A stretch of DNA of 64,000 nucleotides. It comes from Alphaproteobacteria bacterium (GTDB lineage Bacteria; Pseudomonadota; Alphaproteobacteria; Caulobacterales; Aquidulcibacteraceae). Position 1 is the stretch's first letter; each line of letters starts with the position of its first letter. The translations under genes were made by a program, and so were the position numbers. The stretch is taken from NCBI GenBank assembly GCA_027485915.1, contig JAIXQA010000022.1, forward strand, positions 124,001-188,000, written 5' to 3'. The notes beneath the pieces were generated by a model. It did not search any database. It saw nothing but the letters and a program-made list of their open reading frames with translations, and was not told the DNA's origin. Below are positions 1 to 64,000 of the stretch, one piece after another.

Positions 1-177
1 AACGGCCGTGATGCGCGATGGCACGATCTTGCCCTTTTCGGACAAGTAACGCTGTAACAGCTTCACGTCTTTGAAGTCGATCTTTGGCGCTTGATCGCCA
101 GAGAATGGGCAAACCTTACGGCGACGTGCAAACGGACGACGCGATGGCAGGTTGGAGATGGTGAACTTGGAAGTCAT
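1..177 (-). CDS. rpsR: 30S ribosomal protein S18 (partial, C-terminus off the window)
   Basis: Small-subunit ribosomal protein that pairs with S6 on the platform of the 30S particle. It is not in the ORF track because its stop lies outside the window. Reading the minus strand from the ATG at 177-175 gives [20 protein letters not shown], then [25 protein letters not shown] and PSRIT, the usual S18 core. The first 59 codons are present. The start codon lies 2 nt after the stop of rpsF, so the two are translationally close-coupled, the standard S6-S18 arrangement. A 50S L9 gene often follows in this operon but would lie outside the window. Confidence 0.96.
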
Positions 178-179
178 GA

Positions 180-557
180 TCAGTAATCCATCCCATTGGT
201 TTCAGTACGTGCGCGCTGTTTCTTTTCGTCGCGTTCACGACGGGCCAAAATAGGCGAAGGACCTTCTTCGAGCTCTTCAACGGCAATGGTCATATAGCGC
301 ATGACATTTTCATTGATGCGCTGCAGGCGCTCCATTTCATGGACGGCTGCGGCTGGAGCATCGATATTGATCAACGAATAATGGCCCTTGCGGGTCTTGT
401 TGATCCGGTAAGCCAAGTTGCGCAGGCCCCAATATTCGACCTTACCAACTTTGCCACCCTTTTCGGTGATCAATGTGGTGATGCCTTCAACCAGCTCGTC
501 AACTTGCTGCGGCGAGATATCTGGCCGCGAAATAATGATATGTTCGTAGAACGGCAT
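180..557 (-). CDS. rpsF: 30S ribosomal protein S6
   Basis: A 125-aa protein with the S6 fold signature: [15 protein letters not shown] at the start, then [14 protein letters not shown] and [11 protein letters not shown] in the middle. The C-terminal tail is charged ([12 protein letters not shown]), as in other alphaproteobacterial S6 proteins, although the E. coli protein is instead glutamylated on its tail. S6 binds S18 and 16S rRNA in the 30S platform. It is the first gene of the rpsF-rpsR operon, and a 7-bp hairpin lies in its leader (see 603-622). The start at 557 follows from the family N-terminus. Confidence 0.97.
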
Positions 558-602
558 GAGAATCCATTTCCGTTAGATGCGCCCCAGGCGATTGCGGCAA
601 AT

Positions 603-622
603 GGTTTAGCGGGGACTAAACC
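603..622 (-). promoter_or_regulatory. Hairpin in the rpsF leader, possible S6:S18 autoregulatory element
   Basis: On the minus strand the sequence GGTTTAG-TCCCCG-CTAAACC forms a perfect 7-bp stem with a 6-nt loop, about 46 nt upstream of the rpsF start. Many bacteria carry an S6:S18-binding RNA motif with a conserved CCG in this leader. The loop here does contain CCCCG, but I cannot confirm the full motif by eye. There is no T-run after it, so it is not an obvious intrinsic terminator. Confidence 0.4.
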
Positions 623-842
623 ACCTGATGGTTCCGCTTCGCAGCTTCTCTGTGCTCAAAGGCTTATTAGGCACACAAAGTCGCTCATGCGGGCGGACCG
701 CAATCAGTGAAGCGGGGCGTAAAGCACTTATCTGTGGAAAAGGGAAGGGGTGGCGCGCAGTAAGTCCGCTTTATCCGGCCTTGCGCAAAGGATTTAGGAC
801 AGCTTAGGTGTTCGCCATGCACTTAGAAAGGCGGCAGGACAC

Positions 843-1487
843 GTGACACTCATTTGGTTGGAGTTTTTGCTTGTCGTCGCCCTGTTAGAACTGACTCCCG
901 GGCCCAATATGGCGTGGCTGGCGACTTTGACGCTGGACAAGGGCCGAGCAGCGGGGATGCAGGCGGTCTTGGGGATCGCACTGGGCTTATGCCTCTATCT
1001 GGTCGCGGCCATTGCGGGTCTTGGTGCCCTCATGGCGGCCCAACCTCAGCTTTTGGCGGGCTTGCGCTGGCTGGGTGTACTCTATCTGGTCTATCTGGCC
1101 TTTGAGCCGTGGATCGAACAGGCCAGACAAGATCGGAAGGGGGCACTTCCGGGTGAAGAAGACCACTCAGGCTATGCCGGGCAACATTTTATGCGCGGCC
1201 TGACCCTCAATATTCTAAACCCCAAGGCTGCGCTGTTTTACGTCACGCTGCTGCCGCGTTTTGTCGAGGAGAGCGGCGAGCACGTCTGGCTGCCAAGCTT
1301 CTGGTTGGGCCTTACCCATATTGGGGTGGCAACCAGCGTCCATCTGGCCATCGTTTTGGCCGCCGGTGGCCTGCGTCCGTGGCTAAGTGCTGGCAAACGC
1401 CGCACCTATCTCAACATCTTTTTCACCGCAGCGCTTTTGGGCATTGCTGTTTGGCTGGCTTGGGATGGGATCGCCCATCCGGTTTAA
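843..1487 (+). CDS. LysE/RhtB-family amino-acid exporter
   Basis: A 214-aa inner-membrane protein of the LysE/RhtB translocator family, which exports amino acids and related small molecules. The N-terminus has the family hallmark ELTPGPNMAWLATLTLDKGRAAGMQAVLGIALG (about residues 16-48), and the centre has the second signature FMRGLTLNILNPKAALFYVTLLPRF. About six hydrophobic segments are visible. The start is a GTG at 843 preceded by GCAGGA; the ORF has no good ATG nearby. It stands alone, 54 nt upstream of fabD, and could share a transcript with it. The substrate cannot be told from sequence. Confidence 0.85.
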   Translation: MTLIWLEFLLVVALLELTPGPNMAWLATLTLDKGRAAGMQAVLGIALGLCLYLVAAIAGLGALMAAQPQLLAGLRWLGVLYLVYLAFEPWIEQARQDRKGALPGEEDHSGYAGQHFMRGLTLNILNPKAALFYVTLLPRFVEESGEHVWLPSFWLGLTHIGVATSVHLAIVLAAGGLRPWLSAGKRRTYLNIFFTAALLGIAVWLAWDGIAHPV

Positions 1488-1541
1488 CCGCATTTGGCCC
1501 ACCCACTTGCCTAATCGGGCCTGCAAGGCTAACGCCAAATC

Positions 1542-2483
1542 ATGCTGATTTTCCAATTTCCCGGCCAAGGTAGCCAAAGCGTCGGTATGGGTGTTGCCCT
1601 TGCCGAAGCATTCCCCGCCGCAAAGCAGGTCTTTGCAGAGATCGATGATGCGCTTGGGCAGAAACTCTCAAGCCTGATGGCAGAAGGTCCGATTGAGACC
1701 CTGACGCTGACCGAAAATGCGCAACCCGCTTTGATGGCGGTCAGCATGGCCGTGGTGGCCGTCCTGCGCACAGAGTTTGGCATTGGCGTCGACAACGCGG
1801 CTTTTGTGGCCGGTCATTCGCTGGGCGAATATTCAGCGCTAACCGCAGCAGGGGCCTTTTCCATAGCCGATGCAGCCCGTCTGTTGCGCTTGCGCGGTCA
1901 AGCCATGCAACGCGCGGTGGCGCCTGGCCTTGGCGCGATGGCGAGCTTGATTGGCCCGAAAGTCGACTTGGCTTTGGCAGAAGCCGCTGCTGCTGCTGGC
2001 GCAAAAGTCGGTGTATGTGTCGTGGCGAACGATAATAATGCCGGCAATATCGTGATCTCGGGCACCAAAGAAGGTGTGGATGCAGCGATTGTAGCAGCTA
2101 AGGAAATGGGCGCGCGTGCTATTCCTTTATCGGTTTCGGCACCCTTCCATTGCCCCCTCATGGCCCCAGCGGCGGAGGAAATGGCCGTAGCCCTTGGGGC
2201 GACCACGATCCTAAAGCCCGTCGTACCTGTGTTGTCCAATGTAACGGTGGCACCCACCCAAGACCCCGAGACCATCGCCAAGCTTTTGGTCGAGCAGGTA
2301 ACAGGCCGCGTCCGCTGGCGGGAATCGATTAGCTGGTTTGCAGCCCAAGGGGCGACTCAATTTGTGGAACTCGGCGCGGGTAGCGTTTTGACCGGCATGT
2401 CCAAGCGGATTGCCCCGGATGCAGCCTCTATCGCCTTAACCGGTGCGGACGAAATTGCGGCCTTTGCCGCTTCTTTAAGTTAG
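1542..2483 (+). CDS. fabD: Malonyl-CoA:ACP transacylase
   Basis: Transfers malonyl from CoA to the ACP phosphopantetheine arm, supplying extender units for type II fatty-acid synthesis in the cytoplasm. The 313-aa length is normal. GQGSQSVGMG sits at residues 8-17. The nucleophile elbow GHSLGEYSAL places the catalytic Ser at 93, and APFHCPLM places the catalytic His at 203. It is the first gene of a fabD-fabG-acpP-fabF cluster, 18 nt ahead of fabG. ATG 1542 gives the normal N-terminus MLIFQFPGQGSQ. Confidence 0.97.
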   Translation: MLIFQFPGQGSQSVGMGVALAEAFPAAKQVFAEIDDALGQKLSSLMAEGPIETLTLTENAQPALMAVSMAVVAVLRTEFGIGVDNAAFVAGHSLGEYSALTAAGAFSIADAARLLRLRGQAMQRAVAPGLGAMASLIGPKVDLALAEAAAAAGAKVGVCVVANDNNAGNIVISGTKEGVDAAIVAAKEMGARAIPLSVSAPFHCPLMAPAAEEMAVALGATTILKPVVPVLSNVTVAPTQDPETIAKLLVEQVTGRVRWRESISWFAAQGATQFVELGAGSVLTGMSKRIAPDAASIALTGADEIAAFAASLS

Positions 2484-2501
2484 ACGAAAGAAGGAACGCA
2501 G

Positions 2502-3236
2502 ATGTTTGATCTCACAGGCAAAAAGGCGCTTGTAACCGGTGCTACCGGCGGCATTGGCGGGGCAATTGCGCGGGCACTCCATGCTGCTGGTGCGCACGTG
2601 GCTTTGTCGGGTACCCGCCAAGAAGCGCTTGATGCGTTGAGCGCGGAATTGCCAGGCAGTGTCGCTCTGGCGTGCAATTTGTCAGACCCAGTTGAAACCG
2701 ACGGCCTGATCGGTCGGGCGGAAGAGGCTTTAGGCGGGCTTGATATTTTGGTTGCCAATGCGGGCATTACTAAGGATGGCTTGCTGTTGCGCATGAAGGA
2801 TGAGGATTTTGAGCGTGTGCTCGACGTCAATCTGGGCTCTTACTTCCGCTTGGCGCGGGCAGCCTCCAAGGGCATGATGAAGCGTCGTTTGGGTCGGATC
2901 ATAGCGATTACCTCAGTGGTTGGTGTCACCGGTAACCCAGGTCAGGCCAATTATGCAGCGTCGAAAGCAGGCATGATCGGTTTCACCAAATCCATCGCAC
3001 AGGAATTGGCTTCTCGCGGCATTACAGCCAATTGCATTGCACCGGGTTTTATAGTCTCGCCAATGACCGATGCCCTCAATGAGGCACAAAAAGAGGCCAT
3101 TACGAAGTCTATTCCTGCCGCTCGTCTTGGTCAGCCTGATGACATTGCCGCTGCGGTTGTCTATCTAGCATCCGATCAAGCCAGCTATGTTACCGGGCAG
3201 ACCTTGCACGTAAATGGCGGAATGGCGATGATTTAG
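2502..3236 (+). CDS. fabG: 3-oxoacyl-ACP reductase
   Basis: NADPH-dependent reduction of beta-ketoacyl-ACP, the first reductive step of fatty-acid elongation. It is a 244-aa classical short-chain dehydrogenase: TGATGGIGGAIA cofactor loop at residues 12-23, NAG at 86-88, and catalytic Ser138, Tyr151 and Lys155 in ITSVVGVTGNPGQANYAASKAG. The C-terminus YVTGQTLHVNGGM is typical. AAGGA sits about 9 nt before the ATG. Its place between fabD and acpP separates it from other SDR proteins and supports the fabG call. Confidence 0.96.
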   Translation: MFDLTGKKALVTGATGGIGGAIARALHAAGAHVALSGTRQEALDALSAELPGSVALACNLSDPVETDGLIGRAEEALGGLDILVANAGITKDGLLLRMKDEDFERVLDVNLGSYFRLARAASKGMMKRRLGRIIAITSVVGVTGNPGQANYAASKAGMIGFTKSIAQELASRGITANCIAPGFIVSPMTDALNEAQKEAITKSIPAARLGQPDDIAAAVVYLASDQASYVTGQTLHVNGGMAMI

Positions 3237-3362
3237 GTACTGTTTTGGCGCTAGCGGCCTCAAGCCAAAGGTGCTAATTCGTTCAACTCCCGTGGCGCTA
3301 TGTTGGCAAAACGGTAACTATAACAACGCCGAAGGGATTTCGGCAGGATTCGAGGACCAACA

Positions 3363-3599
3363 ATGTCTGACGTTTTCGACCGCGTAAAAAAGATCGTAAT
3401 TGAACACTTGGACGCTGATGCGGATAAAGTCGTTGAAAATGCGAGCTTCATTGATGATCTGGGCGCAGACAGCCTCGACACAGTGGAACTCGTCATGGCT
3501 TTTGAAGAAGAGTTTGGCGTTGAGATCCCAGATGATGCTGCTGAAAAGATCCAAACCGTCGGCGACGCGGTGAAGTTCATTTCGGCCAACGCTGGCTGA
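3363..3599 (+). CDS. acpP: Acyl carrier protein
   Basis: Small acidic carrier (78 aa) that holds acyl intermediates on a 4'-phosphopantetheine arm. The attachment site is Ser37 in the invariant [18 protein letters not shown]. The 126-nt gap from fabG probably contains its own promoter, as ACP is needed in large amounts; TATAAC at 3319-3324 could be a -10 element, but I see no convincing -35. The ATG follows GAGGA at about 9 nt. fabF starts 7 nt after the stop. Confidence 0.97.
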
Positions 3600-3606
3600 T
3601 CAGAAC

Positions 3607-4887
3607 ATGCGTCGCGTTGTCGTGACGGGAATCGGCCTCGTCACCCCAATCGGGGTCGGGGCCGATTTCGTTTGGAAAAGCCTGTTGTCCGGTGCGAACG
3701 GGGCGGGCACCATCACCGCGTTTGATGCGTCTGACCTGCCGGTCCGTTATGCGTGCGAAGTCCCTTGGACGACGGGGCGCGGCGGTGGCGGTGCGGATGT
3801 GACTGGCTCCTTCGATCCTGAATCCGCCATGTCGTCGCGGGACCGTCGGCGTGTCGATGAATTCATTCTTTACGGGGTTGCAGCCGCCAATGAGGCGATT
3901 GCAGACTCTGGCTGGGTTGCTGAAACCGAAGAACAGCAAGAGCGCACGGGCGTGATGATTGGCTCGGGCATTGGCGGGCTTTCCACCATTGCCGACAATG
4001 CACTGCTGTTGGAAAAGGAAGGCCACCGCAAGATCAGCCCTTTCTTTGTGCCCTCTGCTTTGATCAATCTGACTTCGGGCCATGTGTCTATTAAGCACGG
4101 CTTTAGGGGGCCAAACCACTCGGTGGTGACGGCTTGTGCGACCGGTGCTCATGCGATTGGCGATGCTGCCCGTATCATCAAATATGGCGATGCGGACGTG
4201 ATGATTGCCGGTGGCTGCGAAGCGGCGGTGTGCAAAATCGGTATTGCAGGCTTTGCTGCGGCGCGCGCTTTATCCAATGGCTTTAACGACGACCCAACGT
4301 CAGCTTCGCGCCCCTATGACAAAGACCGTGATGGCTTTGTCTTGGGCGAAGGTGCAGGCGTGGTAGTGTTGGAAGAATATGAGCATGCCAAGGCCCGCGG
4401 CGCGAAGATTTACGCCGAAGTGGCAGGCTATGGCATGTCTGGTGACGCCTATCACATCACGGCACCGTCTGAAGATGGCAATGGTGGCTTCCGTGCGATG
4501 CGCTCTGCTTTGAAAGATGCAGGCCTCACCACGGCCGACATTGGCTATGTCAATGCGCACGGCACCTCGACGCCCTTGGGTGACGAGATCGAGTTGCGTG
4601 CGGTCGAGCGTTTGTTTGGGCCCGATGCCGATGGTTTGACCATGTCGTCAACCAAATCCGCCATTGGCCACCTGTTAGGCGCAGCAGGCTCGGTTGAGGC
4701 GATTTTCTCGCTCTTGGCTCTGCGTGACCAAATCGCACCCCCAACCCTTAATCTGCGCAATCCATCGGTTGAGACCAAAATTGATCTCGTCCCGTTGGAA
4801 GCGAAGAAAGTGGTTGCCAAGGCCGTGCTGTCCAATTCGTTTGGCTTTGGCGGCACCAATGCGGCACTCGTCCTGAAAGCGGTCTAA
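3607..4887 (+). CDS. fabF: 3-oxoacyl-ACP synthase II
   Basis: Condensing enzyme KAS II, which joins malonyl-ACP to the growing acyl chain. The 426-aa protein starts MRRVVVTGIGLVTPIGVG. The active-site Cys177 is in VVTACATGAHAIGD. The two catalytic histidines are in YVNAHGTSTPLGDEIE and SAIGHLLGAAGSVEA, and the C-terminus has the NSFGFGGTNAAL loop. Residues 57-80 carry a Gly-rich variable loop (GRGGGGADVTGS). The stop overlaps the mltG start by 1 nt (TAATG). Confidence 0.97.
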   Translation: MRRVVVTGIGLVTPIGVGADFVWKSLLSGANGAGTITAFDASDLPVRYACEVPWTTGRGGGGADVTGSFDPESAMSSRDRRRVDEFILYGVAAANEAIADSGWVAETEEQQERTGVMIGSGIGGLSTIADNALLLEKEGHRKISPFFVPSALINLTSGHVSIKHGFRGPNHSVVTACATGAHAIGDAARIIKYGDADVMIAGGCEAAVCKIGIAGFAAARALSNGFNDDPTSASRPYDKDRDGFVLGEGAGVVVLEEYEHAKARGAKIYAEVAGYGMSGDAYHITAPSEDGNGGFRAMRSALKDAGLTTADIGYVNAHGTSTPLGDEIELRAVERLFGPDADGLTMSSTKSAIGHLLGAAGSVEAIFSLLALRDQIAPPTLNLRNPSVETKIDLVPLEAKKVVAKAVLSNSFGFGGTNAALVLKAV

Positions 4888-5942
4888 TGACCGATCCCGT
4901 CGCCAAAGTGCGTGGCAAAAAGGCGGCTCAAGCCAAGGCCATGTGGCAACGCGTCTGGGTTGGGTTGGGACTCGCCGCCATCCTCCTCGTGATCGGCACG
5001 GCCCTGTTCCTTCTGGGGCCGGGCCCTAAAGCCAAGGAGGGGGAAACGAGTTTCTTCATCGTGCAAGAAGGTGATACCGCCAGCACGGTAGGCGCGCGTT
5101 TGCAAAAAGAAGGCTTGGTGCGGTCGGCCCTTGGATTTCGTTTGGCCGTCAAGATCAGTGGCGCCGCCTCGAACTTAAAAATCGCCGAATATGAGATCCC
5201 GTCGGGGGCAACGCCAGCGCGCATTGCCAAAATCCTCGCCAGCGGGGAAGGGGTCAAGCGTGTTGTCGTGCTGCCTGAGGGTTGGAGTGTCAGCCAAATC
5301 TACACCCGGCTTGAAGCTAACCGCTTCTTGACAGGTAAATTGCCGCCGCCGCCACCTGAAGGTACATTGAACCCCGATACTTATCCAATCCAGCGCGGCG
5401 ACACGCGCGCGAGCGTTATCAAACGGATGCAGGACAGCCACCAAGCCCTCATTGATCAGCTCTGGCTGAAACGCGCGCCCGATTTGCCGATCGCCACGAA
5501 GGAAGAAGCCATCATCTTGGCTTCCATTGTGGAAAAGGAGACTGGCATTGCAGAAGAACGCCCGCGTGTTGCTGCGGTTTTCGTTAATCGCCTGCGTCTG
5601 GGGATGAAACTACAGTCGGACCCCACGATCATTTATGGCATTACCAAAGGCGCGCCTTTACGGCGAAAAATCTTCCGCAGTGATATTGAGAATCCCCATC
5701 CTTGGAACACCTATGTCATCCAAGGCCTGCCTCCCACACCGATTGCCAATCCAGGCAAGGATGCGATTGCTGCAGTCCTCAACCCACCACGCACGCGCGA
5801 AATCTTTTTCGTTGCCGATGGCACGGGCGGTCACGTCTTCGCGGAGACTTATGCGGAGCATAATCGCAATGTCCAGCGCTGGCGCGAATGGCGCGCTGAA
5901 CAGGAAAAAAAGCGTGAAAATCTTTTAGGCGGTGGTGAATGA
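4887..5942 (+). CDS. mltG: Endolytic murein transglycosylase MltG
   Basis: A 351-aa YceG-like protein. One membrane span (about residues 27-46, VGLGLAAILLVIGTALFLLG) anchors it in the inner membrane with the rest in the periplasm, where the family cleaves nascent glycan strands and sets their length. A LysM-like stretch (FFIVQEGDTASTVGARL) follows the span. The catalytic Glu is in ILASIVEKETGIAEERP, followed by the family sequence VFVNRLRLGMKLQSDPTIIYG. It overlaps fabF by 1 nt and yicC by 4 nt. The fabF-mltG-yicC-gmk order is common in alphaproteobacteria. Confidence 0.95.
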   Translation: MTDPVAKVRGKKAAQAKAMWQRVWVGLGLAAILLVIGTALFLLGPGPKAKEGETSFFIVQEGDTASTVGARLQKEGLVRSALGFRLAVKISGAASNLKIAEYEIPSGATPARIAKILASGEGVKRVVVLPEGWSVSQIYTRLEANRFLTGKLPPPPPEGTLNPDTYPIQRGDTRASVIKRMQDSHQALIDQLWLKRAPDLPIATKEEAIILASIVEKETGIAEERPRVAAVFVNRLRLGMKLQSDPTIIYGITKGAPLRRKIFRSDIENPHPWNTYVIQGLPPTPIANPGKDAIAAVLNPPRTREIFFVADGTGGHVFAETYAEHNRNVQRWREWRAEQEKKRENLLGGGE

Positions 5943-6841
5943 AGCCTCAAATTCCGCTTCTGGGTATGACTGGCTTTGGTCGGGCCGAAGGGCAAGCCGG
6001 GGACGTGGCTTGGGCTTGGGAAGCGCGCAGCGTCAATGGTCGCAATCTAGATGTGAAGTTCAAACTTCCGCCGGGCTATGAAGCCTTTGAGACCAAAATC
6101 CGCGAAGGCTGCACGAAACGGTTTAAGCGCGGCTCGATCCAAGTCTCGCTCGCCACCAAGCGAGATACCACCACGATTGGCCCGATGATCCGCGTCAATC
6201 AGGAGATGATCGCCTTTTATCTGGCCGAGGGACAAGCCTGGATCGAGCAGGGCAAAGTGGGTCGTCCCAGCTTAGATGGCCTGTTACAATTGCGTGGCGT
6301 CTTGGAAACTGCAGACTTTGTCGAGCCTGATGAGGTGAAGGCTGCGCGCGAGGCGGCTTTGACCATTGGCCTTGATAGCGCGCTCGATGCCCTCTTGGCG
6401 GCCCGCCACCGCGAAGGTGAGGGGCTGTTCACGCTGTTTGAAACCTTGTTGACGCGTATTGAGACCGTGACTGCACAGGCAGAGGCCGCCGCAGAAGCCC
6501 AAGTCGTCGCCATTCGCGACCGGGTAGAAAAGCGCGCGGCAGAACTTTTGGGTGATGTGCCTTATGACCAGCAGCGACTGTTGCAAGAAGCGGCTGCTCT
6601 GGCACTCAAAGCCGATGTGCGTGAGGAATTGGACCGCCTACGTGCCCATAGCGGTGAAGCGCGCGCCCTCCTGCACCAGGGCGGTGATATCGGGCGCAAG
6701 CTGGATTTTCTCGCCCAAGAATTCCACCGTGAATCCAATACACTGACAGCCAAAGCTGCGGCACTGGAGCTTACGCGGGCAGGCCTTGAATTAAAGGCCA
6801 GCGTCGATCAATTGAAAGAACAGGCAGCCAATGTCGAGTGA
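5939..6841 (+). CDS. YicC/YloC-family endoribonuclease
   Basis: A 300-aa YicC-like protein. The N-terminal domain has GMTGFGRAEG and WEARSVNGRNLDVKFKLP, then FETKIREGCTKRFKRGSIQVSL. The C-terminal DUF1732 part contains DVREELDRLRAHSGEARALL, IGRKLDFLAQEFHRESNTLTAKA and a short helical tail. Members are RNases implicated in small-RNA and mRNA turnover; activity here is inferred from the family. It overlaps mltG by 4 nt (ATGA) and gmk by 11 nt, so translation is coupled across the three genes. Confidence 0.92.
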   Translation: MKPQIPLLGMTGFGRAEGQAGDVAWAWEARSVNGRNLDVKFKLPPGYEAFETKIREGCTKRFKRGSIQVSLATKRDTTTIGPMIRVNQEMIAFYLAEGQAWIEQGKVGRPSLDGLLQLRGVLETADFVEPDEVKAAREAALTIGLDSALDALLAARHREGEGLFTLFETLLTRIETVTAQAEAAAEAQVVAIRDRVEKRAAELLGDVPYDQQRLLQEAAALALKADVREELDRLRAHSGEARALLHQGGDIGRKLDFLAQEFHRESNTLTAKAAALELTRAGLELKASVDQLKEQAANVE

Positions 6842-7478
6842 GACCCATCCTTTTAGGCGCCGTGGCTTGATGTTGGCGCTGGTCAGTCCGTCTGGGGCGG
6901 GCAAAACCACGTTGTCGCGCCGCCTCGTCAATGAGGATGCAGACATTGCCTTATCCGTCTCTTGGACAACTCGGGCTGCACGACCGGGTGAGATTGATGG
7001 CGCGCATTATCATTTCGTCGATAAAGACCAATTCCGCGCCCACCGTGCGCAGGATGGCTTTTTGGAATGGGCGGAAGTCCATGACCATTATTATGGTAGC
7101 CCGCGAGAAAGCGCCTTTGCCATTCTGCAATCAGGCCGTGATCTGATGTTTGACGTCGATTGGCAAGGTGCGCTGCAATTGCGCACCTCTGCACCAGAAG
7201 ATGTCGTGAAAGTCTTTATCCTGCCACCCAGTATGGCGGAGCTTAAGCGGCGCCTTATCTCACGCGGTCAAGACAGCCCCGAAGTCATCAAAAAGCGCAT
7301 GACCAATGCTTATGGCGAGATCAGCCGCTGGGAAAACTTTGACTATGTGCTGGTCAATGAAGATCTTGAGCAGAGTTACGAGTGCCTGAAAACCATCCTC
7401 GCTGCTGAACGCATGCGCCGTGCACGCCAGCCCTGGATGGGGGGCTTTGTCCAAGGGCTCTTGCGCGAGGATACGTGA
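6831..7478 (+). CDS. gmk: Guanylate kinase
   Basis: Phosphorylates GMP to GDP with ATP. The 215-aa protein has the P-loop SPSGAGKTTLSRRL at residues 19-32. The GMP-binding segment is SVSWTTRAARPGEIDGAHYHFVDKDQF, and the later signatures are FLEWAEVHDHYYGSPRE and DVDWQGALQLR. It is the last gene of the fab-mltG-yicC-gmk run. guaB and guaA, which make GMP, lie further along in this window (36.0 and 41.0 kb). The ATG at 6831 lies inside yicC. Confidence 0.97.
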   Translation: MSSETHPFRRRGLMLALVSPSGAGKTTLSRRLVNEDADIALSVSWTTRAARPGEIDGAHYHFVDKDQFRAHRAQDGFLEWAEVHDHYYGSPRESAFAILQSGRDLMFDVDWQGALQLRTSAPEDVVKVFILPPSMAELKRRLISRGQDSPEVIKKRMTNAYGEISRWENFDYVLVNEDLEQSYECLKTILAAERMRRARQPWMGGFVQGLLREDT

Positions 7479-7566
7479 GGAGTGGGCGTTTATCCCGGAC
7501 GGCCTGCGCCGAGGCTCATATCTTATGCGGGCCAGTCCCACGAGGTCCCCGCTTACCGCGTTCCCC

Positions 7567-7872
7567 CTAATATAATTGCCGCGCTTCTAGGGCTTCGCGC
7601 GCAATGCGGTCGCGCACCAAATCCCGTTCTTCTTCCAAAAGACTGCCTAAACGTACCGAATCTGCGAGCCACCAGAAAAAGGAAATGGGAAAGCCAACCA
7701 TGCTGAGGGTCAGGATTAACATCGCAAGCCCAGTTTTACCCTGACCGACATAAAAGCGATGTGCACCGAGCCAGCCTAGAAAAAACCACAAGACATAGGC
7801 TTGAAAAGGGCTCTTGGCCTCTTCGTCAGCCCGCAATTCTATGGCGATCATATCCTGTTGGGTGATTTCCAC
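7567..7872 (-). CDS. TM2-domain membrane protein
   Basis: A 101-aa protein. Residues about 22-75 form a TM2 domain: VLWFFLGWLGAHRFYVGQGKTGLAMLILTLSMVGFPISFFWWLADSVRL. This is two transmembrane helices around the conserved GAHRFYVG turn, ending in a WWLAD motif. An acidic N-terminus and a charged helical tail flank it. The function of bacterial TM2 proteins is largely unknown. It lies 30 nt downstream of the pentapeptide-repeat gene on the same strand and may be co-transcribed with it. Confidence 0.85.
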   Translation of the reverse strand: MEITQQDMIAIELRADEEAKSPFQAYVLWFFLGWLGAHRFYVGQGKTGLAMLILTLSMVGFPISFFWWLADSVRLGSLLEEERDLVRDRIAREALEARQLY

Positions 7873-7902
7873 GGCATGGCCCCCCTGATCTTCGGCACAA
7901 AT

Positions 7903-8703
7903 TTAACGCGGACGGCGCGTCTTGCAAGCGCGAATGGTCACACCAGCCGGCAATGCAGTCGCTTCATCGCCGCAGGCCTCTTCAAGCTGGCGGGAAGTTA
8001 GACCCGTTGCCGTCGACAAGTCAGCACCGGACAGGTTTGCGCCTGTGAAATCAGCACCTTGGAGCCGCGTGCGGCTGATACGGGCGTCGCGCAGAACGAC
8101 GCCTGTCAGGTCTGCGCGCGATAAGTCCGCACCTTCGATATTGGCGCGTGTCATAATGGCACCGGTGAAGTCCGCATTGACGAAGACCGCGCCCATAACC
8201 ATCGCGCCGGTCATAATGGCACCGCTAAAATCTGGATTCGTGCCGCGCGTGCCGCCGAATTTCGCGCCAGTTAGATTGGCACCGATTAATTCCGCGTTGG
8301 AGAGGTCAGCACCGGCGAAGTCAGAGCCGCTGAAATTAGCACCTGCCGCTTCAATCGAACGCAGGCCCGTGCCAACAAAGCTTGCACCGCGAAAGTTAGA
8401 GCCATTCATTTCGGCACTGCTTAGGTCGCCACGGTCAAAGCGCGTGCCAGCGAAATTGCCTGCGGTCATTTCAGCGCTGCGTAAATGCGAGCCGGAAAAG
8501 TTAGAGCCAGCGAAATTACCCGCTGACATATGGGCATTGTCCATCCGACGATTGGACAAGTCACAGCCCGCGCACAATCCTGAGAAGCGACCAGTAAAGG
8601 TAACCGTCGAAGGCTTGCCGCGTTGATCCCACGTAAAAGCCATGACTGGCTGAGCAATTGGGGCAAGGGCGAAAGCAATTAGGAAAGGCAAAGCTTTTGA
8701 CAT
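7903..8703 (-). CDS. Secreted pentapeptide-repeat protein (larger paralogue)
   Basis: I place the start at ATG 8703 rather than the track start at 8766, because the protein then opens with a Sec signal peptide (MSKALPFLIAFALAPIAQPVMA) and an AAGG lies 8-9 nt upstream. That gives 266 aa. After cleavage there is a CAGC pair, then a long run of A(D/N)(L/F)xx pentapeptides, expected to fold as a right-handed quadrilateral beta-helix. The C-terminal cap has LTSRQLEEACGDEATALPAGVTIRACK. The same CxxC start and ACGD...C end occur in the next gene (8788-9276), so the two are paralogues. Role unknown; predicted periplasmic. Confidence 0.85.
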   Translation of the reverse strand: MSKALPFLIAFALAPIAQPVMAFTWDQRGKPSTVTFTGRFSGLCAGCDLSNRRMDNAHMSAGNFAGSNFSGSHLRSAEMTAGNFAGTRFDRGDLSSAEMNGSNFRGASFVGTGLRSIEAAGANFSGSDFAGADLSNAELIGANLTGAKFGGTRGTNPDFSGAIMTGAMVMGAVFVNADFTGAIMTRANIEGADLSRADLTGVVLRDARISRTRLQGADFTGANLSGADLSTATGLTSRQLEEACGDEATALPAGVTIRACKTRRPR

Positions 8704-8787
8704 GATGCATGCCTTATACTGCTTTAGCGCAAGATTTCCACTTAAATGGTTGTAACAATTCGCCAAGAGGCAGCCGCAAAGCTACCT

Positions 8788-9276
8788 TTATTTGCAAGCG
8801 GGAATGGTCAGGCCACGTGGCAAAGTGGTTTCTGCATCGCCACAAGCCTTGGCCAATTGGGCTTGGGTCAGCCCGCGTGCACCAGCCAGCTCTGCGCCAG
8901 ACAGATTAGCATTGGCCAAATTGGCCCCGGCAAAATTGGCGCTGGAGAAATAGCCGCCAACCAGCACGGCATCATCGAGCCTTGCCCCGGCGAAGTTTGC
9001 CCCGGTGGCGCGAACGCCGTAAAGATTGGCGACCGACAAATCGCTACGACCAAAATTCGTGCCGTCCAATGTGCTCAAAGACATGTCAGCTTGGCGTAAG
9101 CGGGCACCCGCAAAAGTCTTGCGCGACAGGTCTGAATAGCTGAGGTCCGCTTGAAAAAGATTGCATTTAGCGCAGGACTTGCCGTCCTTAACTTGGGCAA
9201 TTTGACCCGCATTTTGCGCGATGGCAGTAGAGCCGCAAGCGGCTGCAACGATGAGGGCAATGGCGAGACGTTTCAT
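8788..9276 (-). CDS. Secreted pentapeptide-repeat protein (smaller paralogue)
   Basis: The start at 9276 (10 codons inside the track ORF) gives a clean signal peptide, MKRLAIALIVAAACGSTAIAQ, with GGAG about 9 nt upstream; length 162 aa. After the signal comes CAKCNLFQADLSYSDLS, then pentapeptides (ADMSLSTLDGTNFGRSDLS...), then LTQAQLAKACGDAETTLPRGLTIPACK. The end is nearly the same as in the neighbour at 7903-8703, with about half the number of repeats. The pair probably arose by tandem duplication followed by repeat expansion or loss. No catalytic domain is visible. Confidence 0.85.
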   Translation of the reverse strand: MKRLAIALIVAAACGSTAIAQNAGQIAQVKDGKSCAKCNLFQADLSYSDLSRKTFAGARLRQADMSLSTLDGTNFGRSDLSVANLYGVRATGANFAGARLDDAVLVGGYFSSANFAGANLANANLSGAELAGARGLTQAQLAKACGDAETTLPRGLTIPACK

Positions 9277-9351
9277 TTTCGGACGCTCCAGCGGTCTAAA
9301 CACAGGTTCGCCCTTCCCCTTGCAGGATTGGTGCCGTCAGTTGAAATGAGG

Positions 9352-12108
9352 CTAGGCGTTGCTTTCGGCTTGCCGCGGGCCTGCCCAGCCGCAAGCGTCA
9401 CACGCAAATCCAAAGGCATCCGCCTTGACTGTGAAATGGCCGCAATCAGGGCAGGGGTCACCTTCATAGCGCGTAGTCGGAGTTACCGACTGCGGTTGAA
9501 CCAAAGTTGCCTGTATCGGCCGCTCTTGGAGTTGGTTGGTGCCACGGCTGGCGCGTTCGGCTGCACTGGGCAAGCGCACGAGATTGTCGGGGAAACTGCC
9601 GCGCGAAAAACCTTTGGAGATAAAGCGGACGGGATCTGTCGCTTCAGGTGCCCCCGCATCGGTCACCGACTCATCAAAACGATCTTCGCCCAATTCAGCT
9701 AAATCATCGCGCCCCAAATACGACACAGCCAATTCACGGAACAAATAATCAAGGATGGAGGTCGCTCGAACAATGGAATCATTGCCCTCAACGTCGCCTG
9801 CTGGCTCAAAGCGCGTGCCGACAAAAGCATCGACATATTCTTCCAAGGGTACGCCATATTGCAACCCAATCGAGGTGGCGATGGCGAAATTATTCATCAA
9901 GGACCGGAAGGCAGCACCTTCTTTATGCATGTCGATGAAGATTTCCCCAATCTCCCCATCGTCAAACTCGCCCGTATGAAGATAGACTTTATGCCCACCT
10001 ACCGAGGCCTTTTGAATATAGCCTTTGCGTCGATCCGGTAGCCGTCGGCGGGCTGCCGGTTGTGGGATTAATCGCTCCACCACGCGCTCTACCACCACCT
10101 CAACCCGTTCGACTTTCACTTCTTCAGCCACATTCTCAAAGCGGCTTAAGTCAAAGCTTGGTGCTTCAAACCCAGGCTCAGACAGCTTGAGCTTAAAACC
10201 CGCAAAGCCTGCCCGTCCTAAGGTCCGCGCGAGTTCACTTGCCAAAGCGCGCACATTTTCAGAGCGCGAAACAGGCAAATGAAGGGTCAGATATTGGCGG
10301 ATTGCCCCATCCTGCGCCGCGGCAAATCGCATGATGGCTTCCCGCCCATTGGGACCGAAAACGTCGAGATTAGGCAAAAGGCCCCATTGCTCTGGCTGAC
10401 CTAAGGCCCATTTTTGGGCAGCAGCGATATCTTGTGACGTAAAACCTAGAGCAGTCAGCACGTCAAAGCCCGGCTGCAGGACCTTGTCCAAACTGCAGCC
10501 GCACCAAAGCGCGGTTTCTTCTGGACCTAATAGCCACGGCGTAATGGCTTGGCGCAAGGAACGCGCACTGATCAAGGCCTCAGCAATGGCCGACAGCCCG
10601 TCCTCATCAATGCCACGGCTCGCCAATGCCTCGTAGGAAACGCCCGGTGCGCCAACTAAAGTCCGGGTTCCGAGCAATTGTCGCGTGGCGTCCCGATCAT
10701 CAAGGCCCAAGGTCTTTATACCGCGCAAGACGCAGGGGCGGACAGCAAAGCCGGTCTCTTCGCCCGAAAGTGCAGTTTCAATCGTGGGGCCAGAGATCGG
10801 CGCAAGACCGGGTGCATCCGCGCCAAGAGCGATCAGAACCAAGCCATGTTCTTGCGGTTTCAGTGCGGTTTCAAAACTGGGAGCCCCCGCTGGATTGGTC
10901 GGCACCGCCAGTTCCGCCAATTGGCTGGCGGTTCTCGCCGTGCCAGTGGCCAGCGCCTGTAAAGCGTTGCGGACGACTTCTTGATCATCTGGGGAGGCGT
11001 AGGATTTCCCACGCGCCATCAAAAGGCCCGCGCCGTCGCAATAGCGCAGGACTGCGGCGCGCTCTTTCGCCCAATTCTGTGCTGCCGTCTTGGTTGGAAA
11101 GGCCGTTGCCCCGCCGAGACAATCCAGCGCAAGTCGCCACGCCGCTGCAACCCGCTCCAACTGGGTGAAATCGACATCTTCATAGAAAGCTGAAAGCGCC
11201 ACCACTGCTGTTGGGCCACACGCAGCAAAAGCGGCGTCATCAAACGCAAAGCCGCAGCCGGTGCGGGCAGCCTTTAACAGCAGATCGCCGTCGAGCATCT
11301 GATCAGATGGCAGCAGCAGCGTGGTCGGCTCAAGAAGTGGGCTATCAAGCACCCCACCATGAGCGGTGGCATCGAATATGCCTTGCTTGGCATCCTCAAT
11401 CGCCTCCAAGATCGCGCCTGCTGGCGCGCCAATACGGAAAGCCGCTGCCACGGCTTGTGCCAAAACAGGATTGTCACGTGGGTCGTCATGGCCCACCCCT
11501 TCCGCCCGGCCGACCGCCTCGCTGACTCGGGCCAGAGCGTCACGCAATTGGATACGCCCCATGGAAAGGGCAGACGAGTCAAACTGGCTTTGACGGCGCT
11601 GATGCACAACAGCATCGGCCTGCGCCCAAGGGACTAATCGGATATGCGACTCGTCCTCCAGCCAAACCGCGGGCAAGCCTGTTTCAATCTCGGTTGATCC
11701 ATCAGCCAAATTCAGCACAAAGCCGCGCGTTGACCTGCCTTGCAGACCAAGTGCGCGCAAATAGCCGGCTTCCAGAACCACTTGCCGGTTTAAGAGGCTA
11801 TTGGCGAGGACCGCTTCAAAGTGATCGCGCGCCATGGCATCTGCCAAAAGGCCTCGCGTCCAAGCAACTCCGCCAATTCGCCCAGCCAGATCGAGGATCG
11901 CATCGGAGATTGAGGACTGGTCTGGTAGGTTAGCCGCTTCACCAAATGCCAAAACACTGTCTAAACTCCAGCTTGCCGGGGCATAGAATGGGCCAGAGTC
12001 GGGGCCGACCTCACGCAGCATATCGGGCTGTGCGGCAAATTGTTCATGACCAAAGAAGGCGGAATCAAAGCTCACGGCGGCCCCAACGCGAATCACTTCT
12101 GTGATCAT
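9352..12108 (-). CDS. Degenerate NrdJ-like (class II ribonucleotide reductase) paralogue with TSCPD domain
   Basis: A 918-aa protein collinear with alphaproteobacterial B12-dependent RNR (NrdJ, about 1200 aa). Residues 213-243 ([31 protein letters not shown]), 319-400 ([10 protein letters not shown]...[10 protein letters not shown]...[16 protein letters not shown]) and 473-563 ([14 protein letters not shown]...LGFTSQDI) match NrdJ blocks as I remember them. Residues 690-800 are an intact TSCPD domain ([37 protein letters not shown]), followed by a CPDCG...CDACG Cys tail at 886-907. The catalytic parts are damaged: the NPCSE active-site block reads TGCGF (283-287), PTGTIG reads ALGADAPG, and SGQNSNN is absent. 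Catalysis is therefore unlikely; a structural or regulatory role is inference. It sits alone, divergent from the NDUFA12 gene. Confidence 0.8.
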
Positions 12109-12289
12109 CCGCCTGAAGTCGCAAGCCGCCTAGTCCTGACCGCGGAAAATCTGCATCTCACCCGACAGTTTTCTGCGGAAGAATAGGCGCGCCCGCCCCG
12201 ATTGGTGGCTTCGCCCTGTTCTGTCATGCCGCATCGACTTGATGCTTCTGACGGCACGGGGCATAATGCGCATTGAAAAGGAAAATCCC

Positions 12290-12679
12290 GTGCTCACAAA
12301 AATCTTTACGTGGTGGAATGGTGCAACGATTGGCGCACTATTTGATATCGCAAAGCGTGCAACCTTGGTGGGCGAGGATGACCAAGGCAATCGCTATTTT
12401 GAAGAGCGTAAGGCAACCCTCGAAGGCCGCAAGCGTCGCTATGTGCTTTATAAGGGCTATGCTGAGCCATCGCGTGTACCCGCCGATTGGCATGGCTGGT
12501 TGCACCATACGTTTGAGCAGCCGCCAACAATTGAGCCATTTGCGCTGAAGGCGTGGGAAAAGCCGCATTTGCCCAATCTGACCGGAACCGTTTTTGCTTA
12601 TCGTCCCAAAGGTAGCTTAGCGGCTGCCGGCGAGCGCGCAAAAGCTTCAAGTGACTATGAGTCTTGGTCGCCTGAATAA
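12290..12679 (+). CDS. NDUFA12-family complex I accessory protein
   Basis: I use the GTG at 12290, which gives MLTKIFTWWNGATIGALFDIAKRATLVGEDDQGNRYFEER. It follows AAAAGGA at good spacing; the track ATG at 12239 adds 17 residues that do not fit the family. The 129-aa protein carries the NDUFA12 core: GNRYFEERKATLEGRKRRYVLYKG...PSRVPADWHGWLHHTFEQPP. It is an accessory subunit of respiratory NADH:ubiquinone oxidoreductase, typical of alphaproteobacteria and mitochondria. The nuo genes are not in this window. The stop overlaps the next start by 1 nt. Confidence 0.93.
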   Translation: MLTKIFTWWNGATIGALFDIAKRATLVGEDDQGNRYFEERKATLEGRKRRYVLYKGYAEPSRVPADWHGWLHHTFEQPPTIEPFALKAWEKPHLPNLTGTVFAYRPKGSLAAAGERAKASSDYESWSPE

Positions 12680-13740
12680 TGAAACGGGCAATTGGCACGG
12701 CCATGTTCGATCTCAAGAAAATTAGCTGGCTGGCGCTGGGCTCGGTTTGTATTGCGCTGGGCAGTGGTACTGTTATTGCTCAAACCGCGAATCCTGAAGC
12801 CAGTGGAACCGGCGTGCGGCCGAATACTGGTGCACCCGGCGACCCTGCAAAGGCCGCGAAAGCTGCAAGCCCGGCACCACCGGCCTCAACCGGTGGGGGT
12901 ATCGATCCCGAACTTGGCCCGATTTCAGAGCCCGAGGAGGGCGATGTTGAGCCAGCTTTTCGGCAAAATGGTACTGGGACTTGGATGACTCCCGAAGAAG
13001 AGATGCGGGCGCGCATCCGGCGTGAGGCCTTAAGTCAAGCAGAAGCCGAACAACAGGCTTTAGCCGCCAGCGGATTCGTCATGCCGCGATTGGTTGGGCC
13101 TAATATCCCGCTGGTGCCGCTTGAACTCTTGTTTCCGCCTGAAGCGCTCGAAACCGGGCCAAAACCCGTACGCGAGATCCGTGGAACAGGCGTCATGCTC
13201 GCGGCGCTCGACCGTGAAAGGGGCACCAATGTCCGCGTGCGCGTGCCCGTTGGCAGTCAAGTCACTTATGGATCGCTGCGCCTCAAGCTTTCGGCTTGCT
13301 ATGCCTCCAATCCTGAGGATGCGATGGAGTCTTGGGCCTATGTCGAAGTGACGGATATGGGACGACAAAATCTCAATCAATTGGCCGTTTTGCCTCAGCG
13401 TGACCGGCGCGGCATGAAAGAAGCCAATAAGGAGCGCGTCATTCGCAAGGGGTGGATCATTGCGTCGAGCCCAGCCGTGACCCCGATCGATCATCCGACC
13501 TATGACATGTGGTTGATTAGCTGCGAGGGGGCAGTTGCGCCGCCAAGTGCTGTTCAATCGTCTTCAAACAAAGCGCGCCCACGCTCTGAAGCAAAGGCTG
13601 GCGCGGCAGGACCCGATGCAGCGGCAGGGGGTCCACTTGCCTCTGATGCTGATCCTGGTGAGTCAGAGCCTCGGACGGGTCCTTCGCCGGCAACTCCGGC
13701 TCCTGCAGCGCCGGCACCGGGAAAACTGAAGGGCACTTAA
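12679..13740 (+). CDS. DUF2155-domain secreted protein
   Basis: A 353-aa exported protein. The signal peptide is near [27 protein letters not shown]; the start may be ATG 12679 or 12703. Residues about 30-80 are Pro/Ala-rich. The DUF2155 domain occupies roughly 170-285, with [58 protein letters not shown]. The tail is low-complexity ([14 protein letters not shown]...). DUF2155 has no established function but is regularly found beside aat in alphaproteobacteria, as here. The last 224 nt overlap aat on the opposite strand. Confidence 0.85.
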
Positions 13741-14311
13741 TCGCCTCAGCCAAGAGCATGTGATAGGTCTTGCGATTGACCTCAAGGGTGCCAAACTGCG
13801 TCAGGTGCTCGGTGATGAATTGGGTGTCAAGAAGGCGAAATCCCCCTGCAATGAGATGCGCAACCAGATGAACCAGGGCAATTTTGCTGGCGTCCCTTGC
13901 CCTTGAAAACATGCTTTCGCCAAAGAAGGCTGCGCCGAGGCGAACCCCATAAAGCCCACCGATAAGTTGGCCATCCTGCCAGGTCTCAACGCTAAAACCA
14001 TGACCACGCCGATGCAGCCCATCATAAAGTTCTAAGATGGGCTGATTAATCCACGTCTCAATCCGATCACCAACAGGCGCCGCGCAGCTTTCCACGACGT
14101 CGCGAAAGGCTCGGTTGATTGTGACACGGTAAGGTGTGGTGCGAACCGTGCGTTTTAGGCGGCGCGGAATATGAACTTGGTCCAGCGGCAGGATGCCACG
14201 CTGGTCGGGATCAACCAGAAACAGGCGAGGATCGTCCCGCCCATCCGCCATCGGGAAGGTCCCGCGCGCATAGCACCCTAAGAGTTCGTCCGGGCCAAAG
14301 CCCTTGCTCAT
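13517..14311 (-). CDS. aat: Leucyl/phenylalanyl-tRNA-protein transferase
   Basis: Adds Leu or Phe from aminoacyl-tRNA to proteins with N-terminal Arg/Lys, making them N-degron substrates for ClpS-ClpAP; both clpS and clpA are at 45.5-48.2 kb. Family motifs: [63 protein letters not shown], and [13 protein letters not shown]. The core ends near residue 195. About 70 further residues ([16 protein letters not shown]...) are encoded antisense to the end of the DUF2155 gene and look like non-conserved read-through. The start overlaps the accC stop by 4 nt. Confidence 0.93.
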
Positions 14312-15675
14312 GCACGCGGTTCCTCAGCTTGTTCGGCTTGTTCGGCCAACCACTTTTCCAGCCAGTGGATATTGTAGTCGCCATCAATGATGTCGCGTTC
14401 TTGAACCAAGCGCAGGAAGAGCGGGATGGTGGTCTTGACGCCACCCACGACCATTTCAGCCAAAGAACGGCGCAGCCGCATCAGGCATTCATTGCGGTTG
14501 CGACCATGCACGATCAGTTTGCCGATCAAGCTGTCGTAATAGGGTGGGATTTTATAGCCTGTATAAATGGCCGAATCCAAACGTACCCCGAGGCCACCCG
14601 GCGCATGGAAGTCCGTAATGGTTCCCGGCGATGGCGCAAAGGTAACAGGGTCTTCCGCATTGACCCGGCACTCAATCGCCACACCTTCAAAAACCACATC
14701 TTCTTGGGTGAAAGAAAGCGGCATTCCCGCAGCGATGCGGATTTGTTCGCGTACCAAATCGACGCCGGTGATCATCTCGGTGACCGGATGCTCTACCTGC
14801 AGTCGGGTATTCATCTCGATGAAATAGAAGCGGCCTTCTTCATACAGAAATTCAATGGTACCGACGCCCAAATAGCCCAGCGACTTGATCGCCTTGACCA
14901 CGATGTCACCAATTTCGGCGCGCTCTTCCGCGTTTAGAGCGGGCGAGGGGGCTTCTTCCCAGACCTTCTGGTGCCGCCGCTGGAGGGAGCAATCGCGCTC
15001 GCCCAAATGGACCACATTGCCAAACTCGTCTGCAATGACTTGGATCTCAATATGGCGCGGCTTGCCGAGATATTTCTCAAGATACACCGTATCATCGCCA
15101 AAGGCGTTTTTCGCTTCCGTACGGGCCATGGACAGCGCCACCGACAGCTCATCCTTGGAATGGGCCACCTTCATACCGCGTCCCCCACCCCCTGCGGAGG
15201 CCTTTACCAGCACGGGATAGCCAATGTCTTCGGCAACCGCCAGAGCGGTTTCATCATCTGAAATGCCGCCATCAGAGCCCGGAACCACGGGGATACCTGC
15301 GGCTTTAACAGCAGCTTTAGCCGCAATCTTATCGCCCATCATGCGGATATGTTCGGCTCGCGGGCCGATAAAGACCAAGCCATGCGCATCAATGATCTCG
15401 GCAAAGCGGGCATTTTCCGACAGGAAGCCATAGCCAGGATGAATGGCCTGTGCACCGGTAATTTCGCAGGCGGCGATCAAGGCTGGGATATTCAAATAGG
15501 ATTTTGCGGCGGCAGGCGGGCCCAAGCACACACTTTCATCGGCCAAGCGCACATGCATGGCGTCAGCATCTGCAGTTGAGTGCACCGCAACGGTGGTGAT
15601 CCCCATTTCCTTACACGCGCGATGAATGCGCAGGGCAATCTCGCCGCGGTTGGCGATCAGAACTTTATCAAACAC
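14308..15675 (-). CDS. accC: Acetyl-CoA carboxylase, biotin carboxylase subunit
   Basis: ATP-dependent carboxylation of the biotin carried by AccB, the first half of malonyl-CoA synthesis. The 455-aa protein begins [25 protein letters not shown]. It has the ATP-grasp glycine loop [46 protein letters not shown] and the catalytic segment [24 protein letters not shown]. accB ends 15 nt upstream, and aat overlaps the stop by 4 nt. The malonyl-CoA made here feeds the fab cluster at the left of the window. Confidence 0.97.
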
Positions 15676-15690
15676 CTGTGTGTCTCCTGA

Positions 15691-16170
15691 CTATTCGATC
15701 ACGCAGAGCGCTTCGCCATATTCAACCGGCTGTGCGTCATGGACGAGAATGGCCGTGACGGTCCCTGAACGTGGCGATGGCACAGGGTTCATGGTCTTCA
15801 TCGCTTCGATGATGAAGAGTTGCTGGCCTTCCTTCACCGTGTCGCCCACTTTGATAAAGGCCGCAGCGCCGGGTTCAGGCTGGGTATAGACGGTGCCAAC
15901 CATCGGTGAGGCGACAGCACCTGGGTGCTTGGCGGGATCTGCTGCAGGTGCTGGAGCAGGCGGGGCGGAAACAGCGGCCGCTGGCGTTGCGGCTGCTGGT
16001 GCTGCCACTACTGGGACTTGGGCATGAACCATTTGGGGCGCGACATTTGCTTGGCGCGCCACACGCACGCGAACCCCTTCGTTTTCTACTTCAATCTCGC
16101 TCAGGTCTGTGTCGCGCAGGATACGCGCAAGATCCTTGACCAATTTTGTGTCGAATCCTGATTGGCTCAT
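15691..16170 (-). CDS. accB: Biotin carboxyl carrier protein of acetyl-CoA carboxylase
   Basis: A 159-aa carrier. The N-terminal helical part (KLVKDLARILRDTDLSEIEVENEGVRVRVAR) is followed by an Ala/Pro-rich flexible linker (about residues 52-84) and a biotinyl domain. The biotin-acceptor lysine is Lys125 in IIEAMKTMNPVPS. The domain carries the usual SPMVGTVYTQPEPG and GDTVKEGQQLFIIEAMK turns. It lies between aroQ and accC, the common order in alphaproteobacteria. Confidence 0.97.
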   Translation of the reverse strand: MSQSGFDTKLVKDLARILRDTDLSEIEVENEGVRVRVARQANVAPQMVHAQVPVVAAPAAATPAAAVSAPPAPAPAADPAKHPGAVASPMVGTVYTQPEPGAAAFIKVGDTVKEGQQLFIIEAMKTMNPVPSPRSGTVTAILVHDAQPVEYGEALCVIE

Positions 16171-16221
16171 TCGTCTCTCCTGTAGGCCAGCATTGGGCCG
16201 TGGTCTGTTGGGGCAAAAGGG

Positions 16222-16674
16222 TCAGTTTTTGACCGATAGTTTCTTGGCGAGGGCTTCTAGGCCCAACACATAAGAGTGCAGGCCAAAGCCCGCGATTGTA
16301 CCCGTCGCGGCCATACCGACATAGGAATGGTGCCGAAAGGCTTCGCGGCGTAAAGGGTTCGACAGATGAATCTCAATGACTGGAATGCTCATTGCCTTGA
16401 TGGCATCATAGATCGCAAGCGACGTATGAGTGAGGGCACCGGCATTCAGCAATACACCCGCACCATGGTCGCGGGCCTCTTGCAGCCAATCCACCAATTG
16501 GCCTTCGCTATTGGAGTGCCGGAACACAAGCTTCTTTCCCAATCTCTCGGCCAGCGCTGAACATGCGGCTTCGACGTCCGCCAGCGTATCGGTCCCGTAA
16601 ATCTCAGGTTCGCGCGTGCCCAACAAGTTGAGGTTTGGCCCATTGAGCACAAAAATCGCTTTTTCCATGAACAA
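16222..16674 (-). CDS. aroQ: Type II 3-dehydroquinate dehydratase
   Basis: Third step of the shikimate pathway, dehydrating 3-dehydroquinate. The 150-aa length and the N-terminal motif [20 protein letters not shown] with its catalytic Tyr identify the type II enzyme. Later motifs are [35 protein letters not shown] and [21 protein letters not shown] with the catalytic His. The start could be ATG 16674 or 16668 ([10 protein letters not shown]). It is the first gene of aroQ-accB-accC-aat, and feeds chorismate to the trp operon at 54-58 kb. Confidence 0.96.
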
Positions 16675-16805
16675 GGTGTAACCCTGCTTTGCTTAAAGGG
16701 GAAGGTGGACTTGCTGAATTGGTTGCATCTTCTGACTACTTTCCTGCACAACCACCTTGATCAAACCGACCAAGCCCGCCCATATCACCCGCCTACGAGG
16801 GCGCT

Positions 16806-17006
16806 ATGAACATTTATCTCAATGGCGAAGAACACCAGATCGAAGCGGGTACAAGTCTAACAACTTTGGTTGGTCGTCTGGTCGCTGATCCTCGCGGTGT
16901 GGCGATTGAACGCAACCGCATGATTGTGATGAAGTCGCAATGGGATCAAACCATTTTGGCCGAGGGTGACCAATTGGAATTCGTGCAATTTGTGGGCGGG
17001 GGATGA
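16806..17006 (+). CDS. thiS: Sulfur carrier protein ThiS
   Basis: A 66-aa ubiquitin-fold sulfur carrier for thiazole synthesis. It starts [22 protein letters not shown], contains [11 protein letters not shown] and ends in [10 protein letters not shown], giving the C-terminal Gly-Gly that becomes the thiocarboxylate. The gene is divergent from aroQ across about 130 bp. The thiG reading frame begins around its stop codon. No thiF, thiC, thiE or thiO is visible nearby. Confidence 0.95.
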
Positions 17007-17010
17007 GGGT

Positions 17011-17808
17011 TTGACCGAACAAGCAATAGGCCTCAATCAAGAAGATAGCTGGACGGTGGCCGGGCGCACCTTTAAATCGCGCCTCATCATTGGCACCGGC
17101 AAATATCGCGACTATGCCCAGAATGCCGCCGCCGCCGACGCGGCAGGCGTCGAGATCGTCACGGTTGCCATCCGGCGTGTCAATTTGTCTGACCCCAGCC
17201 AACCGCGTTTGACCGACTTTGTCGACCCCAAGCGCTATACTTTTTTGCCCAATACGGCAGGCTGTTTCACGGCTGAAGATGCCTTGCGCACGCTTCGCCT
17301 GGCCCGCGAAGCAGGTGGCTGGAGCTTGGTGAAGCTGGAAGTTTTGTCCGACCAAAAGACGCTTTATCCGGATATGATTGAGACGCTGGAAGCCACAAAG
17401 GTTCTGGTGAAAGAGGGTTTTGACGTCATGGTCTATTGCACCGATGATCCTGTTTTTGCGCGGCGTCTAGAAGATGCAGGGGCGTGCGCGATTATGCCTT
17501 TGGGCGCGCCGATTGGGTCAGGACTTGGCATCCAAAACCCTGTCAATATTCGCTTGATTGTAGAAGCGGCTCGCGTCCCTGTCTTGGTTGATGCCGGTGT
17601 TGGCACAGCCTCCGAAGCAGCAATTGCGATGGAGCTTGGCTGTGACGGGGTGTTGATGAATACCGCCATCGCCGAAGCGAAAGACCCTGTACGCATGGCG
17701 CGCGCGATGAAGCATGCGGTACTTGCTGGTCGCGATGCCTATTTAGCAGGCCGTATGGGCCGCAAGCGCTACGCCGATCCATCTAGCCCGTTGGCTGGTT
17801 TGATCTAG
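17011..17808 (+). CDS. thiG: Thiazole synthase ThiG
   Basis: Builds the thiamin thiazole ring from DXP, the ThiS thiocarboxylate and dehydroglycine. Motifs: [11 protein letters not shown] near the N-terminus, [32 protein letters not shown], the Schiff-base Lys in [11 protein letters not shown], and [48 protein letters not shown] favour a TTG start at 17011 (265 aa), with GGGGGA about 8 nt upstream. The track ATG at 16966 would overlap thiS by 41 nt and add 15 non-conserved residues. The start remains uncertain. Confidence 0.93.
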
Positions 17809-17861
17809 AACTTATCTGCGTCATAAGCTTGACGCTTTTCTAGGGCGGGCCTACGCCGCCG

Positions 17862-17969
17862 ACACACCGGGGAGCCCTACGATCAGGGGCTGAGAGGCCA
17901 TAAATAGTCCAAGGGGCTATCGCATGGCGACCCGTAGAACCTGCTCCGGATCATGCCGGCGAAGGGAGG
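17862..17969 (+). promoter_or_regulatory. TPP (THI-box) riboswitch
   Basis: The conserved TPP-riboswitch blocks are all present in order: CCGGGGAGCCC, GGGGCTGAGAGG, GACCCGTAGAACCTG, and GGATCATGCCGGCGAAGGGAGG. The last block contains the purine-rich AAGGGAGG that would serve as the ribosome-binding site for the ATG at 17977, so ligand binding probably blocks translation initiation. No T-run terminator follows. It controls the TonB-dependent receptor and tenA, not thiSG, which lie upstream. Confidence 0.95.
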
Positions 17970-17976
17970 GGGCAAT

Positions 17977-20094
17977 ATGACTTTATCACTCGTAATTCTC
18001 GCCGTGGCGCAAGCTGCGCAACCGTTTGATCCAGACTATCAACCAGTTACGAGCAACTGGCACGTACGGACCGAAGTGATAACGGTACGCGGGCGACGTG
18101 AATCTAAGTTTGATACAGCTGCCGCAGCAGTCGTTATTCGGGGCGAAGGCATCACGACCGTCGACGATGTGGCCACCTCTGTCCCAGGCGTTTGGATGGT
18201 CAATGACCAAGACCCGGGCACCAATATCCTCTCGATCCGAGGTGCAACCACCGATCGGTTGCAGCAAGCTTCTGTTGCCATGGTGCTCGATGGCGTGCCC
18301 TTGGCCGATACAGAGCTGTTCACGCCGCGCTTTTTTGATGTGGACGTGATTGAAGTACTGAAAGGGCCTCAAGGGGCGCTTTTTGGTAAGAATGCCTCTG
18401 GTGGGGTTATTGGTATTCGCACCAGCCGAATTGGCTCTTATCTTCAAGCCACAGCGGGCAATGGCGGATTGGGGGAGATTGAGGGTGCCCACACCTTCGC
18501 GCTGAATCCTGACTGGCGCTTGCGGGCGGCTGGCCTGTGGTCTTCCGCCGATGGCTGGATCAAGAACACGACGCTTAACCGTTTGGTTGATGCGGTCCAG
18601 ACGCGCAGTGGCCGCTTGCGCCTAACAGGTCCCGCTTTAGGCTGGGACTTAGATTTCAAGCTTCAATATTTAGAAGATGAAGGCGGGGCCGCTTGGGCGA
18701 GCTCGAATAATGTCACCGGCAAGAATGCAGGCCGACTGTCTGGCAAAGTCCTCAGCAACCCAATTGGCGATTATCCCGGCCAATCCAAGCGGCGCTGGGG
18801 GCAGGGGGTGGCGAAGGCCTCACGCCCACTCGCGTACGGCACTTTGTCAGCCTATGTCGCGCGAGATTCTTATGCCAAACGTTGGGATGAGGAATTGGAT
18901 TATCGCCCCGGGCCTCTGACTTTTTTTGGTTTTCCGGCCTTCCCAACCGGCATTCAACCCATTCGTCAGCCGATTGATGTGCGCGCCACCACAGCAGAAG
19001 TGCGTTGGGTGTCGAATGATGATCAAAGTTTCACGCATCAATGGGGGCTGTTTGTTCAGGACACTGACAAGGACCGCACCGACGATTTTGGCCCTTTGTT
19101 GTTCGGTGGGCCAGCGCCGCGCTATTTGACCCGTTCACACCAGACGTCGGTTTTTGGCGGACTTGGGTATCGGGTCACCGAAGCATTCAAACTTGAAGCG
19201 CAAGGCCGACTTGATCGGGATGAGCGGTCGCAAACGATTTTAAGCCAAGCTGGCGGGCCGGTGATCTCTCGTCGCGACGGCACATTTGAACGTTTTCAGC
19301 CGCGTGTAACCGCGCAATGGCTGCGTGAGGATACCAATCTCTTTCTCACCTATGGCGAGGCCTATCGCCCGGGTGGTTTTAACCCAAGCCCTACTGCCAA
19401 CTCCATCTGGAATGCCACCTATCGGCCAGAGATGACGACCTCTTTGGAATTAGGCTGGAAGCAGCAACTGCCTAGTGCTTCTGGTCGGCTGGAGTTCAAT
19501 ATCTTTTCCAACAAGGTCGAAGACTATCAAAACTATACGTTCATCGACAACCAGTCTGTGACCTTGAATGTAGACCAAGTGAGCGTCCAAGGCTTAGAAG
19601 CCAGCATTTTCCTGCGGCAAATCTATGGTCTCGACCTGTCGGCCAGCTATGCCTTAGCCGATACCAAGATTAAGCGCTTTATTGCGACCGATCCTCTTCT
19701 AGGCTCGCCCGCCACACGCGACTATAGCGGCAAAGTCATTCCCAATACCCCCAAAGATACCGGGAAAGTATCGGCAATTTATGAATTTGACTTTGATGGG
19801 TTTGATCTAACAGGCCGGATAGACGCCAATTATGCGGGTAAGACCTTTTATGAGATTGATAATGTGCTCTATTCCCCGGCCCGTTGGTGGTCAGACCTGA
19901 CACTCAGTGCAGAGCGCAACGCTTGGACCGCAACGTTTCAAGCGCAAAATCTTACCGATGAGCGCTGGGCGATTTCTGCATTCGGCCAAGGCATGACGGG
20001 TCTTTTGGCTGGTCTCGGCCCCGGTGGCCCTTTTGATACGTTCACCATCAACCGCGGGCGCAAGGTCACCTTTAGTCTGCGACGGGAGTTTTAG
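17977..20094 (+). CDS. TonB-dependent receptor, probably for thiamin or a thiamin precursor
   Basis: The start at 17977 (MTLSLVILAVAQAAQPF, a short signal peptide) is right behind the riboswitch; the track start at 17953 lies inside the riboswitch core. The 705-aa outer-membrane protein has a TonB-box-like EVITVRGRRES, a plug with SVPGVWMVNDQDPGTNILSIRGATTDRLQQASVAMVLDGVPLAD and DVIEVLKGPQGALFGKNASGGVIGI, and a 22-strand-type barrel ending in FSLRREF. Substrate is inferred from the TPP riboswitch and the tenA partner 3 nt downstream. Thiamin, a thiamin phosphate or a pyrimidine breakdown product are all possible. No inner-membrane transporter is adjacent. Confidence 0.92.
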   Translation: MTLSLVILAVAQAAQPFDPDYQPVTSNWHVRTEVITVRGRRESKFDTAAAAVVIRGEGITTVDDVATSVPGVWMVNDQDPGTNILSIRGATTDRLQQASVAMVLDGVPLADTELFTPRFFDVDVIEVLKGPQGALFGKNASGGVIGIRTSRIGSYLQATAGNGGLGEIEGAHTFALNPDWRLRAAGLWSSADGWIKNTTLNRLVDAVQTRSGRLRLTGPALGWDLDFKLQYLEDEGGAAWASSNNVTGKNAGRLSGKVLSNPIGDYPGQSKRRWGQGVAKASRPLAYGTLSAYVARDSYAKRWDEELDYRPGPLTFFGFPAFPTGIQPIRQPIDVRATTAEVRWVSNDDQSFTHQWGLFVQDTDKDRTDDFGPLLFGGPAPRYLTRSHQTSVFGGLGYRVTEAFKLEAQGRLDRDERSQTILSQAGGPVISRRDGTFERFQPRVTAQWLREDTNLFLTYGEAYRPGGFNPSPTANSIWNATYRPEMTTSLELGWKQQLPSASGRLEFNIFSNKVEDYQNYTFIDNQSVTLNVDQVSVQGLEASIFLRQIYGLDLSASYALADTKIKRFIATDPLLGSPATRDYSGKVIPNTPKDTGKVSAIYEFDFDGFDLTGRIDANYAGKTFYEIDNVLYSPARWWSDLTLSAERNAWTATFQAQNLTDERWAISAFGQGMTGLLAGLGPGGPFDTFTINRGRKVTFSLRREF

Positions 20095-20097
20095 GTC

Positions 20098-20766
20098 ATG
20101 GCTTTTACTGACGACGTCTGGGTTGCAGCCGCTAAGGTGCGCGAGGCGGTCCACGTCCATCCCTTCAATATCGAACTTTCGGCTGGGACCTTACCGCGCG
20201 AGGCGTTTGCCCATTATATGATCCAAGATAGCCTTTATCTGCAGGGCTATGCGCGTGTTCTGGCTATGGGTGCGGCGAAAGCACCCGCAGCAGATGAAAT
20301 CTTGGAATTTTCCAAAGCCGCTGAAGTGGCTATCATCGTCGAGCGGGCGTTGCATGCGGGCTATCTTGAGCAATTTGGTATCGATCCGCGTGCCGCAGAA
20401 ACGGCCACTGCGACGCCCGCTTGCGAGGCCTATGTCAATTTCATGCTGGCGACAGCAGTGACCGACAGTTTTGCGGTGCTCGCCGCGGCCGTCTTGCCTT
20501 GCTTCTGGCTTTATCAGGATGTGGGTACCACGATTGCAAAACGGGGCGCACCTAATAATTTCTATCAGGCTTGGATTGATACTTATGCGGATGAAAATTT
20601 TGCTGCTGCGACCGAACGCATGAAGACAATCGTCAATGCTGCTGCCCTGGTGGCAGGGCCAGCGGAGCGATCGCGGATGCAGGCAGCTTTCTTACGTTGC
20701 GCCCAGCATGAGTGGCTGTTTTGGGATAGCGCTTATCACCAGAAAGACTGGCCAGTTCGCCCGTAA
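20098..20766 (+). CDS. tenA: Aminopyrimidine aminohydrolase / thiaminase II (TenA)
   Basis: A 222-aa TenA protein. The residues Asp44 (MIQDSLYLQ), Cys135 (AVLPCFWLYQ) and Glu205 (CAQHEWLFWD) fall at the same positions as the catalytic residues of B. subtilis TenA, which favours the Cys-type aminopyrimidine hydrolase. The family releases HMP pyrimidine from damaged thiamin (aminomethyl-pyrimidine) and can cleave thiamin. It follows the TonB receptor by 3 nt under the same TPP riboswitch, pointing to uptake and salvage of thiamin-related compounds. Confidence 0.95.
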   Translation: MAFTDDVWVAAAKVREAVHVHPFNIELSAGTLPREAFAHYMIQDSLYLQGYARVLAMGAAKAPAADEILEFSKAAEVAIIVERALHAGYLEQFGIDPRAAETATATPACEAYVNFMLATAVTDSFAVLAAAVLPCFWLYQDVGTTIAKRGAPNNFYQAWIDTYADENFAAATERMKTIVNAAALVAGPAERSRMQAAFLRCAQHEWLFWDSAYHQKDWPVRP

Positions 20767-20774
20767 AGCGAAGC

Positions 20775-20794
20775 CTGATGCACTTGTGCATCAG
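20775..20794. promoter_or_regulatory. Perfect 9-2-9 palindrome upstream of the acyl-CoA synthetase
   Basis: CTGATGCAC-TT-GTGCATCAG is a perfect inverted repeat 9 nt after the tenA stop and about 100 nt before the acyl-CoA synthetase start. No T-run follows, so an intrinsic terminator is not well supported. The symmetry and spacing suit a dimeric repressor (for example of the TetR or MarR type), but no regulator gene is adjacent. Confidence 0.45.
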
Positions 20795-20892
20795 TGCGTT
20801 CAACTTATTGCGAAAACCGATCTTCATATCAGCTAAGCCGCTTGAAGCGGGCTCAAGTCAGTCCATAAAGGGGAAAAGAGGAAACGCACCCC

Positions 20893-22686
20893 ATGGGCCT
20901 ATTCGACAGCATCAAGCGTGAGGTTACATTTTTTTCGGCCTTAAGTCGCACCAATAATTGGATGAAAGACTTAAGTCCGGACAGCCAAGTCTTGTTGCCG
21001 GACAATTGGGAAGCGATTTGCGACCAGTTTAATTCCAAACCTGCCATTATGTTCGAGGGTAAAACTTGGACCTATGGGCAGTTTGACGGGCGGGCGAACC
21101 TCTATGCACATTGGGCGGTGTCGATTGGTTTGAAGGCGGGCGATGTGGTGTCGCTCTTCATGCAAAATCGGCCTGATTATTTGGCCGCTTGGTACGGACT
21201 GACTAAGGTTGGCGTGATCGTGGCCTTGATCAATCACAATCTGCAAGGTCCCTCGCTTCTCCATTGCGTCACCATTGCCAAGTCCAAAGCCGCCATTGTT
21301 GGCGTAGAGCAAGCCGATTTGTGGGCCACCATCGATGGCCAGCTAGACGGCGTTTCTGTTTGGGCAGCGGGTGGTTTGTTCCCCAATGCCAATGATTTAG
21401 ACCGCTCGTTAAACGCGCAAAGCAATAAGCGGCCATCGCGCGCTTATCGTGAAATGCTGACGGCCAAAGATCCATGTCTATATGTCTATACGTCCGGTAC
21501 CACCGGCAATCCGAAAGCGGCCACCTTGTCGCATTTACGGACACAAGGCATGAGCCGGTCTTTCATCGCTGCCACCAAAACAGGACCAGGCGACCGGGTC
21601 TATTGCCCGTTGCCGCTGTATCACGGCACAGGCGGGATTTGCGGTGTTGGCCTTGTGCTAAATACCGGTGCGACCTTGGTTTTGCGGCGCAAGTTTTCAG
21701 CGACGCAATTTTGGGATGATATCGTCGATAACGAATGTACCGTCTTTGCCTATATCGGCGAATTGTTCCGCTATCTGGTCAGCGTTCCGCCGCACGCAAA
21801 GGAGCAAGCCCACAAGCTGAAGTCTTGTTTCGGTAATGGCCTGCGCCCAGACGTGTGGGCGCGCGCGCAAGAGCGGTTTAAAATTCCGCTCATCGTTGAA
21901 TTTTATGGCTCGACCGAGGGCAATGTCAGCTTCATCAATGTTGAGGGTAAGCTAGGCGCGGTTGGCCGAATTCCGGGCTATTTAAAGAAGCGCTTTAATG
22001 TTGAATTGGTTCGCTTTGATATTGAAGAAGAAAAGCCAATCCGCAACGAAGAGGGCTTATGCGAAAAATGTGCCTTTGACGAAGTGGGTGAGGCGATTGG
22101 CAAGATTGACACCACCAATGTGCGCGCCCGCTTTGATGGCTATGCTAATGACAAGGCCGCGTCGGAAAAGAAGCTGTTGCGAGATGTCTTTGAAAAGGGC
22201 GATTTGTGGTTCCGCACCGGCGACCTTCTAAAGCAAGATAAACTCGGCTATTTTTATTTCGTGGATCGGATTGGCGATACCTATCGCTGGAAGTCGGAAA
22301 ATGTCTCCACGAATGAAGTCGGCGAAGCTTTGTGCATGTTCCCAGGCGTCGAGCAAGCCAATGTCTATGGTGTGGATGTACCCCATGCTGATGGACGAGC
22401 TGGGATGGCGGTCATTGTCGCGCCAAAGCCGCTCGACTTAGCAGCGCTCTCAGCCCATGTGCGAACAGAATTGCCCAATTATGCTGTGCCGCTCTTCTTG
22501 CGGTTCCAAACAGAGATGGAAGTAACCGGCACGTTCAAATATCGAAAGGTAGATTTGGTCAAGGCAGGATTCGACCCCGCTCAGATTGCAGATCCCATGG
22601 TATGGATGAATCCGGCTACACGCCTGTACGAACCTCTGACGGCTGAGGTTTTTGAAGCATTTCAGCTTGGGCAGATCAGATACTGA
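20893..22686 (+). CDS. Long-chain acyl-CoA synthetase (FATP/FadD6-like)
   Basis: A 597-aa ANL-superfamily adenylating enzyme. The AMP-binding P-loop is YVYTSGTTGNPKAATLSHLR at about residue 196. Further motifs are VYCPLPLYHGTGG, EFYGSTEGNVSFINVEGKLGAVGRIP, and LWFRTGDLLKQDKLGYFYFVDRIGDTYRWKSENVSTNEVGEAL. This pattern, with its long insertion after the STEGN block, is that of the very-long-chain/FATP-type synthetases rather than classic FadD. It would activate exogenous fatty acids to acyl-CoA. A 166-aa unknown gene follows 47 nt downstream. Confidence 0.9.
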   Translation: MGLFDSIKREVTFFSALSRTNNWMKDLSPDSQVLLPDNWEAICDQFNSKPAIMFEGKTWTYGQFDGRANLYAHWAVSIGLKAGDVVSLFMQNRPDYLAAWYGLTKVGVIVALINHNLQGPSLLHCVTIAKSKAAIVGVEQADLWATIDGQLDGVSVWAAGGLFPNANDLDRSLNAQSNKRPSRAYREMLTAKDPCLYVYTSGTTGNPKAATLSHLRTQGMSRSFIAATKTGPGDRVYCPLPLYHGTGGICGVGLVLNTGATLVLRRKFSATQFWDDIVDNECTVFAYIGELFRYLVSVPPHAKEQAHKLKSCFGNGLRPDVWARAQERFKIPLIVEFYGSTEGNVSFINVEGKLGAVGRIPGYLKKRFNVELVRFDIEEEKPIRNEEGLCEKCAFDEVGEAIGKIDTTNVRARFDGYANDKAASEKKLLRDVFEKGDLWFRTGDLLKQDKLGYFYFVDRIGDTYRWKSENVSTNEVGEALCMFPGVEQANVYGVDVPHADGRAGMAVIVAPKPLDLAALSAHVRTELPNYAVPLFLRFQTEMEVTGTFKYRKVDLVKAGFDPAQIADPMVWMNPATRLYEPLTAEVFEAFQLGQIRY

Positions 22687-22732
22687 CAGCTTGAAAAGAA
22701 AATATTGACAAATATAGCGTTAAAAAAGGCAC

Positions 22733-23233
22733 ATGTTGGACGTGCATGAAGCGAGTGAAACAGCGGCAGAGCTTGCGTGGTGGGACCCAGATGTCCTAGC
22801 CGAAGCCAATATTATGCCTGCGACGGGGCTCGCCACTGATTATTTGAACGTATTCAATGAAGCCGTGATGTTGCTTGGGTTGTTAAGTGATATGCCCGAC
22901 ATGATTGACGAGCTGCGAAATTGGGAGCCGCTAACCTACGAACAGCACTTTGCCCGATCGGGTTTTCAAGCCAAGGATTTGGCGATTCTGGCTTATCAGA
23001 ATGCTGATCCCGCAATCAAAGTTCCATTTGATGCGCTTAGCCAAGAGACCTGCGACCTACTTCAAGGGGCCATTAAGCAAGCAGAAACCTTGGTTCAAAA
23101 CGGCAAGCCACTCGAAGACTTCATCGCAGAGACCACAATGGCGCTACAATCCTCCATCATGATGCTCGACGGCATGGTGCATGGTGGCGCGGCCGGCGGT
23201 GCTCAAGACGATATTGACGCTTTGTTCGACTAA
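22733..23233 (+). CDS. Uncharacterised protein with a C-terminal QDDIDALFD tail
   Basis: I do not recognise this 166-aa acidic, mainly helical protein (MLDVHEASETAAELAWWDPDVLAEANIMPATGLATDYLNVFNEA...). There is no signal peptide and no membrane span. After a Gly/Ala-rich linker (MVHGGAAGGA) it ends in QDDIDALFD, which resembles the EIDALL-type peptide at the N-terminus of the flagellar switch protein FliM. It is downstream of the acyl-CoA synthetase with no visible terminator between them, and convergent with the GST-like gene 15 nt away. The N-terminus fits ATG 22733, but there is no strong ribosome-binding site. Confidence 0.75.
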   Translation: MLDVHEASETAAELAWWDPDVLAEANIMPATGLATDYLNVFNEAVMLLGLLSDMPDMIDELRNWEPLTYEQHFARSGFQAKDLAILAYQNADPAIKVPFDALSQETCDLLQGAIKQAETLVQNGKPLEDFIAETTMALQSSIMMLDGMVHGGAAGGAQDDIDALFD

Positions 23234-23248
23234 GCACCCCCAAAGGAC

Positions 23249-24184
23249 TTAGCTGCGACGTGCTGTATATCCAACACGCGGAAAGTGCACGACCATCGTG
23301 CCTAGGCCAGGGACCTCGCGCTCCAACGCAATCTCGCTCGCGTCTGAAAACACGAGCTTACCGGTCACTGGGTCCCTCCCATAATCGTCTGGGGCGACGG
23401 AAACGAAATCGCCTTCACGAAGACCTTGTGGCTCTTGTTCATCCACGCCGATGCGAGCAATTGGCGTGCATTGGCCAGCGAGCGTGACGGCCTCTTGCGA
23501 GGTCATGGTTTCAACCGTGCCATGGCCAATATCATCGACCCTTTCGACCCAATCGCGTGCGGTTTCAAACGGGGCCATCAGGCTATCATAACCCGGACGA
23601 TAAGCGTTGCGCAGGAACCAGAAATTCATATAGGCAGCAATATCGCCTAGGCCGGGCTTGTCCCCAAACAACCAATCGCCTTTTGAGGCCTCCAGCGCTT
23701 CCTCCACCCAAGCTACGTGGCCGCGCCATTGATCCCGCATCATCGGAGAGGCCGCGCGCATTTGCTCTGTATCAAACGGCCTGCCGGACAATTGCTCGCG
23801 GTCGCGCTTAAAGGCTTCCGGTACATTGAAGCCTTCAGCCCCAAAGATAATCGGTACGCTCGACTGAAAGAAAGAGCGGTCGGCCCACATGGAAATCATC
23901 CAAGCAAGCCCAGCTTCGCCATTGGGATATAATGTTGGACTTGGATGACGGCGCTCAATCTCGCGCAAGATCAATTGAGTATCGCAATAAATATCGGCCC
24001 CGATCTGCAACACAGGGGTACGGCGATAGCCCCCTGTCAAAGGTGTAAGGTCTGGCTTTGGCATGATGGAGGGGATGTTGACGGATACCCAAGCCAACCC
24101 TTTCAGGCCCATGACTAAACGAATTTTTTCAGAAAATGGCGAGGCGTTGAAATGGTGCAAGATTAAACTGGTGGCGTCGGCCAT
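23249..24184 (-). CDS. Glutathione S-transferase-family protein with C-terminal extension
   Basis: The start at 24184 (MADATSLILHHFNASPFSEKIRLVMGLKGL) begins directly with the GST thioredoxin-like domain. The 102 extra codons in the track ORF are non-conserved and run into the divergent promoter. The 311-aa protein has TPLTGGYRRTPVLQIGADIYCDTQLILREIERR (G-site region) and a helical C-domain with SKGDWLFGDKPGLGDIAAYMNFWFLRNAY. About 85 residues beyond a normal GST (VTLAGQCTPIARIGVDEQEP...VHFPRVGY) look like a small beta domain. Substrate unknown. It is divergent from an acyl-CoA synthetase gene. Confidence 0.85.
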   Translation of the reverse strand: MADATSLILHHFNASPFSEKIRLVMGLKGLAWVSVNIPSIMPKPDLTPLTGGYRRTPVLQIGADIYCDTQLILREIERRHPSPTLYPNGEAGLAWMISMWADRSFFQSSVPIIFGAEGFNVPEAFKRDREQLSGRPFDTEQMRAASPMMRDQWRGHVAWVEEALEASKGDWLFGDKPGLGDIAAYMNFWFLRNAYRPGYDSLMAPFETARDWVERVDDIGHGTVETMTSQEAVTLAGQCTPIARIGVDEQEPQGLREGDFVSVAPDDYGRDPVTGKLVFSDASEIALEREVPGLGTMVVHFPRVGYTARRS

Positions 24185-24355
24185 GAAGGACATCCTTAAA
24201 CAAGCGACTCGCGCAAGAGATGGCTTCCTTTTAACGAGCCAAATGCATTCGACCAGTCCTTCACTAAATTGCGACGCGACAAATGCAGTCACCCGCGTTA
24301 CATCAAAGCAAGATCCAAAAATATGCGCGGTATCAAACCGACGCGAGGGGGAAAT

Positions 24356-25924
24356 ATGTTCGACTTTGAGGCCACAAAATCGGTTGCAGACATCACACGT
24401 GTGCAAGCAGCCACCCGTCCCGACGCGATTGCCATCTCGTTTAAAGACCGCGTCACGACTTTTGCGCGCTTGGATATGGTCGCCAATCAAATCGCCAATG
24501 CGCTGATCAATCTGGGGGTGAAGCCAGATGATCGCGTGGCTGTTTATGGCGCAAATTCAGATCATTATGTCGCTTTGTTTTTTGGTTGCGTGAAAGCTCG
24601 GGCAACCCTAGTGGGGGTCAATGCACGCTTGGCACCCCCAGAAGTGGCCTATGTTTTGGATGATAGTCAGGCTAAAGTCTTTCTGGTTGGAAGCCACTTC
24701 TACGAGGTCGCGGCATCTGCCCTTGATCACGCGACCAATAAACCCCTGACTTTGGCGCTCGATGGCGGTCACGCAATTTGGACCAGTTATCAAGATTGGT
24801 ATGGGGCAGCGTCAGCCCAAGACCCCGGCCTGCCGTGCTTGCCCGATGATGATGTCATCCAACTTTATACCTCTGGCACCACAGGCTTGCCCAAAGGCGT
24901 TCAAATCACAAACCAGAATTATATGTCCTTCTTTGAGTTTGGCATTGGTGCGGAATGGGCCAAATATGAAGCGGGCGAAGCTGTTTTGATCGCCATGCCG
25001 ATGTTCCATGTCGCAGGCATTAACAGCGCCATTCTCAGTGTCGCGCAAGGGGCGAAGGCGGTGGTGTTGGAGCAAGTGGATCCGGTCGAGATCCTGCGTC
25101 TAATCGCGGTCGAAAAAATTGCGCACGCCTTTGTGGTGCCTGCCGTGATCAATATTCTAATCCAGGTCAATGCCAAGATTCCAACCGACTTCTCAGCGTT
25201 GCGCCGGATGTATTATGGCGCGTCGCCGATTGCTGAGGACTTGCTGATACAGGCGCAAGCGACTTTTGGGTGTTCCTTCACCCAATTGTACGGCATGACC
25301 GAAAGTCTGGGCGCGGGGACTTATTTGCCGCCAGAAGCGCATGATCCGGCGCGCGGCAAGCTACGCTCTTGCGGTATTGCTTGGCCAGGTTTTGAGATTG
25401 AATGCCGCCGCGAGGATGGCACTGCTTGCGCCGTCGGGGAAGTAGGCGAGATTGCCATGCGCTCGACCACCATCATGAAGGGCTATTTCAATCGTCCTGA
25501 CGCCACAGCGGCGACCGTGAAGGATGGCTGGCTTTACACGGGCGACGCCGGTTTCTTCGACGAAGAAGGCTATCTTTATATCCATGATCGCGTGAAGGAC
25601 ATGATCGTGACCGGCGGCGAGAATGTTTATCCGGCCGAAGTGGAAAACGCCGTATTCGGCCATCCCGCTGTTGCCGATGTCGCTGTCGTCGGTGTGCCGG
25701 ACGAGAAGTGGGGCGAGGCGGTTAAGGCCATTGTCGTGCTTAAGCCGGGTCAAATGGCAGAGCCTGCGGACATTATTGCTTGGACCAAGTCCCGCATCGC
25801 GGGCTACAAAGTTCCAAAGAGTGTCGATTTCATTGCAGATTTACCGCGCAATCCTTCTGGCAAGATATTGCGCCGAGAATTGCGGGAACCCTATTGGGTC
25901 GGCCACGCGCGACGGGTGGCCTAA
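24356..25924 (+). CDS. Acyl-CoA synthetase (medium/long-chain fatty-acid-CoA ligase type)
   Basis: The start at 24356 (MFDFEATKSVADITRVQAATRPDAIAISFKDR) follows GAGGGGG at good spacing; the 29 upstream track residues are unlikely. The 522-aa ANL enzyme has YTSGTTGLPKGVQITNQNY, MPMFHVAGINSAILSV, QLYGMTESLGAGTYLPPE, GWLYTGDAGFFDEEGYLYIHDRVKDMIVTGGENVYPAEVENAVFGHPAV and the C-terminal catalytic Lys in RNPSGKILRRELREPYW. It converges on the sensor kinase gene with only 5 nt between stops. The exact acid substrate is not evident. Confidence 0.92.
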   Translation: MFDFEATKSVADITRVQAATRPDAIAISFKDRVTTFARLDMVANQIANALINLGVKPDDRVAVYGANSDHYVALFFGCVKARATLVGVNARLAPPEVAYVLDDSQAKVFLVGSHFYEVAASALDHATNKPLTLALDGGHAIWTSYQDWYGAASAQDPGLPCLPDDDVIQLYTSGTTGLPKGVQITNQNYMSFFEFGIGAEWAKYEAGEAVLIAMPMFHVAGINSAILSVAQGAKAVVLEQVDPVEILRLIAVEKIAHAFVVPAVINILIQVNAKIPTDFSALRRMYYGASPIAEDLLIQAQATFGCSFTQLYGMTESLGAGTYLPPEAHDPARGKLRSCGIAWPGFEIECRREDGTACAVGEVGEIAMRSTTIMKGYFNRPDATAATVKDGWLYTGDAGFFDEEGYLYIHDRVKDMIVTGGENVYPAEVENAVFGHPAVADVAVVGVPDEKWGEAVKAIVVLKPGQMAEPADIIAWTKSRIAGYKVPKSVDFIADLPRNPSGKILRRELREPYWVGHARRVA

Positions 25925-25929
25925 CCCCC

Positions 25930-28353
25930 TTAAGCAGCTTCTTGCTGAACAACGGCCAAGCGGGGGAGGGACACGATGACCATGGTCCCAACCCCGACTT
26001 CTGAAGCGATGGTCAAAGACCCGCCATGCATCTCAGCGAATGAACGGGACAGAGCAAGGCCCAACCCGCTGCCTTGATTAGAGCGCGCATGCTCATTTTC
26101 CACCTGCTCAAACGGACGGGCCAAACGTGGTAGGTCTTCGGCTTTAATACCGATCCCATTGTCGATCACGCGGATGATGACGGAATCGAGATTGTTTTTC
26201 ACCTGGACAAGGACACGGCCATTCTGCGGCGTGAACTTAATCGCATTGGACAAGAGATTGATCATAATCTGCTTGATGGCGCGCGCATCACCCGTCACAT
26301 CGCCAGCCTCCGTAAGCTCACTCACCAAGGCAATATTCTTTTCCTCTGCACGACCACGGACCAATCGCATGGCCTGCTCAATGGTTTCCTGCAGATCCAT
26401 TGGCTTTGGATAGATTTTGAATTTGCCGGCCTCAACCTTGGCCATATCGAGCACGTCATTGATCAGTTCGAGCAAGTGCTTGCCGCTGTTCAGAATGTCG
26501 GTGGCATAGGTGAGGTAGCGGCGGTCACCCAAGGGGCCGTAGAGTTGCTGCACCATAATCTCAGAGAAGCCATTGATGGCGTTCAAAGGCGTGCGCAACT
26601 CATGGCTCATATTGGCCAAGAAGCCACTTTTCGCATTAGAGGCTTCTTCGGCACGTTGCCGCTCAATCCGATATTTTTCCGCTAGTTCGGAGGCTTTGTG
26701 TTCAGAGCGTTCAAGTTCAACCACAACCGATCGCATTTGCCGTTCTGACCGCATGATGCTTTCTTCGGTCTCCTTTAGTGGCGAAATATCAATGCCAATC
26801 GAAACCAGACCGCCGTCAGAGGTTTCGCGTTCAACCAATTGAATCCAAACACCATTATCAAGTTCGATTTCTTGCGCCAACTCGTCATAGCGATCAGGTC
26901 TTTGCGATTTCACGCGCTTTGCTGCTGCTGCAGACACGGCCGTGTAGGAGGCCCCAGCCTGCAAGATGGAACCATCTAGACCAAAGGTCTTGGCAAAGCC
27001 ACCATTCCACAAGATCAAACGTCGATCCTTGGACCACAGGGCAAACGGGCCAGAGATGGAATCAATCGCGTCGCGCAAACGGCGCTCTGCTGCCGCAACG
27101 CGCGCTTCGGAATTGCGTTCTTCCGAGACGTCAATCGACACACCAATTGCACGAATGGTGCCCGGGCGCTGACGGTCGACTGCGGCCCGACCGCGCAACT
27201 GAACATGGGTTACGCCCGTCCGATTTGTGATCTTCACCACGACATCCAGCACCCCGATCTGGGCTGCGGACGCTAAGGCTGCGCGCAAGCGTGCTTGGTC
27301 TTCAACACTCAGAGCTTGTAGGACTTCATGGGTTTCAAAGCGGCCGGCCCCAGAGAGCCCAAAAGTCTGCGCCAATCTTTGGGTCAAATACACGCGGTCA
27401 TTGGTGATATCCCAATCCCACACGCCGCAGCGGGCACCTTCAATAGCGACCCGAAGGCGCCGTTCTGCATCGCGCATTTGGACGCGCGCGCTGGCAAAGC
27501 GCTCGGTCTGGCCTTGCACCAAGAACCAGATGCCAGCCGCAGCTAGAACAGGACCCAAGAAAAGAAGACCAAACATGATGGCGCTACGCAGCCAAGCCGC
27601 GTCAATCGGACTACGGTCGCGCGCCACAAAAGCGGTTAGACCATTCTCGGCTACTGCGGTGCCGAGAACAATTTTCAGGCCGTCTGAATCTCGGGTGTAG
27701 AATCCTAATGCCGAACCCGCTGCTGGGGGCGATTTTAGTCCAAAAGCCGATAATGCCCCTTGGGTCGAAACGGCCTTGAAGGCGGGTTGAACAGAAATCA
27801 AATCCCCGCCGGGTTCGCCGATTCCAACACGCCGCCCGGGGCCTAATCCGTCTAGGCCTTTGAAGGTAACAAATGCCGCTAAAGCGCCACCATCAACCGT
27901 GCGAACCGACACGGCGGGGGAATAACGTCCGCCCCCAAGGGCCACGGCCCCACTCCAGCCTTCGGTTTTGGCAAGTTGTGCCGCTGCTGCCAAAGCCCCA
28001 ATATCACTGGAGGAAGCAGAGCCTTGCGAAACTAAGACCCCTTTGCTGTCAAAGCTCGCAACTGCTTGCAGGCCAGGTGCCGTTGCGGCCACGATGGTTC
28101 CATTGGCCATGCCGAGGCCACTGGCAGCAACGAGGCTGGCGCGCGCCTCACGCATCGCCGCATCCATTTTAGAAGTAATGAGGCGGGCTTCTTGAGCCGC
28201 TTCCTGGGTCGCATCGCGGTGGAAGCGTTCATAGTCGCGCTTGGCCAAAAGCAAGATGACCGCGGCAAATAGCGCGCATAGGACAAGCGTGATGGCAACC
28301 GGCCATTGGCCGTTCATCTCGTCGTCTTTAGGTGCCACTTTGGCCATTAACAT
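25930..28353 (-). CDS. pleC: PAS-domain sensor histidine kinase, PleC-like
   Basis: An 807-aa membrane kinase. TM1 is at about residues 17-37, a periplasmic sensor at 40-255 and TM2 at about 259-279. Two PAS-like domains follow (about 295-410 and 425-530), then a coiled coil. HisKA carries His584 in FLANMSHELRTPLNAINGFSEIM. HATPase has the N-box NLLSNAIKF, DNGIGI and GSGLGLAL. The DHp sequence with YGPLGD...ILNSGKHLLELINDVLDMAKVEAGK is of the PleC/DivJ cell-cycle kinase type, and the overall layout fits PleC, which dephosphorylates DivK in Caulobacter. The symbol is an inference; another PAS kinase is possible. No receiver gene adjoins. Confidence 0.65.
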   Translation of the reverse strand: MLMAKVAPKDDEMNGQWPVAITLVLCALFAAVILLLAKRDYERFHRDATQEAAQEARLITSKMDAAMREARASLVAASGLGMANGTIVAATAPGLQAVASFDSKGVLVSQGSASSSDIGALAAAAQLAKTEGWSGAVALGGGRYSPAVSVRTVDGGALAAFVTFKGLDGLGPGRRVGIGEPGGDLISVQPAFKAVSTQGALSAFGLKSPPAAGSALGFYTRDSDGLKIVLGTAVAENGLTAFVARDRSPIDAAWLRSAIMFGLLFLGPVLAAAGIWFLVQGQTERFASARVQMRDAERRLRVAIEGARCGVWDWDITNDRVYLTQRLAQTFGLSGAGRFETHEVLQALSVEDQARLRAALASAAQIGVLDVVVKITNRTGVTHVQLRGRAAVDRQRPGTIRAIGVSIDVSEERNSEARVAAAERRLRDAIDSISGPFALWSKDRRLILWNGGFAKTFGLDGSILQAGASYTAVSAAAAKRVKSQRPDRYDELAQEIELDNGVWIQLVERETSDGGLVSIGIDISPLKETEESIMRSERQMRSVVVELERSEHKASELAEKYRIERQRAEEASNAKSGFLANMSHELRTPLNAINGFSEIMVQQLYGPLGDRRYLTYATDILNSGKHLLELINDVLDMAKVEAGKFKIYPKPMDLQETIEQAMRLVRGRAEEKNIALVSELTEAGDVTGDARAIKQIMINLLSNAIKFTPQNGRVLVQVKNNLDSVIIRVIDNGIGIKAEDLPRLARPFEQVENEHARSNQGSGLGLALSRSFAEMHGGSLTIASEVGVGTMVIVSLPRLAVVQQEAA

Positions 28354-28536
28354 ACCCGAATCAGAGAGATCTCACCCTCATTTCCCCAAAGGGTAAAGGA
28401 GTTCTTAACGTGACGTCTAGGGCTGGGGGTGAGCTTCCTGTGAACCGTTGGCACAATTTGCAGGCGAGCTTAAGGGATTGCTTGTTCGCCGCTGCACAGG
28501 GCAGTCAGCGTCATGTGCCGAATTTGCCATGCCTGT

Positions 28537-31191
28537 TTAGCCGATCAGCCCGTCATAGATTTTGGAAAGGATTTCTCGGGTGTTGGGGGACAGGGAATTG
28601 CGATCTAGCAAGCTCTGCAATGTCGTCTTAGCTAGCCTCTGTCGTGGTTCATTCACCCGTGAGCAGGATTCAAATACGGTCCCAAGGCGCGCGGCAAGAG
28701 CGCCATTTGTGGAATCCACATCGGCAATTAGATCGGCAATTGCCTGATAGCCAGCCCCATCCACCCGATGGAATGCAGCAGGATTTCCGCTCGCAAAGGC
28801 CCCACCGAGCGCCCGCACCCGGTTGGGATTGAGCAAAGTAAAACTCGGGTCTGACCGCAATTTCATGAAGGTTTCCAATGGGTCCTCGCAAACTGCCATC
28901 GCTTGCACGCGGAACCATTTGTCCATCACCAAGGCATTGTCGGAGAATTTGTCTTTAAACGCAGCCAGCGCCCCATGATAACGTGGACCGCCAAATTGGG
29001 AGAGACCATCCAACGCACTCATCATATCGGTCATGTTACGTGCCGCGAAAAAAGTATTTTCAGCGCGCATTGCGGCGCGGTCCGTACCGCTTGCGCACAA
29101 CAGATCGAGACAGGCAGCCATTAAGGCGCGCTGGCCTGCCGCCGCTGCACTGGCTGAAAAAGCTTGTGCAGGATCATAAAGGGCAAAGCAGGCGCTAAGC
29201 TCCTTGTCTAATTGATCTGCAAGGAGACGACGCACAGACGCTCGCGCGGTTTGCAAATTGCTTGGGTCGCAGGCGGGCTGAAGTTGCATCAGTTCGCTAA
29301 CATCTGGCAGACGCAACAAAAGCGCCGCAAAAGCGGGGTCTTGTGCTGCAGCCGATAACGCGCCTTGGAAAGCACGCGACAGATCTTGCGGGACCTCCGC
29401 CTCTTGGCCAGCCGCAAGGCTCTTGGCCACACCGAGTAAGGTTTTGCGTGCGATCGTCTGGGTTGATTCCCAGCGCACAAACGGATCCGTATCGCAGGCC
29501 GCGAGAAGCGCCAAATCGGCATCACTGTGGTTGGTAATCAGGCGAACGGGCGCTGAAAAGCCGCGCATGTAGGACACAATTGGACGCTCGGCGGCACCTT
29601 CAAACTGAAGCTCTAAAGTGCTGCTTGCCATTGGGATCAACCAATCATCGGCGGCGACGTCCGTGTCGGCGAGGCGCAACTGCAAAGGTGCCCCATCTGG
29701 GCCAAAGAAGGCCATGGAGATTGGTAACGGTACCCATGATTTTGCCGTTTGGCCTGGCGTATCAGGCGTGGATTGCTGAAAGCGGATCGTAAGCCTTTGA
29801 GTTTGGTCATCATAGTCGCTGGTTGCTTCCAAACTGGGCGTTCCTGCTTGATCATACCAGCGTTCGATCCCATGAAGTGGATTGCCCGTTGCCGTCCGCA
29901 TCGCATACAACCAGTCTTCGATGGTCGCCGCGGTTCCATCATACTCGTCGAAATAGAAATTGGCCCCATCAAGGAAGGCATCGCGACCGACCAAGGTTTG
30001 CAAGACGCGGATGATCTCTGCGCCCTTTTCATAAATGGTCGCCGTGTAGAAATTGTCGATCTTCACATAGCTTTTGGGACGCACAGGGTGGGCGAGGGGC
30101 CCCGAGTCCTCGGGGAATTGCCGTGCACGTAAGGCTTTGACATCCTTAATGCGCTTGACCGCGCGCGAACGCTGGTCCGCAGAGAATTCTTGATCGCGGA
30201 AGACGGTGAAGCCTTCTTTCAACGACAATTGGAACCAATCGCGGCAGGTAACGCGATTACCTGACCAATTGTGGAAATATTCGTGCGCGACGACCGCTTC
30301 AATCGCCTCATAATCAGCATCGGTCGCGGTGGTTTCGTCGGCCAAAAGGAGTGCAGAGTTGAAAATATTCAGCCCCTTGTTCTCCATGGCCCCGAAATTG
30401 AAATCTGAAACGGCGACAATGTTGAAAATGTCCAAATCATATTCGCGACCAAAGACTTCTTCGTCCCATTTCATCGAGCGCTTCAATGCATCCATGGCAT
30501 AAATAGCACGCGAGGCAGCGCCTTTATCGACATAGATCGTCAAGTCGACAGTGCGGCCAGAGCGTGTGATAAACTGGTCTTCCAGCGTATCAAAGCCGCC
30601 TGCTACCAAAGCAAAAAGGTAGGAAGGCTTTAAATGGGGGTCATCCCAAGCTGCCCAATGACGACCATCCTCATAGGCACCGATTGCAACGCGATTACCG
30701 TTGGAAAGAAGGGTTGGGAACTCGACTTCTGGTGCTTCAACCCGCACGTGGAAACGGCTCATCACATCAGGCCGGTCTGGCCAAAAAGTGATGTGACGGA
30801 AGCCTTCCGCCTCGCACTGGGTGCAGAACCGGCCGGCAGACATGTATAGGCCTGAAAGGGCCGTATTGGCGGCCGGATTAATGGCGACTTTTGTTTCCAG
30901 CTTAAACGAATCTGGCACGTCCTTTAAAATGAGGCCGCCTTCTTCGAGGACATATTCTTGCGGGGTCAACGGACGGCCATCGAGTTCAATCGAAATCAAT
31001 TCGAGACCGATGCCATCCAGCCTTAATGCTTCCCCGTTCGCCCACTCAAATGGCCTGCGATCGAGGATCAATCGAGCTGTCACCACGGTCCGGGAAGGGG
31101 CCAGGTCAAAAACCAGCGACGTGTGCGAAATGGCGAACGGAAATGGGCGATAGTCCTGCAAGCGGACGGGGATGTTTTCTTGGGTGCGCAT
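28537..31191 (-). CDS. pepN: Aminopeptidase N (M1 metallopeptidase)
   Basis: An 884-aa cytosolic zinc aminopeptidase that trims peptides from the N-terminus. The substrate-anchoring GAMEN motif is at residues 267-271. The zinc site HEYFHNW is at 303-309, with the third ligand Glu in LKEGFTVFRDQEFS about 19 residues on. The sequence RVTCRDWFQLSLKEG and the C-terminal DUF3458-type Ig and helical domains are as in gamma/alphaproteobacterial PepN. It lies 183 nt downstream of the PleC-like kinase on the same strand; the gap holds no recognisable gene. Confidence 0.96.
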   Translation of the reverse strand: MRTQENIPVRLQDYRPFPFAISHTSLVFDLAPSRTVVTARLILDRRPFEWANGEALRLDGIGLELISIELDGRPLTPQEYVLEEGGLILKDVPDSFKLETKVAINPAANTALSGLYMSAGRFCTQCEAEGFRHITFWPDRPDVMSRFHVRVEAPEVEFPTLLSNGNRVAIGAYEDGRHWAAWDDPHLKPSYLFALVAGGFDTLEDQFITRSGRTVDLTIYVDKGAASRAIYAMDALKRSMKWDEEVFGREYDLDIFNIVAVSDFNFGAMENKGLNIFNSALLLADETTATDADYEAIEAVVAHEYFHNWSGNRVTCRDWFQLSLKEGFTVFRDQEFSADQRSRAVKRIKDVKALRARQFPEDSGPLAHPVRPKSYVKIDNFYTATIYEKGAEIIRVLQTLVGRDAFLDGANFYFDEYDGTAATIEDWLYAMRTATGNPLHGIERWYDQAGTPSLEATSDYDDQTQRLTIRFQQSTPDTPGQTAKSWVPLPISMAFFGPDGAPLQLRLADTDVAADDWLIPMASSTLELQFEGAAERPIVSYMRGFSAPVRLITNHSDADLALLAACDTDPFVRWESTQTIARKTLLGVAKSLAAGQEAEVPQDLSRAFQGALSAAAQDPAFAALLLRLPDVSELMQLQPACDPSNLQTARASVRRLLADQLDKELSACFALYDPAQAFSASAAAAGQRALMAACLDLLCASGTDRAAMRAENTFFAARNMTDMMSALDGLSQFGGPRYHGALAAFKDKFSDNALVMDKWFRVQAMAVCEDPLETFMKLRSDPSFTLLNPNRVRALGGAFASGNPAAFHRVDGAGYQAIADLIADVDSTNGALAARLGTVFESCSRVNEPRQRLAKTTLQSLLDRNSLSPNTREILSKIYDGLIG

Positions 31192-31383
31192 CCCTAAACT
31201 TTAGCCCGCCTAGGCCGCCTTTGTCCAAGCCTTTTGCACCGATTGAATCGACCCCAGACATGCTCATTTCCAGTCGAAATTGCCCGCAAACGGATAAAAC
31301 TTCACCTGCTGGACATACGCCAAATTAACTTTGGAACTTTAAAGACTGGTTCTATCGGCAAGAAATGCACTTATGAGGTTACA

Positions 31384-33411
31384 ATGGCGCTCGATCACGA
31401 CCCCCGGCTCTCGTCAGGACCAACCGGTCCTGCCCCCGAAGGTCAGCGCCCGCCGTCTGCGCCGCCATCACTGGCGCAAATGTCAACAACGGTCGCTTCG
31501 CGCTCGCTTAATCCAACCACTGCAGCAGACCTAATTGCCCAAGTTCAAAATGGCTTGGTCGCTGCCGGTGTTGGTCGAGACGATGCCGAGGCGCAGCGCA
31601 AAGCATTTGAACGCCGCGCGACCGAACAACCGACAGAGCGGATGATCGGCCGGGTGACTTTTTGTAACGGTGCCCGAGCAACTATTTCCACCATGGCCGA
31701 TAATTTGAGCGAAGCGTCATCGGACTTTTGGTCGGTAGGCCGCTTGATTTCTATCACGGTTGGCAGAGTGCGTGTTGTCGCACTTGTTTATGAGATGAGT
31801 ACCGACAACTCTGTCTGGAAATCGAATGAATCCAATGCCGTCAGTGTCCAAGTGGAATTGATGGGTGAGATTTCAGAAGATGCCCATGGACAGACCCGAT
31901 TCCATCGCGGTGTTTCGCGTTATCCCCAAGTTGGGGCCGTCGCACACAAAATCCGCGCCCGCGACCTCGAAGTTATGCATGATTTGGGTGATCGTAAGTC
32001 CGTTGAAGTTGGCCGTCTGTCACAAAATGCCGACATTCCCGCGACGATCAGCGTGAATGACCTCTTGACCCGCCACTTTGCGGTAGTGGGGACAACCGGG
32101 GTTGGTAAGTCTTGCTCGCTGACACTTCTGGTCCGGCAATGTTTGAGCGTGAAGCCAGACTTGCGGGTGATTATCCTTGATCCACATAATGAATTCGCCG
32201 GAGCTTTCGGCAACTTGGCGCATGTCTTTGATTCAACGACTTTGGAATTGCCTTTCTGGCTGTTCCGATTTGAGGAGTTGGAAGACGTCATCTTCCGCGG
32301 CAAAACAATTCCCGAAGAGGCAGAGATTTTGCGAGAAGTTCTGGCGCAAGCCAAAACCAACTTCCAAAACGAGAAGAATGGCGCAACAGCAGCGGGCCTC
32401 GTTCGTAAAGCATTGGACGTCGGCGGCCTGAACGCAGATAGCCCGATGCCGTACCGTATGTCGGAATTGTTCAAGTTGATCGACGAGAATATTGGTCTCT
32501 TAAGCCCGCGTCATGAACGCCATCACTTGAAGTCGTTGCGCGTTCGTCTGGATGCGCTGGTCAATGACCCGCGGTATGGCTTTATGTTCACACGCGGTGG
32601 GGCTGAAGATAATTTTGCCCCGCTTTTGGCGCGCTTGTTCCGCTTGCCAGCCGAAGGCAAGCCCGTCTCTATCATGAACTTGGCAGGCCTGCCGTCTGAC
32701 GTAACCAATGCGGTGGTGTCGGTATTGGCGCGCCTGTGCTTTGACGTTGCCTATGCCAGCGAAGGCCAATTGCACGTGTTGTTGGTGTGCGAAGAAGCAC
32801 ACCGCTATGTCCCGCAAGATCCAAATGCAGGCTTCATCCCAACCCGGCGGGCCATTGCGCGAATTGCGAAAGAAGGCCGGAAATACGGCTGTTCTATTGC
32901 AGTTGTATCGCAGCGCCCCGGTGAACTTGATCCCACAATCTTGTCACAATGCTCGACCGTCTTTGCCATGCGTCTGGCCAATGATCGAGATCAAGAGATC
33001 ATCCGTTCGGCTATTGCTGATTCCAGCGGTTCAACCATTTCGTTCCTGTCTGCCCTCGATAATGCTGAGGCCATTGTGTTTGGGGAAGCTGTGGCGACAA
33101 CCATGCGCTTTAAGTTCACCTACCAAGAACCCGCGAAACTTCCCCGCGCGGCTGGGACCGACATTACTGACCCAGTCGCCAATGCGCGCAAAACAGGCGA
33201 GGCCGACCCTCGTCTCCTTGCAACCCGCCTGCGCGGGATGCGTGAGTTGGAAAAGCCACCTCAACCAACCATGTTGGCTGAGGCCTCATCACAACAAAAA
33301 CTCGCGGCCGCTGCCGGTATCTCTGCCGGTCTCGGCACTCCTGGCCTTCGTCCGCTGACATCCACCGCCGGCACGCCTCTGCAGCGTCCAACAAACGGCT
33401 TGCGGACCTAG
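31384..33411 (+). CDS. HerA-like ATPase (DUF87 / HAS-barrel)
   Basis: The start at ATG 31384 (MALDHDPRLSSG) gives 675 aa; the 50 upstream track residues are not credible. After a Pro-rich N-terminus there is a beta-rich HAS-barrel-like region (about 85-200), then a FtsK/HerA-type motor. It has Walker A GTTGVGKSCSLTLLVRQ at 236-252, LDPHNEFAGAF, Walker B LHVLLVCEEAHRYVP, a GRKYGCSIAVVSQRPGELDPTILSQCSTVFAMRL sensor region, and a Pro/Ala tail. Archaeal HerA works with the nuclease NurA in end resection; no nuclease gene adjoins here. Divergent from pepN. Role uncertain. Confidence 0.88.
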   Translation: MALDHDPRLSSGPTGPAPEGQRPPSAPPSLAQMSTTVASRSLNPTTAADLIAQVQNGLVAAGVGRDDAEAQRKAFERRATEQPTERMIGRVTFCNGARATISTMADNLSEASSDFWSVGRLISITVGRVRVVALVYEMSTDNSVWKSNESNAVSVQVELMGEISEDAHGQTRFHRGVSRYPQVGAVAHKIRARDLEVMHDLGDRKSVEVGRLSQNADIPATISVNDLLTRHFAVVGTTGVGKSCSLTLLVRQCLSVKPDLRVIILDPHNEFAGAFGNLAHVFDSTTLELPFWLFRFEELEDVIFRGKTIPEEAEILREVLAQAKTNFQNEKNGATAAGLVRKALDVGGLNADSPMPYRMSELFKLIDENIGLLSPRHERHHLKSLRVRLDALVNDPRYGFMFTRGGAEDNFAPLLARLFRLPAEGKPVSIMNLAGLPSDVTNAVVSVLARLCFDVAYASEGQLHVLLVCEEAHRYVPQDPNAGFIPTRRAIARIAKEGRKYGCSIAVVSQRPGELDPTILSQCSTVFAMRLANDRDQEIIRSAIADSSGSTISFLSALDNAEAIVFGEAVATTMRFKFTYQEPAKLPRAAGTDITDPVANARKTGEADPRLLATRLRGMRELEKPPQPTMLAEASSQQKLAAAAGISAGLGTPGLRPLTSTAGTPLQRPTNGLRT

Positions 33412-33553
33412 TCGGGCTGCAGATACTGCGCACAATTGCGCGATCTTCCCTAAGGTGACGGCTTTCCGTTCACGTAAACTTGCTTATGTTGCTCCCGAAC
33501 AAACAGACGGTAGCGGGTCAGCCGTTGCTGCGACCTTGGGAGGCACACGTCAC

Positions 33554-34669
33554 ATGAATTTCGATTTTTCTGACGACCAAAAATATCTGAAGGAACAGGC
33601 GCGCAAGTTCTTGTCCGAACAATCCAGCATGGCTGTGGTTCGGGCTGTCTTGAACGATGAGCAAAAGTCCCATGACGCAAACCTCTGGAAGGCTATTGCG
33701 GAAATGGGCTGGCTTGGGGCTGCCATTCCAGAAGAATATGGCGGCTTGGGCTTGGGTGAACTTGAGCTTTGCGTTTTGGCAGAAGAAATGGGTCGCTCGC
33801 TCGCACCTGTGCCTTGGGCCTCTACCGTGTATTTTCTTGCCGAAGCCATCAAAATTGCTGGCACAGAAGCCCAAAAATCTGCCATTCTCCCGAAACTAGC
33901 CGAAGGTGGCGTGATTGGCTGTGTGGCGGCCTCGGAAGGCCCAGGCGAGCCTCGCGCCGCAACGCTGAAAACGGTGTTTGATGGCACCAGTGTGACCGGC
34001 ATAAAAGTGCCTGTGACAGATGGCGACTGCGCCACCCACGCTTTGGTGTTGGCTAAGCATCAAGAAGGCACATCCTTGGTGATTGTGGACCTTGCCGGGG
34101 CAGGGGTCGAAGCCAAAAGCATCAAGACGTTTGATCCAACCCGTTCGCACGCCACCCTGACCTTTACCAAAGCGCCAGCCCAGCTTTTGGGGGAAGCCGG
34201 TGATGGCGAATCCTTGCTTCAGCGCATCTATGATCGCGCGGCGGTGCTGCTGGCGTTTGAACAAATTGGCGGCAGCCAAGCCTGCCTAGATATGGCCACC
34301 GATTATGCCAAAGGCCGCTATGCGTTCTCGCGTCAGATTGGCAGTTTCCAAGCAATCAAGCATAAATTGGCCGATATGTATGTCGCCCTCGAAATCGCCC
34401 GATCGAACGCTTTCTATGGGGCTTGGGCCTTGAGCAGCGACGCTCCTGAATTGCCATTGGCCGCAGCCGCTGCCCGGATTGCCGCCTGCGACGCTTATTA
34501 TTTGGCGTCGAAGGAAAATATCCAGACCCATGGTGGCATGGGCTTTACGTGGGAAGTGGATTGTCACCTGTATTATCGCCGCTCCAAGCTCTTGGCAGTG
34601 CAGGCCGGTGCGCCATCTCTTTGGAAAGAAAAACTCGTCCGCCGCCTTGAAATGCGCAACGCGGCCTAA
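33554..34669 (+). CDS. Acyl-CoA dehydrogenase (small subunit-like)
   Basis: Start at ATG 33554 (MNFDFSDDQKYLKEQARKFLSEQ), the usual ACAD N-terminus; the track start 33 codons earlier is not supported. The 371-aa FAD enzyme has the N-terminal helical domain (GGLGLGELELCVLAEEMGRSLAPVPW), a middle beta domain and a C-terminal helical domain (RYAFSRQIGSFQAIKHKLADMYVALEIARS). The last part, NIQTHGGMGFTWEVDCHLYYRRSK, replaces the usual catalytic segment of stand-alone ACADs. A second ACAD gene follows 23 nt later, suggesting a two-gene alpha-beta enzyme for CoA-ester desaturation. Confidence 0.9.
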   Translation: MNFDFSDDQKYLKEQARKFLSEQSSMAVVRAVLNDEQKSHDANLWKAIAEMGWLGAAIPEEYGGLGLGELELCVLAEEMGRSLAPVPWASTVYFLAEAIKIAGTEAQKSAILPKLAEGGVIGCVAASEGPGEPRAATLKTVFDGTSVTGIKVPVTDGDCATHALVLAKHQEGTSLVIVDLAGAGVEAKSIKTFDPTRSHATLTFTKAPAQLLGEAGDGESLLQRIYDRAAVLLAFEQIGGSQACLDMATDYAKGRYAFSRQIGSFQAIKHKLADMYVALEIARSNAFYGAWALSSDAPELPLAAAAARIAACDAYYLASKENIQTHGGMGFTWEVDCHLYYRRSKLLAVQAGAPSLWKEKLVRRLEMRNAA

Positions 34670-34692
34670 AACTTGGATGGATGGAGAGACTC

Positions 34693-35925
34693 ATGGACTT
34701 CAATGATACCCCAGAAGAAGCAGCCTTCCGCCAACGCGCTCAGGCCTTCTTAGCAGCCCATGTCCAGCCAAAAGCTGGCCAAACCGAAAGCCTGCAAAAG
34801 CGCTTGTCCGACAAGGAATATATGCTGGCAGCCAAAGCCTATCAAAAGGCAAAGGCTGAAAACGGCTTTGCTGGCATCACGTGGCCAAAGGAGCAGGGCG
34901 GGCAGGGCTTAGCACCAATTTTCTCGGTTATCTTCGGCCAAGAAGAAGGCAAATTTGATGCCCCCGCAGGGCCTTTCACCATTGGGCTTGGCATGTGTGT
35001 GCCCACGGTGATTGCCTTCGCAACGGACGCCCAGAAAGAACGCCATGTTGGTCCAGCCCTGCGTGGCGAAGAAATCTGGTGCCAACTCTTCTCAGAACCC
35101 TCAGCAGGTTCCGACGTTGCAGGCCTCAAAACTAAAGCTGTTCGCGATGGCGATGATTGGGTGATCAATGGCCAGAAGGTTTGGACCTCGGGCGCGCATT
35201 ATTCCGATTGGGGCATTGTGCTCGTTCGCACCAATGCCGACAAAGCCAAGCACAAGGGCCTGTCGATGTTCTTCATCGACATGAAGAGCCCCGGCATTGA
35301 AGTCCGCCCCATCCACCAAATGTCGGGTGGGTCCAACTTCAACGAAGTCTATTTCACGGACGTGCGTGTTCCCAACAGCCAGATGCTCGGCGGGGAGGGC
35401 AATGGCTGGTCTGTTGCACTGGTCACGTTGATGAATGAGCGTCTGGCAGTTGGGGGAAGCCCTGGGCCAGATTATAAAGAGATTTTTGAGTGGGCTAAAA
35501 CTATGCCTGGTCAAGATGGTGGCACCTTGGCTGAAGATCAAAGCTTCCGCCAAAAGGTGGCCGATTGGTTTGTAAGGGCTGAAGGCTATAAACTAGCCAA
35601 ATTCCGCACCATGACGGCTTTGTCCAAAGGTCAGACACCCGGGCCCGAAAGCTCAATTGGCAAAATCATCACGGCCAACCAGCTCCAAGACATCACGCAT
35701 AATGCGATGGAAGCGATGGACCATTTCGGGATCATCACCGATGCGGCTTATGCGCCATCTGAAGGTGTTTTCCAGCAGAGCCATATGTGGGCAGCAGGTC
35801 TGCGGATTGCTGGTGGAACCGACGAAATTTTGAAAAATATCATCGCAGAGCGTATCTTGGGACTGCCCGGCGATGTGCGCGTCGACAAGGATGTCGCCTT
35901 CAAGGATTTGCCAAGCGGCCGCTAA
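34693..35925 (+). CDS. Acyl-CoA dehydrogenase (large subunit-like)
   Basis: I use ATG 34693, which has GGAGAG 5-6 nt upstream; the track ATG at 34681 precedes that site. The 410-aa protein begins MDFNDTPEEAAFRQRAQAFLAAH. It carries WCQLFSEPSAGSDVAGLKTKAVRDGDDWVINGQKVWTSGAHYSDWGIVLVRT (FAD and substrate loop) and GGTDEILKNIIAERILGLP at the C-terminus. It is of the FadE type seen in paired ACAD operons. An intrinsic terminator lies directly downstream, so the pair forms one unit. Confidence 0.92.
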   Translation: MDFNDTPEEAAFRQRAQAFLAAHVQPKAGQTESLQKRLSDKEYMLAAKAYQKAKAENGFAGITWPKEQGGQGLAPIFSVIFGQEEGKFDAPAGPFTIGLGMCVPTVIAFATDAQKERHVGPALRGEEIWCQLFSEPSAGSDVAGLKTKAVRDGDDWVINGQKVWTSGAHYSDWGIVLVRTNADKAKHKGLSMFFIDMKSPGIEVRPIHQMSGGSNFNEVYFTDVRVPNSQMLGGEGNGWSVALVTLMNERLAVGGSPGPDYKEIFEWAKTMPGQDGGTLAEDQSFRQKVADWFVRAEGYKLAKFRTMTALSKGQTPGPESSIGKIITANQLQDITHNAMEAMDHFGIITDAAYAPSEGVFQQSHMWAAGLRIAGGTDEILKNIIAERILGLPGDVRVDKDVAFKDLPSGR

Positions 35926-35952
35926 GCTTGGTGGGCTCTAGCCCAAAAATTG

Positions 35953-35990
35953 AAAGCCCGCTTCCCCTTGGGGTGGCGGGCTTTTTGATT
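35953..35990 (+). terminator. Intrinsic terminator after the acyl-CoA dehydrogenase pair
   Basis: AAAGCCCGC ... GCGGGCTTTTT forms a 9-bp stem over a CTTCCCCTTGGGGTG-type interior and ends in a run of five T, 28 nt after the stop. This is a standard Rho-independent terminator that separates the ACAD operon from guaB. Confidence 0.88.
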
Positions 35991-35996
35991 TCGTGA

Positions 35997-37556
<1,560 letters not shown>

Positions 37557-37561
37557 GCCTC

Positions 37562-38041
37562 GTGGCCATACGGCGCTTGTCACGCGAGGATTTTGCGTGG
37601 GTCATTGCCCTTGGTAATGCCAATCAAGTCGAAACCGGGCCTTTGGATGAAGACCGTTTGACGCTTTTGGTTGGGGCTTCTTACCTCAGCCAAGTGGCGG
37701 AGCCTGATTTGGGCTTTCTGATCACCTTCATCCCGACTTCGACCTATGACAGTCCAAATTTTGTCTGGTTTGTCGAGCGGATGGCCAATTTTGTCTATGT
37801 GGACCGCATTGTTGTGGCCGCGCATGCTCGCGGGCAGGGCATTGCCCGACGCTTCTATGAGGGCCTGTTTGCAAGTGCAGAGGCAGAAGGCTATGAGCAG
37901 GTCGTATGCGAGGTCAATTCTGATCCGCCTAACCCGATTTCCGATCAATTCCATGCCGCTCTTGGCTTTACTCCCGTCGGGCAAGCAACTTTGTCCAATG
38001 GCAAAAGCGTGACCTATCTGTCGCGTTCCTTGAAAGTTTAA
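37562..38041 (+). CDS. GNAT-family N-acetyltransferase
   Basis: A 159-aa acetyltransferase. The acetyl-CoA-binding motif A reads VDRIVVAAHARGQGIARRFYEGLFASAEAEG at about residues 80-110, followed by QVVCEVNSDPPNPISDQFHAALGFTPVGQATL. The start is a GTG at 37562, 5 nt after the guaB stop, giving MAIRRLSREDF. It lies between guaB and an RNA methyltransferase gene, in line with both (4 nt to the next start). Substrate unknown. Confidence 0.85.
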   Translation: MAIRRLSREDFAWVIALGNANQVETGPLDEDRLTLLVGASYLSQVAEPDLGFLITFIPTSTYDSPNFVWFVERMANFVYVDRIVVAAHARGQGIARRFYEGLFASAEAEGYEQVVCEVNSDPPNPISDQFHAALGFTPVGQATLSNGKSVTYLSRSLKV

Positions 38042-38045
38042 TCTC

Positions 38046-39371
38046 ATGCGCCCCGGTGCCCGTGCCCAAGCCGCCATTGAAGTTTTGACCGATGTCGAAG
38101 TCCGCAAACGCCCGCCGGCCGATGTGCTGAAGGATTGGGGCTTGAGCCATCGGTTCGCAGGCTCAGGCGACCGGGCACAAATTGGCGATATCGTGTTTGG
38201 TGCTTTGCGCTGGAAGGCCTCTAGCGCTTTTCGCATGGGGGTCGATGATCCTCGCGCTTGGGTCTTGGGTGCATTGCGTTGGGGCTTTGGACGCAGCGCC
38301 GAAAGTCTCGAAAAAGACGCCTATGAAGAAACCCATGCTTATGGCCCGTTGACGGAGGCTGAACGCAAAGCCTTAGCTGAAGCAACCCTCGACGGTGCAC
38401 CAGATCATGTGCGCGGCGATTATCCAGAGTGGCTCGATGCAAGCTTTGGGCGCGTCTTGGGCGATGAGCGGGCAGCAGAAGGGGCGGCCTTGGCTGCGCC
38501 CGCACCACTTGATTTGAGGGTCAATCGCTTGAAAGCGCGGCCAGATACGGTGCTGGCGGACTTGATGTCCTCCACCCAATTGAAAGTCCGTGAAGATGGC
38601 AGCCCGTCGGCCTTCCTCACCCCATGGTCGCCAGACGGTATTCGCATCCCGTGGCAACAAGGACGGACCTTCCCGTGGGCCAAGGAAGAGGCCTTTGTGA
38701 AGGGTGGCTTTGAAGTCCAAGATGAAGGCAGCCAATTGGCCGCCCGCTTATCGGGGGCCAAGCCCGGCATGCAGATTGCTGACGTTTGCGCTGGCGGTGG
38801 TGGTAAAACCTTGGCGCTCGCCGCCCTCATGGAAAATAAGGGCCAACTCTATGCCTATGATGTCGACAGCCGTCGCCTTGCCAATTGTCATGAGCGCATC
38901 GAGCGGGCAGGGGTACGTAATTGCCAAGTTCGTACGCCAAAGCGCGATCAAGACGTTTTGGGCGACTTGCATGGCCTGATGGACATTGTGTTCATCGACG
39001 CGCCCTGCACGGGCTCTGGCACCTGGCGCCGCGCCCCGGACTCAAAATGGCGGTTGCGTCCCGGTGCGTTGGAAAAGCGCCAACAAGAACAAGCACTCGC
39101 ACTGGCATTAGGCGCGCCTTTGGTCAAGCCTGGTGGCCGGCTTTTGTATGTTACCTGCTCGATCCTGCCCGAAGAAAATGAGGACAGCATCACCCGCTTC
39201 TTGGCCGCCAATCCCGCCTTTGCACCGGTCAACCCAACGACTTTAGTAGCCGATGCGGGGCTGCCAGGTCTCTTGGCCCATTGCCACAAAGCAGGCCCCG
39301 GCTTGCAGATGACCCCCTTGGCGACCGGCACGGATGGCTTCTTTATCTGTGCGATGACGCGGGCGGTATGA
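38046..39371 (+). CDS. RsmB/NOP-family rRNA (cytosine-5-)-methyltransferase
   Basis: A 441-aa SAM-dependent m5C RNA methyltransferase, probably acting on 16S rRNA. SAM-binding motif I is ADVCAGGGGKTLALAALMENKGQLYAYDVDSRRL (about residues 240-280). Motif IV is IVFIDAPCTGSGTWRRAPDSKWRL and the catalytic Cys is in YVTCSILPEENEDSI. The N-terminal part (ARAQAAIEVLTDVEVRKRPPADVLKDW) resembles the NusB-like helical domain of RsmB but is more diverged, so the target position is not assigned. Confidence 0.9.
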   Translation: MRPGARAQAAIEVLTDVEVRKRPPADVLKDWGLSHRFAGSGDRAQIGDIVFGALRWKASSAFRMGVDDPRAWVLGALRWGFGRSAESLEKDAYEETHAYGPLTEAERKALAEATLDGAPDHVRGDYPEWLDASFGRVLGDERAAEGAALAAPAPLDLRVNRLKARPDTVLADLMSSTQLKVREDGSPSAFLTPWSPDGIRIPWQQGRTFPWAKEEAFVKGGFEVQDEGSQLAARLSGAKPGMQIADVCAGGGGKTLALAALMENKGQLYAYDVDSRRLANCHERIERAGVRNCQVRTPKRDQDVLGDLHGLMDIVFIDAPCTGSGTWRRAPDSKWRLRPGALEKRQQEQALALALGAPLVKPGGRLLYVTCSILPEENEDSITRFLAANPAFAPVNPTTLVADAGLPGLLAHCHKAGPGLQMTPLATGTDGFFICAMTRAV

Positions 39372-39448
39372 ACAGCCTATCCTAACCTGCTTGCTTGACC
39401 AATAGCGGGGATGTGCGACAAAGACGGCAAGTTTCAGAAAGACCGCAT

Positions 39449-40339
39449 ATGGGCGTTCGTCATGCGCAGAGCCCTGCGAAGGCAAACTCTGCGATCCAGA
39501 TCAGGCAAGTATCGCCACACCCAAGTTTGCGCAGCATTGTCGCATCCTTTGGGGAACGTCGGGCTGACTTTAATTCGATTAATGTCATTCGCGCCTTAAA
39601 TGCCCGACCTGATCAATTCATCGAGTTCTACTTTCGCGAGCCCTATCTCGTAAGGGAAAAAGGTTCAGGCTTTAGCGCCACACCGACGAGCGTGCTGGTG
39701 GGGGTGACCAGTGCACCGGGCAAGGATTTGGGTTTTGTTGGCCAGATCGAGACCTTCACGATACGCTTTCAGCCAACCGGACTTGCCCGTCTGTTTGGTC
39801 TGACCATGACCGAGTTCGTGGATCAGGGATTGGCGTTCACAGACGTGCTGACGAAGCAAACCCCAGCCTTGGAAGCAGCCTTGGCCAAAAGTGAAACGTT
39901 TGAAGAAAGGGTGGCCATTGCGCAGGCTTGGATCGCGGGCTGGCTTGACCAATCTCGGCCGTTTGATGAAGTCGACCATATTGCCCGCTTGCTTGTCAAA
40001 ACCGGTGGCAAAGTCAGCATTAGTCGTTTGGCAGATCGGGCGGGCTTGAGTGCGCGCCAATTGCAGCGGCGTTTTCTGCGTGATGTTGGCGTGACGCCTA
40101 AATTCTATGGACGGTTGACCCGCTTCGATGCAGCTTTGGCGATGCGCAACCGCCAGCCTGACCAGACTTGGGCCCATATTGCAGCAGAGGCCGGTTATGC
40201 CGATGAAGCACATTTATCGCGTGAGGCGCGCGCGCTTTGCGGCATGACGCCCCAGACGTTTGCCACCAAGATGGACGCAATTTCCACTTTTGCAGTTGGT
40301 GGCCCAGACATGTCCGATTTGTTCAAGTGTGCCATCTGA
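39449..40339 (+). CDS. AraC-family transcriptional regulator
   Basis: I use ATG 39449 (MGVRHAQSPAKANSAIQIRQVSPHPSL), giving 296 aa; the track start is a TTG at 39395. The N-terminal part is a ligand-binding-like domain of the DUF6597 type (FIEFYFREPYLV...TSAPGKDLGFVGQIETFTIRFQPTGLARLFGL). The C-terminal HTH_18 domain has ISRLADRAGLSARQLQRRFLRDVGVTPKFYGRLTRFDAAL...WAHIAAEAGYADEAHLSREARALCGMTPQTF. A secreted SnoaL-like gene starts 38 nt later and is a likely target or partner. The inducer is unknown. Confidence 0.88.
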   Translation: MGVRHAQSPAKANSAIQIRQVSPHPSLRSIVASFGERRADFNSINVIRALNARPDQFIEFYFREPYLVREKGSGFSATPTSVLVGVTSAPGKDLGFVGQIETFTIRFQPTGLARLFGLTMTEFVDQGLAFTDVLTKQTPALEAALAKSETFEERVAIAQAWIAGWLDQSRPFDEVDHIARLLVKTGGKVSISRLADRAGLSARQLQRRFLRDVGVTPKFYGRLTRFDAALAMRNRQPDQTWAHIAAEAGYADEAHLSREARALCGMTPQTFATKMDAISTFAVGGPDMSDLFKCAI

Positions 40340-40377
40340 TGCGTGCCTAAAGTGATGTCACTCATGGGAGGCACATC

Positions 40378-40920
40378 ATGCTTAGACGACATCTTTTGGC
40401 ACTTATGGGCGTAGTTGGAGGAATGGCGATGTCACAAACAGCTCAAGCGGCACCTCAGATTTTATCTGCCAGCGATGAGACGGCAATCCGTACTGCCATT
40501 TCTAATTATGAGCATCTTTGGAATATCAACGATCTTGACGGCATGGGTAGGCTTTATGCGCCTGATGTCCATTGGGTAAATGTAAAGGCCATGCATTGGC
40601 AGGGGTTTGAAGAAGTAGACCGCGCCCATCGGGTCTATTTTGACCTGATGTTCAAAGGCGTTCAGCAAAAATTATTGGCCGTGGAGTCCCTGACCCTGAT
40701 TGCCCCGACCGTCGTTGTGGCCGTTGTCCATTGGCACATGGATGCGTTTAAGACCCCAAGCGGGGATATGGCCCCACCCCATGAGAGCCGCATGACCTTG
40801 GTTTATGTCAAGCTGGGCGAGGGCTGGAAGATCGCGCATGGCGCTAATATCGACGTCGATGCGCAGGCTGCTCGCTTTGATCCGATCCGCGGTGCAGCCA
40901 TGCAAGGGCGCAAGCCCTAA
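40378..40920 (+). CDS. Secreted SnoaL/NTF2-like protein (SgcJ/EcaC type)
   Basis: A 180-aa protein with a Sec signal peptide (MLRRHLLALMGVVGGMAMSQTAQA). The mature part is an NTF2-like cone: ASDETAIRTAISNYEHLWNINDLDGMGRLYAPDVHWVNVKAMHWQGFEEVDRAHRVYFD...VVVAVVHWHMDAFKTPSGDMAPPHESRMTLVYVKLGEGWKIAHGANIDVD. This is the SgcJ/EcaC or DUF4440 pattern. GGGAGG lies 9-10 nt ahead of the ATG. It directly follows the AraC regulator gene. Biochemical role unknown. Confidence 0.82.
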   Translation: MLRRHLLALMGVVGGMAMSQTAQAAPQILSASDETAIRTAISNYEHLWNINDLDGMGRLYAPDVHWVNVKAMHWQGFEEVDRAHRVYFDLMFKGVQQKLLAVESLTLIAPTVVVAVVHWHMDAFKTPSGDMAPPHESRMTLVYVKLGEGWKIAHGANIDVDAQAARFDPIRGAAMQGRKP

Positions 40921-40935
40921 ACACTGTTGGCACAC

Positions 40936-40960
40936 GGCGTAGGGGTCTTTCCCCTGCGCC
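40936..40960 (+). promoter_or_regulatory. Strong stem-loop just ahead of guaA
   Basis: GGCGTAGGGG-TCTTT-CCCCTGCGCC forms a 10-bp stem (one G-U) with a 5-nt loop, 16 nt after the SnoaL-like stop and 22 nt before the guaA ATG. No T-run follows, so it may be a weak terminator, a transcript-end stabiliser or part of the guaA leader. The sequence does not look like a purine riboswitch. Confidence 0.5.
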
Positions 40961-40982
40961 CGCATCCCGCTAAACCGCAGCG

Positions 40983-42545
40983 ATGACGCAAGCGACCCAC
41001 GAACACATCCTCATCATCGATTTCGGCTCTCAAGTAACCCAACTGATCGCACGACGGGTGCGAGAGGCGGGCGTCTATTGCGAGGTTCATCCCTATAATC
41101 GCGCGCAAGCAGTCCTGGATGCGGGCTATGATCCCAAGGCGATCATTCTTTCGGGGGGGCCTGCCAGTGTGTGTGAAGCAGGTTCGCCGCGTGCCCCGCA
41201 AAGCGTCTTCGAATTGGGTATCCCCATTCTCGCCATCTGCTATGGCCAACAAACTTTGGCGACTCAATTGGGCGGTATTGTTGAAAGCGGTCATGCGGCT
41301 GAATTTGGGCGTGCCGACGTTGAGATTTTGGCCCCCAGTGCCCTGTTTGAGGGCGTTTGGGAAATGGGTGGTCGTTATCCGGTTTGGATGAGCCATGGGG
41401 ATCGCGTCACCCAATTGCCCGAAGGCTTTAGTGTTAAAGCCACCAGCGAGAATGCACCCTTTGCGGTCGCAACAGATGAGGTGCGGCGGTTCTACACGGT
41501 GATGTTCCACCCTGAAGTCGTGCACACGCCGGACGGTGCCAAGCTCATCCACAATTTCGTGCGAAAGATCGCAGGACTGCGAGGCGATTGGACTATGGCG
41601 GCTTTCCGAGAAGAAGCCATCGAGCGTATCCGCGCGCAAGTGGGCAGTGGTAAGGTTATTTGTGGCCTCTCCGGTGGGGTAGATAGCTCGGTTGCTGCCG
41701 TTCTGATCCATGAGGCAATTGGCGATCAATTGACTTGTGTCTATGTCGATCACGGTCTGATGCGGGCAGGGGAAAGCGACCAAGTCGTCTCGCTATTCCG
41801 CGATCATTACAATATCCCCTTGATCCATGCTGATGAAAGTTCGCGTTTCTTGGGCGCTTTGGCTGGAGTTAGCGATCCAGAGACCAAGCGCAAAACCATC
41901 GGCAAGCTTTTCATCGATGTATTTGAAGAAAAAGCGCGCATGGTGGGCGGTGCCAGCTTCCTTGCCCAAGGCACGCTCTATCCCGATGTGATTGAGAGCG
42001 TCTCCTTCGATGGCGGCCCATCTGTCACGATCAAGAGCCACCACAATGTGGGCGGCTTACCAGAGCGGATGAATTTGAAGCTGGTTGAGCCTTTGCGCGA
42101 ATTGTTTAAAGACGAAGTGCGCGCGCTCGGGCGAGAGCTTGGCTTGAATGAAGCCTTTGTTGGCCGACACCCGTTCCCGGGCCCGGGCCTTGCAATCCGA
42201 ATTCCAGGCGAGATCACGCAAGAAAAGGCCGACATCTTGCGCAAGGCAGACGCCATCTATCTGGAAGAATTACGCAATAATGGCCTCTATGACACGATCT
42301 GGCAGGCCTTCGCTGTTCTTTTGCCCGTCAAGACGGTGGGCGTCATGGGCGACCATCGCACCTATGACCATGTGTGTGCACTGCGCGCTGTAACGTCTAC
42401 TGACGGCATGACCGCCGACTTCTTCCCGTTTGACATGGCCTTCTTAGGCCGGGTTGCAACCCGCATCGTCAATGAAGTTAAAGGTATCAACCGTGTGGTC
42501 TATGACGTGACGTCAAAACCGCCCGGCACGATTGAGTGGGAGTAG
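40983..42545 (+). CDS. guaA: GMP synthase (glutamine-hydrolysing)
   Basis: Converts XMP to GMP using glutamine and ATP. The 520-aa protein has an N-terminal class I glutamine amidotransferase with Cys86 in [17 protein letters not shown] and the His-Glu pair in [12 protein letters not shown]. The ATP-pyrophosphatase P-loop is [23 protein letters not shown]. The C-terminal dimerisation domain has [17 protein letters not shown] and ends [17 protein letters not shown]. guaB is nearby on the same strand, and gmk is at 6.8 kb. Confidence 0.97.
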
Positions 42546-42566
42546 AGGAAGGGTTTAACTTCCCGC

Positions 42567-44321
42567 TCAGTCTGCAATAATCTGGCAGCTACCACCGCGA
42601 CCTGACACAATCCGACAAGCTTCGCGCGCCACGCTGGCACCTAGGCCCGAGAAGCGGGCGCGATACCACACCCCGTCTGAACGCTTCACACTACTGACTT
42701 CGCGGCTGGCGAACGACGGGAAGTGCCGCGAAAATTGAGCGAGGGCAGCTTTTGCGTCATTTTGGCTGCGGAACGCACCAACTTGCACAATGGCATCACC
42801 ACGGGCGCGCCCGGCGATCAACTGCCGATCGCTTTCTTTTTTCGCTGCTAACGCACGGGCAGCTTGTTGGCGGGTTCGTTCTTCGCGCTCTGCCGTAGCT
42901 TTGGCGCGTGCATCTGCGACAGCACGTTCGGCGGCCCGGCGCTCATTGGCTTGGCGGATGACTTGGGCGCGCGCTTCTTGCAGGCGAATTTGCTCTTCTG
43001 CCACGGCCGCAACTTCGATCTTCATCGCTTCATGGCTAGAAGGTTCAGAAGCAATGCTGTGTGTCCCTGCTGCCGTTGTCAAATCCAACGTGGGGCGCAG
43101 AGCAGCACTTTGTGAGATGGAAGAGGCCGCATATTGCATGGTTGCGCGCGGCAAGCGCGTGGCCACGGTTGCGGTGACAGCCTGTGGGCTGACGGACTCG
43201 GCTTGATCCTCATCCTCATCACCTAACGGGTCGAGTGAGGCGGTTTGCATACCATTTGCCATTAATCGCGCGGATTGATTGAGTTGTGAGGTGGTGTTCG
43301 CCATCACAACAGTTGGCCTGCCTTGGTCAAAGCCGCGGGTACGCTCTGTCCGAACAAGAGCCAGATTGGTGGCCCCCGTTGGCTCAAGTGCTTTACCAGC
43401 AATGGACATGACAAGGGCTTCTGCATCAGCGCCATCGCGAGGATCTCGGAAGCTGAACTGATAGGGCGTAGCTTGGTCTGCCACAAGCTTTGTCGCATTG
43501 CCCAATTCTTTGAAGGCAGACTCCGTCAAAAGCTCAACAAAGTCATCACGAGAAAAGCGTGTACGCCCGCCTAAAACAACGGTCACAATCCGCCGCCCGT
43601 TACGTTCGGTGGTGGCCGCAAGATTGAAACCAGAACTGCGTGTAAAGCCAGTCTTTAAGCCATCCATGCCTTCCATGCGGGCCATCAGATGATTGTGGTT
43701 GCGCGTGACTTGTCCGTTATAGACCATCTGAGGCGTAGAGAACCAATGATATTGGTCTGGAAAGTCACGGCGAATGGCGATGGCGAGCCGGGCGAGATCT
43801 TCGGCAGTTGTATATTGGCGATTACTCGGCAAGCCAGACGCATTGGCAAAAGTCGTGTTGACCATGCCGAGTTCGTGGGCCTTGGCGGTCATCATCACCG
43901 CAAAATTAGCTTCGGTTCCGCCGATGCGCTCTGCAACAGCAGTTGCGACATCGTTTGCAGACCGGACCACGAGCGCTTCCACGGCGGTTTGAACTGAAAT
44001 CGAACTGCCCGCAGGAACTCCCAATTTCGTCGGCGCTTGTCCACTGGCAAACCGGGAGAAAGTGATCTGGTCGTTCCAAGATATCTTGCCGGTTTGGAGC
44101 GCGTCAAACAAAAGGTAGAGTGTCATCACTTTGGTGATAGAGGCAGGCCGCCGCAGCGCTTGTGCGTTTTCTTCAAAGATCACTTCATGTGTATCGGCAT
44201 CGACAACAATTTGCGCAAATCGTTCGTTCGCTTGAGCGGCCTGCGGCGAAAACGCCAAGGACATCGCTGCCACCATCGAAGAAGCGGCGAAGAGCCGAAG
44301 CGTAATAGTGTGACTTGCCAT
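42567..44321 (-). CDS. D-alanyl-D-alanine carboxypeptidase (PBP5-like) with C-terminal SPOR domain
   Basis: The start at 44321 (MASHTITLRLFAASSMVAAMSLAFSPQAAQA, signal peptide) follows GGAGA at 6-7 nt; length 584 aa. The S11 peptidase domain has the SxxK serine in RRPASITKVMTLY, SxN in RSANDVATAVAERIGG and KTG in GLKTGFTRSSG. Residues about 300-430 are a linker, then an Arg/Glu/Ala-rich helical stretch (RLQEARAQVIRQANERRAAERAV...). The last 75 residues (DAIVQVGAFRSQNDAKAAL...CQIIAD) are a SPOR domain that would bind denuded septal glycan. It trims pentapeptide side chains in the periplasm. Convergent with guaA, 21 nt apart. Confidence 0.93.
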   Translation of the reverse strand: MASHTITLRLFAASSMVAAMSLAFSPQAAQANERFAQIVVDADTHEVIFEENAQALRRPASITKVMTLYLLFDALQTGKISWNDQITFSRFASGQAPTKLGVPAGSSISVQTAVEALVVRSANDVATAVAERIGGTEANFAVMMTAKAHELGMVNTTFANASGLPSNRQYTTAEDLARLAIAIRRDFPDQYHWFSTPQMVYNGQVTRNHNHLMARMEGMDGLKTGFTRSSGFNLAATTERNGRRIVTVVLGGRTRFSRDDFVELLTESAFKELGNATKLVADQATPYQFSFRDPRDGADAEALVMSIAGKALEPTGATNLALVRTERTRGFDQGRPTVVMANTTSQLNQSARLMANGMQTASLDPLGDEDEDQAESVSPQAVTATVATRLPRATMQYAASSISQSAALRPTLDLTTAAGTHSIASEPSSHEAMKIEVAAVAEEQIRLQEARAQVIRQANERRAAERAVADARAKATAEREERTRQQAARALAAKKESDRQLIAGRARGDAIVQVGAFRSQNDAKAALAQFSRHFPSFASREVSSVKRSDGVWYRARFSGLGASVAREACRIVSGRGGSCQIIAD

Positions 44322-44483
44322 GTTGGTCTCCGAGCACATGAGGCTAGCCTAAGAACCTTATGGTTTACTTAGGCTTAACGCGGCAGACCAGCACCAAGCT
44401 GGACTACGTTTGGGGGCAGGCACATTGTAAGCCGCCACTTTTTTGAGCATTCTTTTGATCTGTGTCAATTGAACTCTCCCACA

Positions 44484-44519
44484 CGAACCTGTCATCTTTG
44501 GGGCTTTCTGGCAGGTTCG
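44484..44519. promoter_or_regulatory. Long inverted repeat in the DacA-phasin intergenic region
   Basis: CGAACCTGTCA ... TGGCAGGTTCG pairs over 11 bp (one G-U) around a 14-nt loop. It lies in the largest non-coding stretch of the window (44322-44748, 427 nt), between two divergent genes. No T-run follows. It could be a structured leader, part of an unannotated small RNA, or a protein-binding site. Apart from this and the direct repeat at 44647-44680 I see no gene in the stretch. Confidence 0.4.
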
Positions 44520-44646
44520 AGCCCGTTAGAAGCTAAGTTTCCAATCTCTGCGAGGGCAAGAGGTGCTGGCCGTCTCGCGCTTGCTTGCCCGCGAAAGGGC
44601 GAAAAATTGCGCAAAAAACACGCAATCTGCTCAAGAAACGCTTGAC

Positions 44647-44680
44647 GCTGCAAGTGCGAAGGTGCATGCTGCAAGTGCGA
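44647..44680 (+). repeat. Direct repeat GCTGCAAGTGCGA x2 upstream of the phasin gene
   Basis: Two identical 13-nt copies of GCTGCAAGTGCGA start 21 nt apart (44647 and 44668), about two turns of B-DNA, so both face the same side of the helix. They sit 70-100 nt ahead of the phasin ATG. A TAGAAT at 44683-44688 could be a -10 element and a TTGACG overlaps the first copy. TGC-rich sites in phasin promoters are bound by the PHB-responsive repressor PhaR in other bacteria, so an operator is a reasonable inference. Confidence 0.6.
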
Positions 44681-44748
44681 GATAGAATTGGGCGACGTTG
44701 CCTTGGCGACAGAACTCATACTGTCATTCTTTATCGCGGAGAGACACG

Positions 44749-45303
44749 ATGGCTACCACTCGAAAGCGCGCCACGACGACAAACGTGTCCAAAAAGGCCG
44801 TGGCAAAATCCTCCTTATCTGAAACTTCAGAGACTTTACGCCTTCCCGAACCCGTCCTTGAACCTATCCAACAGGAGACATTGACCATGTCAGACAAGAT
44901 CGAATCTGTAATCACGCCAACCGCAGAAGCCTTCCAAGCTGGTTATGAAAAATTACAAGCTAGTTTTGGCGAAGCCTTTGTCCATAGCAAGGCTAATTTG
45001 GAAGCTATGACCGCTTCGGCCAAAATTGCCGCGGAAGGCGTGAAGCAGGCTTCTGAAATCTCGATGGCCTATTTGCAGTCTTCGGCTGCATTGGCCACTG
45101 AAACCGCAAAGAGCTTGGGCAGTGTAAAGTCGCTGCAGGAAGCCGTCGAAATTCAGGCTGATTTCGCCAAGTCGGCCATGAGCACCTATTTCGCAGAATT
45201 CACCAAAGTGTCGGATGTCATGCTCGGCGCTATGAAAGAATCGGTCAAACCAATCAGCGAGCGTACCAGCGCTGTCTGGTCTTCGATTCAATCTGCCCGC
45301 TAA
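44749..45303 (+). CDS. Phasin-family protein
   Basis: A 184-aa granule-associated protein. The start at 44749 (MATTRKRATTTNVSKKAVAKS) has GGAGAG at good spacing; an internal ATG at 44887 (MSDKIESVITPTAEAFQAGYEKL) also has GGAGA ahead of it and could be an alternative start. The N-terminus is Lys/Thr-rich. The rest is amphipathic helix with the phasin_2 pattern ANLEAMTASAKIAAEGVKQASEISMAYLQSSAALATETAKSLGSVKSLQEAVEIQADFAKSAMSTYFAEFTKVSDVM. Phasins coat polyhydroxybutyrate granules and limit coalescence. A terminator follows, so it is monocistronic. Confidence 0.92.
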   Translation: MATTRKRATTTNVSKKAVAKSSLSETSETLRLPEPVLEPIQQETLTMSDKIESVITPTAEAFQAGYEKLQASFGEAFVHSKANLEAMTASAKIAAEGVKQASEISMAYLQSSAALATETAKSLGSVKSLQEAVEIQADFAKSAMSTYFAEFTKVSDVMLGAMKESVKPISERTSAVWSSIQSAR

Positions 45304-45325
45304 GCGGATAGCTACCAGAATTTAA

Positions 45326-45356
45326 GGGGTCCGGGCATGTCTCGGACCCTTTTTTG
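45326..45356 (+). terminator. Intrinsic terminator after the phasin gene
   Basis: GGGTCCG-GGCATGTCT-CGGACCC forms a 7-bp GC-rich stem directly followed by six T, 23 nt after the phasin stop. It is a standard Rho-independent terminator. Confidence 0.9.
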
Positions 45357-45524
45357 TGCCTTAATAGCCGTGCGTCGAGGGCTGCTGCGATCTTATCCAG
45401 CCCTTGCACATGTTTTAGGCTTCCAGAACGTCGCGAAGCACTTATCTATAAAGGGTGATTGAGTTTCCACTGGAAGCCCAAGCATAGTGTCTGCAAGCGC
45501 AGACGTCATGAAATGGTAGATCAG

Positions 45525-45890
45525 ATGAGCGACGAACGCGGTGATAACATGGACGATGATGGTTTTGGCACAGATGGGAATGTCCCAGGTGGCGGCCGCA
45601 GCACGGCCGTTGTTGCGCGTGCCAAGCCCAAGACGAAGAAGCCCTCGCTCTATCGGGTGTTGGTTTTGAATGATGACTACACGCCGATGGAGTTTGTGGT
45701 TTATGTTTTAGAGCGCTTCTTCAACAAAACCCGCGAGAGTGCGACACGTATCATGTTGCATGTGCATCAATCGGGGGTCGGTGTGTGCGGCATTTATTCC
45801 TACGAAGTTGCTGAGACTAAAGTTGCCCAAGTTCTTGATTTGGCGCGACGTAATCAACATCCCCTGCAATGTACCATGGAAAAGGAGTAG
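45525..45890 (+). CDS. clpS: ATP-dependent Clp protease adaptor ClpS
   Basis: Delivers N-degron proteins to ClpAP. The conserved core is [85 protein letters not shown], with the substrate-pocket [10 protein letters not shown]. The N-terminal tail is acidic and variable. The start is uncertain: the track uses a TTG at 45459, and ATGs at 45513, 45525 and 45549 are possible, none with a strong Shine-Dalgarno. I chose 45525 ([13 protein letters not shown]), 121 aa. clpA starts 3 nt after the stop, and aat at 14 kb makes N-degrons for this system. Confidence 0.93.
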
Positions 45891-45893
45891 AAC

Positions 45894-48239
45894 GTGCCAT
45901 CATTCTCCCGCGGCCTAGAACAATCGCTCCACCGTGCTATCGCTTTCGCTAATGAGCATAAGCATGAATATGCAACCCTCGAACATTTACTTGTTGCGTT
46001 GATTGAAGATGAAGACGCAGCCCATGTTCTCAAAGCCTGCAATGTCGATTTGGATCGCCTCAAGGCGGACTTGATCGGTTATATTGAAGGTGAGTTGAAA
46101 AACCTAATCGTTTCGGGGGAAAGCGAAGCGCGCCCCACTGCGGGTTTCCAGCGCGTGATCCAGCGCGCGGTGATCCATGTTGAAAGTTCGGGGCGGACCG
46201 AAGTCACCGGGGCAAATGTCTTGGTGGCATTATTCTCTGAACGCGAGAGCCATGCGGCCTACTTCCTCCAGGAACAGGACATGACCCGCTATGACGCGGT
46301 GAACTTTATCTCGCATGGGGTAGCAAAGCGGCCAGGGATGACCGAGCAAAAGCGTGTCAAAGGGGCTTCTGAAGAGCGCCAAGAAGAGAGTGCAGCCACC
46401 AAAGAAAAGCCCAGCACGGGCGAAGCCTTGGCCACTTATTGCGTCGACTTGAATGAAAAGTCGCGGAAGGGTCGGGTTGATCCGTTGATTGGTCGGGTCG
46501 ATGAAGTTGAGCGCGCGATCCAGATCTTGTGCCGTCGCCAGAAAAATAATCCGCTCTTGGTCGGGGATCCCGGGGTTGGTAAAACCGCGATCGCGGAAGG
46601 TTTGGCGCGCCGCATTGTTGAAGGCGATGTGCCGGACATTTTGTCGGAATCGACTATCTTTTCGCTCGATATGGGCGCGCTTCTGGCTGGTACCCGCTAT
46701 CGCGGTGACTTTGAAGAGCGCTTAAAGCAAGTGGTCAAGGAACTCGAGGCTCATCCAAACGCCATCCTTTTTATCGACGAAATTCACACGGTCATCGGGG
46801 CAGGGGCTACCAGTGGCGGCGCGATGGACGCGTCTAATCTTTTAAAGCCTGCGCTTCAGTCCGGCACCATGCGCTGTATGGGGTCGACTACGTATAAAGA
46901 ATATCGCCAGCATTTTGAGAAGGACCGCGCTTTGGTGCGTCGCTTCCAAAAGATCGATGTGGTTGAGCCTTCGATCCCCGATACTGTGAAAATCCTCTTA
47001 GGCTTGAAGTCTGCCTATGAAGAGCATCACAAAGTTCGTTTTACGGCTGAAGCCATTAAGGCTGCCGTCGAACTATCGGCCAAATATATTGGTGACCGCA
47101 AGTTGCCCGATAAAGCCATCGATGTGATCGATGAAACCGGGGCCAGCCAAATGCTCTTGCCAGAGAGCAAGCGGAAAAAGACGATTGGTGTCAAAGAGAT
47201 CGAGGCTGTAGTTGCCAAGATTGCGCGCATTCCGTCCAAGTCTGTCACCAAGTCCGACACCGAAGCTCTGCGCACTTTGGAAACCGATTTGCGCCGCGTT
47301 GTATTTGGCCAAGACAATGCTCTCACAGCTCTGGCAGCTTCCATCAAGCTCGCTCGTGCCGGCTTACGCGATCCCAACAAGCCCATCGGCTCCTATCTTT
47401 TCTCTGGTCCGACGGGTGTCGGCAAGACCGAAGCAGCCAAGCAGTTAGCGAGTACGATGGGCGTAGAAATGCTGCGGTTTGACATGTCCGAATATATGGA
47501 GCGTCACTCTGTCAGTCGCTTGATTGGCGCGCCTCCAGGCTATGTGGGCTTTGATCAGGGAGGTTTGTTGACCGACGGTATCGATCAGCATCCTCATTGT
47601 GTTTTGCTCTTGGATGAAATCGAAAAGGCGCACCCCGACCTCTACAATATTTTGTTGCAAGTGATGGATCACGGCTCACTGACCGATGCCAATGGCAAGA
47701 AGGTGGACTTCCGTAACGTGGTCTTAATCATGACGACCAATGCTGGCGCATCGGACGCTGCAAAGGATGGCATTGGCTTTGGGCGTGGCAAAAAGGATGA
47801 TGAAGAAAGCGAAGCGATCAAGCGCTTGTTCACCCCCGAATTCCGGAACCGGCTCGATGCCGTCATTCACTTCAAGGCCCTGACCCCCGAGATTGTTGCC
47901 AACGTGGTCGATAAATTCGTACTGCAATTGGAAGCACAATTGGCAGATCGTCAGGTTGAGATTGAATTGACCGATGCCGCCCGCAGCTGGCTGGCCGTAC
48001 GCGGCTACGATCCCGCCATGGGGGCACGTCCACTGGGTCGATTGATACAGGAATATATCAAGAAGCCACTGGCGGATGAATTGCTGTTTGGCAAATTAAA
48101 GAAGGGCGGCTTGGTGCGCGTCGACGTTGAAAGCGAGCAGGCCGACCAACTTACGTTCTTCTTTGAGCCTGCCTTGCCGAAGCCCGGCAAAAAAGGCGCC
48201 GCTCAACCTGAAGCAGAGGATGCCGATTCCGGCAGTTAA
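45894..48239 (+). CDS. clpA: ATP-dependent Clp protease ATP-binding subunit ClpA
   Basis: A 781-aa Hsp100 unfoldase that feeds ClpP. It starts at GTG 45894 after AAAGGAG. The N-domain repeats span about 1-145 (FSRGLEQSLHRAIAFANEHKHEYATLEHLLVALIEDEDA). AAA-1 has GDPGVGKTAIAEGLARRI and ILFIDEIHTVIGAG, AAA-2 has GPTGVGKTEAAKQL, SEYMERHSVSRLIGAPPGYVGFDQGG and VLLLDEIEKAHPD. A ClpP-binding IGL-like loop (DGIGFGRGKKDD) is present. The C-terminus is an acidic extension. The clpS-clpA pair is compact, 3 nt apart. clpP is not in the window. Confidence 0.97.
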   Translation: MPSFSRGLEQSLHRAIAFANEHKHEYATLEHLLVALIEDEDAAHVLKACNVDLDRLKADLIGYIEGELKNLIVSGESEARPTAGFQRVIQRAVIHVESSGRTEVTGANVLVALFSERESHAAYFLQEQDMTRYDAVNFISHGVAKRPGMTEQKRVKGASEERQEESAATKEKPSTGEALATYCVDLNEKSRKGRVDPLIGRVDEVERAIQILCRRQKNNPLLVGDPGVGKTAIAEGLARRIVEGDVPDILSESTIFSLDMGALLAGTRYRGDFEERLKQVVKELEAHPNAILFIDEIHTVIGAGATSGGAMDASNLLKPALQSGTMRCMGSTTYKEYRQHFEKDRALVRRFQKIDVVEPSIPDTVKILLGLKSAYEEHHKVRFTAEAIKAAVELSAKYIGDRKLPDKAIDVIDETGASQMLLPESKRKKTIGVKEIEAVVAKIARIPSKSVTKSDTEALRTLETDLRRVVFGQDNALTALAASIKLARAGLRDPNKPIGSYLFSGPTGVGKTEAAKQLASTMGVEMLRFDMSEYMERHSVSRLIGAPPGYVGFDQGGLLTDGIDQHPHCVLLLDEIEKAHPDLYNILLQVMDHGSLTDANGKKVDFRNVVLIMTTNAGASDAAKDGIGFGRGKKDDEESEAIKRLFTPEFRNRLDAVIHFKALTPEIVANVVDKFVLQLEAQLADRQVEIELTDAARSWLAVRGYDPAMGARPLGRLIQEYIKKPLADELLFGKLKKGGLVRVDVESEQADQLTFFFEPALPKPGKKGAAQPEAEDADSGS

Positions 48240-48251
48240 AGCGTCCTAGCT

Positions 48252-49118
48252 TCAAACATTTGAAGCGATCTCGGCCGCAAGGAAGGTTTCTAGTGCCTTT
48301 GTTGCGGCCGTTGGGCCGCGGCTGAGCTTCTCGTTGAGCCACATACGTTCACTGGCATCAATGCGTCCGGGAGTGCCGCCGGCAAACAATAAATGGTTGC
48401 CAATCGCTTGGGCGAACAAATTCGTCCAGTTTGGGTCTTTTTGGCTATCTGGTACCGCTTGATCAAGCGCACACAACATTTCGGCTTCTGTACGGTCGAC
48501 TGCTATGCCGGCAAGGCTGGCCGGGCCCATAATCATTGAGCGAATAAGTGTAACTTCATGGCCCTGGATAGTTTCGTCAGCCAAGACGCTGGCTTGTAAA
48601 GCACGCCACGCAAAGGTGCGCAGATTCGCAGGATAAACGTTGGCACGGGCAAATAGGGACGTCAGCACACGTAATTCGGTCGAATCTAGCGCCATGCCAT
48701 CGGCGGTGAAGGCGTCAATCAGGACCTGAGCGTCAGATTCGGTTACGCCCAAAGCCGCGAGGCGCTCTTGATAACTGGGTTGTTCAGCGACATCAGGAAG
48801 CATGTCAAACGTCAAGGCGTCGAGCGTGCGCTTGATCGCATGGCACCAATTGGGATTGAGTTCAGCTTGGCTATAATGGGGCACTTCGCGTGTCAAAGCG
48901 TAATAGTCGGTCATGGCTTCAACGAAAAAGTCAGCCCAACCTGCCTCACCAGAAGGGCGCTTGCCTGCACGATGTATGGCGATCAGGGTCTGTGCTTCGG
49001 CCTGTCCGATCACACCATCCTGCATCATGGCTGCGCGCAAAGCTGCAACACCAGAGGCATTTTCTGTATGTGATTCAATATCTGCTAGTGCCCGACTTAC
49101 CCAACTTGCCATGGTCAT
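48252..49118 (-). CDS. Uncharacterised helical protein with repeated acidic-loop motifs
   Basis: I do not recognise this 288-aa protein as a named family. It has no signal peptide and no membrane span. A short pattern D-x-x-I/A-x-x-x-E-x-x-x-L recurs at DGVIGQAEAQTL (34), DGMALDSTELRVL (140), DETIQGHEVTLI (181) and GRIDASERMWL (251). Three of the four are part of a longer unit ending in W/F...F..A...L (for example GWADFFVEAMTDYYAL and NWTNLFAQAIGNHLLF). The pattern recalls the acidic loops of TerB-like or EF-hand-like helical domains. It converges on clpA with 12 nt between stops. Confidence 0.75.
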   Translation of the reverse strand: MTMASWVSRALADIESHTENASGVAALRAAMMQDGVIGQAEAQTLIAIHRAGKRPSGEAGWADFFVEAMTDYYALTREVPHYSQAELNPNWCHAIKRTLDALTFDMLPDVAEQPSYQERLAALGVTESDAQVLIDAFTADGMALDSTELRVLTSLFARANVYPANLRTFAWRALQASVLADETIQGHEVTLIRSMIMGPASLAGIAVDRTEAEMLCALDQAVPDSQKDPNWTNLFAQAIGNHLLFAGGTPGRIDASERMWLNEKLSRGPTAATKALETFLAAEIASNV

Positions 49119-49223
49119 ATTCCCTCAGAGTCAGGCCATTATTGCACTCTTGTCGTTACAATTACCTAAATAGGGGAATTTTTAGCTGAGAGATCTTCAT
49201 CCATCATAAAGGCCTTGATCACA

Positions 49224-49916
49224 TCAGGCGCCGTTGGCCTGAACAATCGTGATTTTTTGCCAGACTTTTTGCGATAGATTTGTCGCCAATTGTTCGATGT
49301 CGGAGGCTGCTTCAATCACGTCGGGGTCATTGAAATCTTGCGCATAAAGCGCAGCGAGCTTGCCTGTTAAGGACAACATTTCAGAGCAATAATCGAGATA
49401 ACGCACCAACTCAAACGGGCTCAGCTTGTGGTCTGGGCTAGCTTTGGTGCGCGCGGCCCCAATCATCATGGGGTCTTTCGTCAATTGATGCATGTCGATC
49501 ACATGTATGATGGAGCGCAGTTCGTGCAGGGCCCGCATGGCCGCGTGGCGCTTTAAGCGCGCTTCCAAACTGGTTAGCGAGAATACACCGGCACCCACTA
49601 CCAACAGAAGATTGACCGCCGATTCAAGCGCAGAGACCAGCGACAACATTTCGGTTTCGCCTGACTTAAATCCAATGGCGTGGATGGCATAGACGGCCAG
49701 CCCCGCGCCGGACAATAAAACCAATCCGACCCCCGCCCGAATCCACAGCATCGGCTTGGCAAGGGCGGTTACCCTCGCTTGCGTATCGCCTGCGAGGACG
49801 GCGAGCTCCGCACAGACTTTGCCGAGGCCTGCTTGGGGAAAACGTTCGCCAATGCGTAGCTGCAACTTCTCCAGCGTTTGTAAGACAAGGCTTGCGTCTA
49901 TCGTGCGGTAGACCAT
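49224..49916 (-). CDS. Uncharacterised membrane protein with two predicted spans
   Basis: A 230-aa protein I cannot name. An N-terminal cytoplasmic helix (SLVLQTLEKLQLRIGERFPQAGLGKVCAELAVLA) precedes two membrane segments, roughly WIRAGVGLVLLSGAGLAVYAIHAIGF and VNLLLVVGAGVFSLTSLEARL. A conserved-looking C-terminal helical part follows (HELRSIIHVIDMHQLTKDP...FELVRYLDYCSEMLSLTGKLAALYAQDFNDPDVIEAASDIEQLATNLSQKVWQKI). It lies 11 nt upstream-to-stop from the HIT gene on the same strand (HIT precedes it in transcription), so both are probably co-transcribed. Confidence 0.75.
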   Translation of the reverse strand: MVYRTIDASLVLQTLEKLQLRIGERFPQAGLGKVCAELAVLAGDTQARVTALAKPMLWIRAGVGLVLLSGAGLAVYAIHAIGFKSGETEMLSLVSALESAVNLLLVVGAGVFSLTSLEARLKRHAAMRALHELRSIIHVIDMHQLTKDPMMIGAARTKASPDHKLSPFELVRYLDYCSEMLSLTGKLAALYAQDFNDPDVIEAASDIEQLATNLSQKVWQKITIVQANGA

Positions 49917-49927
49917 CGCACTTCGGC

Positions 49928-50359
49928 CTAAAAGGCCGCGATGAGGGCAGCCTGTTGGGCGACAAGGTCTTCCTCAGATGCCTTGCCAGCCTGGCCGTGA
50001 CCCTTCAGGCCGACACCTTCTTGGCGCGGAATAATGTGGAAGTGCAGGTGAAAAACCGTCTGGCCGCCCGCCGCACCATTGAATTGAAACACGGTAAGAC
50101 CATCGGCCTCAAACGCGCGTTGCACGGCTTTGGCTACTTTTTGGACGCTGGTCATATACGGCCCTAATTTATCGGCCGGCATGGTCAATAGATTGGTGGC
50201 GGCAAATTTGGGAACAACCAAAGTATGGCCCGGTCCTTGAGGAAAGATGTCGAGGAAAGCAATACAATTCTCGTCTTCATAGACTTTGAAGCAGGGCATT
50301 TCGCCGCGCAAAATCTTCGCAAAAATATTTTGGGTGTCATAGGGGGAAGATAGGTGCAT
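49928..50359 (-). CDS. HIT-family nucleotide hydrolase/transferase
   Basis: The start at 50359 (MHLSSPYDTQNIFAKILRGEMPCFKVYEDENCIAFLDIFP) removes 14 unlikely residues from the track ORF; length 143 aa. The histidine triad is VFHLHFHIIPR near residue 95, and the nucleotide-binding pattern PQGPGHTLVVPK is typical of HinT/Hit-like proteins, which hydrolyse nucleoside phosphoramidates or related nucleotides. The C-terminus is GKASEEDLVAQQAALIAAF. Substrate not determinable. Confidence 0.93.
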   Translation of the reverse strand: MHLSSPYDTQNIFAKILRGEMPCFKVYEDENCIAFLDIFPQGPGHTLVVPKFAATNLLTMPADKLGPYMTSVQKVAKAVQRAFEADGLTVFQFNGAAGGQTVFHLHFHIIPRQEGVGLKGHGQAGKASEEDLVAQQAALIAAF

Positions 50360-50442
50360 GGGATTGGCCTTTCGCGCCAACCCTTGCGTGATTCCAGTCA
50401 AAGTCGAAATCGCTTTGACCCAAACCTTGGCGCTGAAACCAA

Positions 50443-50643
50443 CTAATTGCGCCGGACGGCCTCTCGTCCTGCCAAGATATCGACTGCGGCTTGAATGCGC
50501 GTGAACCGATCGCGCTCTGCCACAGCCGCTTCAATCCAGCTCAAAAAGTCGTGGCGGTGGCTGGGGGCAAGCCAACTAAATGTTTGGCGCGCCAGTTCAT
50601 CGCCAGCGAGTGCCGTTTCGAAATCTTGGTGATACTCTCCCAT
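50443..50643 (-). CDS. Small YdeI/OmpD-associated (OmdA-like) domain protein
   Basis: A 66-aa protein with the YdeI/OmdA C-terminal pattern: DFETALAGDELARQTFSWLAPSHRHDFLSWIEAAVAERDRFTRIQAAVDILAGREAV. In larger family members this domain follows a DUF1905 barrel; here it stands alone. The start at 50643 lacks a strong Shine-Dalgarno. It lies between the HIT gene and the COG3146 gene on the same strand. Function unknown; the name 'bacteriocin-protection' in databases is weakly founded. Confidence 0.75.
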   Translation of the reverse strand: MGEYHQDFETALAGDELARQTFSWLAPSHRHDFLSWIEAAVAERDRFTRIQAAVDILAGREAVRRN

Positions 50644-50729
50644 TTTTGCTCGCGATCTTTGTTATATTTATCTAACGTGAGTAAAGCTAACATGCGTCGA
50701 TAGTTTTGGAAGCAAAACAAAAGTATCGC

Positions 50730-51935
50730 CTAAGGTCTGTCCACCTGTTGAACGACATGTCGGAATGGCGTTCGTTCCTGAAGCCAGTGGGTATCATCGG
50801 CAATCGCAGCCCGCTCTCGTTCCAGATAGTCTGCAATCGCCGCGCGTAGCCCTCGATCGGCGATCCAGCTTGCCTGCCAAGTTGAGACCGGCACATAGCC
50901 GCGCGCCAACTTATGCCCACCTTGGGCACCGGCTTCGACGCGGGCCAAACCGCGCGCAATCGCTTCATCAATGGCTTGATAATAGCAGAGTTCAAAATGC
51001 AAAAAGGGTCGGTCCTCAAGCCGTCCCCACCAACGGCCAAAAATCGTATCCGAGCCCAGAAAGTTAAGCGCCGAGGCAATGAATCGGTTGCCATCCTTGG
51101 CCAAAATCAAGACCAGTCGATCGGCCATGCGTTCGCCCAACAGCGAGAAAAAGCGGCGGTTCAAATAGGGCGTGCCCCATTTCCGTGCGCCCGTATCCTG
51201 ATAGCATTCAAAGAAATGATCCCAATGCGCTTCCTCGATTTCCGAGCCCGTTAGACGTAAAATCTCAAGGCCTTCTTGGGCTTTGGCGCGCTCTTTCCGC
51301 AGATTTTTGCGTTTGTCAGAAGAAAGCTCCGCCAAGAAGTCATCAAAGCTTTGATAGCCCTGATTGAAGAAATGGAATTGCCGATCTTCCCGCAAAAGCC
51401 ATTTACAGGACTCCAGTGCAGCCAAATCGTCATCCTTAGCAAAATTGACTTGTACCGTTGCAAGCCCACTTTGTGCACCTATTTGCTCAAGCGCCGAAAT
51501 CAGGGCGACCCGAATTAGTGCCGCATCTTTGTCTGGTTTCACCAACAGCCTGCGGCCGGGCACGGGCGTGAAGGGCACAGCGCTGGTTAGTTTGGGGTAC
51601 CAGCGCCCGCCAGCGCGCTGCCAAGCGTCAGCAAAATTATGGTCGAAAATATATTCGCCCTGAGAATGGGACTTCAGCCACAAGGGCACTAGGCCAACCA
51701 CATTCTGCTCGCCATCCAGACATAGAAGATGTCGCCCGCCCCAGCCGGTAAAGCTGGTCGCACAGCCGCTTTCTTCCAAAGCTTGCAAAAAGTCCCACGA
51801 CACGAAGGGATCAAGCGCCACGCCCACTGGATTAGCCAAACTATCCCATGTTTCGCGCGCCACATCCGCAATGTGGTTCACGATCCGGATCGTAAATTCC
51901 GGTTCGCCGGTGGTAGGCTCAGTCGCGTCTGTCAT
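50730..51935 (-). CDS. COG3146/DUF482 acyltransferase-like protein (GNAT fold)
   Basis: The start at 51935 (MTDATEPTTGEPEFTIRIVNHIADVARETWDSL) follows AAAGGT; length 401 aa. The protein matches COG3146 (predicted N-acyltransferase, DUF482). It has PFVSWDFLQALEESGC, HLLCLDGEQNVVGLVPLWLKSHSQGEYIFDHNFADAW, KRKNLRKERAKAQEGLEI, FFECYQDTGARKWGTPYLNRRFF, and RVEAGAQGGHKLARGYVPVSTWQASWI. The family has two tandem GNAT-like domains, as in FemAB-type enzymes. Its substrate is unknown. Confidence 0.88.
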   Translation of the reverse strand: MTDATEPTTGEPEFTIRIVNHIADVARETWDSLANPVGVALDPFVSWDFLQALEESGCATSFTGWGGRHLLCLDGEQNVVGLVPLWLKSHSQGEYIFDHNFADAWQRAGGRWYPKLTSAVPFTPVPGRRLLVKPDKDAALIRVALISALEQIGAQSGLATVQVNFAKDDDLAALESCKWLLREDRQFHFFNQGYQSFDDFLAELSSDKRKNLRKERAKAQEGLEILRLTGSEIEEAHWDHFFECYQDTGARKWGTPYLNRRFFSLLGERMADRLVLILAKDGNRFIASALNFLGSDTIFGRWWGRLEDRPFLHFELCYYQAIDEAIARGLARVEAGAQGGHKLARGYVPVSTWQASWIADRGLRAAIADYLERERAAIADDTHWLQERTPFRHVVQQVDRP

Positions 51936-52041
51936 GATGACCTTTAGCTTATCGAGGTTCGGCCTCATGCAAAGGCCATATGCTGCGCGAGACGCGGGAT
52001 AAGCATCGACCTTTTTCCCAATCGGTGCTTACACTGTCTTC

Positions 52042-52512
52042 ATGCCAATCGCTTCATCCCACGACATAGTTCAGATCATCCAACTGTCCATCGCACCGGT
52101 CTTTTTGATCGCAGGCATCGGGACCTTGCTCAATGTGTTGACGTCGCGTCTGGCTCGGGTCGTGGATCGTGGCCGCGTCATAGAACAAGATCTAGATTCT
52201 CCCGTTGGATCGGGCGTGCACACCAACCGACATTTGGCAGAGCTTCGGGTCCTCGATCAACGCATGAACTGGATCCATAACGCCATCACCTTGTCGACAA
52301 CCGCAATCCTTCTGGTGTGTTTGCTTATTGTAGCCCTGTTTTCTGTAGAGCTAATTGCGATCGATCTATCGCGCGTCGTGGCGGTTTTATTCATCGCCAC
52401 CATGGCCTCGCTCATCGGCGGGCTAATCTCATTTCTTATTGAGATTTCTTATGCCCGAAAGTCCCTACGGGTGCGGGCAGAATTACTGGCCAGCAGAGCG
52501 CCCCATCACTGA
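52042..52512 (+). CDS. DUF2721 membrane protein
   Basis: A 156-aa inner-membrane protein of the DUF2721 family. The N-terminal span is IVQIIQLSIAPVFLIAGIGTLLNVLTSRLARVVDRGR, typical of the family with its basic stretch. A further hydrophobic pair follows (WIHNAITLSTTAILLVCLLIVALF and VVAVLFIATMASLIGGLISFLIEI). Divergent from the COG3146 gene. The family has no known function. Confidence 0.9.
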   Translation: MPIASSHDIVQIIQLSIAPVFLIAGIGTLLNVLTSRLARVVDRGRVIEQDLDSPVGSGVHTNRHLAELRVLDQRMNWIHNAITLSTTAILLVCLLIVALFSVELIAIDLSRVVAVLFIATMASLIGGLISFLIEISYARKSLRVRAELLASRAPHH

Positions 52513-52541
52513 GGCGCTCCACTGACCATCAGATTATTGGC

Positions 52542-53003
52542 TCAGACGATCTCAAACACACCATCAACTTCAACAGCGAAGCCCATCGGCAGATTGGCAA
52601 CGCCGACGGCAGAACGCGCGTGTTTACCCGCGTCGCCCAGCACTTCTACCATCAGGTCCGAGCAGCCGTTCATCACCTGTGGAATCGGATCAAACTCGGG
52701 CGTCACATTCACAAAGCCATTTAGCTTTACGACTTGCACCAGTCGGTCCAAATCCCCGCCACATGCAGCCTTCAATTGCGCGAGCAAATTCAGGCCGCAG
52801 ACGCGGGCAGCAGCTTGACCTTGCTCAAGAGTCAAATTGCCGCCTAGTCGACCTAAATGATCGCCATCGGCGGCGCGCGAGACTTGGCCTGAAATATGGA
52901 TCAAGCCACCCACACGCGTGAATGGCACATAGCTGGCAACCGGTGCCGGCGGGTTAGGCAGTTTTATGCCCAATTCCTGCAGGCGGGCTTCAATGCGAGA
53001 CAT
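52542..53003 (-). CDS. RidA-family protein
   Basis: A 153-aa member of the YjgF/YER057c/UK114 group. It carries LHISGQVSRAADGDHLGRLGGNLTLEQGQAAARVCGLNLLAQLKAACGGDLDRLVQVVKLNGFVNVTPEFDPIPQVMNGCSDLMVEVLGDAGKHARSAVGVANLPMGFAVEVDGVFEI. The arginine expected near the end of RidA proteins is in the HARSAVGVANLP segment. RidA hydrolyses reactive enamines and imines from PLP enzymes, but this longer subfamily may differ. It is in line with the MaoC gene (17 nt apart). Confidence 0.9.
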   Translation of the reverse strand: MSRIEARLQELGIKLPNPPAPVASYVPFTRVGGLIHISGQVSRAADGDHLGRLGGNLTLEQGQAAARVCGLNLLAQLKAACGGDLDRLVQVVKLNGFVNVTPEFDPIPQVMNGCSDLMVEVLGDAGKHARSAVGVANLPMGFAVEVDGVFEIV

Positions 53004-53020
53004 GATATCAACCTTCTAAC

Positions 53021-53470
53021 TTAAGCAAACAGCATGCTGACAGTTTCGGCCACGCAAGCGGGGCGGGCTTCGCCTTCGATTTCGATCGTAACTTCGCTGG
53101 TAAGCATGAGGCCGCCAGACTTAGGCTCGACGCTCAAAAGTTTTTGTACAGCGCGCACCTTCGAGCCAACGCGCACCATATTGGTGAAGCGCACTTTATT
53201 CAGACCGTAATTGATGCCGCGACTAACGCCTTCTACCTTCAAGATGTCCTTGCCTAAAAATGGAATCAAGGACAGGGTCAGGAAGCCATGCGCAATCGGG
53301 CCACCCATTTCGGCGGTGGCGCGGGGCACGTCCACATGGATCCACTGATGATCTCCAGTTGCGTCGGCAAACAGATTGACGCGATCTTGATCGATCAGCA
53401 GCCAGTCGGATGCGCCAATCTCTTGGCCGGCAAGGTCTGCAAGCGAGGCGAATGTGGTGGTCTTGGTCAT
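53021..53470 (-). CDS. MaoC-family (R)-specific enoyl-CoA hydratase-like protein
   Basis: A 149-aa hot-dog-fold protein. The catalytic Asp and His are in ADATGDHQWIHVDVPRA (motif D-x-x-x-x-H), followed by EMGGPIAHGFLTLSLIPFL and GINYGLNKVRFTNMVRVGSKVRA. The family hydrates enoyl-CoA and can supply (R)-3-hydroxyacyl-CoA for polyhydroxyalkanoate. A phasin gene elsewhere in the window shows that PHA granules are likely. Co-directional with RidA. Confidence 0.93.
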   Translation of the reverse strand: MTKTTTFASLADLAGQEIGASDWLLIDQDRVNLFADATGDHQWIHVDVPRATAEMGGPIAHGFLTLSLIPFLGKDILKVEGVSRGINYGLNKVRFTNMVRVGSKVRAVQKLLSVEPKSGGLMLTSEVTIEIEGEARPACVAETVSMLFA

Positions 53471-53547
53471 GCTAAAGGCTCCCTCATTGTGATTTTAGGG
53501 GGCTGGTCTAACGCGCTCGTGGGGTCATGTCGAGGTCGGGGTTTGAA

Positions 53548-54000
53548 ATGATGCGAGTCTATCAGATTGAACATTGGGATGGCCCGCGCTGTCTGGCACA
53601 GGCGGAGGTTTTGGCCGCATTTCTCGAGGTGGTTTTGCCCGATGATTGGTCAAACTTTGCCGAGAAGCTCTCCGGTAGGCGCAGTCTTTCGGCCCATGTT
53701 GCGCTGGATGGGCAGGGGCGGTTGATCGGCCTCAAACTGGGTTATGAGCGTAATCGCGGTGTGTTCAACTCCTGGATGGGTGGCGTCGCTCCAGAAGCGC
53801 GTGGCCAAGGCATTGCAGGCGCTTTGATGGACGCCCAACATGCTTGGGCGAAGGAGGCTGGCTTTCGCGGGCTTGAGACGGCTACCCGCCAACCTAACCG
53901 GGCCATGGCCATTCTCAATCTGAAAGCGGGCTATCTGATCTCTGGCATGGATGCGACGGCGGGCGAACCTACAAAGATCTTATATTATAAGAGTTTGTGA
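53548..54000 (+). CDS. GNAT-family N-acetyltransferase
   Basis: A 150-aa acetyltransferase; the start is probably ATG 53548 or 53551 (MMRVYQIEHWDGP), with GGGG upstream, rather than the track ATG at 53527. Motif A is WMGGVAPEARGQGIAGALMDAQHAWAKEAGFRGLETATRQPNRAMAILNLKAGYLISGMDA. The N-terminus differs from the GNAT at 37.6 kb, so they are not close paralogues. Divergent from the MaoC gene and convergent with trpC. Substrate unknown. Confidence 0.85.
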   Translation: MMRVYQIEHWDGPRCLAQAEVLAAFLEVVLPDDWSNFAEKLSGRRSLSAHVALDGQGRLIGLKLGYERNRGVFNSWMGGVAPEARGQGIAGALMDAQHAWAKEAGFRGLETATRQPNRAMAILNLKAGYLISGMDATAGEPTKILYYKSL

Positions 54001-54083
54001 GAGTCCCCCATTTTATAAGCTCCGCCGGAACGAAGTGGAGCGCGGGGACGACCTTGGGGCACTTTTTGGCACAAATTATCGAA

Positions 54084-54103
54084 CCCGGCTGATACCAGCC
54101 GGG
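54084..54103 (-). terminator. Hairpin at the end of the trp operon
   Basis: CCCGGCT-GGTATC-AGCCGGG on the minus strand is a perfect 7-bp stem 8 nt past the trpC stop. The run after it (TTCGATAATTT) is only weakly U-rich, so termination efficiency is uncertain, but the location fits the end of the operon. Confidence 0.55.
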
Positions 54104-54111
54104 ATTGACCA

Positions 54112-54903
54112 TCAATCCACCGACAAGATCTCGTGAGTGGCGGCGCAAACATCGGGCTGGCGCATCAAGCTTTCGCCAATCAGAAACGCTCTGGCCCCTG
54201 CCGCTCGCAACTGGACGATGTCGGCTTTTGTATTGATGCCACTTTCGGCCACGAGCAGGCGGGAAGGCGGGATCATGGCCGAAAGGCGTGCCGTCGTGGA
54301 GAGGTCGGTGACGAAGGTCTTGAGATTACGATTATTGACGCCAATAAGCTCTGCATCGAGCTTTAGGGCCCGCTCCATTTCAGCTTCATCATGGGTCTCG
54401 ATCAGCGCATCCATGCCGTAATGTTTGGCTGCGGCAACCAAATCTGCAGCAAGTTCGTCGTCAAGCGCGGCCATAATGACCAAGATGGCATCGGCCCCAA
54501 AAGCGCGACTTTCAGCGATCTGCCAAGTGTCGACCATGAAATCCTTGCGCAGGCAGGGCAGGCTGGTGGCAGCGCGGGCGGCGACCAAAAAGCTCTCATG
54601 ACCTTGAAAGCTCGGCGCATCGGTCAGGACAGAGAGGCAGGCCGCCCCGCCGTGCTCATAGGCTTGCGCGAGCTCTATCGGCTTAAAATCTGCCCGGATG
54701 AGACCTTTGGAGGGACTGGCTTTTTTGATTTCGGCAATCAGGGCAGGGCGGGTCTTAGCGGCCTTTTTAAGGGCAGCGGTAAAGCCGCGCGGTGGGGTCT
54801 CTTCGCGGATAAAAGCCTCCAACGCCGCAACGGATTGCAATGACTTTCGAGTAGCCACTTCCTCGCGCTTATAGGCGATGATTTTCGACAGCGTGTCGCT
54901 CAT
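54112..54903 (-). CDS. trpC: Indole-3-glycerol-phosphate synthase
   Basis: Ring closure of CdRP to indole-3-glycerol phosphate. The 263-aa TIM barrel begins [21 protein letters not shown]. Motifs: [119 protein letters not shown], and [12 protein letters not shown]. Its ATG overlaps the trpD stop by 4 nt. Last gene of ppiD-trpE-G-D-C in this window; trpF, trpB and trpA are elsewhere. Confidence 0.97.
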
Positions 54904-55925
54904 GATGGCGTCCGATGGGTGAAGGCGATAAGATGGTCGAGCTTGGCTAGAGCTGCTTGCGAATTGAGGCTTGTGGTGGCATGCGCCAAGGCCTCGCCCA
55001 GGTCGGGGGCAGCGCCTGTTGCCACCAATGCGGCTGCGGTATTGAGCAACACGACATCGCGGTAAGGGCCATGCTCGCCTTCTAAAAGCGCACGCAAGGC
55101 TTTGGCATTATGGGCCGCATCTCCGCCTGTCAGGGCATCGGGTGGCGCGGTTGCAAGGCCGAGGTCTTGAGGGTGAATTACAAGCTCGGACAGCGTTTTA
55201 TCCTTCAGCGCCGTCACGTAAGTCGGACCTGAGAGCGATACTTCATCCAAGCCACCATGGCCGTGGACGACCCAAGCGCGCTCGCATCCAAGGTTCATCA
55301 GCGCTTCGGCCATCGGGCGGCGCTTATCATCGGCAAAGACGCCAACCAATTGGCGCTGTGCATGTGCGGGATTAGAAAGCGGGCCTAAGACGTTGAAAAT
55401 TGTGCGAAAACCAAGTTCGCGGCGCGCAGGGCCCACATGGCGCATGGCGGGGTGGTGGGCTTGCGCGAACAAAAATACTAGGCCGACTTCATCGAGGGCT
55501 TGGCTACAATATTCGGGCGACAGTTCGAGCTTCACGCCTAGAGCTTCTAGGACGTCGGCGGCACCGGATCTCGAACTCATGGCCCGATTGCCGTGCTTGG
55601 CAACTTTCAGACCGGCCCCGGCCAAGACAAAGGAAACAGCGGTTGAGATGTTCAATGTGTGGGAGCCGTCGCCGCCTGTGCCGCAGACGTCGATACAGGC
55701 AAAGGGCACCTCTACTGGCATCATCGCTGCGCGCATGGCACGGGCACCCGAGGCGATCATGTCGTGTGTTAACGGCAAACGCTCGAGCCCCAGCAAGAAG
55801 GCCCCGATTTGGGCTTGCGTGGCTTCGCCCTTCAAAATAGTGGCGAAGGCCTGATCTAAGATGGCCGGCGTTGGGGTCGTGCCATCGCGCAAAAGCGCCA
55901 AAGCTGGCTTGATCGCCTCGCTCAC
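54900..55925 (-). CDS. trpD: Anthranilate phosphoribosyltransferase
   Basis: Transfers phosphoribose from PRPP to anthranilate. The track ORF starts at 56069 deep inside trpG; I use GTG 55925 ([27 protein letters not shown]), which forms a 4-nt GTGA overlap with the trpG stop and gives the usual 341 aa. The PRPP-binding loop is [22 protein letters not shown]. It then has [23 protein letters not shown] and [30 protein letters not shown]. The C-terminus is ordinary. Confidence 0.96.
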
Positions 55926-56506
55926 GATTGGGCCACTTTGGTTGAGGCCAAAAAGCGCTGGATCAGGGCATGACCATGCTCTGAGGCAATGCTTTCGGGA
56001 TGGAATTGCACACCAAAAATCGGCTTGGCAACATGGCTCATGCCCATAATTTCGCCATCGGCGGTCCAAGCATCGACTCGCAACGAATTGGGTAGGCTCT
56101 CGCGTTCTACCGACAAAGAATGATAGCGTGTGACTTCAAATTGTTCGGGCAAGCCCTCAAACAGGCCGGTATTGGCGTGTGTAATGATGGAGGTCTTGCC
56201 ATGCATAATGGTCTTGGCACGCAAGACTTTGCCGCCATAGGCTTGGCCAATCGCCTGATGGCCAAGGCAAACGCCCAAAAGTGGAATGTCGTCTGGCAAG
56301 GCTTTGATGAGATCAAGGCAGATCCCGGCTTCATTGGGGGTGCAGGGCCCCGGCGAGATAATAATGCCATCACCGGCTTGGGCGATTGCGTCTTCCACGC
56401 TTAAGCGGTCATTGCGGACCACATGAGTCTCTGCGCCTAATTCCTCGACATAGTGGACGAGATTATAGGTGAAACTGTCATAATTATCGATGAGTAGGAT
56501 TTTCAT
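55922..56506 (-). CDS. trpG: Anthranilate synthase component II (glutamine amidotransferase)
   Basis: Provides ammonia from glutamine to TrpE. The 194-aa protein starts MKILLIDNYDSFTYNLVHYVEELG. The oxyanion and nucleophile segments are IISPGPCTPNEAGICLDL and LLGVCLGHQAIGQAYGGKV (catalytic Cys), and the His-Glu pair is in PIFGVQFHPESIASEHGH. It could also serve p-aminobenzoate synthesis, as in many bacteria with a single trpG/pabA. Overlaps trpE by 4 nt and trpD by 4 nt. Confidence 0.96.
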   Translation of the reverse strand: MKILLIDNYDSFTYNLVHYVEELGAETHVVRNDRLSVEDAIAQAGDGIIISPGPCTPNEAGICLDLIKALPDDIPLLGVCLGHQAIGQAYGGKVLRAKTIMHGKTSIITHANTGLFEGLPEQFEVTRYHSLSVERESLPNSLRVDAWTADGEIMGMSHVAKPIFGVQFHPESIASEHGHALIQRFLASTKVAQS

Positions 56507-58065
56507 GCGTTGGCGGCCTTCTCATCATAGCGGCCAGCATCTTCTGCGGCGCGCAGCAAAGCTTTGGCCTTATTGACGCATTCATTGTGCTCACTCTCTG
56601 GAATAGAATCGAGCACAACCCCAGCTCCCGCTTGGGCATGCAACACGCCGTCTTTCAAAACGCCTGTCCGCAAGGCGATACACAAATCCATATCCCCACC
56701 GGCAGAGAAATAGCCGACGCCGCCCGCATAAATGCCTCGGCCATGAGGCTCGAGCTCTGCAATGATTTCCATCGCCCGCACTTTTGGTGCACCCGAAACC
56801 GTGCCCGCAGGGAAGCCTGCGAGGAGGGCATCCAGCGCGTCTAAGCCGGGTTTCAGGCTGCCTTCCACGTTGGAGACGATATGCATGACGTGGCTATAAC
56901 GTTCTACCTTAAAACTCTCTGTGACGCGCACGCCGCCACGGCCGATGCCAACTGGGCCCTCATTGCCACCGGGCTTAGAGCGCGACACGCGGCCGACATC
57001 ATTGCGCCCAAGGTCTAATAGCATGAGATGTTCGGCCCGCTCTTTTGGGTCGTTCAGCAATTCCTCGGCCAAAGCTTGATCCAGGGCAGGTGTCGCCCCG
57101 CGGGGTTTGGTTCCCGCGATCGGGCGCATTGTCACCGTGCCATCACGCAAACGCACGAGGATTTCAGGGCTCGAGCCGACAATATCAAATCCGTCCATCC
57201 GGAGTAGGAACAGAAATGGCGACGGGTTTGTGCGGCGGAGCGCGCGATAGAGCGAAATCGCAGAGCCCGAGAAGGGGGCTGAAAAGCGCTGGCTGGGCAC
57301 CACTTGGAAAATGTCGCCAGCACGAATGTAATCCTTGGCCTTCTCGACTTTCGCCATATAGGCCTCAGGGCTCATATTCGGCGTCGCTTCGCCCAATGGG
57401 CTAGGCCTGGCCGCATAGGAGGGAACGCGCAGGGGCGAGGGGCCATCCAAAGTCGCCCACGCTTGTTCCAAACGGATGCGCCCTTGCTCATAGGCGTCAC
57501 GGGCTGTGATACCGGCCTTTGGGCGCACCGGTGTCACCAACAATAATTCCTGCTTCACACCATCAAAGACAATGACAAGGCGTGGACGCACCAAGAGGGC
57601 CTCGGGCACGCCAATCGGGTCGGGATGGGTTTCTGGGAGACGTTCCACCCGCCGAACTGTCTCATAGGCCAAATAGCCGAACAGACCTGCGGCTGGCGGC
57701 GGCAAGTCGCTCGGAAAGTCGAGGGCGCTCTCTGCGATCAAAGTCCGCAAGGCGGGCAATGGCTCTTCACCGCAGGCAATATAGGGGCCTACTTGACCCG
57801 CCTCATCGATTGCCGCTTTGGCAGCGCCAGTTTGGTCGACGCGATAAATGAGATCAGGGTCACAAGCCACAATCGAATAGCGCCCGCGGGTTTCGCCGCC
57901 TTCCACGCTCTCAAACAAGCAAGAGCCCAGCCGGTCTGCGCCCAATTTTGCGATGGCCGACACCGGTGTTTCGAGGTCGTCTATTCGTTTTGCACGCAAC
58001 GGCACGCCGCGCCCTTGCAGATAGGCGGCTTCGAACTGATCAAAACTGGGCTCAATCGTTAGCAC
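56503..58065 (-). CDS. trpE: Anthranilate synthase component I
   Basis: Converts chorismate to anthranilate with TrpG. The 520-aa protein has the N-terminal regulatory fold, including CLFESVEGGETRGRYSIVACDP; a Ser/Leu-type inhibitor pocket is likely. The chorismate-binding half carries IRAGDIFQVVPSQRF, MRPIAGTKPRGAT, ELLNDPKERAEHLMLLDLGRNDVGRVSR, GTVSGAPKVRAMEII, GIYAGGVGYFSAGGDMDLCIALRT and AGAGVVLDSIPESEHNEC. It lies 6 nt downstream of ppiD. No leader peptide is visible because trpE is not first in the run. Confidence 0.96.
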   Translation of the reverse strand: MLTIEPSFDQFEAAYLQGRGVPLRAKRIDDLETPVSAIAKLGADRLGSCLFESVEGGETRGRYSIVACDPDLIYRVDQTGAAKAAIDEAGQVGPYIACGEEPLPALRTLIAESALDFPSDLPPPAAGLFGYLAYETVRRVERLPETHPDPIGVPEALLVRPRLVIVFDGVKQELLLVTPVRPKAGITARDAYEQGRIRLEQAWATLDGPSPLRVPSYAARPSPLGEATPNMSPEAYMAKVEKAKDYIRAGDIFQVVPSQRFSAPFSGSAISLYRALRRTNPSPFLFLLRMDGFDIVGSSPEILVRLRDGTVTMRPIAGTKPRGATPALDQALAEELLNDPKERAEHLMLLDLGRNDVGRVSRSKPGGNEGPVGIGRGGVRVTESFKVERYSHVMHIVSNVEGSLKPGLDALDALLAGFPAGTVSGAPKVRAMEIIAELEPHGRGIYAGGVGYFSAGGDMDLCIALRTGVLKDGVLHAQAGAGVVLDSIPESEHNECVNKAKALLRAAEDAGRYDEKAANA

Positions 58066-58071
58066 AAGCGC

Positions 58072-60000
58072 CTACGGTTGCTTCGCAGGGGCAGCGCCTT
58101 TCGCAGGCGCTGCGGTATCTTCCGTATCGCCCAAGGCGCGGCCCATCATTTTGGTGAAGAGCTGTGCTTTCGCACGATCTCGTGCGACGCGCTCCAGCGA
58201 AGCGATCAAGTCGCGCTGAACGGAGGCGCGAACCGCTGTTTCAGCTTGGGTCAAACGATCGGGAACCGTGGACTCGTCATCTTTCAAGATGTCATCGATC
58301 CGTACCACTGTATATTCAACACCATTGGCGGTTGGTGCCAAGACCAAGTCGCCTTTTTTGGCCCCGAAAACAGCTTGGCTAAGCGCTTGACCACCTTGAC
58401 CGCGCAACAAAGGTTGGGTTTGCTTCGCGGCTGGCAATTTGTACTTGGCGGCCGCAGCTTCAAGATTGGTCTTTTTGGCTTCAGCCAAAATTTCCTTCGC
58501 CTTAGCTTCGGCGCGCGCGCGGATATCGCGACGCACCCACTCACTGGCGAGTTCAGTGCGAATGGAATCCATTGGTGGGGGAGCCGATGCCGTGATGGCA
58601 TCGATGCGAACCGCGACATAACTGTCACCTGGAACTGGGGCGAGGTCGGATGTGTCGCCCTTACCGCCAGCAAAAGCCTCTTTGAGGAGATTGGGTGCTT
58701 CGGCAAATTCGGGCGCAGGCTGGCCCGTCATCGCCAAATTGCCATCGGCCATAATGTCCTTGATTTGAACCGTTTTGAAGCCTGCCTTTGCTGCAGCAGC
58801 TTCTAACGTAGCCCCTTCGGTGATGGCTTTGTCGTAGGCTTCGGTTGCGTCGGTCAGGAGTTCCCCTGCAGCTGTTTGCCGCAATTGTGTGCGGATTTCG
58901 CCAGCAGAATCCTCAAACTTAGCTTCTTTCGCCGCCACGACTTCGGTGACTTTGATCGCTGCAAATGGCTGCAGCTTTGCCGCGACCACTTGCACATCGC
59001 CTTGCTTCATTTCAAAGGCAGCTTTGGCAACATTTGCGTCTGGGATGCCCCCTACCGTCACATTGGACAGCACAACCGGAACCGGTAAACCCAGTCCTTT
59101 TGCAATGGCGGCTGGGTCTTCACCGGCACGCAAGCGTGCGGCCGCTTGGTCGGCTTTCGCCCGATCCGTCGCAATCAATTGAACCAAACCACGCTTGGCA
59201 GGCGTTGAAAGGCGTTCCTTATTGCGCGCGAAAATCTCTTGCGCTTGGGCTTCGTCTACTTGCACCTTGGCTTCAAAGTCAGCAAGGCTTGCCACCACCA
59301 TCGTCAAGTTCCGGGTTTCTGGGCGCATCAATTGCGCTTTGCTCTCATCATAGAGCGCCTTTAGCTGCGCATCTGTTGGCTGCCGCGGCCCACCGACGAA
59401 GTTAGCAGGAACGGGGATAATGGTGACCATCCGGCGTTCCGTCCCATAGGCCAAAGTTTGGCTGGCAAAGACACGCGGTGCGCGGAAGCCTGAGCTTGCC
59501 GCCAACGTCAGGCTTTGCCGGGTAAGATCAGAGCGCACGCTGTTTTCGAATTCAACAGGGGTAAAGCCATTATCCCGTAGCGCCATTTGATAGGTTTCTT
59601 GGCTAAAGCGGCGCGTAATTTGATCTTGGAAAGCCGGTATTTTGGCGATCTCGGCTTGCACCACCGCGTTTGCCGCTTTCAGGCCAAGGCTATCGGTCAT
59701 GGCGGCAAAGGCGCGCGAAGCCACCATTTGCTCCAGCACCGCACTATCCAGACCTTGAGCGCGCGCTTCTTCTGTTGAGATGTCGCGCTTGGCGTCGGCT
59801 TGAGCGCGCTTTAAGAAGCGATCAAACTCCTGCTTATATTCCTGTTGGCTGATCGATTTGCCAGCCACCTTCGCGACGGCGTCCGGGCTGGCACCGGTGA
59901 AGATGTCATTGATCCCCCAGATCCCGAACGAGATAACCAAAAGGCCAATGATGATGCCGGAAACCCAGGAACGGGCAAATTTTCGAAACGCGGTGAGCAT
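58072..60000 (-). CDS. PpiD-like peptidyl-prolyl cis-trans isomerase / periplasmic chaperone
   Basis: A 642-aa membrane-anchored folding factor. The N-terminal span is WVSGIIIGLLVISFGIWGINDIF (residues about 12-34), then SurA_N-like helices with the family's ISQQEYKQEFDRFLKR. A parvulin-like domain lies around 240-340 and a second SurA-like part follows. The C-terminus is Ala/Pro-rich (TAAPAKGAAPAKQP). PpiD helps folding of proteins leaving the SecYEG translocon; secG is encoded 2.1 kb away on the other strand. The ppiD-trpE order recurs in alphaproteobacteria. Divergent from tpiA. Confidence 0.92.
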   Translation of the reverse strand: MLTAFRKFARSWVSGIIIGLLVISFGIWGINDIFTGASPDAVAKVAGKSISQQEYKQEFDRFLKRAQADAKRDISTEEARAQGLDSAVLEQMVASRAFAAMTDSLGLKAANAVVQAEIAKIPAFQDQITRRFSQETYQMALRDNGFTPVEFENSVRSDLTRQSLTLAASSGFRAPRVFASQTLAYGTERRMVTIIPVPANFVGGPRQPTDAQLKALYDESKAQLMRPETRNLTMVVASLADFEAKVQVDEAQAQEIFARNKERLSTPAKRGLVQLIATDRAKADQAAARLRAGEDPAAIAKGLGLPVPVVLSNVTVGGIPDANVAKAAFEMKQGDVQVVAAKLQPFAAIKVTEVVAAKEAKFEDSAGEIRTQLRQTAAGELLTDATEAYDKAITEGATLEAAAAKAGFKTVQIKDIMADGNLAMTGQPAPEFAEAPNLLKEAFAGGKGDTSDLAPVPGDSYVAVRIDAITASAPPPMDSIRTELASEWVRRDIRARAEAKAKEILAEAKKTNLEAAAAKYKLPAAKQTQPLLRGQGGQALSQAVFGAKKGDLVLAPTANGVEYTVVRIDDILKDDESTVPDRLTQAETAVRASVQRDLIASLERVARDRAKAQLFTKMMGRALGDTEDTAAPAKGAAPAKQP

Positions 60001-60191
60001 GGAAGATCCTGATCAAAACTGTCTCTAGCATAAGGATCGTTGGGGGAGGGGGCAAGGCAAGGCCTGCACAGCAGAGTGGATCGCGTGCAGGTCTCTTTCT
60101 GGTGATTTGCAAAGTTGAATTCACCTGCCTATGCCAAAGGTAAAATCGCGCCCAGATTGGGCGCTGGGCGTTGACGGGGATGGAGCACGAC

Positions 60192-60941
60192 GTGGCGAAA
60201 TTATTGGTTGGGAACTGGAAAATGAATGGTTTGAAGGCTGCTTTATACGAAGCGGGCCTGATTGCTGCGGCCGCCAAAGCTGCTCAGAGCCAGTCGGTCC
60301 AATTGGCTATTTGCCCGCCCGCGACCTTGTTGGCTAGTCTAAGTGAGGCGACGATTGGCACCGGGCTTTTGACAGGTGCACAAGATTGTCATGAAAAAGT
60401 TTCCGGTGCTCATACGGGGGATATCTCTGCCACCATGGTCAAGGATGCGGGGGCGCACTTCGTGATCGTCGGCCATTCTGAGCGTCGTGCCGATCATCAT
60501 GAGACCAGTGCAGTGGTTTGTTTGAAAGCGCAGGCTGCGTTGGCCGCAGGTTTGGTGCCAATTGTCTGCGTCGGCGAAACACGCGCTGAGCGCGAGGCTG
60601 GACAAGCTGAAGCTGTGGTTCTGGCCCAAGTTGACGGGTCGGTGCCAGAGACTTTCCCAGAAGGCGGTTTGGTGATTGCCTATGAGCCGGTTTGGGCAAT
60701 TGGGACTGGTCTTGTGCCCAGTACTGGCGATGTTTTGGCCATGCATGGTGCCATTCATCAAAGGCTAGTTGCCAGATTTGGACCGTTGGGGGCCAGCGTC
60801 CCGTTACTCTATGGTGGCTCGGTCAACGGCACCAATGCGGCCGACTTGCTCCATCTGGATCATGTAGACGGGGCTTTGGTTGGGGGGGCAAGCCTGAAAG
60901 CAGACGGATTTCTGAAAATTTTGCATGCAATTCAAGAATGA
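60192..60941 (+). CDS. tpiA: Triosephosphate isomerase
   Basis: Interconverts dihydroxyacetone phosphate and glyceraldehyde 3-phosphate. I choose the GTG at 60192 ([18 protein letters not shown]), which has GGAG 6 nt upstream and yields the standard 249 aa; the track start is a TTG at 60171. The catalytic residues are Lys in GNWKMNG, His in [11 protein letters not shown] and Glu in [13 protein letters not shown]. The phosphate-binding [12 protein letters not shown] and ALVGGASLK complete the barrel. Divergent from ppiD across about 190 nt. Confidence 0.97.
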
Positions 60942-61012
60942 AACGATCATCGTAACGTCTTAGAAACAACCCTGTGTCAAAGGATATATCCGGATGAAGG
61001 GGTGAAAGTCCT

Positions 61013-61993
61013 TTGGACAAGCAAAGACTCGCAGCAGCGACCGTCCTGATCTATGATCCAGTGCGCGGCAATATGCTGATGACACGTTCAGTTTTGCATG
61101 GGATTGGGTTCCGCCGCATTGAGGGGATGACCTCATTGCGAGAACTGACTCGTCGACTGCGCGACGTAGATATTTCTCTTTTGGTAATCGAAGCCACGGA
61201 AAATCACGCTGAAGTGGTTGATTTATTGCGCGCTCAACGCCTCGGCGAATTAGGTGTCAATCCATTCATTCCCGTCATTGCAACGCTGTGGGCGGGCTCA
61301 ACTGATTTGGTTGCAGACCTGATGAATGTTGGATGTGACGATGTGCTGTTGCGGCCATTCTCGCAAATTCAAACCCTAGAGCGCGTGCGCGCCATCATTT
61401 CAGCCCGCAAACAATTTGTTGTGACCTCGGACTATGTCGGGCCAGATCGTGGTCGCTCATCGAGCAATCAGATGGCACCAGAGACATTTGATCCGCCAAA
61501 TACGCTGCGCGACCGCGTTTTAATGAGCAATTTTGATCCAGTCACGCAGTCAGAGATTCTTGCGACCGCGCGCCGCAAAGTCGACCAAGATCGCCTTGCA
61601 AAGCTTGCCCGTCGCATTGCCATGGCCGCAGAAGTCATCATCCAAGCCCAAGGGCGTGGCGACGCCAATGCCGGCTTTGTCGTGGATTTGCTCGAAAGCT
61701 CGGCTGAGCTTGTGCGCGCTGCCAAGCGGCTGGATATTGATGAAGTCCAAGAAATTGCCATGGTGCTGGAGAATGTGGCAGCCCGTACCAGCGCGCCTGG
61801 CCCAGAACGCGTAGAAAATGCCAATTTAACCCGACAACTCGCGCTGGCGCTTTATGTGGCTTATGCGGTTGAGGGGGGCGAAGCCTTTAAGGCGGAATTG
61901 GAGACGACTTTGGACAAGGTTCGAGGGCGTTTGGACAAGGCAAAAGAGCGGGCAAAACGTCGCCATACGCTGGCGCTGTCGTTGGTCTCTTGA
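61013..61993 (+). CDS. Degenerate receiver-domain (pseudo-response-regulator) protein
   Basis: A 326-aa cytoplasmic protein. Residues about 10-130 have the CheY topology: ATVLIYDPVRGNMLMTRSVLHGIGF, VDISLLVIEATENHAEVVDLLRAQ, NPFIPVIATLWAG, MNVGCDDVLLRPF. The phospho-acceptor Asp is replaced by Glu (VIEA), only one acidic residue is at the end of strand 1, and the conserved Lys is Arg (LRPF). The C-terminal 180 residues are helical (DQDRLAKLARRIAMAAEVIIQAQGRG...EELETTLDKVRGRLDKAKERAKRR), with no DNA-binding domain. The start is a TTG at 61013 after AAGGGG. Function unknown. Confidence 0.75.
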   Translation: MDKQRLAAATVLIYDPVRGNMLMTRSVLHGIGFRRIEGMTSLRELTRRLRDVDISLLVIEATENHAEVVDLLRAQRLGELGVNPFIPVIATLWAGSTDLVADLMNVGCDDVLLRPFSQIQTLERVRAIISARKQFVVTSDYVGPDRGRSSSNQMAPETFDPPNTLRDRVLMSNFDPVTQSEILATARRKVDQDRLAKLARRIAMAAEVIIQAQGRGDANAGFVVDLLESSAELVRAAKRLDIDEVQEIAMVLENVAARTSAPGPERVENANLTRQLALALYVAYAVEGGEAFKAELETTLDKVRGRLDKAKERAKRRHTLALSLVS

Positions 61994-62072
61994 AGTTCGG
62001 CCTCGAAAGAGCGACATAGCAGCCTCGAGCGCGCAGATTTGCGCCCCATTCATTCACCTTTAGGCCCGTTCC

Positions 62073-62513
62073 ATGTTCATCCAAGCTGTTCTCATTCTTC
62101 ACCTGCTGATCTGTTTGGCGCTGATTGGTGCCATTTTGCTGCAGCGCTCGGAGGGCGGTGGGGCTTTGGGTATGGGCGGTGGGCCATCGTCTATGATGTC
62201 CGGTCGCTCGGCCGCTAACTTCATGACACGCACCACAACCTTGTTGGGTGCAGCCTTTTTGGTCACCAGCGTTACCCTGACCATTATGAATAAATCGGCC
62301 TCTAAGCCTGCTGATTCTTTGATGCAAGACGGCAGCACGAAGGATGGCTTACCGACAAAGGGTATTGACCTGTCTGTCCCTGCTGCGCCTGCCAACGCAA
62401 TCGCACCAGCCCCCGTTGGCGGTATCCCAGCTTCCGCGCCCGCTGCAGTTGAGCCTGCGCCGCTGTTCCCCGCGGCACCAACCAATGCCGCGGCACCAGC
62501 TGAGAAAAAATAA
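62073..62513 (+). CDS. secG: Preprotein translocase subunit SecG
   Basis: A 146-aa accessory subunit of the SecYEG channel. The first membrane helix is AVLILHLLICLALIGAILLQ, followed by RSEGGGALGMGGGPSSMMSGRSAANFMTRTTTLLGAAFLVTSVTLTIM with its second helix. The Ala/Pro-rich tail (PAAPANAIAPAPVGG...) is longer than in E. coli (110 aa) and common in alphaproteobacteria. The secG-pyrG neighbourhood is standard for the group. The ATG at 62073 has a weak upstream signal. Confidence 0.95.
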   Translation: MFIQAVLILHLLICLALIGAILLQRSEGGGALGMGGGPSSMMSGRSAANFMTRTTTLLGAAFLVTSVTLTIMNKSASKPADSLMQDGSTKDGLPTKGIDLSVPAAPANAIAPAPVGGIPASAPAAVEPAPLFPAAPTNAAAPAEKK

Positions 62514-62586
62514 GCGGCTAACTCCCATTTCTTTCCAGTTGCGCCTCTTCCCTTTTGCAGGCGTTGCGGATTAGAACGACCTCCCA

Positions 62587-64000
<1,414 letters not shown>

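Follow-up and report, generated by a model that had tools for sequence, protein, structure and literature searches.

Introduction

The closest described relatives of the gene studied here are the class II (B12-dependent) ribonucleotide reductases (RNRs) of alphaproteobacteria, NrdJ proteins of ~1220 aa (NF005736/PRK07562). A 2022 survey named their TSCPD region IscU-like and proposed for it the fold of the Fe-S scaffold proteins IscU and SufU, with no role reported (PMC9669993). In S. nassauensis NrdJ, two cysteines of the C-terminal tail were proposed to be a redox pair, and all six tail cysteines were required for turnover (PMC5704485). In the split class II RNR of Pseudomonas aeruginosa, the subunit NrdJb works with a partner, NrdJa. 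The trypanosome prozyme, a dead paralogue that acts as a regulator, is a conserved copy of an enzyme without catalytic residues (PMC5201418). Finally, a Caulobacter study assigned CCNA_01966 of Caulobacter crescentus to nucleotide reduction, under the name NrdJ (PMC6538847). The literature searched contained no description of a dead NrdJ or pseudo-NrdJ, and nothing on the TSCPD domain together with RNR or NrdJ.

We compared these systems with a gene, here called pseudo-NrdJ, in the window, the whole 64,000-nucleotide stretch of Caulobacterales DNA that was analysed. Its product shares with alphaproteobacterial NrdJ the same locus, the same domain order, the position of the zinc ribbon, and an IscU-like domain that is 79% identical. 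Unlike those enzymes, it lacks the finger-loop cysteine, the PTG, SGQN, and effector-site motifs, and the redox cysteine pair, and it is ~300 residues shorter. It differs from the prozyme (PMC5201418) in two respects: the window genome encodes no active orthologue of its class, and what has been conserved is an accessory domain. In contrast to NrdJb, it has no NrdJa partner in its genome, has kept a barrel remnant, and has lost the redox pair.

Results

The pseudo-NrdJ gene occupies positions 9352..12108 on the minus strand (the preliminary description gave no strand) and is open over 918 codons. Several methods agreed with the collinear NrdJ homology first proposed from the sequence. The protein matched the NCBIfam profile NF005736 with E=2.9e-96 and 323 bits, below the equivalog cut-off of 1737, whereas one intact relative scored 1985 bits. 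The Pfam TSCPD match (PF12637; 5e-11, 43.2 bits) was above its gathering cut-off of 22.8, and the RNR barrel (PF02867) scored just under the Pfam cut-off. The top matches by both phmmer and Foldseek were the Rhodobacter sphaeroides NrdJ structures 7b9p/7b9q (Foldseek E=8e-15 for 7b9p). The Foldseek match was obtained with a full-length AF2 model of moderate confidence (pLDDT 69.8); its TM of 0.38 indicates that this match reflects homology and not a preserved barrel. Similarity extended beyond the TSCPD domain to a helical segment at residues 441-575 (10384..10788, minus strand). Nowhere else is the barrel region so well preserved; the segment matched residues 700-827 of R. sphaeroides NrdJ (7b9q) and was modelled by AF2 with a pLDDT of ~90. 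By collinear homology and ancestral gene neighbourhood, the 918-aa protein belongs to the NrdJ evolutionary lineage.

The catalytic motifs were examined in a multiple alignment of 44 degenerate proteins and 13 intact NrdJ. The column of the NPCSE asparagine was a gap in all 44 degenerates, while Asn, Cys, and Glu were all present in 13 of 13 intact proteins. Across the degenerates the finger loop carrying the radical cysteine, Asn, and Glu was deleted or unrecognisable, and PTGTIG, SGQNxNN, GGTTRR, and the barrel cysteines were mostly or wholly gone. The window protein itself has lost the PTG, SGQNSNN, GGTTRR, and DCATPCG motifs together with the radical cysteine. The losses of catalytic Asn and Glu, PTGTIG, and SGQNSNN that had been read from the single sequence were thus borne out. 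The same reading had paired TGCGF (residues 283-287; 11248..11262, minus strand) with NPCSE and held its cysteine to be the retained catalytic one. The multiple alignment contradicts this, placing Cys 285 out of register with the radical-Cys column; it cannot be the radical cysteine because the NPCSE thiyl-radical loop is deleted. For B12 or nucleotide sensing, also suggested earlier, the sequence gave no sign, since the active-site and effector motifs are lost in the alignment.

The C-terminal zinc ribbon (residues 886-906; 9391..9453, minus strand) retains its four zinc cysteines (886, 889, 903, and 906) and has lost the redox pair. The tail earlier called intact is therefore so only with respect to zinc. 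All six tail cysteines were found in all 59 intact NrdJ, as opposed to the zinc four without the other two in every degenerate with a readable tail; the truncated contigs L030 and L079 carry tails of the intact type. Loss of the redox pair makes a thiol-shuttle role unlikely, and we dropped this candidate, with it the suggestion of thiol handling. Judging from these residues, catalysis and thiol shuttling were presumably lost together, with the zinc ribbon now structural. At the level of sequence, then, pseudo-NrdJ lacks what was checked for as marking a functional NrdJ, namely the finger loop, the motifs, the six tail cysteines, and an equivalog-level score.

Conservation is uneven along the protein. 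The N-terminal region and degenerate barrel (residues 1-440; 10789..12108, minus strand), from which the finger loop, PTG, SGQN, and GGTTRR are gone, averaged 20% identity between degenerate and intact proteins, compared with 29% over residues 441-575 and 79% over the TSCPD/IscU-like domain (residues 684-805; 9694..10059, minus strand). Intact NrdJ compared among themselves were 69% identical over the region of residues 1-440 and 82% over that of residues 684-805. Within the window's genus, dN/dS was 0.06-0.16 for the barrel and 0.002-0.02 for residues 684-805 (computable pairs), and the latter had a mean identity of 98% while synonymous sites were far diverged, which places the constraint on the protein and not on the DNA. 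The near-canonical state reported for residues 690-800 agrees with these values. Selection on the C-terminal half, as originally worded, holds in part: it is focused on the ~120 residues of the IscU-like domain, not on the entire half. That selection favours a non-catalytic role is supported by the dN/dS values, by retention across the order, and by reduced forms in other lineages.

The AF2 model of the IscU-like domain had a pLDDT of 84. IscU and SufU were prominent and recurrent in its Foldseek list, which was weak throughout, with every E>0.1. When PDB sequences were searched with a profile of the domain, nothing significant came up. Unlike IscU and SufU, residues 684-805 contain no cysteine at all, and hence would hold no IscU-type cluster by cysteine ligands.

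Neighbourhood comparison placed the gene in a conserved setting. Its divergent neighbour is an NDUFA12-family gene (12242..12679, plus strand), followed by a DUF2155 gene (12679..13740, plus strand) that belongs to the ancestral nrdJ locus and is conserved with it. Beyond these lie three further conserved neighbours on the minus strand: aat (leucyl/phenylalanyl-tRNA protein transferase; 13517..14311), accC (biotin carboxylase; 14308..15675), and accB (biotin carboxyl carrier protein; 15691..16170). NDUFA12, DUF2155, aat, accC, accB, and aroQ are common to the degenerate loci and to the intact NrdJ loci of other alphaproteobacteria; this shared neighbourhood points to decay in situ of an ancestral long NrdJ. 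Downstream are two pentapeptide-repeat genes on the minus strand (8788..9303 and 7903..8766), the first of which is kept in Caulobacterales beside intact and degenerate nrdJ alike. The intergenic region between the divergently oriented pseudo-nrdJ and NDUFA12 (window 12108-12242) is short, and the head-to-head pair is kept in much of the class. The Caulobacterales degenerates formed one side of a branch in a quick tree built from the C-terminal region with tail columns included.

Upstream regions were scanned with an NrdR-box consensus. With up to two mismatches allowed, 13 of 55 intact nrdJ had an NrdR-box-like site (shuffled expectation 0.4), against 0 of 34 degenerates (Fisher p=0.0014, an uncorrected value affected by sequence relatedness and by base composition, GC 0.51 vs 0.59). 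The window genome's own nrdA has a NrdR-box-like site upstream. Going by these sites, pseudo-nrdJ has apparently dropped out of the dNTP regulon.

A match to the C-terminal part was found in 285 of 298 Caulobacterales genomes, and most of the matches listed were open frames of 750-1100 aa, the degenerate size. Intact NrdJ of ~1180-1315 aa occurred in one family (f5) and in some genera of another (f4). In genus g23, 7/7 genomes encode a relative of a Caulobacter degenerate protein, with frames of degenerate size. The gene is missing from most sampled genomes of genus g24 and from three of g16, which indicates that its function can be dispensed with. Eight g24 genomes had no match (G051, G055, G059, G114, G122, G131, G176, and G268); G244, a relative of these, has kept an intact NrdJ of 1204 aa.

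An RNR alpha barrel of the NrdA/NrdJ type was present in all 61 relatives checked and NrdB in 60 of them. The window genome (G000) encodes an NrdA with an SNLCSE site, the sole RNR alpha besides the 918-aa protein. Some Caulobacterales, including L164, encode a separate barrel protein of ~740-830 aa in addition to NrdAB and pseudo-NrdJ, apparently without the alphaproteobacterial IscU-like domain.

Outside Caulobacterales, a class-wide sample contained proteins of intact size nearly everywhere, with five clear exceptions of 278 aa (G373), 301 aa (G308), 530 and 565 aa (G319 and G417, both of family f22), and 667 aa (G374). All five reduced genes adjoin NDUFA12, and all of their genomes encode a barrel protein of NrdA size. 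A barrel is missing from both the 278-aa and the 301-aa form; the latter carries the four zinc cysteines. The 278-aa form (L158:6391-7224, plus strand), from a genome of 1.2 Mb, is essentially the IscU-like domain alone at the ancestral nrdJ locus. Within f22, 57 of 60 genomes had a match, nearly all of them short open frames. The reduced relatives of this family (L174-L203, L160, and L161) are ~500-600 aa long, and those read have no zinc ribbon and end in a lineage-specific tail, LLPLDLP...LRLV.

Discussion

The reading that we consider probable is that an ancestral nrdJ decayed in situ after NrdAB had taken over, and that its IscU-like module was kept for a role independent of RNR, probably one of binding. 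With class I NrdAB now supplying dNTPs, selection on B12 chemistry, on substrate and effector binding, and on thiol turnover would have ended. The barrel would then have become a carrier that is still maintained, though under weak constraint, while selection would retain the TSCPD/IscU-like domain, helped in Caulobacterales by the probably structural zinc ribbon. The RNR-independent job of this domain may well predate the decay, having already been carried out within active NrdJ. As a cysteine-free binding module, the domain could dock a widely conserved alphaproteobacterial partner, either a protein or a nucleic acid, with a function that would be scaffolding or regulatory rather than catalytic.

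On balance, we also lean towards a broader proposition: that the IscU-like domain has a housekeeping function apart from nucleotide reduction, and that NrdJ has been whittled down to this module several times independently, to as little as 278 aa, where class I RNR replaced it. The Caulobacterales "B12-dependent RNRs", probably including CCNA_01966, would accordingly form a widespread, unrecognised family with a new role. C. crescentus CCNA_01966 is probably this pseudoenzyme, and "vitamin B12-dependent ribonucleotide reductase" is probably the wrong functional label across much of Caulobacterales. Lineages that have dropped the reductase but frozen the IscU-like domain separate the two functions, so that the question can be tested in a model organism, and the reduced lineages bear on what this domain does in class II RNRs, for which the survey reports no role (PMC9669993).

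A regulatory function towards class I RNR is the strongest of the alternatives, although we consider it unlikely. Pseudo-NrdJ would here be a pseudo-subunit whose dead barrel or domain binds NrdA or NrdB and tunes their activity. Nearly all of the relatives tested have NrdAB as well, and activators derived from dead paralogues are known from other enzyme families (PMC5201418). However, intact NrdJ, itself the RNR, conserves the IscU-like domain to the same degree, so this domain did not take its shape for NrdA. The surface that would naturally meet such a partner is the barrel; this part evolves fast and is absent altogether from the 278- and 301-aa forms, and the NrdR-box-like site of nrdA is not shared by the pseudo-nrdJ gene.

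Slightly less likely again is that the IscU-like module is an assembly or signalling factor for complex I, which would explain the pairing with NDUFA12. In 69 of the 93 genomes compared across the class, the two genes stand head-to-head and no more than 7 kb apart, NDUFA12 also adjoins the five reduced forms, and the proposed fold is IscU-like (PMC9669993). But the domain is without cysteine, and aat and accBC belong to the same neighbourhood, so that common descent of the whole locus may be explanation enough. NDUFA12 also persists in 12 of the 13 Caulobacterales genomes without the gene, which indicates that it does not depend on pseudo-NrdJ; this co-loss comparison gave no support to NDUFA12 as an obligate partner.

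We regard as improbable that pseudo-NrdJ is an accessory subunit acting in trans on a separate short class II NrdJ, in the manner of NrdJb. Several genomes with a degenerate gene do encode the separate ~740-830 aa barrel protein. In the window genome and in many relatives, however, no RNR alpha other than NrdA accompanies pseudo-NrdJ, and the degenerate tails are without the redox pair needed for turnover in S. nassauensis (PMC5704485). Wherever a genome has no other NrdJ, as in the window genome with its NrdA only, this arrangement is excluded.

That the gene is a non-functional relic, a recently released nrdJ open by chance, would fit the loss of all catalytic motifs and its absence from some lineages, but is very improbable, being contradicted by its distribution (order-wide retention, and survival in a 1.2-Mb genome) and by purifying selection along the entire open frame, the barrel included, with a domain all but unchanged within the genus; the original view that it is not a pseudogene by frame stands.

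Returning to decay in situ with retention of the IscU-like module, the reduced genes lie at the ancestral locus and their host lineages are intermingled with ones that have intact relatives, which suggests that several of the decays were independent. The domain tree required four to five changes of state. An AU test on only ~126 columns rejected neither the grouping of every reduced form in a single clade (p=0.063) nor a clade of Caulobacterales plus f22 (p=0.29). In the 667-aa form (L162:5209-7209, minus strand), which may represent a separate decay, the barrel can still be recognised in part and the TSCPD domain has diverged strongly. One f22 genome, G494, encodes an intact NrdJ of 1212 aa as well as a reduced copy of 537 aa.

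Follow-up and report, generated by a model that had tools for sequence, protein, structure and literature searches.

We find that a gene lying between tpiA and secG-pyrG in an alphaproteobacterial genome encodes what is probably an orphan response regulator of atypical, aspartate-less type, from the lineage that joins a receiver to an arginine-rich region (REC-ARR), one that would act independently of phosphorylation and would use a helical domain as its output. Judged by sequence comparison, the phosphorylatable Asp, the second metal ligand and the catalytic Lys are all missing from its receiver. Purifying selection on the gene is strong, and in many alphaproteobacterial lineages it has remained between tpiA and secG. 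The window (the whole stretch of DNA that was analysed, 64,000 nucleotides) comes from a genome of the Aquidulcibacter lineage; the nearest records are Aquidulcibacter paucihalophilus, other Aquidulcibacter, Phycosocius and Pseudaquidulcibacter. The gene and its neighbors are arranged in the window as follows.

61013..61993, forward strand: the whole pseudo-receiver gene, 326 amino acids with a TTG start (open reading frame call and orthologs)
60171..60941, forward strand: tpiA, the conserved upstream neighbor
62073..62513, forward strand: secG, the conserved downstream neighbor
from 62586: pyrG, following secG

No other in-frame start lies 5' of the first match, and in alignments the close relatives share this TTG. 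We retrieved 80 loci with two peptide seeds, both of which excluded the column of Glu60 and the GPDR part of the linker motif discussed below, and one of which included the column of Arg114. These loci come from Aquidulcibacter, Robiginitomaculum, Hyphobacterium, Rhizomicrobium and further alphaproteobacterial lineages. At 65 of them tpiA lies directly upstream and at 63 secG or pyrG lies downstream (both at 56, at least one at 72), so the position that the first-pass annotation had given for the gene, between tpiA and secG-pyrG, is seen well beyond the window. The conserved arrangement of tpiA, pseudo-receiver gene and secG contains no kinase gene, a scan for promoters and terminators gives no signal exceeding that of shuffles, and the viral contigs searched hold no relative of the 326-amino-acid protein.

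Three features define the N-terminal part of the protein.

61037..61405, forward strand: degenerate receiver domain, residues 9-131 (profile match to CheY and KdpE, AlphaFold2 model, Foldseek, conservation)
61190..61192, forward strand: codon of Glu60, at the phospho-acceptor position (translation, conservation, profile alignment)
61352..61354, forward strand: codon of Arg114, at the position of the conserved Lys (translation, conservation, profile alignment)

The sequence reads LLVIEATEN around the phospho-site and DDVLLRPFS around the Lys site. Asp15 and Thr91 are retained, while Pro16 occupies the second acidic site, Glu60 the place of the phospho-Asp and Arg114 that of the Lys. A pseudo-receiver has been defined as a receiver that lacks at least one of the five conserved residues DD, D, T and K (PMC12632262), and by this definition the present domain is one, with three of the five catalytic positions altered (Pro16, Glu60 and Arg114). 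When the profile of the family (A2) is compared with solved receivers, it matches CheY2 with E=6e-12 and KdpE with E=5.6e-11, and in the alignment Glu60 falls on the phospho-Asp, Arg114 on the Lys, and Asp15 with Pro16 on the acidic pair. The AlphaFold2 model (pLDDT 89.9, pTM 0.83) has a receiver fold at residues 9-131, which Foldseek matches to CheY with a TM score of 0.87 on the CheY side. The first-pass annotation had proposed a pseudo-receiver with Glu for the phospho-Asp and Arg for the Lys, and had named structure prediction as a check; the profile alignment and the conservation of both residues agree with that proposal, and the predicted structure does contain the receiver fold. Taken singly, the protein has zero matches in Pfam and weak receiver matches elsewhere, NCBIfam included, which reflect the receiver part alone; individual matches to Response_reg (E<=0.1) are found for 45 of 48 family members, the window's protein not being among them.

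How strongly these positions are held becomes clear in the set of sequences linked to the locus (79 sequences, counting the window and near-copies, three of them from a class survey). Of these, 77 have Glu and 2 have Asp at site 60, and every one of the 79 has Arg at site 114; Asp15, Thr91 and Trp93 are each retained in 78, and R124, R132, R146 and N163 are present throughout. With an acidic residue at site 60 and Arg114 in every linked sequence, and with Asp15, Thr91 and Trp93 nearly invariant, we are looking at a constrained site and not at drift. A tree of 84 representatives less than 85% identical, of which 54 are linked to tpiA and/or secG and 30 are not, places all the linked ones on one side of a single branch (SH-aLRT 88). 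Here the pair of residues is Glu/Arg in 52 and Asp/Arg in 2, and among the 30 representatives at other loci Asp/Lys occurs in 14. This answers the call of the first-pass annotation for a survey of the Asp-to-Glu change, which extends to 52 of the 54 divergent linked representatives. Close relatives of the window's protein carry Glu/Arg, with the exception of Phycosocius spiralis (Asp/Arg), and Asp/Lys appears only in distant homologs at other loci. The natural reading is that Asp and Lys were lost within the linked group; the tree falls short of proving it because its root was not inferred and several of its rows are long.

Asp at site 60 is restricted, among linked orthologs, to Phycosocius spiralis (L038) and one further locus (L115), both with Arg at site 114. 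In these two, phosphorylation is in principle conceivable, although Arg114 and Pro16 stay. Some genomes carry several full-length copies of the wider family away from tpiA, some in tandem and often with Asp/Lys (L116, L119 and genomes G334, G245, G338 and G415). In the class survey, 174 of a sample of 385 genomes have a match at 1e-10. Many of these matches cover just the receiver and fall on other REC-ARR proteins; reading the table, we put the number of genomes with a match close to full length at roughly 54.

It is tempting to take Glu60 as a mimic of the phosphorylated state, which would leave the receiver permanently active and bound to its partner in the absence of any signal. This was the model of the first-pass annotation, and its appeal is easy to see: Glu is present in nearly all of the linked representatives, Thr91 is retained, and Glu, the residue that most commonly replaces Asp in aspartate-less receivers, does mimic phosphate in some regulators (PMC4395418, PMC12632262). 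However, the mimicry model depends on Thr and Lys as partners (PMC12632262), and the Lys is replaced by Arg in 79/79. The K-3 aromatic residue of Y-T coupling is absent as well (Leu, Val or Ile in 79/79), and position K+2 is Phe in 74 of the 79 linked sequences, a residue that in CheY biases the protein to inactive states (PMC12632262). Together, the Arg, the missing aromatic and the Phe count against simple mimicry. In two orthologs the site has gone back to Asp with nothing else changed, and an Asp-to-Glu change by itself is often insufficient (PMC4395418). Finally, the natural Glu of CleD can be replaced by Ala with function kept (PMC5677366), and thus Glu60 need not be a phospho-mimic either. 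Constitutive activity through Glu mimicry therefore goes unsupported, and we consider the model improbable. In the phosphorylation-independent regulator that we favor, Glu60, Asp15 and Arg114 would instead be joined in an unchanging network of charges, keeping the receiver in a single conformation, and the protein would stand outside histidine kinase control.

Could the altered active site simply mark a response regulator in decay, with no function left? The catalytic residues are gone, and the gene is missing from many sister genera; 30 genomes without it were compared, all from the same family or order, and in 16 of these secG lies directly after tpiA, within 300 bases. Codon alignments against four relatives of the Aquidulcibacter lineage and Phycosocius bacilliformis say otherwise. 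They give dN/dS of 0.013-0.038 for the pseudo-receiver gene, 0.059-0.114 for tpiA and 0.011-0.016 for pyrG, that is, values two to eight times lower than for tpiA and near those for pyrG, these ratios being rough because dS is near or above 1. This result refutes decay, to which we give practically no credence; the reading frames are also open in the listed orthologs, and residues are invariant across large distances. Low dN/dS on the one hand and tpiA-secG junctions without the gene on the other mean that a lineage can lose the pseudo-receiver, and that where it is present it is tightly constrained. In one related family an unrelated open reading frame of about 313-340 amino acids directly follows tpiA, in the place of the pseudo-receiver (L145, L148, L157, L161 and L163).

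Just past the receiver lies a c-di-GMP-type motif that the first-pass annotation overlooked. Two features make up this linker.

61406..61450, forward strand: Arg132 and FVVTSDYVGPDR, residues 132-146, one copy of the Cle arginine-rich motif (as defined in PMC5677366; conserved in 111/111)
61487..61510, forward strand: F-D-P-P-N-T-L-R, residues 159-166, at the position of the second copy (Asn163 in 79/79 linked sequences and 32/32 others)

The segment right after the receiver thus has the form R132-x-x-FVVTSDYVGPDR. In the Cle proteins of Caulobacter, the arginine-rich motif [YF]xGP[DE][RK]R stands in tandem after the receiver and binds c-di-GMP (PMC5677366). Scored as [YF]xGPx[RK], the first copy is found in all 111 family members (79 linked and 32 others) and a second arginine-rich copy in none. 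At its position we read F-x-P-P-N-x-L-[KR] as a putative diverged second copy. The window's own first copy is YVGPDRG, with Gly147 where the motif has its second Arg; this residue is Gly or Ala in 16/16 members of the window's lineage and Arg in most other linked orthologs. The relation to the REC-ARR lineage rests on the receiver and this one short motif.

The linker raises the possibility that the protein, like the Cle proteins, functions as a c-di-GMP effector, in which binding at the linker would alter the receiver face or the helical domain. The YxGPDR copy is invariant and correctly placed with its flanking Arg132, and in CleD the R156A mutation of the corresponding region abolishes c-di-GMP binding (PMC5677366). 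GGDEF proteins occur in 49/49 genomes that carry the gene, a weak point since such proteins are common; it fits a c-di-GMP role and does not test it. Set against this are the missing second copy and the residue at site 104, where spacing places the alpha4 Arg of Cle proteins (R111 in CleA, R113 in CleD; PMC5677366) and where 79/79 linked sequences have Val, Ile, Met or Leu. In CleD, loss of the second-copy Arg costs about 5-fold and loss of the alpha4 Arg about 3-fold (PMC5677366). Moreover, the second Arg of motif 1 that the window's lineage lacks may be the critical Arg of CleD. Since a single chain contains one half of the tandem motif, the complete site may be assembled from the two chains of a dimer. 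Binding of c-di-GMP by the window's protein is thus possible, and that it is a working effector strikes us as unlikely, though with a real chance of being right.

CleA and CleD bind FliM, and a similar role in regulating the flagellar motor might be proposed for the tpiA-secG protein given its REC-ARR kinship and the presence of FliM in 44 of 49 gene-carrying genomes. Yet FliM and FliG are both absent from five genomes, one of which is 99% complete, and in these the gene is intact and has all of its motifs. The flagellar motor is therefore not the sole target, and we hold a role as a FliM-binding motor regulator to be very improbable. These genomes are small (1.8-2.5 Mb) and have the pseudo-receiver at tpiA-secG (L065, L069, L070, L079 and, in G297, locus L111); flagella have apparently been lost in this freshwater alphaproteobacterial group.

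The remainder of the protein is a domain of its own.

61535..61984, forward strand: C-terminal helical domain, residues 175-324, five helices (structure models; no known relative)

The bundle is modelled with a pLDDT of 83.7. Comparison with Pfam and the PDB, by sequence and by fold, returns no credible relative, and in hhalign comparisons the domain does not resemble the helical C-termini of related REC-ARR proteins. The helical C-terminus that had been called unique from the first reading thus keeps that description, now as a five-helix model. An HPt or CheA P1 identity is rejected because there is no conserved His: the commonest His column reaches 35/79, and HPt/P1 folds are matched only at E >0.3. 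Some REC-ARR proteins of about 300 amino acids do have a helical C-terminal region with an invariant His (alignment A4; L172, L182, L019, L020, L025 and L026). Two of these, L172 and L182, are from the window's own genome (contigs C61 and C57), and L019, L020 and L026 have Glu at the phospho-site with the Lys retained. The window's genome encodes five REC-ARR paralogs, four with the canonical Asp and Lys.

A 2025 review considers it a mystery how bacterial pseudo-receivers turn on and off (PMC12632262). For the regulator that we favor, switching, if any, would come from a ligand or partner bound at the linker (Arg132, YVGPDR, PPNxL), and the signal would pass to the helical domain, whose output may be dimerization or partner binding. 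A bolder version would make these proteins a new and deeply conserved class of regulators in Alphaproteobacteria. Dimerization through the new helical domain would complete the half c-di-GMP motif, which together with the phosphorylation-dead receiver would sense a nucleotide messenger and act on a non-flagellar housekeeping process; this we rate as rather doubtful. Relatives with Asp/Lys, Asp/Arg, Glu/Lys and Glu/Arg all occur naturally within a single architecture, and some of the genomes have flagella while others do not. Such a series makes it possible to test which part transmits the signal, be it receiver, linker motif or helical domain.

In the literature searched, which covers few subscription journals, we found no published description of a tpiA-secG pseudo-receiver gene or family, of its architecture, fixed locus or half motif, and no experiments on any family member. 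The broader class is already known, namely the aspartate-less receivers in which Glu is the commonest substitution (PMC4395418, PMC12632262). With them the tpiA-secG proteins share Glu for the phospho-Asp, the common exchange of Lys for Arg and the retained first acidic residue. That class, however, is a mixed one defined by loss, whereas the tpiA-secG proteins are orthologs that form a single family and have a linker motif, an output domain and a locus of their own. The likeness to Cle proteins is closer in layout: a receiver is followed by an arginine-rich region with [YF]xGP[DE][RK]R and a flanking Arg, and the C-terminal region beyond it varies in length, with Glu at the phospho-site as in CleD and with activity that is independent of phosphorylation in Cle proteins (PMC5677366) and would be so here. 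Unlike Cle proteins, the family has a single motif copy with FxPPNxL at the second, no alpha4 Arg, Arg for Lys, a bigger helical domain, members in genomes without flagella and a fixed tpiA-secG locus; since the two Cle features tested, the tandem motif and the alpha4 Arg, both failed, we do not class it among the Cle proteins. REC1 of ShkA in Caulobacter (PMC7010744), likened here by description, is likewise an alphaproteobacterial pseudo-receiver without phosphotransfer, and it senses c-di-GMP; unlike the tpiA-secG protein, it is part of a hybrid kinase and has its ligand site on the beta5-alpha5 face with Tyr338.
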